From a virus, in IMG/VR virus record IMGVR_UViG_3300008266_000135, positions 1-40,328 of that record: a DNA stretch of 40,328 nt. One strand, given 5' to 3'. The notes under the pieces were generated by a model, which had not been told where the DNA came from, did no database searches, and saw nothing but the letters and a program-made list of their open reading frames with translations. Below, one piece after another: positions 1 through 40,328 of the stretch. Numbering within the stretch: the stretch's first letter is position 1; every line of letters starts with the position of its first letter. The position numbers and the translations under genes were made by a program.

Positions 1-114
1 CCAATATACCCACTAGGTCTAATCTCAACGCCAAAGGTATTTAAATTCTCAGGCCTACCGAACTCTGAAATGTTTTCCCAAACATATCGCTGATATTGTG
101 GAGTGCCTTCAGTT
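1..114. repeat. Terminal direct repeat, left copy
   Basis: Bases 1..114 are identical to 40215..40328. The repeat lies wholly inside one coding sequence and has no special composition. It therefore looks like the overlap left when an assembler closes a circular map, rather than a biological terminal repeat. Removing one copy gives a circle of 40,214 bp. Confidence 0.95.
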
Positions 115-410
115 AAAAACCGACCTGAATAGTTAAGAAGATCAGTCTGCAAAGGCATGATTGCAAAATTAAATGGTGTTCCGTTGTTAGTTCTTAGGTC
201 AAATCCTGAACAACACCAACTATTTGTCGGATTGAGGAAGCCAACAACACCATTGCTGAACATATAAGATTCAGTAAAGACACGACCATAGTAAGGAAAT
301 GCAAACTGAAGTGGAACTCTGACATATCCATCATCACTTATTTGATGCTCAATTATTTGTGCATGTGCAAAACTGCACAATAGTGCAATAATGCACAATA
401 ACTTTTTCAT
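1..410 (-). CDS. Secreted cysteine-repeat protein, N-terminal part (gene continues at 40214)
   Basis: This is the first 136 codons plus two bases of a gene that continues in frame from 40214 to 39203 after circularisation, giving about 473 residues. The start ATG at 410..408 overlaps the upstream stop in an ATGA. The first 17 residues, MKKLLCIIALLCSFAHA, are a clear Sec signal peptide (Lys-Lys, hydrophobic core, AHA cleavage site), so the product should be exported to or through the inner membrane. The following segment, with an FPYYGR..F......SNGVVGF pattern, resembles the beta-rich domain seen in nidogen-like (NIDO) extracellular proteins; that is a weak, memory-based likeness. The signal-peptide codons are built from repeated TGCA/TATTGCAC words like the dispersed palindromes elsewhere in the genome. 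Role unknown; it sits between tail-fibre-associated genes and the lysis block. Confidence 0.85.
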   Translation of the reverse strand, partial: MKKLLCIIALLCSFAHAQIIEHQISDDGYVRVPLQFAFPYYGRVFTESYMFSNGVVGFLNPTNSWCCSGFDLRTNNGTPFNFAIMPLQTDLLNYSGRFLTEGTPQYQRYVWENISEFGRPENLNTFGVEIRPSGYI

Positions 411-859
411 TCTATCTTTGGCCGTTTTGGCATAAGCCCAGTATTGCTTTCGTAGTATTCCTTAGCATTGATACCGAACTTGCCTTCAATTGGGCAGTAA
501 ACTCCTGCATCCCACATTGCCCACCATACTTTATGGTTTTGGCAAAGAAGTGTCGTAGCAGGGGCTTTCATTTGCTGAAAGTACAAAGACTCTGACAATA
601 CGACTAATTCGCAGTTTAAATCTCTTGTTGTGCCACCCATAGAGATGCCAAGAATCTGTGTCTGCACTGCACCTGATACACCTGTAGAACAGTTCTTGCT
701 ATTAATTGTGGTGATATTAGGGGATATTGCTGAAGGTGGTGGAGACTTTACTGTAGTCTCTGATTTATTAGTGGATTCAGTAATGATAGGTTGAGCCTTA
801 GCAGAATATGCAAAAGCCAATCCAATTAAACAAGCCCATATAGTTAATATTTCTCTCAT
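407..859 (-). CDS. Small secreted protein, unknown function
   Basis: 150 residues. The frame is open further upstream, but the start at 859 is preferred because it overlaps the previous stop in an ATGA and gives an N-terminal signal peptide (MREILTIWACLIGLAFAYSA then KAQ). The mature part begins with a Ser/Thr/Pro-rich spacer and then a domain with four cysteines (near residues 57, 83, 108 and 121), which could form disulfides after export. The stop overlaps the start of the cysteine-repeat gene at 410, so the two secreted proteins are translationally coupled and may act together at the envelope. I do not recognise the family. An outer-membrane or spanin-like role is possible but there is no lipobox. 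Confidence 0.7.
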   Translation of the reverse strand: MREILTIWACLIGLAFAYSAKAQPIITESTNKSETTVKSPPPSAISPNITTINSKNCSTGVSGAVQTQILGISMGGTTRDLNCELVVLSESLYFQQMKAPATTLLCQNHKVWWAMWDAGVYCPIEGKFGINAKEYYESNTGLMPKRPKIE

Positions 860-1026
860 AATTTGAGTGCAATCCCTATAAGAATGGCTATGATGAAGCC
901 ACAAGCTGCCATCAAAATCTGCTCTAATCGTTTAAGACGAGCATTAATTGTTTCATATCTAAACGCACAAACTTCTTCATGTGTGCTTAGTCTTGCTTCT
1001 GTTTGGCTGATTGTGGCTTCGCTCAT
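856..1026 (-). CDS. 56-residue membrane-anchored peptide (XhlA/holin-like candidate)
   Basis: The ATG at 1026 gives 56 residues: a soluble N-terminal half with heptad character (INARLKRLEQIL), then one C-terminal hydrophobic segment at about 38..54 ending in Lys-Leu. Its stop overlaps the start of the next gene at 859 in an ATGA, and it starts four bases after the upstream stop, which supports a real gene. The layout of short coiled coil plus C-terminal membrane helix resembles haemolysin XhlA-type phage proteins and small accessory holins. It lies far from the endolysin on the linear map, but on the same late transcript around the circle. Family assignment is inference from architecture only. 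Confidence 0.65.
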   Translation of the reverse strand: MSEATISQTEARLSTHEEVCAFRYETINARLKRLEQILMAACGFIIAILIGIALKL

Positions 1027-1029
1027 TTC

Positions 1030-1242
1030 TTACTCCGCTTTGTCCTTAGTTAGTGAATCTTTTAGTAACTTTAGAAATGAATCCTTACCGACTTGTAGTT
1101 GCTGTAACTGAAACTGTGTAGAACCAATCTTGCGATCAAGATCTAAACAGTGATTAGTTAATAGTACTTGCTCATCTGTAAAGTCATTTGTATCGTACTC
1201 AACACCGTCAATCGTAATGGGTTTGGTTTGTTTTTCGCCCAT
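1030..1242 (-). CDS. Small conserved phage protein (DUF6447-like)
   Basis: 70 residues with the start at 1242 preceded by AAGGAG at seven bases. The sequence GVEYDTNDFTDEQ followed by a long amphipathic helix (DLDRKIGSTQFQLQQLQVGKDSFLKLLKDSL) is of a type I associate with small tail-module proteins of aquatic phages annotated DUF6447. The C-terminal two thirds should form a coiled coil, suggesting an oligomer. It lies between the tail fibre gene and the small membrane protein genes, so a tail-assembly or fibre-accessory role is plausible but unproven. Confidence 0.75.
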   Translation of the reverse strand: MGEKQTKPITIDGVEYDTNDFTDEQVLLTNHCLDLDRKIGSTQFQLQQLQVGKDSFLKLLKDSLTKDKAE

Positions 1243-1269
1243 GTCGTTCTCCTTACTAGTTAAAAAATC

Positions 1270-1551
1270 TTACCAAGGCAAACCAGAGGCTACCTTTGGT
1301 GCTTGTAGTTCTGCTAATTGTGCATCAAGACTAGCTTCCATAGCTTCTAAGTCTAGCTTTTCAGCTAACCAAGTCTTAACTACTTCTTCGGTTAGGCTTG
1401 CAAAAGGAATGACTGTATCGCCTACTTCAACACCGACTGAGCCATAAGATGATGCTGTGAATTCGCCATCTTGTTTGATAGCGGAATAATGGATGGTAGT
1501 TACGATGTCACCATCTGTGTTGCGGTCTAGTTGATTAATGATTAAGTTCAT
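1270..1551 (-). CDS. Small tail-fibre-associated protein, unknown function
   Basis: 93 residues. The start at 1551 overlaps the tail fibre stop (ATGA), so it is translationally coupled to the fibre. The N-terminal half (NQLDRNTDGDIVTTIHYSAI) looks beta-rich; the C-terminal half (EEVVKTWLAEKLDLEAMEASLDAQLAELQ) is helical and ends in GLPW. Similar small proteins are commonly found just downstream of aquatic phage tail fibres (DUF7936-type, from memory). The position suggests a fibre chaperone or accessory, though the fibre already carries its own S74 chaperone. Confidence 0.7.
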   Translation of the reverse strand: MNLIINQLDRNTDGDIVTTIHYSAIKQDGEFTASSYGSVGVEVGDTVIPFASLTEEVVKTWLAEKLDLEAMEASLDAQLAELQAPKVASGLPW

Positions 1552-4500
1552 TTTTTCTCCAATGTTTCAATGCGTGATTTAAGGTCTGTAATGATGGCTT
1601 GTTGTTCTTGAATTGCCTTGATGAGCATTGGTACAAATACAGAATATTTAACTTGTTTTGTAGTTGTCCCAAGGTCGTTACCATCTCTGTCAAAATCAGG
1701 ACTTTCATCAATCATGCTTGGGAAAATCTGTTCAAGTTCTTGGGCAATAACACCAAGTTGCTTTTGTTCTTCGCCAATTAAGTTGTAATTAACAACACGA
1801 ACTTGATTTAATTTTTCTAGCTTTGGTGTGGCATCAACAATATTTTCTTTAAGTTTAATGTCAGAAATAGCACCATAACTGTTATTTTGATTAACCACAT
1901 TGCCGTTGGTATAAATAACTATTCTAGTTGCTGTAGCTGAAGATGAATATCCATCAAAAAATCTACCTACTGTATCGCTACTATTACATGATGCTGCAAT
2001 AGCATGACCAGTTGCACTTAATTGTATAAATTCTCCAGCATAATTTGATGCTGTGTTTTGAGTTACGCTAAATTGTCTTGTGGTTGGTGTTTGATTTATA
2101 CCAACTCTACCAGAGCTATCTATTCTCATGCGTTCTGTATCATTGGTTCTAAAAGCAACTGGATGATTTGTACGAGTTCCTACATAACCTATTCCACTAG
2201 CTCCCATCATTTCAAGAGTTGTTGAACCAGAGCTTGATATTGCTTGAATAACACCATAATCTGAACCTTGGATTGCCAACATTTTGAAGGCGCTACCAAA
2301 GTTAGTTGGACTACTTGTACCAATACCTACATTACCAGAGCTATCAATACGCATACGCTCATTACCACCAGTACCTAGTAGTAAGTTACCGCTTAATTGA
2401 CCTATGTTTCCAGTATTAGTTCCATCGCTAAATTGAATACTTGCATCTCTACCAGCAGCACCAGACCTGAATGTTGAGATTGCATTACCAAAAGCAGATG
2501 TGCTTGTTCCAGTAGTAACGACATGAAGCGGTAAGAGTGGACTAGAAGTACCAATACCTAATTTACCACTAGCATCTAGTGTCATTGCCTGTGTAAAGGT
2601 AATAGCGTTTCCTGCTGTGCCTGATGGTGCTGTGTACCATTGATGCTGACCGCTAATCATGCCGTAAGCACTAGCAAAAGAACTAGTTAAATATAGGCTA
2701 TTTGTTCCGTTGTTGTATGTATTTCTGCCAAAAATAACATCACCAGCCGAAGAAACATAAGTAGAACCAACAGCACCAACTTGCAAAGCCTTGAATGAAC
2801 CACCCCAAGCACTAGGAGTAACTCCCAAGCCAAGGTTGCCTGATGAGTCTAGACGCATTCTTTCTGTTGGACTAGCTGCTCCATCTGCTGTAGTACTAAA
2901 TACTAAGCGACCTGGCATATCGTTAGCACCAGGAGTGCCGTCTACAAATGTTGCTATACTAGCCGCTTCTATAAGTCCAGTGCCATCTGCACCCAAAAAC
3001 TGTACACTTCCTAGTCTATCTCCTGAAGCAACGATTGTATTAGAACCTAAAACTGTTCCTTTGGAAGCCCCTAAAACAATACTGCCACCATTTGTTGCTG
3101 TAGTGGTGGAATTTCTAATAGCAGATATTCTTGATTCGTCACCAGTTAAGCCTTCTACTTGGAATTCTGATGAAGCTGAACCAAATAAATTAGTTCTCGC
3201 ACTAGTGGTATTTAATAGCAATCTACCACTAGCATCTAGTGTCATTGCCTGTGTAAAGCTAATAGTGTTTCCAGCTGTGCCTGATGGTGCGTTGTACCAT
3301 TTGTGAATACCTAAATCTACCGCATAAGCTGCTGCCAACCCTGTTCTAGAATAAATAGCATTTGAAGCACCTAAATAAGCATTTTGATAAAGATTAATAC
3401 TTGCAGAACCATAACTAAATACAGAGCCAGCATTAAACTCTAAAGCTCTTACTGAATTAGTTGTCTGCCAAGCACTAGGAGTAACACCAAGACCTAGGTT
3501 GCCTGATGTATCCAATCTCATTTTCTCTGAGTTGTTTACTACAAAGCCTATAGGTGCATTGCTGTAATTACCTAGATAACCAATGCCAGACTGAGGTGAC
3601 ATACCCATCTGCACAGAGTTAGCTTGCACAGAAAGCAAATAGTTAGGACTAGTTGTTCCAATACCTACACTACCAGCAACATAAGCATCACCAGCTTGAA
3701 CATATAAACCCCAGTTTCTTACTGTTGCACCTGATACAGAGCTATATAATCCATAATTAGCACCAGTTGTTACACCTGTACAAGAAGCAACAATAGCAGT
3801 AGCACCATCTGTTGTAGATGTCTGTGATACTTGAAACTTATTTGTTGCTGCTGGACTAGAAGTGCCTACACCTACATTACCAGCACTAGTGATACGCATA
3901 CGCTCTGTATCAGCAGTTAGCCATCTTTGATAACCAGACTCTATAAGGTTATAACTAACATCACTTCCAACCATATATACTTGCAAACCATCGCCAGTAG
4001 TATCTCCAGTTGTACTATTTCTTAAAGTTAGTCTCGGGAAATCGCTTGCATAAATAGCTAATCCAAAACCATTAGTACCAGCAGCAATGCCTGTATTTAA
4101 ACCAATATTTCCTACAACATGAAGTCTTTGTGCTGGACTAGCAGTACCTAAACCGACTGTGTTATTAGTAGCATCAATAACAAAAGTATTGCTATCAAAG
4201 TTCAATCCATTAGGAATAGATACTGCACTAGAGTTGATTGTTAAAGCATCTCCACTAGCATCTCCTAGTGTTGCACCGCCATTGGCTGAGAAAGCTCCTG
4301 ATGCTGATAGTGTAGTGAAAGCACCAGTAGAAGCTGTACTCGCACCAATAGTTGTACCATTGATTGATCCACCAGTAATCGTCACATTGGCTAAGGCATC
4401 TTGCTCAATAGCGTTATTTAGCTCATCTCTAGTGATTTTCTTTAGGGAGCTAGTTGATACGTCATAAACTAGGAATAAATCGCCTGAAGCAGTGCCTACA

Positions 4501-4694
4501 CCTGTTAAAGCAGATAATGCTGTAGGATCAACGTTACTAAGGTCTTGTCTAGCTAAAGGATGGCCACCAACAGTAGAACCATCATGGACTACGGCAGTAT
4601 CCTTGGTAGTATCAATGGTAATCTCACCTTCCAAGCCTGTGAAAGTGCTATGTTGGACTGTGGTTCCTCTGCGTCTCTGTACACCTGTGGTCAT
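1548..4694 (-). CDS. Tail fibre with C-terminal S74 intramolecular chaperone
   Basis: 1048 residues. Residues 1..55 (GVQRRRGTTVQHSTFTGLEG and TAVVHDGSTVGGHPLARQDL) match the short N-terminal tip-attachment domain seen in many phage fibres and in Mtd-like proteins. The long middle consists of repeated beta units ending ERMRIDSSGNVGIGTSSP or AMTLDASGKLGIGTSSP, typical of trimeric fibre shafts. The last ~105 residues begin SDIKLKENI, contain LGVIAQELEQIFP and end in a coiled coil; this is the peptidase S74 (endosialidase) chaperone, which trimerises the fibre and then cuts itself off. It is expected to bind the host surface. It lies at the end of the tail module as is usual for the receptor-binding gene. 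Confidence 0.93.
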   Translation of the reverse strand: MTTGVQRRRGTTVQHSTFTGLEGEITIDTTKDTAVVHDGSTVGGHPLARQDLSNVDPTALSALTGVGTASGDLFLVYDVSTSSLKKITRDELNNAIEQDALANVTITGGSINGTTIGASTASTGAFTTLSASGAFSANGGATLGDASGDALTINSSAVSIPNGLNFDSNTFVIDATNNTVGLGTASPAQRLHVVGNIGLNTGIAAGTNGFGLAIYASDFPRLTLRNSTTGDTTGDGLQVYMVGSDVSYNLIESGYQRWLTADTERMRITSAGNVGVGTSSPAATNKFQVSQTSTTDGATAIVASCTGVTTGANYGLYSSVSGATVRNWGLYVQAGDAYVAGSVGIGTTSPNYLLSVQANSVQMGMSPQSGIGYLGNYSNAPIGFVVNNSEKMRLDTSGNLGLGVTPSAWQTTNSVRALEFNAGSVFSYGSASINLYQNAYLGASNAIYSRTGLAAAYAVDLGIHKWYNAPSGTAGNTISFTQAMTLDASGRLLLNTTSARTNLFGSASSEFQVEGLTGDESRISAIRNSTTTATNGGSIVLGASKGTVLGSNTIVASGDRLGSVQFLGADGTGLIEAASIATFVDGTPGANDMPGRLVFSTTADGAASPTERMRLDSSGNLGLGVTPSAWGGSFKALQVGAVGSTYVSSAGDVIFGRNTYNNGTNSLYLTSSFASAYGMISGQHQWYTAPSGTAGNAITFTQAMTLDASGKLGIGTSSPLLPLHVVTTGTSTSAFGNAISTFRSGAAGRDASIQFSDGTNTGNIGQLSGNLLLGTGGNERMRIDSSGNVGIGTSSPTNFGSAFKMLAIQGSDYGVIQAISSSGSTTLEMMGASGIGYVGTRTNHPVAFRTNDTERMRIDSSGRVGINQTPTTRQFSVTQNTASNYAGEFIQLSATGHAIAASCNSSDTVGRFFDGYSSSATATRIVIYTNGNVVNQNNSYGAISDIKLKENIVDATPKLEKLNQVRVVNYNLIGEEQKQLGVIAQELEQIFPSMIDESPDFDRDGNDLGTTTKQVKYSVFVPMLIKAIQEQQAIITDLKSRIETLEKK
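2560..2640 (-). repeat. Tail-fibre internal direct repeat, copy A
   Basis: About 75 bases here are nearly identical to 3222..3300 in the same gene and orientation. Both encode the LDASG...FTQAMTLDASG-type unit followed by an HxWY-APSGTAGN segment. A second paired stretch follows the same spacing (about 2809..2860 and 3471..3522). Near-identity at the DNA level suggests a recent internal duplication or gene conversion. Confidence 0.75.
3222..3300 (-). repeat. Tail-fibre internal direct repeat, copy B
   Basis: Partner of the repeat at 2560..2640, differing at only a few positions. The two copies are about 660 bases apart, so homologous exchange would remove or add about 220 codons in frame. 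Confidence 0.75.
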
Positions 4695-4740
4695 TTTTCA
4701 CCTCTTACATTTTGTCTTATTTTATATGATTTTTACCATT

Positions 4741-5595
4741 TTATAAGTATTTACTTGCATCAATAATAATTAACGGCTCACTACCCCTAGATTTTGTGTA
4801 ATATACATCGGCTGTTCGAGCATAATTTATTTGCATAACTGTAGATTCAAAGTAAGAACCTCTAATTCTTCCAATAGCAGTATTTACGTGCCTTAAACTG
4901 CCACGAGCATTAGTTATATCTGATATGTCTTGTTGGTAAAAAAAGGCTGGTAAACTAGGCATATTGGATAATAATTGTGTAGAAGTATAGCTAGTTACAG
5001 TAAATGTCTCAGTTGTATTTGGAAAAACTACTGTTTGTACATTTGAAGTAGAGTATGAAAAAACTTGATTTGGTAGTAAATGTTTATAATTTGAGTTAAA
5101 TGCAGTCCTTCCAGCATATGCGCTAGGTTCACTGGCTTTAATATACATTCCATAACCACTTGGAGATTCATTTGGTGGCAATGAAGAAAAAACAATTACT
5201 CTAGGCTGACCAGCAACATCATTTGATCTTGAATTACATATATTTAATACAATTTCCCATGTTGTATTACTACCTGATTGTGATATTTCTTTAATAGCAT
5301 TAATTGATGCACCATGAACAATTCTTTCATCTTGAATAATAAAAGGTAATGGCTTGCCTCTATCTGTTGCGTAAGTAATTCTATATCTTGCTATTGTTGT
5401 AACCCCAATAGAAAATCCATAAGAATAAGTAAGCACAACTCCTGTGCCTTCAACAAAAGGTATTCCTTCGGTTGTAAAAGCATAAGCACCTGCTGGTGGT
5501 TGAAATACAGCTTGACCTACATAAACAGGATTAAATTGAATATCACTAATAGTAATTTGACCATTGCCATTGCGTAATAAAAACCCATAACTCAT
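4741..5595 (-). CDS. Tail-tip accessory protein, unknown function
   Basis: 284 residues, start at 5595 overlapping the upstream stop by four bases. The sequence is rich in Tyr, Ser, Thr and Asn with many beta-prone stretches and no membrane segment. It begins MSYGFLLRNGNGQITISDIQ, a beginning that recurs in proteins placed downstream of J-like tip proteins in aquatic phages. Gene order (J-like protein, 110-residue protein, this gene, tail fibre) suggests a tip or fibre-connector component exposed on the virion. No enzymatic motif is visible. Confidence 0.7.
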   Translation of the reverse strand: MSYGFLLRNGNGQITISDIQFNPVYVGQAVFQPPAGAYAFTTEGIPFVEGTGVVLTYSYGFSIGVTTIARYRITYATDRGKPLPFIIQDERIVHGASINAIKEISQSGSNTTWEIVLNICNSRSNDVAGQPRVIVFSSLPPNESPSGYGMYIKASEPSAYAGRTAFNSNYKHLLPNQVFSYSTSNVQTVVFPNTTETFTVTSYTSTQLLSNMPSLPAFFYQQDISDITNARGSLRHVNTAIGRIRGSYFESTVMQINYARTADVYYTKSRGSEPLIIIDASKYL

Positions 5596-5924
5596 ATCAT
5601 CACCACATAAAGTGTGCTATCTGCTAAAAAATTACCAGTTGCAGTTACTGACCAATCAATGCGAGGTGCAACTCCAGGCACTCCATTATTTGAAACAATA
5701 ACAGTATGAAAATAAGGGACACTAGCAACCAATGCACCATTTAAGAAATCTACTGATTTTATAATCTTATAAAGAATAATAGTTCTACCTTCAAATCCAG
5801 TATAAGTTTTGGTTCCTGTTTGATTTGCACTTGTTAGCTCAACAATATCAGCTAACGCAAATGGCACTGTATTATCATTAATCTGTAAACCATTAGGAAG
5901 ATCAACAATAGCACCAAAACTCAT
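5592..5924 (-). CDS. Small tail-tip-associated protein, unknown function
   Basis: 110 residues beginning MSFGAIVDLPNGLQINDNTV. It overlaps the end of the J-like gene (ATG at 5924) and the start of the next gene (5595), so three tip genes are coupled. The sequence is beta-rich, with the phrase TGTKTYTGFEGRTIILYK, and has no transmembrane helix. Its N-terminus resembles that of the following 284-residue protein (MSYGFLLRNGNG), so the two may be diverged members of one structural family. Function is inferred from place only. Confidence 0.7.
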   Translation of the reverse strand: MSFGAIVDLPNGLQINDNTVPFALADIVELTSANQTGTKTYTGFEGRTIILYKIIKSVDFLNGALVASVPYFHTVIVSNNGVPGVAPRIDWSVTATGNFLADSTLYVVMI

Positions 5925-8900
5925 GCTGTTAAATCTCCTATCTGTACACGCAACGTTCCTGAAGCATCATAAATTTTAATTGCTCTATTATTCATTTCCA
6001 TCCTAGCGCCACTTGTTCCAGTCTTAACAGCAAAGTTAGCCTCGCCAACCAAGTTTAAACTAGCAATTTTAGCGGATGTAATAGCTGCATCTTGAATCTT
6101 AGCTGTAGTAATAGCACCGTTAGCAATTTTTGCATTAGTAATTACTGCATCATTAATTTGTGCTGCTGAAGTAATAACGCCTGCCGCAGCAATTAATCCA
6201 CCTGTAATAGCATTGGCTGCAATTTTATCTGTTTGAATAGCACCTGTTTGTATCTTATCAGCAGTAATCACATTGGCCGCTAAAGCATCTGTACTAACAG
6301 CACCTGCTGCAATCGTACCTGCTGTAACTGAGTTAGCTGCTAATTTATCAGCAGTAATAGCACCTGCTGCAATTTTTCCTGCTACTACTGAGTTAGCATC
6401 TAATTTATCTGTGGTAATGGCATTTGCAGCTATTTGAGCAGCACTAATAGTTCCGCTTAAATCGCTAGTAGGTACAGCAGCAGTCCATCCTGTGTCTGTA
6501 TAACGATATAACTTTCCATCAGTAGTTAAGACAACCACTCTACCTGTAAAGTTACCTGAAGATGGTAATGTAGCTACAACCTCTACAGGTCTTAAATCGT
6601 TAGAGAAATTACCTGCTGCAAGAGTACCTGCAATATCAGCCGCTAATACTGAGGTAGTCCAAGCGCCACTAGAATATCTATAAATCTTTCCATCAACAGT
6701 GTTAAGAACAACTTTAGCTCCTGCATATCCACTTGGGCTAGGCAAACCAGCAACAACAGATACTGGCTCAAGTCCAGCAGCAAACGATGCCAAGTCCACT
6801 GATCCTGCTGTGATTGAGAAAATATCATCCGACCACGCTGAACCTGTCCAACGATATAGTTTATTAACTGTCGTATCATATTTAATCTGTCCTACAAAGT
6901 CACCTGAAGCAGGCAAAGTTGCTACTGGCTCAATACCATAAGCACCTGCTTCACTAAACAAATTCATAACTTCTTGTGAGAATTGGTCTGAATCAATAAA
7001 CGCAGTCGTTCCTGATGCTACAGTAGACCAATCACTTCTATTGCCTGATCTATCTACTGCACGCAACCAATAGTAATAAGTTGCATTAATTCCTAGGCCT
7101 GAGTCTACATAAATAGAGCCACGAATATTACCTGCACGATTAGAAGTTAATCTGTTATTAACTGTGTTTCTATACAGTTCTACATAATCAAAATCTGATT
7201 CGTTAGGGTTATCCCATGAGATAGTTAATTGCTTATATCCACTAGATATATTAATGTTTTCAACTTCGCTAGGTGGCGTTGTATCACCTTGAGTGAAAGC
7301 ACCAATATTTGTCCATGCTGACAATATGCCTAAAGGATTGATGGCACGAATACGGATTGAATATTCAAAATCCTCTAATACTGGAGCAATCGTAAAGCTA
7401 TTTAAGCTAGTAAATCGTGAGTTGTAATTAGTCTCAGCAGAAGGAACTACGTCTGATACTGAACCATAATCTAGCTGTAATGTTGATGCACTTGTTACTG
7501 AGCCATAATCAACAGTACTTGTAGTATTGGCTGTAATCAATCCCCAATCTACGTTACCTGATCCACGAATCCATTGAATTTCATATCTAGGCGTAATACC
7601 TACAATTGGTGCATCCCATGTAACTTCTAAACCTAATTGAACTGAACCGTCTTGAGCTAATTGAGTTGTAGGATTAGTTGCAATGTTTGTTACTGGCTCT
7701 GCAAAGAAAGCATCAGGCAATCCTGTGTTGGGGAAAGCGTCAGGACTTACTTCATCAGACTCATCATATACAGCAGCACCATCTTCTTGCAATGTCAATG
7801 CTACAGGTGCAGTTGTATTAAATGACCAATCAATTACCCTAAATACCTTATTAGTCCAACCAAATGTGCTATTGGTTACAGTAACTCTATCGCCACACTG
7901 TAATGGCCATGCTTTCAAATTACATGGCATATCAATTACTAAAGATTGTCTTGCACGCTCCACAATAATTCTTGCAATATTCTGACAGCGTTGATTGCTA
8001 TTGGTGTAATGCAAAGTAAAGTCTGTGTATAGTTCTTCGCCATCTGCAGCAATAAATGTAGAATTTCTGTAAGGTGTGTAATCAGTAACAGCATAAGCCT
8101 TATCAGGATTGACGAACTGACCATTCACTGAGTTAAACAAGTCGGCTAATGATGAGCCAGGAGCCACTGAGATACCGCCAACCAAATCATCTTCAGTCAA
8201 AGCTAAAACTGGTTCTCTGTAAACGCCAGCATGAATATTCCATCCACCTGACTGAGTAGTAAAGCCACACATAGAATCTGACAATGAATCCAATACTTGT
8301 TTAGGGTCTTGGTCTGTCTTGAATGAACCGTTACAAGTGTATCGCTTACCTACGTTAATAGTTTCATCGCAGTCATTGGCTGCATCAACAAATGATTGTG
8401 CAACTAGATTAGTGGCTGGCTGACCTCTGCCATAATCTTGTGTCAAATAATCATAAATACATAAAGCAGGGTTATCACTCCAAGCAGTCACACCTGTACG
8501 CAAATCGTATAATTTCTTACCCTTAATTAAAGCATTAATCTGTGGAATACCTGATTGAAAGTCTTGTTGATTTAAATCAATACGAACTACTGTGTAAGCA
8601 AAGCCACGCAATAAATGATCAGCAGTCCAATAAGAACCACATTCAGCAATCAATGAAGCATCAGCAGGATCTGCTGCAGTACCTAAGTGTTTTTTAACTC
8701 TTACCTGATTAGCATATTTACCAGTAGTACAGTTGCCATTGGCATCTAATGTACCTAATGACTCATCACCTACCCAAATCGTATTAATCTCAGCTACTTC
8801 GTGACAAGCATGAACTACAACAATATGTCTATATTGGTCTTTATCTCCTGACTTCAACACAGCAGCAATTGCACCGCCTACTCTTGCCTCACCATAAATA

Positions 8901-9151
8901 ACTTGAAATGGTGCTTCAGTTGTTAATACGTTTATTTTTCTATCTTGTAATGAATTGTTATAGGCATCTTTAGCAGCTTGAGCTTGCTCTTTTGCCTTTT
9001 CTTCCATCTTGAGAGTTTGATAATTGCCGTATGTAGAAGAAGCAATAGCAGCTACCGCATACCATTGTCCTGTAACTGCTGCCGCAGCAATTGTAATTAG
9101 CTGTACAGGGTTTTTTAATATATTGGTGGCTGCTTTCCAAAACTTTCCCAT
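5921..9151 (-). CDS. Central tail tip / host-specificity protein (lambda J-like)
   Basis: 1076 residues from the ATG at 9151. That start is preferred over an upstream one at 9187 because it has AGGGAT about six bases upstream and follows the previous stop by two bases. The N-terminal part (NVLTTEAPFQVIYGEARVGG, later VVVVHACHEVAEI) matches the tail-tip attachment region of J-type proteins; the middle holds at least two fibronectin-III-like segments (around 490..600 and 620..720). Then come three repeats of the form SGxFxGxVxxxTTDGKLYRYT.xxW (about 745..880) and a long run of NAITxDKIAANAITxGxIAAGA repeats, typical of DUF1983-type triple-helical regions. The protein should form the trimeric tail tip and contact the cell surface. 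Confidence 0.88.
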   Translation of the reverse strand: MGKFWKAATNILKNPVQLITIAAAAVTGQWYAVAAIASSTYGNYQTLKMEEKAKEQAQAAKDAYNNSLQDRKINVLTTEAPFQVIYGEARVGGAIAAVLKSGDKDQYRHIVVVHACHEVAEINTIWVGDESLGTLDANGNCTTGKYANQVRVKKHLGTAADPADASLIAECGSYWTADHLLRGFAYTVVRIDLNQQDFQSGIPQINALIKGKKLYDLRTGVTAWSDNPALCIYDYLTQDYGRGQPATNLVAQSFVDAANDCDETINVGKRYTCNGSFKTDQDPKQVLDSLSDSMCGFTTQSGGWNIHAGVYREPVLALTEDDLVGGISVAPGSSLADLFNSVNGQFVNPDKAYAVTDYTPYRNSTFIAADGEELYTDFTLHYTNSNQRCQNIARIIVERARQSLVIDMPCNLKAWPLQCGDRVTVTNSTFGWTNKVFRVIDWSFNTTAPVALTLQEDGAAVYDESDEVSPDAFPNTGLPDAFFAEPVTNIATNPTTQLAQDGSVQLGLEVTWDAPIVGITPRYEIQWIRGSGNVDWGLITANTTSTVDYGSVTSASTLQLDYGSVSDVVPSAETNYNSRFTSLNSFTIAPVLEDFEYSIRIRAINPLGILSAWTNIGAFTQGDTTPPSEVENINISSGYKQLTISWDNPNESDFDYVELYRNTVNNRLTSNRAGNIRGSIYVDSGLGINATYYYWLRAVDRSGNRSDWSTVASGTTAFIDSDQFSQEVMNLFSEAGAYGIEPVATLPASGDFVGQIKYDTTVNKLYRWTGSAWSDDIFSITAGSVDLASFAAGLEPVSVVAGLPSPSGYAGAKVVLNTVDGKIYRYSSGAWTTSVLAADIAGTLAAGNFSNDLRPVEVVATLPSSGNFTGRVVVLTTDGKLYRYTDTGWTAAVPTSDLSGTISAAQIAANAITTDKLDANSVVAGKIAAGAITADKLAANSVTAGTIAAGAVSTDALAANVITADKIQTGAIQTDKIAANAITGGLIAAAGVITSAAQINDAVITNAKIANGAITTAKIQDAAITSAKIASLNLVGEANFAVKTGTSGARMEMNNRAIKIYDASGTLRVQIGDLTA

Positions 9152-9153
9152 TT

Positions 9154-9744
9154 TTATCCCTGTCTTTGAAACTGAACAGATAACCAAGTAGTAGGCTCAG
9201 TTATTAATCTTTCTACGTATTCAAACCCTTTATCGCCAGGCACTCTAACTTGTTGTTGAGCATTATTCATGCGATACGTTTTTAATCTTCTTAAAGCGTG
9301 CATACCAGTTTCGCATTTTAGATTAACTGCACCAGTAACGCCATCATCGCCTACATCTGTAGCAATAGTCATTGTGTCCATGTAACCATACCAACGCAAC
9401 ATAGGATCACCCAATGGCTTAAAGTTATCATCTAATACACACATATATATTGAAGCAGGCAATCCACGATAATTGCTTGGATCCTCTAACGCCAAAGAAA
9501 GCATTGCAGCAGATACAGGACTCAGAGAAATGTTGAGAGCTTGTGACTCTAGGTTAGATGATTCTTCCATTGTGGAAACAGTAGGCGTAATGTTCATTGA
9601 CTGCCACACCTGACCATCCCACTCAATAGACTGTGACCAATTAGTAAAATATACGTCACCATCAGCAAACTCTAACTTGATGAGGTAAAGAATTGGTATT
9701 TGTCTATCAGTTAATCTTGTTCCGATTGAGCCTTCATCTATCAT
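9154..9744 (-). CDS. Tail tip assembly protein (DUF2163/BR0599-like)
   Basis: 196 residues. The start at 9744 is chosen because it overlaps the stop of the upstream gene in an ATGA; a TTG three codons earlier is also open. Sequence such as YLIKLEFADGDVYFTNWSQSIEWDGQVWQSMNI is typical of the phage BR0599/DUF2163 tail-tip family that precedes J-like proteins, comparable in place to lambda gpL. It probably forms part of the baseplate hub between the distal tail protein and the central tip. No iron-sulfur cysteine cluster like that of lambda gpL is apparent (only two cysteines). Confidence 0.78.
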   Translation of the reverse strand: MIDEGSIGTRLTDRQIPILYLIKLEFADGDVYFTNWSQSIEWDGQVWQSMNITPTVSTMEESSNLESQALNISLSPVSAAMLSLALEDPSNYRGLPASIYMCVLDDNFKPLGDPMLRWYGYMDTMTIATDVGDDGVTGAVNLKCETGMHALRRLKTYRMNNAQQQVRVPGDKGFEYVERLITEPTTWLSVQFQRQG

Positions 9745-10352
9745 GCTTGCCAATCCTCAATTAAGTCTAGCGTAAATCCTTGTACCTTATCGCCTTCATA
9801 ATCCCATCCCTGTCTTGGGTTGGCTAATCTAAATAATGCCTTAGGCTTATCATATACAACGTCTGAGCCTAAAGTATGATTAGAACGCAATGGTGGCTGA
9901 ATGTTTACAGTAATACTGCCACCGCTTACAGTCGCATCATCTGTCACCATTACCACTTGCTGATATTGTCCTTCACCAACACCTAGCCAATCACCTGCTT
10001 TAAGTGTTTGTCCATTTGTGCCACCACTAATCGTCAAAGTATCATCGCCTAAATCTGCTGCTGAACCTAAGGTTAAGAATCCACTAATTGTGCCTTTTGG
10101 TGTAGGCCTACCAATATCCCATAAAGCCAATTGATTTATTTGACCTTTTAACTTTAGCAATAATGCCTTGACCGCACCTGTATCAGATTCATTCATGCGA
10201 TCAATTTCAATATTTACCTTCCATCTAGGTAATCCATAAACGACACCTTGGCTTGCTCCACTCATAGGGCTTGTGTGCGTTAAGTCCATACGCATCTGCT
10301 CCCAACGCATGCGAGTAATCCAAATGTTTGTAGGAAAACTAATTATGCTCAT
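9741..10352 (-). CDS. Distal/minor tail protein (gpM-like position)
   Basis: 203 residues starting MSIISFPTNIWITRMRWEQMRMDL, an opening shared by minor tail proteins that follow the tape measure in many siphoviruses. It contains LKLKGQINQLALWDIGRPTPKGT, a motif I associate with distal tail proteins, followed by a beta-rich domain. It overlaps the tape measure stop (10349..10352) and the next gene start (ATGA at 9744), in line with the conserved tail-tip order. Likely forms a ring at the distal end of the tail tube. Confidence 0.78.
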   Translation of the reverse strand: MSIISFPTNIWITRMRWEQMRMDLTHTSPMSGASQGVVYGLPRWKVNIEIDRMNESDTGAVKALLLKLKGQINQLALWDIGRPTPKGTISGFLTLGSAADLGDDTLTISGGTNGQTLKAGDWLGVGEGQYQQVVMVTDDATVSGGSITVNIQPPLRSNHTLGSDVVYDKPKALFRLANPRQGWDYEGDKVQGFTLDLIEDWQA

Positions 10353-12238
10353 GTTCTAATCCTAACTTGTCCACGATTGATTTTATCAACCAATTCAAAT
10401 TGTCCTTGCTGTACTGCTCTACCTACCAATGCTCTTACTTCATTTGCATCTGTACGAGAATCAATATTGATTGTGGGTGAGTATGTAATGTTACCAGTAC
10501 CCATGCCACCTACAGCAGGATTGTACTTGGCAGGCACAACTGCCTCACCTTTATGCAAGATAGCAGGATAGTTATCGTAAGGAATGTTATTTGTACCATC
10601 TGCAAAGAATGGCAATCCTGCATCCTGCGCTGCCAACATTGCAGTTTGCTGTGAACCAACACTTGTGCCATAAGTTGCTGCTGTTCCTACATTCCCAAAC
10701 AATGATGCTCCAGCAGATAACAATGATCCTACATTAAATCCACCGCCACCTTCTGTTAATCCCATGGATTGATATAGTGGCTTTAACAAGGCTTGACGAA
10801 TAATCAATCTAGTAATGTCAGCCATCATTGTGTCAATCATTGACTTGAAGGATAGCTTGCCAGTGCTAAAGGCATCTACCATCGCATCTTCCATGCCTTT
10901 AAATGCATTGCTAAATAAGTTATTAGCATCCTTGGCAGCATCGCCCAAGCCCTTCATGTAATCTTTGATTGCATTAGTTGCGCCTGTGCCAAATGCTCTT
11001 GAGTTGGCATAGTTCACATCTTCTAATGCTTGCTTAACTAAGAACAATGAGCGTGCAGTATCAGCGTATGCCTGTGCATCCTTTTGTTGCATGCCTTGTG
11101 TTTCTTTGGCAATCTGCATTTCTAGGTTACGTGCATCAACCAATTGCTTATGCTGTCTTGCACTCATTCCTACTGCTTGACCTTCTAACTTAACTAGGTC
11201 AATGTTCTTTTGTTGCTCTACAACATATTGGTTTAATTTATCAATTGATCTAGCAGAGTCACGCTCCATGACCAATTGCTTTAACAACTCTATTTGTTGT
11301 TTATCTAAGCCAAGGCCTGCACGCTTAGCTTGTGCCTCTAGTTCAGCCAACATCACGCCATACTCACGCTCTGCATTTGATACACCAATGTATTTGGCTT
11401 CTGATTGCAATGCTTGTATGCGTTGCTCAATGCTAATAGTCAAACTCTCTTGCTTTTCACCACCTTGCATTGCGCCAGCTAAATCTCCACGTCTTAACTG
11501 AGCAATACGCTTTGCAAAATCCTCTGCTTTACGTACAGCATCTTCAGCAGTCATAATGCCAATGTCTTTTGCCATACCACTAAAGTCACTAGCACCAGCA
11601 CCTTCTTGTCCTAGCAATCCACGCTTAACTAACAAACTTGCAAGGTTTTGTCTTGCCTCTTGAGCAGCTAAATCTGCTAGTGTCGCTTGTATTTCTAAAC
11701 GCTCAAGCATGCCTTTTTTAACTTCTTCATTACCTTTTCTAAAGGCAACCACCCAATCTTCAATGTAGTTGGCTGTTCTTGTGCTTAATAACTTTGTTGA
11801 TTCCGCAAATAAATCAAACACATCAATGGTCTTACGCAACTCATCATTGGCTGTCTTTTGTACTTTCATTGCCTTTTCTGTCTTAGTAGAGAAAAGGTCT
11901 AGGTTATTAATCACAATACCCATAGCGGCTGCAAGCACACCAGCCATAACTCCAAACATACCAAAGCCTGATAACAACTGTGGTAACTGTTGGCTTAATG
12001 CAGTGGTGACAGATGTTCCACCTTGTATTTGTACAATTAAGTCTTGTAACTGATAGGATGTATTACGTAGCTGACCGCCAACACCTCTATAAGACTGATT
12101 TAAGTTTTGATTAGATTTACTAATCTTTTCAGTGGATTGCGCTACCTGTTCGCCTGCATCTTTAACGGAATTAAGTTCCGTTTTTGCCTTAGCAACGCCT
12201 TCGGTACTAACGCCAATTTTGATGTTACTGTCAGCCAT
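10349..12238 (-). CDS. Tape measure protein
   Basis: 629 residues, modest for a tape measure and thus pointing to a short tail (about 1.5 Angstrom per residue would give roughly 90 nm). It has long helical Gln/Lys/Glu-rich stretches, a hydrophobic segment near 95..115 (FGMFGVMAGVLAAAMGIVI), and a glycine-rich C-terminal part with FADGTNNIPYDNYPAILHKGEAVVPAKY, the common C-terminal motif of lambda/HK97-type tape measures (GxxPAxLHxGExVVP). It lies directly after the two tail-assembly chaperone frames as in most siphoviruses. It sets tail length and is probably ejected into the cell envelope during DNA entry. Confidence 0.92.
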   Translation of the reverse strand: MADSNIKIGVSTEGVAKAKTELNSVKDAGEQVAQSTEKISKSNQNLNQSYRGVGGQLRNTSYQLQDLIVQIQGGTSVTTALSQQLPQLLSGFGMFGVMAGVLAAAMGIVINNLDLFSTKTEKAMKVQKTANDELRKTIDVFDLFAESTKLLSTRTANYIEDWVVAFRKGNEEVKKGMLERLEIQATLADLAAQEARQNLASLLVKRGLLGQEGAGASDFSGMAKDIGIMTAEDAVRKAEDFAKRIAQLRRGDLAGAMQGGEKQESLTISIEQRIQALQSEAKYIGVSNAEREYGVMLAELEAQAKRAGLGLDKQQIELLKQLVMERDSARSIDKLNQYVVEQQKNIDLVKLEGQAVGMSARQHKQLVDARNLEMQIAKETQGMQQKDAQAYADTARSLFLVKQALEDVNYANSRAFGTGATNAIKDYMKGLGDAAKDANNLFSNAFKGMEDAMVDAFSTGKLSFKSMIDTMMADITRLIIRQALLKPLYQSMGLTEGGGGFNVGSLLSAGASLFGNVGTAATYGTSVGSQQTAMLAAQDAGLPFFADGTNNIPYDNYPAILHKGEAVVPAKYNPAVGGMGTGNITYSPTINIDSRTDANEVRALVGRAVQQGQFELVDKINRGQVRIRT

Positions 12239-12261
12239 GATGCCCCCAAAAATACATTAGC

Positions 12262-12627
12262 TCATTTTATCTTCTTACTTGAGTTCTGACTATCCTTTAT
12301 TTTACTGAGTTCTGCAAGCCAAACCATATCTAATTTGCGTAAAGTCTTAACTTCCCACGTAGTAGGCTTTCTATCAGTCAATCTTGCCCAAGCCATAATG
12401 TCTACGAATTGTATAGGATTACCGCCAAAGCCATTGCTAGTCCTTTGGGCATTGAGTTCAATAAACCAGTTCCACAGATAGACCGTAGAATCATCCATCT
12501 CAGGTTGCTGAAGGTCAGGGTGCATCTTCCCTGTCCTCTCGCTAAACTTGGTCAGTAAATCGTATTTTGTATTACCCTGATCATCAACGGTGTGCATCTT
12601 CAAATAATACTTACAGAAGTCGCACAA
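12262..12627 (-). CDS. Tail assembly chaperone, -1 frame extension (T of G/GT pair)
   Basis: The stretch from about 12652 to 12262 is open in the -1 frame relative to the upstream chaperone. It contains no good independent start: the first candidate is a TTG at 12627 with no Shine-Dalgarno. It is therefore best read as the T domain made by ribosomal frameshifting. The fused protein would be 255 residues: 127 from the first frame, then FDTLTEQ and these 121. Content is helical with Trp-rich patches (VYLWNWFIELNAQRTSNGFGG, DIMAWARLTDRKPTTWEV). By analogy with lambda gpG-GT, the extension recruits tail tube subunits to the tape measure. Confidence 0.82.
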   Translation of the reverse strand: MCDFCKYYLKMHTVDDQGNTKYDLLTKFSERTGKMHPDLQQPEMDDSTVYLWNWFIELNAQRTSNGFGGNPIQFVDIMAWARLTDRKPTTWEVKTLRKLDMVWLAELSKIKDSQNSSKKIK

Positions 12628-12635
12628 CTGCTCCG

Positions 12636-13028
12636 TCAGGGTATCAAAAAATTTGATCTATCTGCTATCGCTGTGTCAATCTGTTCTTTAATCCAAGGGA
12701 ATCTTGTATAAATCATTTTGACATTAGATTCTGTAAATGGCACATCTTCGCCATCTAACATCATCCCATCCCAGTCAATCGTACAAGCCGCTAGGATTGC
12801 ATCTGATTGTTCTTGAGCAGATTCCAAGCGTTGAGCCATTGTCTTAGCAGATTTCATATCCTCTAAGGCTTTACGCTTAAATTCTTCGCTAAGCTGTGTA
12901 AACTTTGTGGAATCCTTACCGATAATCTTAATTTTGCCTGACAGTTCTTCGCCTGTGGCAGGGTGCTTTAATGTATACCATGCACCTTCGTTACTTGCTT
13001 TTGTTAGGTCTAGCTTTGCTAAGTCCAT
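12636..13028 (-). CDS. Tail assembly chaperone, short form (G of G/GT pair)
   Basis: 130 residues, start at 13028 followed by DLAKLDLTKASNEGAWYTLKHPATGEEL, typical of G-type tail assembly chaperones. The rest is helical with several Lys/Glu clusters. It is made in excess over the frameshifted form and is thought to coat the tape measure during tail assembly. It is preceded by a terminator at 13050..13072 that should reduce read-through from the abundant tail tube gene, so this gene may be expressed at lower level. The slippery site lies in its last four codons. Confidence 0.85.
   Translation of the reverse strand: MDLAKLDLTKASNEGAWYTLKHPATGEELSGKIKIIGKDSTKFTQLSEEFKRKALEDMKSAKTMAQRLESAQEQSDAILAACTIDWDGMMLDGEDVPFTESNVKMIYTRFPWIKEQIDTAIADRSNFLIP
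12645..12654 (-). promoter_or_regulatory. Programmed -1 ribosomal frameshift site
   Basis: Read on the minus strand, the end of the first chaperone frame is TCA AAT TTT TTG ATA CCC TGA. A AAT TTT (12654..12648) fits the X XXY YYZ slippery rule exactly, and T TTT TTG (12651..12645) is a second overlapping candidate. A -1 slip here enters the downstream open frame and skips the stop at 12638..12636, which is only nine to twelve bases away. Position between tail tube and tape measure genes is where lambda-type phages shift. Confidence 0.88.
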
Positions 13029-13049
13029 CTTCTTTCCCCTGGAAAAGAC

Positions 13050-13072
13050 TAAAAGGGTAACTCAGTTACCCT
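13050..13072 (-). terminator. Intrinsic terminator after the tail tube gene
   Basis: On the minus strand AGGGTAAC, a three-base loop TGA, then GTTACCCT is followed by TTTAGTCTTTT. The eight-base perfect stem with U-rich tail fits a Rho-independent terminator. It lies in the 90-base gap between the tail tube and chaperone genes and probably works partially. Confidence 0.75.
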
Positions 13073-13098
13073 GTCTAGCCTGTTAATAAAACTTATTC

Positions 13099-13120
13099 AA
13101 TAGTGCAATATTGCACTATT
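13099..13120. repeat. Perfect palindrome with core TAGTGCAATATTGCACTA
   Basis: A 22-base perfect palindrome just after the tail tube stop codon (it shares two bases with it). Related words occur at 21869..21889, 22682..22700, 22831..22847 and 29489..29509. Without a loop it is not a good terminator, so a protein-binding site is more likely. Confidence 0.7.
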
Positions 13121-14330
13121 AGCTCAATGAACTATCCACGATTGCAATAGTTGTCTGCTCTTTAACAGTAGAACCATCAGCCAAAACACCTGCTGAGAAG
13201 TTGCTTGCCAAGCTGATTGCTGTACCGTCTGCACTCTTGTCTGCGCTGTTAATCTTGATGTTAGGCAACTTGATAATTACAAAGTCGCTGTTAGCAGAGC
13301 TATTAGCAAACATGTAAATATACAAAGGTGCTTCAGTTTCAGCATCAAAGTCACCTAGGATTGCTGCATCTTCAAACAAGGCTGACATTGAACCTGTAAC
13401 AACTACTGGGCCTGTGAATACGTCAGGTGATAGGTTTGAACCTACTACTGACTTAACTTCTGCGCCACCATCCATTGTCAAATCAACGCTTGTCAATACA
13501 ACTGAGTCTGCGCCATCGTATGACAACAAACCTGTTGGGCCTGCTAGTATTTCACCGTTAGGTGCTGCTGTTGGGCTTACAAAATATTGAGCAGTAGCGT
13601 ATGAAGCGTTGCGACCTAAGAATCCAAAGTTAATAGTTGCATTACCATTAGCAGGAATACTAATTGCCATAGAGCTAACTTTGCAATCAACGTCACGCTC
13701 TGATTGTTCAATATCGCTATTCCATTCTTCAATCGTGAAATAATCATTTGTATGACCTGTAGTTGGAACTGATAGCTTTTTGCCTGGAACTGCAACAGTT
13801 ACTGTTGCGCCTGCTGATTCAGTCGTAATTGTACCCAACCAAGTGTCTGCTGCGTATGTCATGCTTGATGCAGATACGGCTGTCAAGCGATAGTTCTTAT
13901 TGTTGTTGCCTGATGCAGCAAAACCAGTGGCACGAACAATGTCGCCAACCTTAAAGCCGTCAGTCACAAAAGAACCACTTGAGCGTGCAATTGCTCTTGT
14001 TGATGCGTTGATGCTAATGCTTGTTACAGCACCTGTGGTTGCGCCTGAAGCAAATGCTGAGCGCAATGCGCCTTCTAGCAATGCTGTATGACCACCAATC
14101 TGAAACTCTTGGTCAATCGTCTTGTTTACAGAACGTGTGCCATGTGATGCGTTTTGACGTTGTTGATCAGTACGGATAGTGTTTGACTCAAAGCCTTCTT
14201 TTACAAGACCGCCTGATAAACCACCGTCACGATAGTTGTATGTCTTTCCATCGCCAGTACCAGCAATAGTGCCTAGGGCAGATTGTTTGCCGATAAAGAC
14301 CTTGCGTTTAATTTGTGATGCAATAGTCAT
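13119..14330 (-). CDS. Major tail tube protein
   Basis: 403 residues beginning MTIASQIKRKVFIGKQSALGTIA, an opening typical of the phage tail tube family (Phage_tube_2 type) in which QSALGT follows a basic N-terminus. The central part is a beta-rich tube fold; residues ~110..180 (SGSFVTDGFKVGDIVRATGFA) look like an inserted beta domain that also recurs in other phage structural proteins. It polymerises into hexameric rings around the tape measure. It is flanked by the tail terminator upstream and a transcription terminator plus chaperone genes downstream, the expected order. Confidence 0.88.
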   Translation of the reverse strand: MTIASQIKRKVFIGKQSALGTIAGTGDGKTYNYRDGGLSGGLVKEGFESNTIRTDQQRQNASHGTRSVNKTIDQEFQIGGHTALLEGALRSAFASGATTGAVTSISINASTRAIARSSGSFVTDGFKVGDIVRATGFAASGNNNKNYRLTAVSASSMTYAADTWLGTITTESAGATVTVAVPGKKLSVPTTGHTNDYFTIEEWNSDIEQSERDVDCKVSSMAISIPANGNATINFGFLGRNASYATAQYFVSPTAAPNGEILAGPTGLLSYDGADSVVLTSVDLTMDGGAEVKSVVGSNLSPDVFTGPVVVTGSMSALFEDAAILGDFDAETEAPLYIYMFANSSANSDFVIIKLPNIKINSADKSADGTAISLASNFSAGVLADGSTVKEQTTIAIVDSSLS

Positions 14331-14339
14331 TTCTTACTC

Positions 14340-14747
14340 CTAAATAAATATATTTGCCATGTACGGTATGGAAACTGCTACAACCCATCTATCCCCATCA
14401 ATTATGCCTCTAGCAACTGAAGGTGTTGAATCAATCATTACAGTTACGCCATCATTCGTAATTGTAGTGCCCCTTTTGAATCTTGTGCGTATATTTTCAG
14501 CCATCGTAGCACAATTTGTTGGGCCTGCGTTAATCGGGTAATGTAAAGTTACCTGAAATATCCCAAGTTCCCTATGCAATTCTGCCCCTATTGAAGGATT
14601 CTCAACTGTGGCTGGCAATAGGTTTACTACTTGGAATGGTGTACCTGCTGTAGGCGTAAACTGGGCATTTTCATAGGAAATGTTTAGCGCACCTGACATG
14701 GTAGCCAAATGATTCTCTAATGCTCCCCTTATCTTAACGATGCTCAT
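14340..14747 (-). CDS. Tail terminator protein (DUF4128-like)
   Basis: 135 residues beginning MSIVKIRGALENHLATM, with a FQVVNLLPATVENPSIG segment characteristic of the DUF4128 tail terminator family (lambda gpU functional equivalent). The start overlaps the stop of the upstream gene (14744..14747). It is expected to cap the growing tail tube and join it to the head. Position directly before the tail tube gene supports the call. Confidence 0.8.
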   Translation of the reverse strand: MSIVKIRGALENHLATMSGALNISYENAQFTPTAGTPFQVVNLLPATVENPSIGAELHRELGIFQVTLHYPINAGPTNCATMAENIRTRFKRGTTITNDGVTVMIDSTPSVARGIIDGDRWVVAVSIPYMANIFI

Positions 14748-15190
14748 AAGTATCTATTTCCTCGGCTTCCTGTGCCTTTATTAACTGATAATGCTGCGCC
14801 TCTGAATACAGAGTCAAATTCCCTTAATGATACTCGAACCATACCTTGAGGTGCTTTGATTGTTGATTTCCCATACTCAATTTCTTCAGCATACTTTACA
14901 TTATTTGTAATCCAAATAACTTTGTCTTTAGTTGTCCACTTGTTGATTGTGCCTTGCCCATCACCCAACGTCACTTGTTTGTTAGGATCAACGCCCATTC
15001 TTTCGCTATTTTCGGGTGTATTAATGCTGACTTGCCAGTTATAAGCCAAATGACCTGTATCAACTGGTGTCTTTAGCACGATAGACCTAAATAATCCAAG
15101 CACAGCCCGTTGCACAATAAGCTCAACGTCACCCTCTGCATTAGCGATGGCTTTTTCCATGTCTACAGAGAATTGTGTTCTGCGTGCCAT
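14744..15190 (-). CDS. Tail completion / neck protein (HK97 gp10-like)
   Basis: 148 residues. The central motif VLKTPVDTGHLAYNWQVSIN is the hallmark of HK97 gp10-type (Z-like) tail completion proteins, in which PVDTGxLRxSW is highly conserved; here Tyr-Asn-Trp closes the motif. The C-terminus is basic (NKGTGSRGNRYL). It overlaps the next gene by four bases and abuts the upstream stop at 15190. Probably positions the tail terminator on the head-tail joint. Confidence 0.85.
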   Translation of the reverse strand: MARRTQFSVDMEKAIANAEGDVELIVQRAVLGLFRSIVLKTPVDTGHLAYNWQVSINTPENSERMGVDPNKQVTLGDGQGTINKWTTKDKVIWITNNVKYAEEIEYGKSTIKAPQGMVRVSLREFDSVFRGAALSVNKGTGSRGNRYL

Positions 15191-15549
15191 TATTTATTAA
15201 TCACACAATGATACAAAGCATTTTGAGCACCACTGGATGTAAAGGATACCTTGCTGATATTCCAATCTGCCCCATCAATCACTAACTTATCGTTTGGGGT
15301 AGGCTCAAACCCTAGCTCTGCTGCACTTAGCATAGCAATAACTTGATCAACCCTGTACTGACCTGATGCCAATTGTGTATCGTCAGGATTCTGTAAGATT
15401 GTATATACAGTCGATGTAGCAGTAGTGGTACTAACGCTACCAGTAGCAGGGTTGTATGTGCCTTGCGTAATACGCTTGAATGTTATTGCTTTACCGTAGG
15501 CTTGTAAGAGATTGGTCGCTAAAGACCGCATCTTTGCATCTAATGTCAT
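15190..15549 (-). CDS. Head-tail connector / head closure protein
   Basis: 119 residues: MTLDAKMRSLATNLLQAYGKAITFKRITQGTYNPATGSV, a pattern seen in head-closure (stopper) proteins of siphoviruses, with a beta barrel suggested by the alternating hydrophobic pattern (YRVDQVIAMLSAAELG...KLVIDGADWNISKVSF). It lies between the adaptor (15546..16079) and the gp10-like protein. It should seal the portal after packaging and give a surface for tail docking. Exact family not certain. Confidence 0.75.
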   Translation of the reverse strand: MTLDAKMRSLATNLLQAYGKAITFKRITQGTYNPATGSVSTTTATSTVYTILQNPDDTQLASGQYRVDQVIAMLSAAELGFEPTPNDKLVIDGADWNISKVSFTSSGAQNALYHCVINK

Positions 15550-16079
15550 GCTCTTTCCAAACTTACAAATGAATTGCTACCCAAAGACATAAGCAATGGA
15601 GCTAACAAGTTATCTACAGAACGATAACGCTTGTAAGGCACGCCTTGGTTGTTGTCGTATTCCACCTCTAATGTGCCTATTTTTTCACGCTTAGTTAAGC
15701 GATCAATATCAGGTGCAAGCGTGTCTACGTTAGCCTTGTATGCCAATTCAGCACAAGCCACTTTCACTTCGCCTGGCACAATCGTGTCTAAATAATAGGC
15801 AGGATATGAGCCGTATCCGCTAGGACTGTCAAACTTAGGCACATCGTAACGAGGCCAATCCAATGCTTGATAATCCTGTTTGCGAGCACCTGCCCATTGG
15901 GTTCTATAAGTCTGAACCATATAATCGGTAGCTTTACGCAACAATACTTCTTTGGTCTCAAGCGTTAAAAGTGCCCAAGCTGTATTGCCACGCTTAACAT
16001 GGTATGTATCCGCATCTGCTACAGAGATATAGCTCTCTGCATCTGCCTTACCAGTACCATCTTCTACGATTAAGCTCAT
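15546..16079 (-). CDS. Head-tail adaptor protein (DnaT-like fold family)
   Basis: 177 residues starting MSLIVEDGTGKADAESYISVADADTYHVKRGNTAW. This SLIVEDGTG...AESYxSVAxADxY pattern is the family usually labelled DnaT-like ssDNA-binding, which in phage structural modules acts as the head-tail adaptor rather than a replication protein. RTQWAGARKQDYQALDWPR is the second conserved block. It is coupled to its neighbours by overlaps of four bases on both sides. Likely binds the portal ring. Confidence 0.85.
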   Translation of the reverse strand: MSLIVEDGTGKADAESYISVADADTYHVKRGNTAWALLTLETKEVLLRKATDYMVQTYRTQWAGARKQDYQALDWPRYDVPKFDSPSGYGSYPAYYLDTIVPGEVKVACAELAYKANVDTLAPDIDRLTKREKIGTLEVEYDNNQGVPYKRYRSVDNLLAPLLMSLGSNSFVSLERA

Positions 16080-16270
16080 TTTTTAGTCCACCCATATTTT
16101 TTCCATTCTTCCACTTCGGAAGGATGTACGTTAGCTGATCTTGGTTCAGGATATTCCTCTGAACGCACCATTGCAACAACTTTTGCATCTGATTGAGTAA
16201 CTTCAATTATTGTAACTCCTTCAGCAACTTCCTCAATTTGCACATCTACAATCTTCTTTGGTCTTGCCAT
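16076..16270 (-). CDS. Small head-module protein, unknown function
   Basis: 64 residues: a basic start (MARPKKIVDVQIEE), a beta-rich centre and an end rich in Trp/Lys (VHPSEVEEWKKYGWTKK). Such short proteins with a C-terminal Trp-Lys tail are common between coat and adaptor genes in phage head modules, sometimes as head-fibre or decoration candidates. It lies just after the terminator at 16284..16317, so its expression depends on read-through from the coat gene or a local promoter. Not assignable to a named family. Confidence 0.7.
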   Translation of the reverse strand: MARPKKIVDVQIEEVAEGVTIIEVTQSDAKVVAMVRSEEYPEPRSANVHPSEVEEWKKYGWTKK

Positions 16271-16283
16271 GATATTAATCCTT

Positions 16284-16317
16284 ATAAAAAAAGGGGTAGG
16301 TTATTCACCCACCCCTT
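16284..16317 (-). terminator. Intrinsic terminator after the major coat gene
   Basis: On the minus strand AAGGGGTGGGT, loop GAATA, ACCTACCCCTT runs into seven T residues. The stem has one mismatch. It sits in the 65-base gap after the coat protein stop at 16336, so it should make coat transcripts more abundant than the downstream adaptor genes. Confidence 0.85.
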
Positions 16318-16335
16318 CATTATCACATATTGTGA

Positions 16336-17472
16336 TTAGCCCAACAAGATAGCCATATGCTCAGGCTTAACGGCTTTTACGCCCCAAGCCAATGAGATTT
16401 CATACTGAACTTGACGGTATTGCTTGTACATCGCAACTTCAAAGCTCAAACCTGAGTTAGGGTCTGTAACAATCATACGATCATCAGCAGAGTCACCTTC
16501 AACAGGCAAAGCTGGAGCACGAGTAGCCAAAGCGATAGCCGAACGAGCAAAAGCCATGTTGCGAGCAGAAGTAGCAACAACAGTCATTACTACGTTATCA
16601 GCCAATGCTTGACGTAGACCAGGAGCAGCGATAGTCAATGAACCGCCTGACAACGCAGTAGCAACAACATACTTGTTTGTATCGCCAGCAAATGTAACAA
16701 CGTCACCAGCCAATACAGTGCCTGTGCCAGTATCAAGAGCGATAGTAGTTGCACCAACAGCATAGCCTGAAGCGTTGTTTACTTGGTAAGAAGCACCTGT
16801 ACCAGCAGTTGCGCTAGATACATAAGCTGATTCACGCAAGTTCATGCCGTAGATGTTCAACAATACGCCTTGCTCACGCAATGCAACAGTACCTGCTTCG
16901 TTAGCTTTAGACAATTGACCTAAAGTACGCAAAGCTGCACCAGCAGAAGTGTTCATAACCATTGATACATCACCAAGAGAAGCACCGTTGTCAGCAAGAA
17001 TCTTGCGAACTTGAGCAGCATCACCTAATGTTGAAGCAAATGGAGTTTGAGCAGCAGTACCGAAAGCACGAGAAGCAGCTACGTATGTGCCAGCGATGTC
17101 AGCTTCAACTTCGTTGCACAATGTACGCATAGCTTGAGCAAACTGATCAACCATGATACGTGAACGAGTTGGGCCGTTGTTGTCCAAGCCTAAAGACTGC
17201 TCGCCATTCCAACGAACTGGAACACGACGTGCTTTAGTGATTGTCATTGATACGTTACCGATAGTTTGGTCGCCATCATCAGGTGGAGTTACACCTGGGG
17301 TAATGTCGCCAGCAGTAGCAGCAGGTGCAACTGGTGAACGAACTGTTTGACCTACAGCAGCGCGCTCAAAAGTCATGTCGCTAGATACTGAAGGGATGAA
17401 GCCTACTAACTCACGTGACACTACGTCAAGTGCGTTGTATAGGTCTGGTACTAAGTTTGTAATTGTAGCCAT
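16336..17472 (-). CDS. Major capsid protein (P22 coat-like)
   Basis: 378 residues beginning MATITNLVPDLYNALDVVSRELVGFIPSVSSD, with FERAAVGQTVRSPVAP and ITKARRVPVRWNGEQSLGL. These are typical of the P22 coat protein family (HK97 fold). A beta-rich insertion at about 225..300 (QVNNASGYAVGATTIALDTGTG) replaces part of the P22 insertion domain. Codons are less AT-biased than in neighbouring regions, as expected for a highly expressed gene. It follows the scaffold gene by 17 bases and precedes a strong terminator, both usual for a coat gene. Confidence 0.92.
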   Translation of the reverse strand: MATITNLVPDLYNALDVVSRELVGFIPSVSSDMTFERAAVGQTVRSPVAPAATAGDITPGVTPPDDGDQTIGNVSMTITKARRVPVRWNGEQSLGLDNNGPTRSRIMVDQFAQAMRTLCNEVEADIAGTYVAASRAFGTAAQTPFASTLGDAAQVRKILADNGASLGDVSMVMNTSAGAALRTLGQLSKANEAGTVALREQGVLLNIYGMNLRESAYVSSATAGTGASYQVNNASGYAVGATTIALDTGTGTVLAGDVVTFAGDTNKYVVATALSGGSLTIAAPGLRQALADNVVMTVVATSARNMAFARSAIALATRAPALPVEGDSADDRMIVTDPNSGLSFEVAMYKQYRQVQYEISLAWGVKAVKPEHMAILLG

Positions 17473-17489
17473 TTATGTTTCTCCTAAAA

Positions 17490-18122
17490 TTAATCTGTTA
17501 CTTTACCGCCACCCTTTACATATGAGGCCTGTTCATTAGGACTCAATGCACCGAATTGCGTTCTATTGATGGATTTACCACCACCGCTTGCATTTCCACC
17601 ACCAGTTGAACCGCCACCAGTATTTGCAGGAGCACTTACAAAATGCTTACCTTCATCACTCTTAGCCCATTCACTGATGAACTCAATCAAGCCCTTGTCT
17701 CCGATAACTGCTTTACGCTCATCACCTTCAACCTTAACCTGCACTTGAGCACTTAGCATAGACTTTACAGCTTTTAGATGTGCTGGATTATTAACACCAA
17801 CCTTAACAAGCTCAGCTTGTAATCCATTTTCAACTAACAGCTTGTTGGTAAAACCGCTTTCAGATTCATAAAGTTTTTTATACTTTTCTGTATCTGAATT
17901 TAATAGCTTAGTCTGCTTCTGTAGTTCAGTTAATTTGTCTTTGTAGGAATCAAGTTCATTTTCCAAAGCCTCATACTGCTCAGGTTTAATCTCTTGCCCT
18001 TTCTTCAACTTCTTAACTTCCCCTAAGAGTTCTTGGTTTTTAGCCACTAACCCTGATGTTGCTTCTGCTACTAGTTTATCCAACGCTTCTTTCACCTCAG
18101 GTGAATTAAAGTCAATACTCAT
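17490..18122 (-). CDS. Capsid scaffolding protein
   Basis: 210 residues, highly charged, with a long coiled coil (about 20..95) and a glycine-rich segment near 165..185 (NTGGGSTGGGNASGGGKS), ending in a short C-terminal tail that could bind the coat protein. Size, composition and place directly before the major coat gene are those of phage scaffolds (Phage_GP20-like). It has GGAG upstream of the ATG. It should direct procapsid assembly and then be released or degraded; no protease gene is visible nearby. Confidence 0.85.
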   Translation of the reverse strand: MSIDFNSPEVKEALDKLVAEATSGLVAKNQELLGEVKKLKKGQEIKPEQYEALENELDSYKDKLTELQKQTKLLNSDTEKYKKLYESESGFTNKLLVENGLQAELVKVGVNNPAHLKAVKSMLSAQVQVKVEGDERKAVIGDKGLIEFISEWAKSDEGKHFVSAPANTGGGSTGGGNASGGGKSINRTQFGALSPNEQASYVKGGGKVTD

Positions 18123-18207
18123 TTTGATCTCCGATCTAGTTAAGGCTCAGCCTAAAAAGTTACTACTAATTCATATTGTGCAACTTATTTATTAAATTGT
18201 AAACAAT
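18123..18207 (-). promoter_or_regulatory. 85-base gap before the scaffold gene, possible local promoter
   Basis: This is a notable non-coding gap in an otherwise overlapping gene string. Minus-strand reading contains TTGTTTACA and TTGCAC boxes in an AT-rich stretch, then AGGCTGAGCCT and GGAG before the scaffold ATG. A local promoter for scaffold and coat is plausible but boxes are weak. Confidence 0.3.
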
Positions 18208-19224
18208 CTATAAATCTCTTAATGGTTTTGGGTTGCCACTTTGGTCTAATAATTGTGGCAATGTAATCTTGCCTTGTCTCCAAAGTTCTGCTTTCCCCTT
18301 ACCCAATACTTCGTTTTGGAAGTCCACTCCCTTTCTTTCAAGGAAGTCTTTAAAGGTTGTATCCTCAGGAACTTGCCCATCCATGCTAGATCTAGTGGAC
18401 TTTGGCATTTCAGGTGCTTTGATTCCTAGTTCTGCAAATGACTTTAAGACAGGTATGTACATACTGCGACAATTCCAATGGGCAGGCAAATCTCTGTATG
18501 GTAACTTGGTCTTACCCAAGGGCTTATTCTCCATGTCATAAAACGAACCATCGTATGCAATGCATTGAATGGAAGTTCTATTATCCAAAACAGCCGTATA
18601 CAACTTACCTTTAATAACTGATTTATTCTGCTCATACATTAACTCCCTTGCGCCTGACGATACGGAATGTACGCCAGTTCTGACCAAAGCCTCTGCATTT
18701 CTCTGCCCAATTGCTACTTGGTCTCGTAGTCTTGTCACTATCTGACCAATACTCTCTCCCTGACCATATCCCATACGAATAGCAGATTGGAATCTGAAGT
18801 ACATATCTGCTGATTGTCTGCTCCACCACTCTTTATTGGGCGCACCCTGAATCATTGTATTGTTTACCAAGGATTGCAATTGATTATCGCTAGGCATGCT
18901 ACTGAATATATCCACAGTGGTAATCGTCTTAACCGTATTACGTAAAAAGTCCGCCTCACGAACAGCCAACTCTTTGTATTCATCTGTGGTTAATTCACTG
19001 GCTTGTTTGTAGTAATCAGTGATGGTTTCTTTGATTGTCTTTAGCTGTGCTTGCAATCTTGCCTTGCTAAAGTTACTGATATTCTTGCCTTCTAGCTTGC
19101 CGATAATGTCGGACTCTAGCTCTTTCAATAGATTGACGACTTGCTTGCGTAAATCGGAATCAAACCGATTAAGGTTCAATTCTCGACTTACTATTTCGTC
19201 TAATATCTCTTGAGGTACGTTCAT
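18208..19224 (-). CDS. Minor head / head morphogenesis protein (Mu gpF-like)
   Basis: 338 residues. The C-terminal half carries the SPP1 gp7/Mu F motif: VRTGVHSVSSGARELMYEQN, then KLYTAVLDNRTSIQCIAYDGSFYDM and LPAHWNCRSMYIPV, with the conserved R-T-S-x-x-C and H-W-x-C-R residues that end these domains. The N-terminal half is helical. Such proteins enter the procapsid with the portal and may be ejected with DNA. It is coupled to the portal gene by a four-base overlap (19221..19224). Confidence 0.87.
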   Translation of the reverse strand: MNVPQEILDEIVSRELNLNRFDSDLRKQVVNLLKELESDIIGKLEGKNISNFSKARLQAQLKTIKETITDYYKQASELTTDEYKELAVREADFLRNTVKTITTVDIFSSMPSDNQLQSLVNNTMIQGAPNKEWWSRQSADMYFRFQSAIRMGYGQGESIGQIVTRLRDQVAIGQRNAEALVRTGVHSVSSGARELMYEQNKSVIKGKLYTAVLDNRTSIQCIAYDGSFYDMENKPLGKTKLPYRDLPAHWNCRSMYIPVLKSFAELGIKAPEMPKSTRSSMDGQVPEDTTFKDFLERKGVDFQNEVLGKGKAELWRQGKITLPQLLDQSGNPKPLRDL

Positions 19225-20606
19225 GCAGATAATCTAGGTGGCTGATTCGCAATACGAGACTGTTCTTCCTCAAATGTGGTGTATTCATCCATCACTTCAC
19301 CAACTTTTAGGTTATAGAACAATGTTTCGTCACTGATTGCACCTTGTTGCCATGCCTGTACCAAAGCCTGTAAATCTTGTGCTGATAAAGGCTGATCCAA
19401 GTAATCTTCGTTCAATTGGATAGTCGCAGGCTCTGTACCTTCCCACTGACCGATAATCTCAAGACACTTATTCAAACCTTGGCTTACAGAATTACAGATA
19501 GCTGACAAGATTGCACCGTCTCCAGCGTGTCTCATACGCACTGTATCGGCAGCTTCACTTTGCTTCTTCTCAGGTGCAAGCATACGAGCACCTAAGATGG
19601 CCAAGTTATCTTCTTTGTCCTTCTTGATATTTCGTAAAGTATCAAGGCCTTGACCTGTGAACTCTAAATACTTAGCGTTGGCTGAAGGATCAGGGAAAAT
19701 CCAAGCTGTGCTTGAACCAATCCTAAATACATCACTTTCACTCTCTTTTGTATATCCACTTACAACAGCAGTAGGTAAGCCAGTAAAGTGTGCTCCATGC
19801 TCTAAGTCGGCAGTGGTTCTGTAGTGGCTCAAGTTCAATGTTGCCAAGTCATACATAGGTGGTTTGTCAGGTGACATATAGACACCTCTTGCGTTCATAC
19901 ACACAAAAGGAATCATTCCTAAAGTTTGACCACGCATCATCGGTACGATTGTTTCAAATAAATACCAATTCTCTTTTTCGTCTTTGCGATATACCTCTTG
20001 TATATACACGCCTTCACGCAATAGCAAAACACGAATCTGAGTAATTTCTTCACCTTCAAACTCGTTCACATATTCGTAAACTTCTTCTTCCAAAGCTACC
20101 ATCACTGGTTGCATCACGTTATTGATGCGCTTCATTCTCCAGTTAATGATTTGTTCGGCTTCGTATTTAGTTACATAAGGTCTTAAATTCTGTGCTGCCA
20201 TATCTGCCATAGTGACAGGGCCTTCTACTACCCTAGGATATTCCACTAGAACACCTACTCGGCCAAGACCTACTAATTCTCTAGTGAGTTGTTCAGCAAA
20301 CTCATCTAAGCCAGTGTTGTCTAGCGTAATATCATCAACGATATTTTCCATGCCACCAGGAACTGTAATCGTAGGGGCTTTACGGAAGATCATACCAATC
20401 AAACCGTCTACGGTACGAGCAGTCGCATTGTAAAAAGGTGCTCTCATCACATAAGCAGAGTACTCATTGTTATCTTGCCCAGTTAGTCTAGGCAAATATT
20501 TCTCACCTTCTTTGTGCACTGCATCTTCGCCTTTTAGTACATCTTCCATTACTTCCCATTCGGGATAATGATCTTCGTATTCTTCGTGTTTGGTGTTCGG
20601 TTTCAT
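19221..20606 (-). CDS. Portal protein (DUF4055 family)
   Basis: 461 residues beginning MKPNTKHEEYEDHYPEWEVMEDVLKGEDAVHKEG. YLPRLTGQDNNEYSAYVMRAPFYNATARTVDGLIGMIFRK is the characteristic N-terminal block of the DUF4055 portal family; FVCMNARGVYMSPDKPPMYDLATLNLSHYRT is the middle block. It forms the dodecameric channel for DNA packaging and exit. It starts immediately after the TerL stop (20607), matching the terminase-portal-head order. Confidence 0.9.
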   Translation of the reverse strand: MKPNTKHEEYEDHYPEWEVMEDVLKGEDAVHKEGEKYLPRLTGQDNNEYSAYVMRAPFYNATARTVDGLIGMIFRKAPTITVPGGMENIVDDITLDNTGLDEFAEQLTRELVGLGRVGVLVEYPRVVEGPVTMADMAAQNLRPYVTKYEAEQIINWRMKRINNVMQPVMVALEEEVYEYVNEFEGEEITQIRVLLLREGVYIQEVYRKDEKENWYLFETIVPMMRGQTLGMIPFVCMNARGVYMSPDKPPMYDLATLNLSHYRTTADLEHGAHFTGLPTAVVSGYTKESESDVFRIGSSTAWIFPDPSANAKYLEFTGQGLDTLRNIKKDKEDNLAILGARMLAPEKKQSEAADTVRMRHAGDGAILSAICNSVSQGLNKCLEIIGQWEGTEPATIQLNEDYLDQPLSAQDLQALVQAWQQGAISDETLFYNLKVGEVMDEYTTFEEEQSRIANQPPRLSA

Positions 20607-21857
20607 CTATAGCCCCATTAACTTCAATCGCTGAACCGCAACCCCCTGGATTGGGTGCTTGTATGCCAAAAAGTATCCTGCTCCGTCTATTACGTGGTCT
20701 AACCCTGATTTCTTATCAGGATCACCATTCGTATCATACGCCTGTCTCTCCAATGACTCAGTTAAAGAAGGACAATTATCAGTATTCACTTTCAACCTAC
20801 GGACTCCATTATTATGGATTAAATTATTCACTGCAAGCACTCTATCACGAATTGATGGGTTTCTCGCATTAGCTAACACAGTAAATCCTGCTCCCCTTAG
20901 CAAACTTAGGTCAGAAACTGAAGCATTTTGCGATTTTCGCCATCCACCTGAAGCATCAGGATAGATATATATTGGATGTCCTGCATCTTTTAACGGCTTA
21001 ATCATCTTAATCATCGTAGGCGTATCCAAGACTTTTGTAAATTCCATGATGGCATGAGGATTGCCTTCTCTATACACAAAACCTACAGCAGCACCATTAC
21101 CTACGTTAAAGTCCATGCCAAAATGCAAAGGTTCGTAGGGTTTTAGCTCGGTATTGCAGAAATTGTCATATCTATTGAAGTCAGGGTAAACAGAACCCTG
21201 AGTCATGTTTACAAAATGACCATTTAAATACGCTTCCAATAAATGCTCAGGATATGATTCTCTTAGTGATTCTATGTAATCCGCAGGTAGGTTATGTGCG
21301 TTACTATAGGTTGAAGCTCGGTAAATCTTGTACCCTTCTACAGGATTGCGCTCCCATCTATCGTAAACAAACTTAAATCCTTCAGGAGTAGTGGTAACTC
21401 CTACGGTATTGATAGTTCCATCAGGTTTCTTTTGACGGTTACGAGCAATAATCGCTCTCCAGGCATCACTGGCCTTTTGAATCGGCAAAGTATCCAATTC
21501 ATCGACTACAGAATCAGCAACTTCGTAACCCACGATACGCTCAGGACTATCTAGGGTACGGAATATGATATTTCCACCTGCGACTTGCAATATCTGATCC
21601 TGTTTATTCAACTGGTAGTCAATTCCATTCTCTCCCAAGATTTCAGCAAAGCGAGGGTATGCAATCTTGCTCACCAAGTCATAAGTCGGCAGATACCAAG
21701 CAACGTTCTGTTTAGGATAGGCAAATTTAAATCTCAGCAATCTCCATATACCAGCATTGGTCTTACCACTACCAAAGCCAGCCACAAAAGCAGGAAACTT
21801 ATCCTCAGCCATCACAAACTCCGACTGCGGAATACTCAACTTAACATCTAATTCCAT
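20607..21857 (-). CDS. terL: Terminase large subunit
   Basis: 416 residues. N-terminal ATPase: Walker A-like GFGSGKT at 27..33, Walker B region SVVDELD at about 114..120, then a TTPEG coupling motif. C-terminal nuclease of RNase H fold: HFGMDFNVGNGAAVGFVY and YIYPDASGGW supply the acidic metal ligands, and GLDHVIDGAGYFLAY the last one. The enzyme pumps and cuts DNA at the portal. The gene lies between the small terminase candidate and the portal. It has a complete domain set and no sign of an intron. Confidence 0.95.
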   Translation of the reverse strand: MELDVKLSIPQSEFVMAEDKFPAFVAGFGSGKTNAGIWRLLRFKFAYPKQNVAWYLPTYDLVSKIAYPRFAEILGENGIDYQLNKQDQILQVAGGNIIFRTLDSPERIVGYEVADSVVDELDTLPIQKASDAWRAIIARNRQKKPDGTINTVGVTTTPEGFKFVYDRWERNPVEGYKIYRASTYSNAHNLPADYIESLRESYPEHLLEAYLNGHFVNMTQGSVYPDFNRYDNFCNTELKPYEPLHFGMDFNVGNGAAVGFVYREGNPHAIMEFTKVLDTPTMIKMIKPLKDAGHPIYIYPDASGGWRKSQNASVSDLSLLRGAGFTVLANARNPSIRDRVLAVNNLIHNNGVRRLKVNTDNCPSLTESLERQAYDTNGDPDKKSGLDHVIDGAGYFLAYKHPIQGVAVQRLKLMGL

Positions 21858-21961
21858 TAATAATCCTTAATAGTGCAATATTGCACATTTGATTTTGGTA
21901 TTTTTTTTGGGTGAAAATGGGTGTATTTAGAGTACCCCCCCCTATTTAAAACCACCCCCCC
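21858..21961. promoter_or_regulatory. Gap between terminase genes: palindrome plus two eight-base C tracts
   Basis: At 21869..21889 lies a copy of the dispersed AGTGCAATATTGCAC palindrome. At 21935..21942 and 21955..21962 there are two runs of eight C, followed by CCCC near 21965. Read on the minus strand this is four or more G tracts in under 35 bases, enough for a G-quadruplex. A packaging or regulatory role is possible; nothing else is seen. Confidence 0.55.
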
Positions 21962-22273
21962 CTACCCCTTCATCTCCACATCTACTATGTCATCCTTATT
22001 CACATACTCTACTTGACGTGACATATCGACTGCATTGAATACGATAGACGTAGGGATCTTATGCTCAACTGTCTTATTAATGTCCTGAGGTAATAACTTA
22101 GCGTATAGATTGTAAAAATGCGTAGGATTCTCCCTAGCCCACTCAGCCATCGCCTTAGCTCCACCTAATTGCTGAAATACTTGGATTACATTCTCTTTCA
22201 CAGTGGTAGATACCTTATTAGGAGTACCCTTTTGTCTCCCACCAAAACGCTGACCCTTTTGTGCTCTAGGCAT
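21962..22273 (-). CDS. Small terminase candidate (DUF5681-like N-terminus)
   Basis: 103 residues from the ATG at 22273, preferred over an open start at 22315 because GTGGAGT lies about six bases upstream and the extra residues are hydrophobic and unlike the family. The N-terminus MPRAQKGQRFGGRQKGTPNKVS is the basic GxxxGGRxKGTPNK motif of DUF5681-type proteins found next to large terminases. The rest is helical (VIQVFQQLGGAKAMAEWARENPTHFYNLYAKLLPQDI). It is the first gene of the late operon and lies just before terL, which supports a DNA-recognition role in packaging. Confidence 0.75.
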   Translation of the reverse strand: MPRAQKGQRFGGRQKGTPNKVSTTVKENVIQVFQQLGGAKAMAEWARENPTHFYNLYAKLLPQDINKTVEHKIPTSIVFNAVDMSRQVEYVNKDDIVDVEMKG

Positions 22274-22315
22274 ATTGACTCCACAAAATATAAACAGTGA
22301 AAATATGGTTTGCAT

Positions 22316-22540
22316 CTGAATCCTTAGTATTGGCCTTCCTGGGGGTGGTGTTCGGGTGATTGCCCCCTATGCCATTCAAGCCGTTACTATTAGTCAATTG
22401 CTTAACCTTTGGTGAAATGTATCACAAAACTATTTTTCCTATAAAAGATTTAAGCTCTTATCGTGTATATATAAGAATAAGAGAATGATTTTAGAGTGAT
22501 TACGGTAACGGTTAAGTGCACTAGCTAATAAACCATAATA
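22316..22540. other. Divergent intergenic region, terminase-proximal part
   Basis: No credible gene. A GC-rich patch at about 22336..22370 (CCTGGGGGTGGTG ... GCCCCC) can form a five-pair stem and stands out in AT-rich surroundings; it lies just upstream of the small terminase, a usual place for a cos or pac site. An inverted repeat CTCTTAT (22455..22461) / ATAAGAG (22477..22483) follows. The late promoter should lie here but I cannot fix its boxes. Confidence 0.4.
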
Positions 22541-22574
22541 AAAAACTATCGTTTCCCTGGCCTTGATAGTTTTT
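22541..22574. terminator. Ten-pair stem-loop, possible bidirectional terminator
   Basis: AAAAACTATC (22541..22550) and GATAGTTTTT (22565..22574) form a perfect ten-pair stem around a 14-base loop that displays TTTCCCTGG. Stem ends are A- and U-rich, so it could terminate in either direction. It is odd to find a terminator between divergent operons; it may instead be a replication or regulatory structure. Confidence 0.55.
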
Positions 22575-22964
22575 CCCTTTATAGTCTATGTCTATCACTA
22601 TCCTATTCTCGATAGTCTTATTCTTATTAGCTTCAATGTCTATTCACTCTCTTATCTATGTCATATATTTGCTTATGTTTTATTGTGCAATATTGCATCA
22701 TTAGATTCTTATCTATGTCTTATCCATATATCTATTCTTATCTATTCTCTTATATATAGTTTTGTATTCTCTCTTATATGAAATGGGTAAAAAGCTAAGG
22801 GAAAAGGGGCAAGCCGTTTTTGCTTATTGGTGCACTATTGCACTATTCCACGATGTGATAAACATATAAATATATGATTGCTTATGTTGATATTTTGTTG
22901 AACATCCACTAATATTCATCCATAGCAACAATTTATCAATGTCTTACTTTATAGGGGTTTAATT
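22575..22964. repeat. Pyrimidine-rich strand-asymmetric repeats, origin-like
   Basis: About 210 bases on the plus strand (22575..22790) are almost all T/C/A with many TCTATGTC, TTATCTAT and TATTCT words; CTTATCTATGTC occurs exactly at 22651..22662 and 22708..22719. TGCAATATTGCA at 22686..22697 and a double TGCACTAT near 22831 belong to the dispersed palindrome family. The remaining bases up to 22964 carry AT-rich sequence and the ribosome site of the next gene. A 72-codon frame on the plus strand here is low-complexity and not convincing. Confidence 0.45.
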
Positions 22965-23126
22965 ATGTTCTTAATTATGGGTTTTGCTCACTTATTAGCA
23001 TCTTTTGTATTGTTCTTATTTGCCAATCAATCTAACGATATGATTGTTCATTTTTGGGGCGGTGTTGTTGAAATTATCATTGGCTTGTATGTTCTTAAAG
23101 CCAATAACTATAAATTTACTGTTTAA
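22965..23126 (+). CDS. 53-residue membrane peptide, early island
   Basis: The ATG at 22965 has AGGGG about eight bases upstream. The product has two hydrophobic segments (about 2..20 and 28..44: FWGGVVEIIIGLYVL) separated by a short polar turn, so it is a likely two-helix inner-membrane protein. It is the first gene after the origin-like region, where phages usually place early host-takeover genes. Another ATG at 22977 is possible but lacks a ribosome site. No family is recognised. Confidence 0.6.
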   Translation: MFLIMGFAHLLASFVLFLFANQSNDMIVHFWGGVVEIIIGLYVLKANNYKFTV

Positions 23127-23136
23127 GGGTTTTACT

Positions 23137-23250
23137 ATGTTGCGAAATATATTTGATTACGTTATCGGTTTTTCGATAGCTTTGGTTTTTTGCTTGATGT
23201 TCGCTTACTCATTCTTTTTTGATTCATTGCCAACTTGTTTGGCTATTTAA
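23137..23250 (+). CDS. 37-residue membrane peptide, early island
   Basis: The ATG at 23137 follows TAAGGG at a good distance and lies ten bases after the previous stop. A longer open frame from 23044 overlaps the upstream gene and has no ribosome site, so the short form is preferred. The peptide has one hydrophobic helix (about 9..27, IGFSIALVFCLMFAYSF) and a short tail with one cysteine. Paired with the previous gene it forms a two-gene membrane block. Function unknown; small size means moderate confidence. Confidence 0.55.
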   Translation: MLRNIFDYVIGFSIALVFCLMFAYSFFFDSLPTCLAI

Positions 23251-23262
23251 TAGGGGGTTTAT

Positions 23263-23604
23263 ATGATTACTACAGTTTATCGCTCAGAGTTTCACGATTA
23301 TTTCACTAAGTCAGATACTTACAAAAACAACTTTTCATATGAGGGTAGAGAAATTCTATTCGATTATTTCGAGGGTTTCGAGGATGATACAAACGAAAAA
23401 ATCGAGTTTGACCTTGTCGAAATTTGTTGCGATTTTGCTGAATCTACAATGAGCGAAATAATTTTTGATTATGGCTATCTTATGACTGAAGAGCAAAAAC
23501 AAAGCTCTGAGAGTGTCAGAGAGTTTTTAGAATATCGCTCTATTGTTTGTGGTGAGTATGTTGATGGTGATGGCGAAACCGTTTTTGTATACGCTCAATT
23601 CTAA
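23263..23604 (+). CDS. Acidic early protein, unknown function
   Basis: 113 residues with a strong excess of Asp/Glu (net charge near -20) and aromatic residues, start preceded by AGGGGG. Motifs such as FDYFEGFEDDTNEKIEFDLVEICCDFAEST repeat an FD-Y/F-E theme. Small, very acidic early phage proteins often mimic DNA or bind host nucleic-acid enzymes, for example anti-restriction proteins; that is an inference from composition alone. It is followed after ten bases by another acidic gene. I recognise no family. Confidence 0.7.
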   Translation: MITTVYRSEFHDYFTKSDTYKNNFSYEGREILFDYFEGFEDDTNEKIEFDLVEICCDFAESTMSEIIFDYGYLMTEEQKQSSESVREFLEYRSIVCGEYVDGDGETVFVYAQF

Positions 23605-23614
23605 GGGGGAAAAA

Positions 23615-23800
23615 ATGATTTTCACAGTTACAGTAACTGAAACCGATGTAAAACAAGCCAAACTAGAAATTGAGGCGAATGATTGGGAACAAGCTGAAGA
23701 GATTGCCAATCAACAATGGCAAGATGGTTTAGTAGAGTTTGACAATGAATATAACGATATCAACATTGAGGCTGAGGAAAGTGAGTGGCAAAATGATTAA
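23615..23800 (+). CDS. Small acidic early protein, unknown function
   Basis: 61 residues from the ATG at 23615, chosen over an upstream frame start because AAGGGGGAAAA lies directly before it. It reads MIFTVTVTETDVKQAKLEIEANDWEQAEEIANQQW, a beta strand then a helix, similar to small ferredoxin-like fold phage proteins in which ASDWEEAEEIA helices occur. The C-terminus is strongly acidic. It overlaps the next gene by eight bases. No known function. Confidence 0.7.
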   Translation: MIFTVTVTETDVKQAKLEIEANDWEQAEEIANQQWQDGLVEFDNEYNDINIEAEESEWQND

Positions 23801-24305
23801 GCATACATTCGAGGATATTTCAAGCGGTGGCGGTTTTAACCACTATTGGATAACATTCCCCCAATATGGAATTGGTGTATTAATTAATAAAGAGAATAGC
23901 GGAGCATTGCCAAAAGAGGGTGACCGTTTCGATATTGGTGTCTATAAATTAGAGTATGAATCAAATTGCGATAAATCGCCCTCTATGGGCGAACATTTCG
24001 AGAATAGCTTTAATACCTTAGACAATTTTGGACACGCTCAAATTGTGGCGAGGGCTTTAGGTTATTGCGAGGGTTTAGGCTTAATTAAAAAAGAAAATGT
24101 AATTAAAAAATTCTTATGTGTTTGGAATGATGATATTTTCGAGGTTCACGATTTCGCCTCACTTTATGACAATTACAAAAGAACCAATCTTTACGAGGAA
24201 CAATTCGCTGAAGAGTACGGTTCATGTATAGATTCAATTCTAGATTCGCTTGAGCTAGATGAAATCATTTTTTTCGATAATATGAAAGTTACTCGCTTGA
24301 AATAA
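23793..24305 (+). CDS. 170-residue early protein, unknown function
   Basis: The start at 23793 overlaps the previous stop and has a GAGTGG ribosome site; an earlier in-frame ATG lies inside the upstream gene. The sequence is mixed alpha/beta, acidic, with a glycine-rich N-terminal turn (ISSGGGFNHYWITFPQYGIGVLINKENSG) and a helical middle (FGHAQIVARALGYCEGLGLIKKENVIKKFLCVWND). It is followed by a terminator at 24323..24345. No catalytic motif or known family is visible. It may act in host takeover given its place. Confidence 0.7.
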   Translation: MIKHTFEDISSGGGFNHYWITFPQYGIGVLINKENSGALPKEGDRFDIGVYKLEYESNCDKSPSMGEHFENSFNTLDNFGHAQIVARALGYCEGLGLIKKENVIKKFLCVWNDDIFEVHDFASLYDNYKRTNLYEEQFAEEYGSCIDSILDSLELDEIIFFDNMKVTRLK

Positions 24306-24322
24306 AAATTTACAGTTAAAGA

Positions 24323-24345
24323 GGGGGCTCTATGCCCCTTTTTTT
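24323..24345 (+). terminator. Intrinsic terminator within the early island
   Basis: GGGGC (24324..24328), loop TCTAT, GCCCC (24334..24338), then seven T. The stem can extend slightly at its base. It lies 18 bases after the 170-residue gene and should attenuate expression of the last two island genes. Confidence 0.8.
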
Positions 24346-24382
24346 GCGGTTAATTTTGACCGATAACAAACGAGGTTTTTCT

Positions 24383-24580
24383 ATGAATATTCGACAATAT
24401 CGCTTTACTTTAAAGCATGATAGAGGCATTTCCAAAATTACGGTATACGGTCATTCCTCTATAGAATCCGCAACAAAATTTATCTTAGACTCTGAGCGAT
24501 GCCCTCAGAGAGCCATTCTAAATGTTGAGGATTTATCCACAGTTCAACGCTCAGCAAAAACAACTTTAAAACTTATCTAA
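24383..24580 (+). CDS. 65-residue early protein, unknown function
   Basis: The ATG at 24383 follows CGAGGTTTTT; a longer frame would start inside the terminator hairpin and is rejected. The protein starts MNIRQYRFTLKHDRGISKITVYGHSSIESATKFILDSERCP, a beta-beta-alpha layout similar to the small protein at 23615 (strand, then a helix running through a residue set like SIESATKF). It is basic rather than acidic. It could be a diverged relative of the ferredoxin-like early proteins. Function unknown. Confidence 0.65.
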   Translation: MNIRQYRFTLKHDRGISKITVYGHSSIESATKFILDSERCPQRAILNVEDLSTVQRSAKTTLKLI

Positions 24581-24591
24581 GGGGTTACAAA

Positions 24592-24933
24592 ATGCAAAAT
24601 GTTACTTATAAGGGCTTTTATATCTCATTCGAGAAAAACACTATCAATGGTTCAATTGTCGCAATGGCTTTCACTGATACCGAAACCATAAAAGAGGTTT
24701 TTTATGGCTACGGTTTAAAGGCTATTAGATATTCTATGTATGAATTAATTGATGCTTATTACGATGAAAAAAGCCCCATTCAATACCATAGGAACCCTAC
24801 AAAATGGGAGATTAATTTCGGATATGGTGCTACTCATTACGCTACATTTAATCGCTCAGAGTGTATAGATAAGCAAGGCAACATCAAAAAATGGTTCGTT
24901 TCATGTAGAGACAATCTACGTTATTACCGATAA
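24592..24933 (+). CDS. 113-residue early protein, unknown function
   Basis: ATG at 24592 preceded by AAGGGG. Sequence is tyrosine-rich and beta-prone (YKGFYISFEKNTINGSIVAMAF, then KEVFYGYGLKAIRYSMYELI) with a C-terminal Cys/Trp/Arg end. Length and position at the end of the island mark it as another early accessory gene. A strong terminator follows four bases after the stop. No family recognised. Confidence 0.7.
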   Translation: MQNVTYKGFYISFEKNTINGSIVAMAFTDTETIKEVFYGYGLKAIRYSMYELIDAYYDEKSPIQYHRNPTKWEINFGYGATHYATFNRSECIDKQGNIKKWFVSCRDNLRYYR

Positions 24934-24936
24934 ATT

Positions 24937-24958
24937 AAGCCCTCTATAGGGCTTTTTT
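24937..24958 (+). terminator. Intrinsic terminator closing the early island
   Basis: AAGCCCT (24937..24943), loop CTAT, AGGGCTT (24948..24954), running into a TTTTTTCTTTT tail. Perfect seven-pair stem directly after the last early gene. Confidence 0.9.
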
Positions 24959-25327
24959 CTTTTCTAGTATTTAACTGAAAGGGTTTATAGCCCTTTGGGG
25001 TAAGTATTACCTAAATTTTTATTACGCTTTAAATGGCGAGGGGGCTTTATATTTTATAAAATTATCGCTTAACTTTTCGAGTGGCATTGGCTTAACTTTT
25101 ATTTGTATTTCATGCACGCAATTGGCGTAAGTCATTGATTTATATAGCAAAATATTATTATTCTTTTTTATAATATATTGAAAAATATTATGTTTTTATC
25201 GCAAATGAGGTCAAAATCGTGTTTGCCAGGGAAACCTTTTAAAAAAAAATTTAGCCGACACTTTTTTGTAGGCCCACTAAAATCCATAGCCATCAGGGAA
25301 GTCTTTTAAAAAAAATTTGACGTGGAA
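24959..25327. other. Convergent intergenic region, AT-rich with repeated CAGGGAA..CTTTTAAAAAAAA word
   Basis: No credible gene. Two imperfect direct copies of about 28 bases lie at about 25228..25255 and 25296..25322: CAGGGAAACC or CAGGGAAGTC followed by TTTTAAAAAAAA and TTT. A third shorter CCAGGGAAATCTT is at about 25468, upstream of the minus gene's neighbour, and its reverse complement TTTCCCTGG is in the loop of the hairpin at 22541..22574. The rest is A/T-rich with scattered AATATTAT words. Confidence 0.45.
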
Positions 25328-25459
25328 TTATTTTCTACGCTTGCTATGTGCAATCATTTTTCTAGCAGTTTTCATGGAAATGCCAGTGCGCTTGGCTACT
25401 TTGCGTGATCCTGCTACTGCGTACATCAATCGTCTTTGGGCTGCTGATTTAAATGGCAT
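25328..25459 (-). CDS. 43-residue basic protein
   Basis: ATG at 25459 with GGAG eight bases upstream. The product, MPFKSAAQRRLMYAVAGSRK then VAKRTGISMKTARKMIAHSK, has a strongly positive charge. It resembles a very common class of short phage proteins that start MPFKSxAQRRxMYA and are often found near head or lysis genes; role unknown. It is the last gene of the short minus cassette with rusA. Too small for domain assignment, but the ribosome site and the recurrent N-terminus support it. Confidence 0.75.
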   Translation of the reverse strand: MPFKSAAQRRLMYAVAGSRKVAKRTGISMKTARKMIAHSKRRK

Positions 25460-25484
25460 GATAGTCTCCAGGGAAATCTTGCAG

Positions 25485-25820
25485 CTATTTTAACTCCACT
25501 ACGACATAACCACCAATCTCATTTGCACGATCTATGGTGATTTTAGAGAATTGTTTGTCATTGATTTCTAGCGCATCACACATACCATCTATTCCTGATT
25601 TCATACTGGAAAGCATGTTGTCTAAATCCATGTGCCTGTTGTTTGGCTTATAAAAGGTTAAATGAAGCTCTGTGTAGTCTCGTTTAGTGCTATTCATTGC
25701 ACTCTGTGTTAATTTTGCACACTCTGCCCTGTAAATGGCCTTTGCTTTAGCCTTCTGCATGTAGTGGCCTGTCCAGTTTGGTTTAAGTTCTTTGAGAAAC
25801 CAAGGGAATATAACTTTCAT
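25485..25820 (-). CDS. rusA: RusA-type Holliday junction resolvase
   Basis: 111 residues. The RusA signature is present: D65-x-D67-N68 followed by K74 and D78 (DLDNMLSSMKSGIDGMCDAL), the acidic metal-binding residues that cut four-way junctions. The N-terminus PNWTGHYMQKAKAKAIYR is the usual basic strand-helix of the family. It should act on recombination and replication intermediates, alongside ERF, SSB and NinB encoded from 28876 onward. It overlaps the upstream gene by four bases (25817..25820). Confidence 0.92.
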   Translation of the reverse strand: MKVIFPWFLKELKPNWTGHYMQKAKAKAIYRAECAKLTQSAMNSTKRDYTELHLTFYKPNNRHMDLDNMLSSMKSGIDGMCDALEINDKQFSKITIDRANEIGGYVVVELK

Positions 25821-26011
25821 TTCATCTCATCTAGTATCGGCTTGTCTAAGCAGTCTAACATGTGTTGCAATGTTTCCCTAAGTTCTTCTATATCTTCACC
25901 TGTGATTGGCAAAGGATCTGTATGTGCCAAGACTTTACCATCCTCATAGAACACTTCGCATATACCTAAGTATTCATCTTCTGTTCTTACTATTCTATGA
26001 TTCCAGTGCAT
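25817..26011 (-). CDS. Small conserved phage protein, unknown function
   Basis: 64 residues. It begins MHWNHRIVRTEDEYLGICEVFYEDGKVLAHTDPLP, a beta-hairpin-rich pattern that I have seen in many small phage proteins placed before RusA genes, and ends in a helix (EELRETLQHMLDCLDKP). The start is preceded by AAGGTGATC. Translationally coupled to rusA by an ATGA overlap, so it may be its partner or regulator; that is inference only. Confidence 0.75.
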   Translation of the reverse strand: MHWNHRIVRTEDEYLGICEVFYEDGKVLAHTDPLPITGEDIEELRETLQHMLDCLDKPILDEMK

Positions 26012-26041
26012 TTGATCACCTTACTTGATATTTTGTTGAAC

Positions 26042-26173
26042 TTAAAGCGGTAATAAGAGACGATAGGGGTGAAACCCACTATCTAGTCCATTAGTAATAA
26101 TACTAACTAACTCTCGCATAACGACCAAATTCTTCTTCCAGGCGCTGAATAAGTCAGCCAACTTCCATTTCAC
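26042..26173 (-). CDS. Possible 43-residue protein with GTG start
   Basis: A minus-strand frame from GTG (26173..26171) to TAA (26044..26042) encodes 43 residues beginning (M)KWKLADLFSAWKKNLVVMRE. It has AGG about ten bases upstream, a helical amphipathic start and a plausible composition, and it lies upstream of the rusA cassette on the same strand. It also lies inside a region full of hairpins, so the frame may be accidental. An alternative is an untranslated leader. Low to moderate confidence. Confidence 0.35.
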   Translation of the reverse strand: MKWKLADLFSAWKKNLVVMRELVSIITNGLDSGFHPYRLLLPL

Positions 26174-26408
26174 CCACTACTGCCTGTTCGTGTGAGTCGC
26201 TTTGGTAACGCTCACTGCGCTGTCTCTTATATAGCGCAATCCTATTCTTCCACGCAGCTAGATCAAGCTCTTACTAACGGATGGAGTCCGACTGAAGCGG
26301 AAATAAAAAAGCCACTTAACTCTGCTATTTCTACGGATAACATAATGTAAATCAACCCTATAAACTTACATTATGCGAAATAACAGAACTAAATGGCTCG
26401 CTAGGGTT
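26059..26408. ncRNA. Candidate structured RNA or DNA element: chain of hairpins with possible pseudoknot
   Basis: Successive stems: GAC-GATAG-GGGT / ACCC-CTATC-GTC (26059..26088); GGC-TGA / TCA-GCC (26141..26159); GTGAG-CG / CGCTCAC (26192..26215); TGCGCT / AGCGCA (26216..26238); CGGA / TCCG (26278..26290). Then a long imperfect stem-loop, 26310..26398, pairs AGCCA, TCTG, TATTTC and CATAATGTAA with TTACATTATG, GAAATA, CAGA and TGGCT. Its 15-base loop holds AACCCTA (26354..26360), complementary to TAGGGTT (26402..26408) just outside, so a pseudoknot is possible. On the minus strand the long hairpin is followed by six U, like a large terminator. Strand and function are open. Confidence 0.5.
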
Positions 26409-26416
26409 TAATACAC

Positions 26417-26432
26417 CTGATACCGCTATCAG
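26417..26432. promoter_or_regulatory. Palindrome CTGATACCGCTATCAG, operator candidate
   Basis: Six-base perfect arms CTGATA and TATCAG around CCGC, 78 bases before the GNAT gene, in the control region between divergent operons. Size and symmetry suit a dimeric HTH repressor such as the Cro-like protein at 35197..35424. No second copy was seen. Confidence 0.4.
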
Positions 26433-26510
26433 TACATAAAATATAGCACAAAATAAACTAATTTCAAATATTTCTTTCAATTGTCATAAAAGTCGTACAA
26501 AATCAAGGGT

Positions 26511-26930
26511 ATGCGTATAAAACAGGTCAATACTCTTTACGGCAGATATGTTGATCAGCTAAAGGACTTGCATAAGAAGTGCTTTCCTGCTGATGAGATG
26601 CCGTTATTTAATAAGGGTTACTGGTGGATTGTATATGATGGTGACCTACCAGTTGGCTTCTGTGGCCTGACTCATGTACCATCTTGGGATGATGCAGGAT
26701 ACCTGAATCGTGGTGGCGTAATACCATCACATAGAGGAAAAGGATTGCAACGCAGAATGATTAATGTGCGTGTGCAAAAAGCAAGAAAGGTTGGTTGGTC
26801 TTGGCTAATATCTGCAACAAGAGATAACATACCAAGCTCAAACAATCTAATCGCCTGTGGGTTTAAGTTGTATACCCCTAATCACGAATGGCTTGAAGGC
26901 CATTGTTTATATTGGATAAGGAAATTGTGA
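26511..26930 (+). CDS. GNAT-family N-acetyltransferase
   Basis: 139 residues. The acetyl-CoA loop is visible as RGGVIPSHRGKGLQRRMI (V-x-x-x-x-R/Q-G-x-G-x-x-R), followed by the NIPSSNNLIACGFKLYTP segment typical of the last GNAT helix and strand (S-N-x-L-x-x-x-G-F). The N-terminal half (YWWIVYDGDLPVGFCGLT) is the beginning of the mixed sheet. The substrate is unknown; phage GNATs can modify host proteins or modified bases. The Shine-Dalgarno spacing is poor (AAGGG almost touching the ATG). It overlaps the next gene in a TGATG, so both are co-translated. Confidence 0.87.
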   Translation: MRIKQVNTLYGRYVDQLKDLHKKCFPADEMPLFNKGYWWIVYDGDLPVGFCGLTHVPSWDDAGYLNRGGVIPSHRGKGLQRRMINVRVQKARKVGWSWLISATRDNIPSSNNLIACGFKLYTPNHEWLEGHCLYWIRKL

Positions 26931-27931
26931 TGCCAAAACAATCATGTACTGAAGAAGAATTTATACGCATATTTAACGAACTAGGTTCGCCTCAAGCAGT
27001 GGCTGATTTTCTAAACATCAAAGTAAGAAGCGTATATCGTAGAAGGAATGAATTGGCTGAACGAGGCATCATTCTAAAGACTACAAACATATCAGGCCAT
27101 TCAGTTTCATTTAATAAAGAAGATATTAAACAGAAGATGCAACAACGCTTAGAGGCAACGCATCATTCTGTTCGTAGAGGCATCACAATGGAAAAGGGCA
27201 AAGTATTAGTATTTTCTGATGCTCACTTTTACCCTGGTGATGAGACTACAGCTTTCAGAGCATTACTACATTTCATCAAAGAATTTAAGCCTGAGATTAT
27301 TGTATGCAATGGCGATGCGTTTGATGGCGCATCTATCAGTCGTCACCCACGTATTGGTTGGGATAGCAAACCATCCGTCAAAGAAGAATTAGAAGCAGTG
27401 ACTGATCACATGACTCAGATTGAAGAAGCATCCACATTTAAATCTAATCTCATTTGGACTCTTGGCAACCACGATGCACGATTCGAGACATTCCTTGCTG
27501 CAAACGCTCCACAATATGAAGGTGTAAAAGGTTACTCACTCAAGGATCACTTTCCATTATGGCAACCTTGCTGGTCTTATTGGATTAACGACAACACTGT
27601 TATTAAGCACAAGTGGAAAGGTTCATTTGGAGCAGGCAGAGCAAACGCATTAAACGGTGGTAAGCATTTTGTTACTGGTCATACTCATGTGTTAGCTGTA
27701 CAGCCAGTAACTGATTACAACGGTACAAAGTATGGTGTGCAAACAGGTATGCTTGCCAATCCTGATGGTGATCAATTTTCGGATTACACAGAAGATAACC
27801 CTAAAGATTGGCGTAGTGGTTTTGCACTACTAACTTATGAAAGAGGACAACTCCTGATGCCTGAACTCATACAAGTATGGAATGAAAAAGCAGGAGAAGT
27901 CCAATTTAGAGGACAGATTATTTCTGTGTAA
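26930..27931 (+). CDS. HTH-metallophosphoesterase fusion
   Basis: 333 residues from the ATG at 26930, which overlaps the GNAT stop. Residues 1..50 form a helix-turn-helix (SPQAVADFLNIKVRSVYRRRNELAERG). Residues ~90..330 carry all calcineurin-like motifs: D97-x-H99, NGD 127..129, GNHD 179..182 and GHTH 250..253. The enzyme is thus a two-metal phosphoesterase brought to DNA by its own HTH; substrate may be nucleic acid ends or nucleotides. Pairing with GNAT in one unit is notable. The 3' end overlaps the converging DUF3310 gene by 14 bases. Confidence 0.9.
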   Translation: MPKQSCTEEEFIRIFNELGSPQAVADFLNIKVRSVYRRRNELAERGIILKTTNISGHSVSFNKEDIKQKMQQRLEATHHSVRRGITMEKGKVLVFSDAHFYPGDETTAFRALLHFIKEFKPEIIVCNGDAFDGASISRHPRIGWDSKPSVKEELEAVTDHMTQIEEASTFKSNLIWTLGNHDARFETFLAANAPQYEGVKGYSLKDHFPLWQPCWSYWINDNTVIKHKWKGSFGAGRANALNGGKHFVTGHTHVLAVQPVTDYNGTKYGVQTGMLANPDGDQFSDYTEDNPKDWRSGFALLTYERGQLLMPELIQVWNEKAGEVQFRGQIISV

Positions 27932-28181
27932 TACCAAACATTGATTCAACTTCGTTTTGGCACTCAATCTCTTTTTTCTTAGTTTGCAATTCAATAAGCA
28001 ATTCAATGTAATGCTTGGCCTTTAATAAATCGTTCAAGCCACCCTTGTCTTGCCATCTTGAAATGTACTTGATTACATTGCCTTCCATGTAACCAATGCC
28101 GTTCATGTAGATGTACTCTACTGGCTGAATAATCTTATTTTTATAATGATTACCTGATACTTGTTCGTTTAGTGCGCTCAT
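27918..28181 (-). CDS. DUF3310 protein (T7 gp1.7-related family)
   Basis: 87 residues from the ATG at 28181, chosen because AGGAGA sits seven bases upstream; the longer frame is not needed. NHYKNKIIQPVEYIYMNGIGYMEGNVIKYISRWQDKGGLNDLLKAKHYIELLIE is the full DUF3310 signature (H-Y, QP-x-E, G-N-x-x-K-Y-x-x-R, G-x-x-D-L-x-K-A). T7 gp1.7, a nucleotide kinase acting on dTMP/dGMP, belongs to this family, so a nucleotide-metabolism role is plausible. An inverted repeat in its leader (28247..28286) may regulate it. Confidence 0.9.
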   Translation of the reverse strand: MSALNEQVSGNHYKNKIIQPVEYIYMNGIGYMEGNVIKYISRWQDKGGLNDLLKAKHYIELLIELQTKKKEIECQNEVESMFGITQK

Positions 28182-28246
28182 AATTTCTCCTAAGTTAATT
28201 GGTGGTGGGAAGTGTAGATTATCAGCCCACCCCTGATTTTGAAAGG

Positions 28247-28286
28247 TCTGTATAGCCAAAAAACTATCTCGGGGGAGCTATACAGA
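28247..28286 (-). promoter_or_regulatory. Ten-base inverted repeat in the DUF3310 leader
   Basis: TCTGTATAGC (28247..28256) and GCTATACAGA (28277..28286) are perfect reverse complements around a 20-base spacer with a C5/T6 mix on the minus strand. It lies 66 bases before the DUF3310 start. It could be an mRNA hairpin that regulates expression or a protein-binding site. Confidence 0.5.
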
Positions 28287-28334
28287 TCACGCTATCTTTT
28301 TGCATCTACCAGGCGACTCAGTAAGCGTGTTTTA

Positions 28335-28493
28335 TTATGACCCCCTTAAATTCCGTTTATCGTAGCAGTGATGGCATAACCATTTTTGATTCATGCCTTC
28401 GTTATATTTAATAAATCCACCTGTCTCGCTATTCTTTTTTTGCTTGCAGTTTTCGCATAAGCGTAGAAATGGATTGTTGTTCTTCGTGTTCAT
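28335..28493 (-). CDS. 52-residue zinc-ribbon protein overlapping the Ref-like gene
   Basis: ATG at 28493, TAA at 28337..28335. The frame is shifted relative to the upstream gene and overlaps its last 65 bases. The product contains two CxxC knuckles, CENC at 13..16 and CHHC at 40..43, separated by 23 residues with basic ends: a zinc ribbon. GGAA lies about nine bases upstream of the ATG. Such a pattern would not arise easily by chance. Small zinc ribbons in phages often bind nucleic acid or modify RNA polymerase or nuclease action; here the partner could be the Ref-like nuclease with which it is coupled. Confidence 0.72.
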   Translation of the reverse strand: MNTKNNNPFLRLCENCKQKKNSETGGFIKYNEGMNQKWLCHHCYDKRNLRGS

Positions 28494-28755
28494 TAATTAA
28501 TTCCAATGTTTTTTCTAAGAGTTGTTCCTCGGTAACCCCATATACCTTTTCAAAAGCTCGCCTTCCCATCCCATGTATTCCAACGTTGCCTCTGTGGTGA
28601 GATGGGCAGAGTCCGATAACTGGGGCTGTGTCTCTTTTACCTGCTCGTCTAATGTGATGGACTTCGCAAGGGGATTCTCCGTACCCAAGATAACGACACA
28701 AGGAACATCCGAGACGTGCCACTTGGTCATAATGTTTCCTTTGTTCTTTAGTCAT
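28429..28755 (-). CDS. Ref-like HNH nuclease (RecA-dependent nuclease family)
   Basis: 108 residues. Conserved residues: C17-x-x-C20, C30, H33-H34 in CEVHHIRRAGKR, C50-x-x-H53-H54 in LCPSHHRG, and GIHGMGRRAFEKVYG. This is the pattern of phage P1 Ref-type proteins, which are HNH nucleases active at RecA filaments. It would help recombination in concert with the SSB and ERF genes divergently encoded to the right. The stop lies inside the small zinc-ribbon gene. Confidence 0.87.
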   Translation of the reverse strand: MTKEQRKHYDQVARLGCSLCRYLGYGESPCEVHHIRRAGKRDTAPVIGLCPSHHRGNVGIHGMGRRAFEKVYGVTEEQLLEKTLELINEHEEQQSISTLMRKLQAKKE

Positions 28756-28875
28756 TCAACTATCGTAATGCAATTTTGCACTGAGAGTAAGCCTAATTTC
28801 ACATCGTGATAAACATTTAAATACTTGTTTACTGTCTGTTGAAATCCAAGATATTCTACCAATTCACAACTTTAT
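28756..28875. promoter_or_regulatory. Divergent control region between Ref-like and replication operons
   Basis: Contains TGCAATTTTGCACTG (28769..28783, related to the dispersed palindromes) and GTGATAAACATTTAAATA (about 28806..28823) followed by TGTTGAAATCCA. Nearly the same pair of words (GTGATAAACATATAAATA, then TTGTTGAACATCCA) occurs at 22856..22908 before the early island. Both regions precede plus-strand early operons, so shared promoter or operator elements are likely. Confidence 0.5.
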
Positions 28876-29109
28876 ATGGAACTAATTGTGCTTACTGATC
28901 AAGAGAAACAGATGTTAAAATCGGTTGCTCGACACCCATTCGATGCCAATATGGGTAAAGAGAACCCGAGGCTTGATGCTATGACAACTAGCATTAAGTT
29001 AATCAACCCAAAAGCATTTCTAACGGATGCAGATTTGCCTAATAGAAGGTTTTTTCATAAACCAAACCTAAGCATCCCATTTTTATCATTCCTAGAGGAA
29101 AAAGTATGA
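28876..29109 (+). CDS. Small protein before SSB, unknown function
   Basis: 77 residues; the ATG at 28876 has no clear Shine-Dalgarno. Sequence LTDQEKQMLKSVARHPFDANMGKENPRLDAMTTSIKLINPKAF is helical then mixed, with a basic character. It is first in the replication operon and overlaps the SSB start by four bases, so expression is coupled to SSB. No family recognised. Leaderless translation or use of the GTG at 28888 is possible. Confidence 0.65.
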   Translation: MELIVLTDQEKQMLKSVARHPFDANMGKENPRLDAMTTSIKLINPKAFLTDADLPNRRFFHKPNLSIPFLSFLEEKV

Positions 29110-29489
29110 GCAACGATTTAAACCAGTGCCAGTTTATTGGCCGTCTTGGTAAAGACCCTGAACTTAAATACCTACAATCAGGTGATGCAGTAGCTAACTT
29201 TACCTTGGCTTGCGGATGGAAAACCAAGGAAAAAGAAGGCGTGGAATGGATCAACGTCACCGCCTTTGGTAAAAAGGGTGAGCTAGTTGGTCAATACCTT
29301 AAAAAGGGTTCACAAGTATTTATCAGTGGCCGTATGAAAACAGATAAATACACCGACAAGAATGGCGTTGAGAAATACTCTACCAAGATTCAGGCTGAGA
29401 CAATCCAATTCCTAGGCAAGAATGAAGCTGCCGATGCAATTGCACCAGTTGTAGCACCAACTACGGATGATTCTGACATCCCATTTTAA
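29106..29489 (+). CDS. ssb: Single-stranded DNA-binding protein
   Basis: 127 residues. An OB fold with NQCQFIGRLGKDPELKYLQSGDAVANFTLAC and WINVTAFGKKGELVGQYLKKGSQVFISGRMKTDKYTDKNG, the standard bacterial SSB blocks, and a C-terminal acidic tip DDSDIPF that recruits partner proteins. The linker is very short. AGAGGAAAAAGT lies before the ATG. It protects ssDNA during replication and supports ERF annealing. The host-like tail suggests it may dock host replication proteins. Confidence 0.95.
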   Translation: MSNDLNQCQFIGRLGKDPELKYLQSGDAVANFTLACGWKTKEKEGVEWINVTAFGKKGELVGQYLKKGSQVFISGRMKTDKYTDKNGVEKYSTKIQAETIQFLGKNEAADAIAPVVAPTTDDSDIPF

Positions 29490-29509
29490 TAGTGCAATAG
29501 TGCACTAAT
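29489..29509. repeat. TAGTGCAATAGTGCACTA repeat after ssb
   Basis: Variant of the dispersed palindrome: AATAGTGCAATAGTGCACTAA directly after the SSB stop codon. It lies 25 bases before the ParB-like gene and might be its binding site or a control point. Confidence 0.6.
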
Positions 29510-29533
29510 TAGTAATTTAACGAGGAAACAATC

Positions 29534-30325
29534 ATGGTTTTACATGAGTTATGCAGTCTATTCCCTAAAATTGATGGGGAAGCCTATGAAGTATTAAAAG
29601 CCGACATCAAAGCCAATGGTTTAATAAACCCAATCGTTTTGCTAGGTGACAAGATTCTTGACGGTCAAAACCGTTACAGAGCCTGTCAAGACCTAAAGAT
29701 CAAGCCTAAGTTCATTGAGTTTAAGGGTGACAATGTGCTTGAGTATGTATTGGCACAGAACCTACACCGTAGACATTTAACAGCAGGTCAATCGGCTGCA
29801 ATTGTTGCACTTGCCCAAGATTGGGAGAAGGCACAAACAGTAGGTGCTAAGTCCAAGCAATCAGATACAACCACAGTTGCTAAGCGTGCAGAACAATCAG
29901 GTGCATCACGCAGAACACAGATCACTGCTGACAAGGTTGCCAAAGAAGCCCCTGAACTTGCCAAGAAGGTTGCCACTGGTGAAATGACCTTGGGTGAGGC
30001 AGTTAAAGAGATTGCACCACCTAAGCCTGAAGATGAGGCATTTGATCATTTTGATGTGACCGAGGCATATGAGGCAGAAGTTAAAGAGAATAAGCGCCTA
30101 AATGGACTTATTGAAGCCCTTACAAGCGATGATAAGGATAAGGAGATACTTACATTGTCTGAGCAGATTAAGAGCCTAGAAGGGCGTATTAATCAAGCCG
30201 TAAAGACAGAGGCTGAGGCAGTCAAGCAAGCCAAGTATCAAGCAAGTTTACTGACCAGTATCCGTAAGTTGCTAGGATGCGAACAGAACTCTGACATCTT
30301 GCTAAGAATCAAGGTTCTTAAATAA
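29534..30325 (+). CDS. ParB/Srx-like domain protein
   Basis: 263 residues. The N-terminal ParB domain is seen in ALKADIKANGLINPIVLLGDKILDGQNRYRACQDL (G-x-x-x-P-I-x-L, D-G-x-x-R, R-x-x-A), then EYVLAQNLHRRHLTAGQSA, the conserved N-x-x-R-R-H-L motif of phage ParB-like proteins. The C-terminal third is a coiled coil with Lys/Glu repeats. In lytic phages these proteins usually act in DNA processing or regulation, not plasmid partition; some are nucleases or CTPases. TAATG coupling to the helicase suggests shared function. Confidence 0.87.
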   Translation: MVLHELCSLFPKIDGEAYEVLKADIKANGLINPIVLLGDKILDGQNRYRACQDLKIKPKFIEFKGDNVLEYVLAQNLHRRHLTAGQSAAIVALAQDWEKAQTVGAKSKQSDTTTVAKRAEQSGASRRTQITADKVAKEAPELAKKVATGEMTLGEAVKEIAPPKPEDEAFDHFDVTEAYEAEVKENKRLNGLIEALTSDDKDKEILTLSEQIKSLEGRINQAVKTEAEAVKQAKYQASLLTSIRKLLGCEQNSDILLRIKVLK

Positions 30326-31794
30326 TGGAGATACAACTTCGTGATTATCAAACCAATGCGATTGAGTCGCTGAGGGATGGTATTCGTCATGGCATCAAGA
30401 ATCAGGTATTGGCTGCTCCTACTGGGGCAGGCAAGACTGTTTTGGCTGCCTATCTTATAGATGAGTGCTACAAGAAGGGTAAGCGTGCCATATTCGTGGC
30501 TGACCGTATTTCACTGATCAATCAAACTAGTAAGACATTTGATGATTACGGTATTCCTCATGGGGTAATGCAAGCACAGCACTGGAGATGTAGACCTTGG
30601 GAGCGCATACAGATTGCATCAGCACAAACCTTGGCAAGACGTAAGTGGCCTGACGTGGACTTTATTGTGGTGGATGAGTGCCATTCTCTACAAAAGACAG
30701 TGCTAAATCGTATCGTTGAGCGTGATGTGGTAACTATAGGACTAAGTGCTACACCTTTTACTAAGGGCCTTGCTAAGTATTACGATGCCGTCAAGTCAGT
30801 AACCACTACAAATAAATTAATCAAGGATGGATTCTTATCTAACTTTGAGATTTATGCTGCCAGTGAGCCTGATATGACAGGTGCAAAGGTAGTTGCAGGT
30901 GAGTGGACTGACGATGAAACTGCTGAGCGTGCTATGCCAATCGTAGGTGACTGCGTGGTTGAATACCTAAAGCATGGTAAGGGTAAGAAGTTTATTGCGT
31001 TTGGATGCAATGTGGTTCACTGCGAGGCGATCAAAGAGCAATTCCTATCTGCTGGCGTAGTGTGTGACCTATATACCTACAAACAAGATGACGAGTATCG
31101 AGAGGAATTAGTCAGAGAGTTTCGTAAGCCTGACTCACAGGTGCGTGGATTGATCTCTGTGGCTGCCTTGTCTAAGGGCTTTGATGTGCCTGACGTAGAG
31201 GTGGTGATTATGGCTAGACCATTACGCTCATCTTTGGCAGAGCACATTCAGATTCTTGGCAGAGGGTTGCGTATCCACCCTGGCAAGAAGGAGTGCATCA
31301 TCTTAGATCACGCAGGTAACTGCAAACGCTTTTGGGGTGAGATGCAAGAGTTCTTAGAGAATGGCGTGTCTGCTTTATGCGATGGCAAGACCAAGGAAAA
31401 AAAAGAGAAGAAAGAGAAAGATGAGAAAGAACCTAGAAAATGTCCTAATTGCTTTCATCTACACACTCCAAGCCCTACTTGTCCTAAGTGTGGTTTTGTA
31501 TATAAAGTAAAGACTGATATACGCCATGAAGCAGGTGAGTTGCAAAAGCTAAACGGTTCAGTAGCTAAGACATCTACCTTGTTTGAGGAACTGGCTTACT
31601 ACGCTCACAGCAAGGGTAAAACACCTGAGCAAGCACAGAAGTTTTGCAGTGCAATGTATAAGAACATTGTAGGCGTATGGCCGAACAAGAAGTTTGCAGA
31701 AGTCACGCCAATTGTGCCTACCATTGAGACCGTCAATAAGATTAAGCATCAACAGATTCGCTTTGCTAAGTCTAAATATAAAAGGAATGTTTAA
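30325..31794 (+). CDS. Superfamily 2 DEAD/DEAH-type helicase (SSL2-like)
   Basis: 489 residues. Motif I APTGAGKT at 31..38, motif II DECH at 117..120, motif III SAT at 141..143 and later ILGRGLRIHPGKKECIILDHAGN for motif VI. After a Lys/Glu-rich linker, CPNCFHLHTPSPTCPKCGF forms a four-cysteine zinc ribbon near 373..390. It is the only helicase seen, so it may open an origin or drive branch migration with ERF. Coupled by TAATG junctions to ParB upstream and the methylase downstream. Confidence 0.93.
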   Translation: MEIQLRDYQTNAIESLRDGIRHGIKNQVLAAPTGAGKTVLAAYLIDECYKKGKRAIFVADRISLINQTSKTFDDYGIPHGVMQAQHWRCRPWERIQIASAQTLARRKWPDVDFIVVDECHSLQKTVLNRIVERDVVTIGLSATPFTKGLAKYYDAVKSVTTTNKLIKDGFLSNFEIYAASEPDMTGAKVVAGEWTDDETAERAMPIVGDCVVEYLKHGKGKKFIAFGCNVVHCEAIKEQFLSAGVVCDLYTYKQDDEYREELVREFRKPDSQVRGLISVAALSKGFDVPDVEVVIMARPLRSSLAEHIQILGRGLRIHPGKKECIILDHAGNCKRFWGEMQEFLENGVSALCDGKTKEKKEKKEKDEKEPRKCPNCFHLHTPSPTCPKCGFVYKVKTDIRHEAGELQKLNGSVAKTSTLFEELAYYAHSKGKTPEQAQKFCSAMYKNIVGVWPNKKFAEVTPIVPTIETVNKIKHQQIRFAKSKYKRNV

Positions 31795-33143
31795 TGAATT
31801 ATCTGTCAGTATGTTCAGGTATTGAGGCTGCTACAGTTGCATGGCATGACCTAGGATGGAACGCATTAGGCTACAGTGAAATAGAGAAGTTTCCTAGTGA
31901 AGTATTGAAACATCATTACCCAACTGTAACAAACTTTGGGGATATGACTAAATATAAGGAGTGGGATTTTGGAACAAATAGATTGGATTTACTCGTTGGT
32001 GGAACGCCCTGCCAATCATTCTCAGTTGCAGGACTCAGAAAAGGACTTGAAGATCCAAGAGGAAACCTCGCTCTCACCTATGTGGGGATTCTTGACAAGT
32101 TTAGACCCAAGTGGTGCATTTGGGAAAACGTGCCAGGTGTCCTCAGTTCAAACGGTGGAAGGGATTTTGGTGCCTTCCTCGGAGCGTTGGCTGAACTCAG
32201 GTATGGGTTCGCATACAGAGTGCTTGACGCTCAAAACTTCGGAGTCGCACAAAGACGCAGAAGGGTGTTTGTTGTCGGATGTTCTACAGGATGGGAATCT
32301 GCCGCAAAAGTATTATTTGAGTCCGAAAGCCTGTCAGGGAATAATACGCAGAGCAGAGGAGCGAGGCAAAGAATTGCCACCTCAACTGAAAGAAGCCTTG
32401 CATATGGTGGCTCAAACCCAGAGTGTGCCGACACCGTAACAAGCAAATGGGCTAAAGGTAGTGGTGGGCCGTCAGGAAATGAATGTGGTTTATTTGTTGC
32501 TCATAAAGTTTATGAAACGCATCCTGCTGATAGCCGAGTAAAAGAAATGGGTGAAACTTGTCAAACAGTAACAAGTCGTTGGGGTACTGGTGGTGGTAAT
32601 GTTCCATTAGTTCAATCATATGGATTTGAGCCTGGTATTGCTAAAAGAGAAGGTAACCCAAATAGGTTTGTAGAAGAACATTCTCCAACTCTTAGGGCTA
32701 ACATGGGTGACAATCAAGTTGCTGTTGCGTATTCCATTCGTGAAGATGCTAAGGCTAATAACTTTAGTGCTACGCCATTAGAAGTTACTCCTGCATTGCA
32801 AGCAACTAGACCTTCAGTTCAATCACATCACGCTCAAACATTTGTAGCTCATACATTTAAGGTGCGTGGTGGCTGTGAAGGTGGTGGCAAAGGCTATCTT
32901 GGTCAAGATGAAGCCGCATTTACTATAAGCACAACTCAAGACCAACAGTTATTTCACAATATGGCTGTTAGAAGATTAACTCCAACAGAGTGTGAAAGAT
33001 TGCAAGGCTTCCCTGATGATTACACAAACATTAAAGATAACTGTCCTGATTCACCACGTTACAAAGCATTAGGCAACTCAATGGCAGTGCCTGTAATGAA
33101 ATGGATTGGTCAAAGAATACAGAAAGTAGAAAATGAAAAATAA
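31794..33143 (+). CDS. DNA cytosine-5 methyltransferase (Dcm type)
   Basis: 449 residues. Motif I VCSGIEAATVAW near 6..17, catalytic PCQ 72..74 in GGTPCQSFSVAGL, ENV 111..113, QRRRR near 154..158, and C-terminal RRLTPTECERLQGFP and ALGNSMAVP. A 200-residue variable region (about 170..370) lacks a clear target-recognition fold and includes the stretch that is also coded in the overlapping +1 frame (31969..32439). Methylation probably protects phage DNA against host restriction. No cognate endonuclease is adjacent, so this is an orphan enzyme. Confidence 0.93.
   Translation: MNYLSVCSGIEAATVAWHDLGWNALGYSEIEKFPSEVLKHHYPTVTNFGDMTKYKEWDFGTNRLDLLVGGTPCQSFSVAGLRKGLEDPRGNLALTYVGILDKFRPKWCIWENVPGVLSSNGGRDFGAFLGALAELRYGFAYRVLDAQNFGVAQRRRRVFVVGCSTGWESAAKVLFESESLSGNNTQSRGARQRIATSTERSLAYGGSNPECADTVTSKWAKGSGGPSGNECGLFVAHKVYETHPADSRVKEMGETCQTVTSRWGTGGGNVPLVQSYGFEPGIAKREGNPNRFVEEHSPTLRANMGDNQVAVAYSIREDAKANNFSATPLEVTPALQATRPSVQSHHAQTFVAHTFKVRGGCEGGGKGYLGQDEAAFTISTTQDQQLFHNMAVRRLTPTECERLQGFPDDYTNIKDNCPDSPRYKALGNSMAVPVMKWIGQRIQKVENEK
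31969..32439 (+). CDS. Overlapping gene in the +1 frame of the methyltransferase
   Basis: A 156-codon frame wholly inside the methyltransferase gene, in +1. It starts with TTG at 31969 and has a perfect AAGGAG at 31956..31961, seven bases upstream. The product is protein-like and ends with YYLSPKACQGIIRRAEERG (115..133) and KELPPQLKEALHMVAQ. I recall that sequences of the form RYFLSPKACAGILRRAEKRGK are frequently predicted as separate phage proteins; that is memory, not a search result. The frame ends at TAA 32437..32439. Function unknown. Possible alternatives: a shadow of a conserved stretch, or the remnant of an ancestral separate gene. Confidence 0.55.
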   Translation: MEQIDWIYSLVERPANHSQLQDSEKDLKIQEETSLSPMWGFLTSLDPSGAFGKTCQVSSVQTVEGILVPSSERWLNSGMGSHTECLTLKTSESHKDAEGCLLSDVLQDGNLPQKYYLSPKACQGIIRRAEERGKELPPQLKEALHMVAQTQSVPTP

Positions 33144-33390
33144 ACCAGCTATGGATTGGTACACATTTAAATATCTAAATGGATCACGCAGAATTATTGA
33201 ACAAATGACCAAACAGCTTGAAGAAATTGGTGATAGCTACAACGAACTTGGCATTGCAGTTGCTAAAGGTGACCTAGAAAAGGCATTGCAACATAACATT
33301 GCAGAACTGGCTAAGTTATCAGGATTGATCATGAAGCGTGTGCAACATGAACGCCAAAAGGATATATCTCTGTACTTAGAGGACTTGTGA
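33133..33390 (+). CDS. 85-residue helical protein, unknown function
   Basis: The ATG at 33133 lies inside the last codons of the methylase and is followed by MDWYTFKYLNGSRRIIEQMTKQLEEIGDSYNELG. Almost wholly helical and likely dimeric, with a basic C-terminus (MKRVQHERQKD). It is expressed from the methylase-ERF stretch. A 87-base gap to the ERF gene holds AT-rich sequence and a possible regulatory word (AACAAAACATCAACAT). No family recognised. Confidence 0.7.
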   Translation: MKNKPAMDWYTFKYLNGSRRIIEQMTKQLEEIGDSYNELGIAVAKGDLEKALQHNIAELAKLSGLIMKRVQHERQKDISLYLEDL

Positions 33391-33477
33391 TTGCACATTG
33401 TGAAATAGTTGTAAATACCTATTGCTAAACAAAACATCAACATTTATCGTAACAATTCATCAACAAAAAGGACTGAA

Positions 33478-34092
33478 ATGAAATCATTAGCTACCGCTTT
33501 AGTAAAAGCACAAAAGGAATTTGAGCCTGCTCGTAAGGATGCAACTAATCCTCACTTCAGATCAAAGTATGCGAATCTATCTGCTTGCGTAGATGCTGTT
33601 AAAGATGCCCTTAATAACAACGGTATTAGTTTAATTCAGAACACGCATGAGTCTGACAATGGCGTAATCGTTGAGACTATCTTCTTGCATGAGTCAGGTG
33701 AGATGCTATCCACTGGTAAGCTACACTTTCCTGCAAGCAAGCAAGATGCACAAGGCTTTATGTCAGCATTGACCTATGCTCGTAGAGGTCAGTTATTAGC
33801 TGCCTGTGGTATTGCACCTGAAGATGATGATGGCAATGAAGCAGTTAAGACTGCACCTAAGCCAGTGGCAAAGAAGCCTGAGCCAAAGGTAGAAGCCAAG
33901 CCTGAAGTTACTATTCCTGATGGTATGTCAGTGCTTGAGTATGCAGAGAAGATGTTTTGGGCAGTAGAGACTATGGATGAACTTAAAGGTCAGTTCGGCC
34001 CATTGTACAAAATGACTGCTAAAGCACCTGATGAGCAAGTAACTATCCTAAACCTATACAACTCTCGCAAGGGTGAATTGGAAGCCAAATGA
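33478..34092 (+). CDS. erf: ERF-family single-strand annealing protein
   Basis: 204 residues. The ERF core is visible as LVKAQKEFEPARKDATNPHFRSKYANLSACVDAVKDALNNNGISLIQN (Y-A-x-L) and QDAQGFMSALTYARRGQLLAACGIAPEDDDGNEA (the S-A-x-T-Y-x-x-R/K motif). The C-terminal part has a Lys/Pro/Glu-rich linker and a short helical tail. It anneals complementary single strands covered by SSB and starts phage recombination. AAAAAGG lies before the ATG. The next gene, an exonuclease, overlaps it by four bases; the two form an annealase/exonuclease pair. Confidence 0.92.
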   Translation: MKSLATALVKAQKEFEPARKDATNPHFRSKYANLSACVDAVKDALNNNGISLIQNTHESDNGVIVETIFLHESGEMLSTGKLHFPASKQDAQGFMSALTYARRGQLLAACGIAPEDDDGNEAVKTAPKPVAKKPEPKVEAKPEVTIPDGMSVLEYAEKMFWAVETMDELKGQFGPLYKMTAKAPDEQVTILNLYNSRKGELEAK

Positions 34093-34811
34093 TAATCACA
34101 TTTGATCTTGAGACTATTCCTGCTCAGAATCCTAGGGTGCTAGAGATGTTTAAGTTAGATGCTGAGCGTGAAAAGCAGTTCATCAAAGCACCTGGCAACT
34201 ACAAAGACGAATCTAAGATTCTTGAGTATGTCAGTGGCAAAGCTGCTGAGATTGATTCAGAAGTAGAAGAAAAGTGGCGTAAGACATCGTTTGATGGTGG
34301 CTTTGGTCATATATGCTGTATTGGGTATGCGATTGACGACTCAGAGCCAGTGACCATTGCAATACCTGGTCAAGACCACGAGTTCAATGAAGTCCGCATC
34401 ATTACTATGTTCTACGATGTATTGCGTGACTCATTCAATGCTAGTCAGTCAATGAACCCTGTATTTGTAGGCCATAACATCATTGGCTTTGATCTACGCT
34501 TCTTGTTTCAGCGATCAGTCGTTCTAGGTATTACGCCACCGTCATTCATACCTTTTGATGCTAAGCCTTGGTCAGATCATGTATTTGACACTATGACTAA
34601 ATGGGCAGGTGCATCAAACCGAGTATCACTTAACAAGTTATGTGAAGTATTTAACATGCCGTTAAAGGGTGCTGAGTTTGACGAGGAGTTTGACGGTTCT
34701 ATGGTTTGGGATGCAGTCAAGTCAGGTGATATTGATAAGGTTGCTACTTATTGTGCAGGTGATGTATACCGCACTAGAGAGATTTATAAGAGGATTGCTT
34801 TCCTTGGTTAG
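34089..34811 (+). CDS. DEDD-family 3'-5' exonuclease
   Basis: 240 residues. MIITFDLETIP gives the first D6-x-E8 pair; VFVGHNIIGFDLRFLFQRS the second D (ExoII); and a late YCAGDVYRTREIYKRI the ExoIII D. This is the predicted PolB-like 3'-5' exonuclease family common in phages with ERF. It may make single strands for ERF or degrade host DNA. The long loop between 25 and 80 is charged and helical. Its end overlaps the NinB-like gene. Confidence 0.9.
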   Translation: MIITFDLETIPAQNPRVLEMFKLDAEREKQFIKAPGNYKDESKILEYVSGKAAEIDSEVEEKWRKTSFDGGFGHICCIGYAIDDSEPVTIAIPGQDHEFNEVRIITMFYDVLRDSFNASQSMNPVFVGHNIIGFDLRFLFQRSVVLGITPPSFIPFDAKPWSDHVFDTMTKWAGASNRVSLNKLCEVFNMPLKGAEFDEEFDGSMVWDAVKSGDIDKVATYCAGDVYRTREIYKRIAFLG

Positions 34812-35046
34812 TCCTACTAGAGCACAATATAAGTTGATGTGGGCAATGCTTTCGGATATTGCTAATCAGGCCAAATGGAATGATTGGCAATTGACCAAAG
34901 AGGAATGGAAGGAATTGTTTACTACCTACCTTTTTGGTCACAGAAAGTTATCCACAAGAGACTTCACGATGGAGCAGATGTCAGATTTAATATGTTTTAT
35001 AGAAGTATTTGCAATTGATAACAACATTAATTTAAGGAATATGTAA
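34804..35046 (+). CDS. NinB-like recombination protein
   Basis: About 80 residues if it starts at the TTG at 34804, downstream of AGAGGA; a longer frame reaches back to 34669 but lies within the exonuclease and does not resemble the family. The part SPTRAQYKLMWAMLSDIANQAKWNDWQLTKEEWKELFT matches the NinB core (R-x-Q-x-x-L-W-x-x-L-x-D-I) and STRDFTMEQMSDLICFIEVFA the second block. NinB of lambda (Orf) loads recombination proteins on SSB-covered DNA, which fits this operon. The start remains uncertain. Confidence 0.8.
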   Translation: MVSPTRAQYKLMWAMLSDIANQAKWNDWQLTKEEWKELFTTYLFGHRKLSTRDFTMEQMSDLICFIEVFAIDNNINLRNM

Positions 35047-35210
35047 TGGACTACTCAGAAGCATTATTAGAGATTAAAAAGATCACCCAAGAAATTCACT
35101 TGGCAACACTCAAGCAAAACTTTGTGTTAGCTCAGCAATTGGCTGATAGTCTTAGTTTTGCCACAGAACAGCTATTTGATGCTTTAGGAGTGCAAATTGA
35201 GCGTAACTGA
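35046..35210 (+). CDS. 54-residue helical protein
   Basis: ATG at 35046 overlaps the NinB-like stop in TAATG. The product, beginning MDYSEALLEIKKITQEIHLA, is a single long amphipathic helical hairpin with Leu/Ala heptads (QNFVLAQQLADSLSFATEQLFDALG). It contains AGGAG near its end that serves the next gene. A small helical partner for NinB or the exonuclease is plausible. Not in any family I know. Confidence 0.7.
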   Translation: MDYSEALLEIKKITQEIHLATLKQNFVLAQQLADSLSFATEQLFDALGVQIERN

Positions 35211-35424
35211 GCGCATGGGCGATGCCATCAAGCCTGAAGAACATTGCAAGTTCTTTACATCATTAATCATTGAGTTTGGTGGCATGAGAGGGGCTGCCGA
35301 TGCCATTGGAGTCAGCTACCAAGCCATTCACAATTGGCGCAGTAGAGGCGTACCATTGGCAAAGGTAAAGCTAATTGAGCAGTTATCTGAAGGTAGAGTT
35401 CATAGGGGGATGTTAAATGGATAG
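35197..35424 (+). CDS. Cro/YdaS-like helix-turn-helix protein
   Basis: 75 residues with the TTG at 35197; AGGAG lies six bases upstream (35186..35190), which favours TTG over the ATG at 35215. The HTH is GGMRGAADAIGVSYQAIHNWRSRGVPLAKVKLIEQLSEG, very like the YdaS/Cro family (G-x-x-x-x-A-x-x-x-G-V-x-x-x-A-V-x-x-W). It is the only Cro-like regulator seen and could bind one of the palindromes of the genome. Overlaps genes on both sides. Confidence 0.85.
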   Translation: MSVTERMGDAIKPEEHCKFFTSLIIEFGGMRGAADAIGVSYQAIHNWRSRGVPLAKVKLIEQLSEGRVHRGMLNG

Positions 35425-35707
35425 ATTTCTTATGTCACAGGCTGATGCAGAAGATCAGTTAGACGAACAGTTTAATGAGCGTGTATGTGAGTTACTCAAT
35501 ACAGAATGGAATCCTGAGCGTTTTGACAATGCAATGGAAGCCATTACAGATGAGTGCTTATATCCATACAAAGAAACGCTTGAGTACGCTATTTTGCATA
35601 ACGACTTTACAGAATATGGCCGAGTCATATTCAAAGCCGTAGAAGAATACTGCATCAAGCAAGCAGAAGATCAAGCCAATTACGAATTTAATAGAGGGTT
35701 AAATTGA
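35417..35707 (+). CDS. Acidic 96-residue protein, unknown function
   Basis: ATG at 35417 follows AGGGGGATG. Highly acidic and helical (QADAEDQLDEQFNERVCELLN, then ITDECLYPYKETLEYAILHND), ends in FNRGLN. The stop overlaps the next start (TTGA at 35704..35707). Likely a protein-binding accessory; it might also mimic nucleic acid. No family recognised. Confidence 0.7.
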   Translation: MDRFLMSQADAEDQLDEQFNERVCELLNTEWNPERFDNAMEAITDECLYPYKETLEYAILHNDFTEYGRVIFKAVEEYCIKQAEDQANYEFNRGLN

Positions 35708-36072
35708 TTACTTATCCATCTCGCAGAAGCGTAGTCAAGATGTTACGCATGGATGTTATTGTCAAAGCAATGAAGAAGCGTGCTATCAGCGTGCATCAAG
35801 TAGCAGAGTTGTTAAATGTTAAGTATGCGTGTGCTAGAAGCTATATCAAAGAACTTGAAATGGCTGGCGTAGTCTACATCCATAAATACGAAAGAACGCC
35901 TGGTGACTTTAGGCCTTTATTTAAGTATGGCAATAAGCCAAACGCACCAAAGCCTGAGCGTATCCCACATTGGGTATACGACCAAGCACGCAGTCCTAGA
36001 CCTTATAGACCTAGAAAAGGAGAAGCACATGATACGAAACCTCGTAGAGACTTGGCGGCAGCGTGGTTCTAA
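35704..36072 (+). CDS. HTH DNA-binding protein
   Basis: 122 residues starting at the TTG at 35704 (GAGGG six bases upstream); an ATG at 35740 is an alternative. A winged or simple HTH lies at about 19..60 (VIVKAMKKRAISVHQVAELLNVKYACARSYIKELEMAGVVY). The C-terminal third is Pro/Lys/Arg-rich with PRPYRPRKGEAHDTKPRRDL, likely disordered and nucleic-acid binding. The last 44 bases overlap the next gene in another frame. Probably a late or middle regulator. Confidence 0.8.
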   Translation: MITYPSRRSVVKMLRMDVIVKAMKKRAISVHQVAELLNVKYACARSYIKELEMAGVVYIHKYERTPGDFRPLFKYGNKPNAPKPERIPHWVYDQARSPRPYRPRKGEAHDTKPRRDLAAAWF

Positions 36073-36340
36073 CAGTCCTAAGCCCATTGTTGATAGTGAT
36101 CCTGATGATTGTTGCACTGGTGATTGCAATCAAGGTAGAAACTGCCCTAGAAGAAAAGAGATAGCTGAAATGAGCAAAATATCTATAAAATGGTTGTATG
36201 CAGTCGGAATTGCATTTGCCGTAGGGCTAAGTATTGGTGAGTTTTTAATCAAAAAGACCATCATAGATGATTGCAAAATCATGGGTATGTCTAGGTTTGA
36301 TAAGGCATATTTACAATGCAGATATACAGATAAGCCATGA
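36029..36340 (+). CDS. Cys-rich single-span membrane protein
   Basis: 103 residues from the ATG at 36029 with AAAAGGAG upstream. The cytoplasmic N-terminus has a short cysteine cluster (DDCCTGDCNQGRNCP), then a hydrophobic span at about 58..75 (WLYAVGIAFAVGLSIGEFLI) and a basic/polar tail with two more cysteines. The CCxxxC...C cluster could bind a metal or form disulfides. The start lies inside the HTH gene. Function unknown; position at the end of the early operon suggests an accessory role. Confidence 0.7.
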   Translation: MIRNLVETWRQRGSNSPKPIVDSDPDDCCTGDCNQGRNCPRRKEIAEMSKISIKWLYAVGIAFAVGLSIGEFLIKKTIIDDCKIMGMSRFDKAYLQCRYTDKP

Positions 36341-36657
36341 ATCCTTACAAGCATCAACAGCTAAGGGCTACCTTTGACCTTACATGGCGTGAAGAATATG
36401 TATTAGGTGTCTTGGCACAATATGGTGATGTCAAGACATCCTTCATCACACATATTGCAGAGTCAGAGAACGTTTACCGTTGGGATAATGCTAAGCGAGC
36501 AGTAGACCGCCTAGTAGAGCGTGGCTTTGTATTAAAAGAGAAAATAGACGGCAAGAGTTACCTGTTACGGTTAGCACATCAGGGAAATGTATACCTCAAT
36601 TACTTAACTGAGTTATACAGTCCTAACGCTTCTTTGCCGTCTTTGCGGCACGCTTAA
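36337..36657 (+). CDS. Winged-helix DNA-binding protein
   Basis: 106 residues; ATG at 36337 overlaps the previous stop (ATGA). LTWREEYVLGVLAQYGDVKTSFITHIAESENVYRWDNAKRAVDRLVERGFVLKEKIDGKSYLLRLAHQGNVYL is a MarR/ArsR-like winged helix: helix-turn-helix, then a beta-hairpin wing. It may be the switch to late transcription or a copy of a host regulator. Its last 35 bases overlap a convergent gene at 36623..36769, so the two operons interfere at their ends. Confidence 0.8.
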   Translation: MNPYKHQQLRATFDLTWREEYVLGVLAQYGDVKTSFITHIAESENVYRWDNAKRAVDRLVERGFVLKEKIDGKSYLLRLAHQGNVYLNYLTELYSPNASLPSLRHA

Positions 36658-36769
36658 ACGCACCTGGCTTAGGATAGGCTTTCTCACCTGGGCGAGCTTT
36701 CCTAGTCTTAGCACCTGCTTTGATTCGCTTACGCTTAGCGTGAATATTTGCGTATAGTCCTCTTGGCAT
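36623..36769 (-). CDS. 48-residue basic phage protein
   Basis: ATG at 36769 with AGGAG five bases upstream. The product starts MPRGLYANIHAKRKRIKAG and continues as a run rich in Lys/Arg ending FKRAAKTAKKR. Proteins starting MPRGLYANIHAKR are extremely common in phages and marked as hypothetical; a DNA- or RNA-binding role is likely from charge. It is the last gene of the late transcript, right after the endolysin. Convergent overlap with the winged-helix gene. Confidence 0.85.
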   Translation of the reverse strand: MPRGLYANIHAKRKRIKAGAKTRKARPGEKAYPKPGAFKRAAKTAKKR

Positions 36770-36777
36770 GCTATCTC

Positions 36778-37242
36778 CTAAGCCTGTAGTCCAGGCAAGT
36801 AAACTGTCTTACCATCCTTCTTGACAGCAGTAAGTGTCTGACACTTTAGGTCATTTGGATCATAGGATACATGCACCCAACCGCTATCAGGAATACCTTG
36901 CGTATAGAACTCTAGGATTACTTGGGTAAACTTAAAGTTCTCAGCAATGTACTTAGCCAAGTCACCGTTAGCTACGTCAGTAATTTCAATGTCGGCAGCT
37001 TGACCTTTGCAATGGTCAGATGTCTTTGATCCACCTACGGCAGCATTGACCTCAGGTGCTCTGTATCCTGAATTGACCTTAACTGACTTGCCATAATGCT
37101 CACGCACAGGCTGTAGGATGTTTTCAGCTAATGCCTTGAGGTTTAGGATAACTGTCTCGTTTGGCGTGTTATCCAAGCCTAAACGTGTAGCTGTATCAGA
37201 TACTGTTAGCTCTTTAAGGCTAAAGTTATTTGTTAGTTGCAT
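36778..37242 (-). CDS. Endolysin, M15 peptidase
   Basis: 154 residues, no signal peptide. Zinc ligands and catalytic residues of the peptidase M15 family are H77 and D84 (SDHCKGQAADI) and H124 (GWVHVSY), with SGYRAPEVNAAVGGSKTSDH the typical stretch. It should cut the peptide stem of peptidoglycan after holin release. E111 in VILEF may be the catalytic base. It follows the membrane protein genes by three bases, a standard lysis block. Confidence 0.95.
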   Translation of the reverse strand: MQLTNNFSLKELTVSDTATRLGLDNTPNETVILNLKALAENILQPVREHYGKSVKVNSGYRAPEVNAAVGGSKTSDHCKGQAADIEITDVANGDLAKYIAENFKFTQVILEFYTQGIPDSGWVHVSYDPNDLKCQTLTAVKKDGKTVYLPGLQA

Positions 37243-37245
37243 GTG

Positions 37246-37743
37246 TTACCCCTTTAGGTTTCTAATTGCCTCTGACTTATCTTTAGAACCTTGGCTAGAA
37301 CCAAAGTAATAAGACACAACTTGCGTTGCAATGCTAAATAATGATCCAAGCACAAAAATAAGGATGTTTTCTTGGCTGTCAGGAAAATCAACAAAGAATA
37401 CCAATGTAGCAATAATCAGAGAGCCTGTTAAAACACCAATTGCAAGGATGGATGTAATGTTCTTGGTAATGAAATGAACGTCAGATTTAGCTATTTCAAT
37501 CTCACGATTGCGTGCAGAATTTCTATCTTGGGCATCAATCTTGTACATCTCTAATTCAATTTCTTTTAGCTTTTCTAAGTTTGCAGGATTGCCTACAAGA
37601 GCAGCAGTAACTCCTTCTACAGTTTTATCAGAAATTCCTAGCTTATCTGCCAACATTCCTACGGCTGCGCCTGCTAATGGGCCACCTAAGGCAGTAGCAA
37701 CACTTGGAGCATAGTTCTTAACTATCTTTAGTAAATCATCCAT
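37246..37743 (-). CDS. Holin-like membrane protein
   Basis: 165 residues. Two clear membrane segments near 98..117 (ILAIGVLTGSLIIATLVFFV) and 127..147 (ILIFVLGSLFSIATQVVSYYFG) follow a soluble N-terminal domain with a GGPLAGAAVGMLADKLG loop and a coiled helix (LEKLKEIELEMYKIDAQDRNSAR). The C-terminus is basic. This build is that of a widespread phage holin family adjacent to M15/lysozyme endolysins. The ATG at 37743 shares its first base with the upstream stop. Confidence 0.85.
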   Translation of the reverse strand: MDDLLKIVKNYAPSVATALGGPLAGAAVGMLADKLGISDKTVEGVTAALVGNPANLEKLKEIELEMYKIDAQDRNSARNREIEIAKSDVHFITKNITSILAIGVLTGSLIIATLVFFVDFPDSQENILIFVLGSLFSIATQVVSYYFGSSQGSKDKSEAIRNLKG

Positions 37744-37994
37744 TATTCTTCTTTCCCTTCTACTTTGCCAATTTTACGACCTGCAATACCGCCTAATGTA
37801 CCAATAGACATGTAAGCAACTGCCTTTAATATTTCTAGGAATATGCCATCAATAGGGGCTAACTCCATGCCTTGATCTTCGTATGCTACAGCCCACATTA
37901 CGCCAATAGCAATAATAAATAGCATGGTAGACAGTATGACGACAATAAACGCCCAAATACGAATCTCAATTTCTTCGGCAGTCATTCTGCTCAT
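37743..37994 (-). CDS. Two-span membrane protein, lysis-linked
   Basis: 83 residues. First helix near 14..35 (WAFIVVILSTMLFIIAIGVMWAV), a loop, then a second hydrophobic helix about 55..71 (LKAVAYMSIGTLGGIAGRKIG). It overlaps the downstream holin-like gene by one base and its upstream partner by four. It may be a second holin or an antiholin. Not assignable to one family, but the lysis context is clear. Confidence 0.8.
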   Translation of the reverse strand: MSRMTAEEIEIRIWAFIVVILSTMLFIIAIGVMWAVAYEDQGMELAPIDGIFLEILKAVAYMSIGTLGGIAGRKIGKVEGKEE

Positions 37995-38782
37995 GGATAG
38001 TCCTTAATTAACAATACTTGAAAGTAACAAGAAATAACTTCATTATTTGCAGTTGTTTTTGCAGTAGCACTTATACAAGAATTTGAGTTAATACGAATAG
38101 GATAATCAAATTTATAATCAACTTTACCATTATTAAATGTAGTAATAGCTGCCGTATAAATTATTCCATTCTCTTTAATTTTTAATCTACCAGTTACATA
38201 GTTGCTACCACTTTCTGTTCCTGATGAGATAGAGCCTGATATTAAATATCCTGTGTGATTATCAGGTACAGTGAAATGCCCCATTAATGATTGATTTTCA
38301 CCTGTCAGAATATGACCATAAACATTGGCAGGAACTCCAGCAGTTACAGTTCCAGTGCCAATGTAAATATTACCTGCGTTTTGACCACCTGATCCAACGG
38401 TTGTAACTTGTACAGATTGGATTTCTGTGTAAGTGTGAGTAGTAGTAACAGCAGTTTGACCATTTAATGTAACTGTTTCTGATACTTCTTTGCCTGTAGA
38501 ATTAATGCCTAACAAGAAGATAGTTCTAGCACCAGTACCTGCGCTTGTATCGCTTGCAGATGATGAGCTTACAGTCATTAGTGTTGGACTTGCTAAATGA
38601 GTATAAAGCCCACCATAAGTCCAAATTGTTTCTTCCGATGCAGAATCAACGTCAGGGTTGTATCCAAATACATGGCGTATTTCATGCCCTTCAATTTGAC
38701 CACGTGCAATCTGCAATGGTAAATCTTCTGACTTATCTCTAAGTGATAATGATTCGTAAGCGTTATATTCATAAAAAGGCAT
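37991..38782 (-). CDS. Virion-associated beta protein, unknown function
   Basis: 263 residues starting MPFYEYNAYESLSLRDKSEDLPLQIARGQIEGHEIRHVFGYNPDVDS. The rest is a Ser/Thr/Gly-rich beta repeat (VSETVTLNGQTAVTTTHTYTEIQSVQVTTVGSGG, then GNIYIGTGTVTAGVPANVYG). Similar proteins are found in aquatic phages near tail fibre or lysis genes and are thought to be structural (head fibre or capsid decoration). No enzymatic motif. Three bases separate it from the upstream coiled-coil gene. Confidence 0.75.
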   Translation of the reverse strand: MPFYEYNAYESLSLRDKSEDLPLQIARGQIEGHEIRHVFGYNPDVDSASEETIWTYGGLYTHLASPTLMTVSSSSASDTSAGTGARTIFLLGINSTGKEVSETVTLNGQTAVTTTHTYTEIQSVQVTTVGSGGQNAGNIYIGTGTVTAGVPANVYGHILTGENQSLMGHFTVPDNHTGYLISGSISSGTESGSNYVTGRLKIKENGIIYTAAITTFNNGKVDYKFDYPIRINSNSCISATAKTTANNEVISCYFQVLLIKDYP

Positions 38783-38784
38783 GA

Positions 38785-39222
38785 TTATCTTCCATTCATA
38801 GGGTTATTAAGAGCTTCTTTAATCATATTCTCAGTACGATCCTTTTGTGCTCTTAGCTCTTTATCCACATAACGTGAAGATTCCTTAGCATCACGCTCCA
38901 CTTGCTCAACGACTTTTTCTAGCTTACGAATATCGTTTTTAAGGTCATTCTTGATGTCTCTAGTGTAATCATTGGTCTTGTTAGTGGTTTCCTCAACCAA
39001 AGCCAAACGCTTATCAAACTCACCAAGATCAGGTGCAACATAAGTAGCAATCTTCTTTTGCATGTCACGATAAGACTGATAAAACTCAAATGCACCCCAT
39101 AAACCACTACCACATGTCAATGCCACAGGAATGGCAATAGATAAGAACTTACTGTTTAGTTTTAGTTTAAAGCCAGCAATACTAAACTCGTATGCTTCTT
39201 TTTTATCTGCTCCATTGTCCAT
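38785..39222 (-). CDS. Single-span membrane protein with coiled coil
   Basis: 145 residues: a short basic N-terminus, one membrane helix near 27..45 (FLSIAIPVALTCGSGLWGAF) and a long coiled coil to the end (EKVVEQVERDAKESSRYVDKELRAQKDRTENMI). It overlaps the stop of the cysteine-repeat protein gene by 20 bases. The architecture is like spanin inner-membrane subunits (i-spanins: N-terminal helix, periplasmic coiled coil) and is near the endolysin; the secreted partner could be the cysteine-repeat protein, though that lacks a lipobox. This is inference from architecture. Confidence 0.75.
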   Translation of the reverse strand: MDNGADKKEAYEFSIAGFKLKLNSKFLSIAIPVALTCGSGLWGAFEFYQSYRDMQKKIATYVAPDLGEFDKRLALVEETTNKTNDYTRDIKNDLKNDIRKLEKVVEQVERDAKESSRYVDKELRAQKDRTENMIKEALNNPMNGR

Positions 39223-40328
39223 CTACCATCTCCCTGTGCTTTTTGTCGCTATCATTGCTCATCCAAAGAATACGTCTATTTTCTCTAATGCTAGGTAGAT
39301 TAGCAATCAACTTCTTGTGCGAATGGTCAATAATATCAAAGCCCTTAGGCATGTCTGCTACCTTGATATTAGGCACTATTCCTACGGCAGTTTCGACAGG
39401 TTTAGGCTGTACAGATAGCGTTCTTGTTTGTGGCTTAACTTCCTTGCGTTCTTCCTTCTTTTCTTCTTTTTTCTCAGGCTGACTAGTCATCTGACTAGTT
39501 TGTACAGGTTCAGAAGTTCGTTTGGTTTGCTCTATTGGAGCAGGCTTTGTAATAACCTCATTGACAACAGTATCAGCAATAATAGGTGTTTCTACTGATA
39601 TTGTGCCTGTGGTTGATAGTTGCACAGTAGGAGAAGCAACAATTGTCTTTTGTGTGACAATGTTCTTTAAAGCATAGGCTTCTGCATAACCGCTACAGGT
39701 TCTATCGTACAAAGGACTCTGAGTACATTGATAGGTAAAGTAAGCCTCTGCATACCCTGTGCACCCTTGGTTATATAAAGGATTTAGCGAACATTGCTGA
39801 TTAAAATAAGCTGCCTCATAGCCATTACATTTTGTATTGTATAAAGCATCAATTGAGCATTGCTGATTGAAATAGGCTTCTTCGTATCCTTTGCATGACT
39901 TGTCATATAAAGGACTTAAATCACATTGTTGAGCTAAGTATGCTTTTTCGTAATCAGGGCATTGTGGGCTGTATAAAGAACTAATAGTGCACTGTTGCAC
40001 TAATAATGCTTCTTGGTATCCTGGGCAAGTAGGACTAGATAATGGATTGGTAACACATAAGTTACCAGTAGTTTCTGTGATATAGCTAAAAGGTGTATTT
40101 GTAGAATAACCTGCCCCATGATAATGCTGAGTATATTCGCCCAAAGCTGTATCACCAGTCATACCAATAGTAATAGTCCTATCAGGGCTGATATTCACCT
40201 TTTCATAGTGCATGCCAATATACCCACTAGGTCTAATCTCAACGCCAAAGGTATTTAAATTCTCAGGCCTACCGAACTCTGAAATGTTTTCCCAAACATA
40301 TCGCTGATATTGTGGAGTGCCTTCAGTT
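39203..40328 (-). CDS. Secreted cysteine-repeat protein, C-terminal part (continues at 1..410)
   Basis: This is the remainder of the 473-residue protein that starts at 410; the right 114 bases are the duplicate end of the map. The region 39659..40057 encodes at least five full 22-residue repeats with the pattern C-x-GY-x-EAY-F-x-QQC-S-x-x-PLY-x-x-x, each with two cysteines 12 apart, plus partial units at each end. Then follow a Thr/Val/Pro linker and a Lys/Glu-rich segment (EKKEEKKEERKEVKP) before a compact C-terminal domain (TAVGIVPNIKVADMPKGFDIIDHSHKKL). Paired cysteines suggest a disulfide-stapled rod in the periplasm or outside. I know no characterised homologue. Confidence 0.88.
   Translation of the reverse strand, partial: TEGTPQYQRYVWENISEFGRPENLNTFGVEIRPSGYIGMHYEKVNISPDRTITIGMTGDTALGEYTQHYHGAGYSTNTPFSYITETTGNLCVTNPLSSPTCPGYQEALLVQQCTISSLYSPQCPDYEKAYLAQQCDLSPLYDKSCKGYEEAYFNQQCSIDALYNTKCNGYEAAYFNQQCSLNPLYNQGCTGYAEAYFTYQCTQSPLYDRTCSGYAEAYALKNIVTQKTIVASPTVQLSTTGTISVETPIIADTVVNEVITKPAPIEQTKRTSEPVQTSQMTSQPEKKEEKKEERKEVKPQTRTLSVQPKPVETAVGIVPNIKVADMPKGFDIIDHSHKKLIANLPSIRENRRILWMSNDSDKKHREMVDGQWSR
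39659..40057 (-). repeat. 22-residue cysteine repeats within the secreted protein
   Basis: Five full tandem units, each 66 bases, with consensus C-x-G-Y-x-E-A-Y-F-x-Q-Q-C-S-x-x-P-L-Y; half units at both ends. DNA of units is diverged, while the Cys, Tyr and Gln-Gln positions are kept, so selection acts on protein. One unit contains the TAGTGCAC...TGCACTA word. Confidence 0.9.
40215..40328. repeat. Terminal direct repeat, right copy
   Basis: Identical to 1..114. It supports closing the map as a circle of 40,214 bp; see the left copy. Confidence 0.95.

Follow-up and report, generated by a model that had tools for sequence, protein, structure and literature searches.

A candidate two-module leader RNA with covarying pseudoknots beside replication genes of uncultured phages

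The CI RNA of phage P4 and the c4 RNA of phages P1 and P7 are immunity RNAs, in which a self-complementary leader before the replication or early operon is able to target the nascent transcript to which it belongs. The 6S leader of phage lambda (pR'-tR') has a strong promoter with a terminator close behind it, and readthrough, which involves protein Q, leads into the operon of the late genes. Prophage Gifsy-1 uses IsrK, a short RNA that ends at a terminator and also exists as a readthrough form (PMC4825925). The put RNA of HK022 acts in cis after the early promoter and enables RNA polymerase to pass terminators (PMC9378689). Self-recognition of the ColE1 RNAs RNAI and RNAII is set by kissing loops (PMC9458437), and intermolecular kissing loops are formed by the GOLLD and ROOL RNAs, which are located near tRNAs (PMC12286853).

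Here, a structured element on a 40.3-kb contig of an uncultured tailed phage (the whole stretch of DNA that was analyzed, referred to as the window) is compared with these systems. No description of the element was found in the open-licence literature on structured phage RNAs and analogous systems. When the window was scanned with Rfam 15, no family came near its gathering threshold and only weak matches to microRNA models were obtained. In the homologues, no Rfam 15 family, including GOLLD, ROOL, c4, RNAI and the riboswitches, matched the element at relevant scores. The D1D4 domain of group II introns (RF01998) was identified in 0 of 9 element-bearing contigs, and no reverse transcriptase (PF00078) indicative of a retron was found in the window, which is possibly an incomplete contig; controls were positive in both searches.

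Gene context and predicted minus-strand transcript

The terminase, portal, head and tail genes of the window are located on the minus strand, and the plus-strand genes from ∼29 kb onward encode SSB, a ParB-like protein, a helicase, a methyltransferase, Erf and an exonuclease. Neither tRNA or tmRNA genes nor a tyrosine integrase were found in the window. A gap of 499 bases (26012-26510) contains no annotated or PHROG-matching genes, in agreement with the original prediction of an intergenic stretch at this position. The ORFs flanking the gap lie on opposite strands, with acetyltransferase-like and phosphoesterase genes on the plus-strand side and a 64-aa ORF and a RusA-like resolvase on the minus-strand side. 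The element is oriented away from the SSB-helicase-Erf operon. As a candidate for a small coding gene, an open frame of 38 codons (26154-26270, minus strand) was considered and rejected, since it lacks a suitable start codon and phage records contain no homologue; the homology in this region is that of the P1 RNA described below. From 5' to 3', the features of the locus are as follows.

26440-26467, minus strand: sigma70-like promoter, TTGAAA, 16 nt, TATATT, with an extended -10 TG (10/12 matches)
26417-26432, minus strand: 5' hairpin of RNA1, CTGATAGCGGTATCAG, kept in the relative L226 as CTGATAGAGGTATCAG
26402-26408, minus strand: kissing strand 1, AACCCTA in the minus-strand reading
26309-26399, minus strand: long stem-loop of RNA1, 37 pairs with an 8-nt one-sided bulge; compensatory changes in L226
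26354-26362, minus strand: apical loop of 9 nt, exactly UAUAGGGUU, which contains kissing strand 2
26301-26310, minus strand: terminator-like T-tract after the stem, TTTTTTATTT; predicted end of RNA1
26240-26296, minus strand: P1 block, a pseudoknot independent of RNA1; covariance-model match and covariation
26012-26239, minus strand: remaining leader (3' part of RNA2), specific to the window; structure not above chance
25817-26011, minus strand: first ORF downstream of the element, 64 aa, phrog_21321 (unknown function)
25485-25820, minus strand: second ORF downstream of the element, RusA-like Holliday junction resolvase, phrog_34 (E 6e-11)

Judged from the promoter-like site, RNA1 is predicted to start at ∼26433, and it would contain the small hairpin, AACCCUA, the 37-bp stem with its 9-nt loop and the T-tract in this order. 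The six U that had been noticed 3' of the minus-strand stem correspond to T6 at 26310-26305. The minus-strand RNA from 26433 to 26305 folds with -46.9 kcal/mol, compared to -23.9 ± 3.2 kcal/mol for shuffled sequences; with a z of -7.24, the long imperfect stem of the original prediction, which has 37 minus-strand pairs, greatly exceeds what is expected by chance. When read on the plus strand, this stretch reaches only -26.6 kcal/mol (z -4.5), because several G-U pairs of the minus strand become A-C there. Likewise, the stem arms of the family elements contain 86 G-T cells versus 20 A-C cells, which fixes the strand. A plus-strand RNA, the reading that had been favoured initially, was rejected on the basis of the fold energies, and the G-U asymmetry, the promoter and the T-tract also favour the minus strand.

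The region that had been delimited, 26059-26408, lies inside the gap but is slightly short, as the element starts at the promoter at ∼26467. The rest of the gap (26055-26300, minus strand) is no more stable than shuffled sequences (z -0.76, with 45/200 shuffles as good). Of the at least five local stems that had been proposed, P1 (26296-26240) could be confirmed by homology and covariation, and the others are at chance level in the window. At its 3' end, the leader of the window (26012-26239, minus strand) reaches a ribosome-binding-site-like AAGGTG, followed by the ATG at 26011.

In the homologues, TTGACA/TATAAT-like boxes were mostly found 17-23 nt 5' of the kissing strand, with scores above those of shuffled sequences (mean 8.8 versus 7.3 of 12). 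The box of the window is located farther away (∼32 nt 5' of the kissing strand) because the 5' hairpin intervenes, and it was missed by the scan for homologue boxes. Most RNA1-bearing elements have a similar T-tract, typically TTTTTTGTTTTC, directly 3' of the stem. Fold energy, promoter-like site and T-tract together support the predicted short minus-strand RNA ending in the six U.

Relatives, P1 block and variable 3' domains

When the DNA of the window was searched directly against phage and plasmid records, no match was obtained. Loci were then fetched via the neighbouring phosphoesterase gene, and 1 of 80 (L064) carries the element. Its similarity to the window comprises only 71 bases, around the T-tract and the block downstream of it, and its layout is that of the window, with the long stem, T6 and the P1 block. 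As the gene relatives of the window phage mostly lack the element, it is either transferred between phages or frequently lost. In L064, a tRNA-Thr gene (L064:6751-6826) is located directly upstream of the promoter of the element.

Further relatives were identified using patterns from the P1 block and the 3' motif of the relatives, which brought the collection from uncultured phage contigs to ∼100 distinct elements. Among 84,980 species of bacteria and archaea, a strict pattern matched only twice, and both matches are unrelated. Public phage records (50,697) contained only two weak blastn matches, one of them with P1 under an annotated hypothetical protein. In the public phage genome L332 (MW202753.1), P1 was detected at 3121-3180 with 50.7 bits (E 2e-16); it lies under the hypothetical CDS UOF81610.1, which is probably a false gene call over an RNA. 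In L308 (MW202545.1), positions 4001-4091 are similar to the long stem of RNA1 and also lie under an annotated hypothetical protein; P1 was not matched in the fetched stretch of L308, which possibly has RNA1 without P1.

P1 is located ∼15 nt downstream of RNA1. In the window it consists of a hairpin CGG/CCG, the loop of which (UCCAU) pairs with GUGGA, and a second hairpin AGCU/AGCU; UAGUAAG and GCGUGGAAG are conserved. The consensus is a 3-bp hairpin, CG[U/G]-ACUCCRY-[A/C]CG, with a loop that pairs with a downstream GYGGA, and this pairing encloses the second small hairpin together with UAGYAAG, which is conserved. The covariance model of P1 (R1) was built from other phages only, leaving out the window, and it matched 26296-26240 on the minus strand with 63.8 bits (E 1.4e-20). 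With the window left out, 28 sequences show 98.7% paired cells and 48 double changes versus 12.5 in shuffles; for 89 distinct rows these values are 97.3% and 173 versus 55. Slid P1 structures, used as a control, fall to 28-58% paired. In 7 P1 elements with enough upstream DNA no T-tract is present, and P1 is therefore independent of RNA1.

Downstream of P1, the leader varies in type and precedes genes on the same strand. Besides that of the window, at least three unrelated-looking 3' domains, each common to several phages, were observed downstream of P1, including type B (L064, L093, L098, L226) and type C (L236, L241, L273). The 3' motif of one subtype was found in at least 120 viral contigs. 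RNA2 of type A has a long closing hairpin ending in GGGGUAGGGGGGUCUUUGGGUG, with a 3' motif in more than 100 contigs, and its 3' part (e.g., L103:1596-1830) shows an apparent H-type pseudoknot, CGGCU/AGCCG with AUCAUCA/UGAUGAU. Inserts of ∼95-170 nt, closed by TTGATGATGG/CCATCATCA and all located in one fixed hairpin, were observed in type A RNA2 of L086, L091, L101, L106, L117, L119, L122, L126, L134, L151, L175, L179, L203 and L225. Several of these inserts show tRNA-like T-arms, and that of L126 was read as tRNA-Ala by ARAGORN with introns allowed; the inserts may represent either a tRNA-like domain or mobile sequences.

A single P1 was present per contig in 24/24 contigs of 34-64 kb. The recurrent neighbours of the element are genes for a Sak-like annealing protein, an SSB-like protein, an exonuclease, a ParB-like protein, a primase, a replication initiator, RuvC and RusA, and similar kinds of genes are present in the window. 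The downstream genes are mostly co-directional with the RNA, and about half of the elements are located at operon divergence points. The large terminase subunit is encoded near the element in only ∼10 of 108 loci. With neighbours that are mainly replication and recombination genes, and a structure that is an RNA of one strand, the suggested packaging signal is not supported.

Covariation of the kissing strands

Taken alone, the complementarity of AACCCTA and TAGGGTT in the window (plus coordinates 26354-26360 and 26402-26408) has an individual p of 0.25 and is not convincing; the case for it comes from the family and from L226. The stem interior was compared with the 45 bases 5' of the stem in the 90 elements that have a measurable stem. 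A strand complementary to the interior sits at a near-fixed place before the stem, and at least 7 perfect Watson-Crick pairs between the kissing strands are present in 72/90 elements versus 9.3% of strands swapped between elements. The RNA1 nearest to that of the window is L226 (70% over 194 bases), in which the 5' hairpin and the stem are kept and AACCCTA/TAGGGTT is replaced by TTCCAGAT/ATCTGGAA, both strands having changed together. The complementarity noted originally is present, and the proposed pseudoknot is backed by these homologues; it survived the check for compensatory changes, one half of the refutation test proposed with it, and such changes occur in the kissing strands and in the stem of relatives. 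Together with the minus-strand fold, the covariation in the family supports the earlier suggestion of a structured phage RNA; the identity of the feature as an RNA and its pairing are well supported.

In some pairs of closely related elements, both kissing strands have changed jointly, with hardly any change elsewhere. L109 has CATCGA/TCGATG and L126 has CACTGA/TCAGTG, which corresponds to 67% identity in the kissing strands versus 98% in the remaining RNA1, and L138 and L193 are 99% identical elsewhere and 67% identical in the kissing strands. In independent pairs with at least 80% identity, the kissing strands show lower conservation than the remaining sequence in 10/12 cases (mean 75% versus 87%), and when all independent pairs are taken this is the case in 14/22 (sign p 0.14). 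The fast change of the kissing strands, which is clear only in close pairs, suggests that there may be selection for new specificities. Two kissing sequences, GTAGGAA and GTGGAAA, are recurrent.

No clear further copies of the kissing sequences were found in flanking DNA (longest match 9 nt), and the kissing strands of RNA1 showed no pairing with RNA2 beyond chance. Therefore, the evident partner is RNA1 itself. As intramolecular pairing alone would account for the covariation, an action in trans is put forward below only as a proposal.

Possible function and comparison with described systems

Sequence comparison establishes the structure, strand, conservation and location of the element as a two-module minus-strand phage RNA, consisting of RNA1 and P1. 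In the best, tentative reading, it would be a self-recognising, self-terminating leader RNA of an early replication operon. Host RNA polymerase would make RNA1 and mostly stop at the T-tract, where an RNA of ∼130 nt would be released, and readthrough past the T-tract would extend the transcript into P1 and the operon. Given that the apical loop is complementary to the 5' strand, released RNA1 could pair with another or a nascent RNA1, presumably only if both are of one type. Pairing of this kind would adjust readthrough, resulting in a copy-dependent feedback on the replication operon, and might also exclude a like phage. Immunity of a lysogen would be a more tentative extension, as the window yielded no tyrosine integrase. 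The presence of a predicted promoter directly before a predicted terminator, ahead of an operon and combined with self-complementary strands that possibly diversify, fits a model in which readthrough is regulated by the product of the RNA itself. More doubtful is the wider proposal of a class of self-recognition RNAs, in which the kissing strands would form a diversifying code and the RNA of one genome copy would recognise the nascent RNA of like genomes and thereby set the expression of the replication operon.

A possible alternative, nearly as likely as the self-recognising leader, is a leader that acts in cis only. RNA1 would then be a folded, terminated leader with an intramolecular pseudoknot, involved in stability, RNase resistance or the timing of termination and not in pairing in trans, and P1 and the rest would be a separate cis element, for example a put-like antiterminator or a leader that controls translation of the operon. 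This makes a trans step unnecessary and is consistent with the position of the element before genes on its own strand and with the few phages that have P1 without RNA1. HK022 put, which acts in cis after the early promoter, is a precedent, and like the element it is a phage RNA located 3' of an early promoter and 5' of an early operon; however, put has only ∼70 nt and two stem-loops and is located upstream of the terminators it acts on (PMC9378689). By itself, an action in cis also leaves unexplained that the kissing strands evolve faster than the remaining sequence in some elements that are otherwise near-identical.

It is improbable that RNA1 and RNA2 form one large ornate RNA like GOLLD or ROOL, with kissing strands that join molecules and a T-tract that is structural or leaky. 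The element is phage-borne, has several pseudoknots, contains in type A a fixed stem whose variable inserts have tRNA-like T-arms, and adjoins a tRNA gene in L064, and GOLLD and ROOL are likewise ornate phage RNAs of unknown function, with intermolecular kissing loops and a location near, or sometimes together with, tRNAs (PMC12286853). However, these are much longer single folds and not terminator-ended RNAs of ∼130 nt, and they gave no Rfam match here. Moreover, the T-tract resembles a normal terminator, and the 3' part differs between types A, B, C and the window, so that they have no single large fold in common.

There is also little probability that the element, in line with the original suggestion of an origin, is an origin-associated RNA or a primer RNA for DNA replication, comparable to ColE1 RNAII. 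Its single copy, its replication neighbourhood and the predicted promoter and structured transcript would agree with such a role, but GC skew near the element tracks gene direction with no clear independent switch, a transcript of only ∼130 nt would be poorly suited as a primer, and the downstream sequence is not conserved across types. Similarly unlikely is RNA1 as an accessory module, a small RNA that acts in trans against the host in defence evasion or control of host mRNAs. Its own predicted promoter and terminator and its sporadic occurrence, as seen for the phosphoesterase loci, point in this direction, but the only conserved complementarity found is to RNA1 itself, the loops are too variable for a common host target, and the element is confined to replication regions. 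An ordinary strong inter-operon terminator with chance complementarity, as might be indicated by a terminator-like stem with a T-tract where two gene sets of opposite strands meet, has a negligible probability and is contradicted by the P1 match at E 1e-20, the covariation of both pseudoknots, the changes in L226 and the upstream promoter boxes.

The element is widespread, has two covarying pseudoknots, is located beside replication genes and has no match in the searched Rfam library, and it may be a route of phage RNA self-control without earlier description. RNA-based copy control or exclusion in phages is known so far from a few systems. Should the kissing strands represent a recognition code, they would allow a direct test of such control or exclusion in phages, and if this code is one of self-recognition, copy control or exclusion of like phages would be achieved without a repressor protein.

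In its logic, the self-recognising leader would resemble the P4 CI RNA, ColE1 RNAI/RNAII and IsrK, and it matches no family tested. The lambda 6S leader also has a promoter closely before a terminator and readthrough to an operon, but it serves late genes together with protein Q and has no conserved pseudoknot. IsrK shares with the element a phage promoter, a terminator-ended short RNA and a readthrough form serving as the mRNA of the operon, and its short form acts in trans (PMC4825925). However, the short form of IsrK pairs with the downstream readthrough transcript, whereas the kissing strands of the element show no excess of pairing with RNA2, and no sequence relation between the two was seen in the Rfam scans. 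In ColE1 RNAI/RNAII, kissing sequences define self-recognition near a replication region, as proposed here; RNAI is an antisense RNA from the opposite strand, whereas both partners of the element are located within one RNA of one strand. The P4 CI and c4 RNAs are, like the element, self-complementary leader RNAs ahead of a replication or early operon; they have a different fold and gave no Rfam match, and the element pairs a 5' strand with the loop of its terminator stem.
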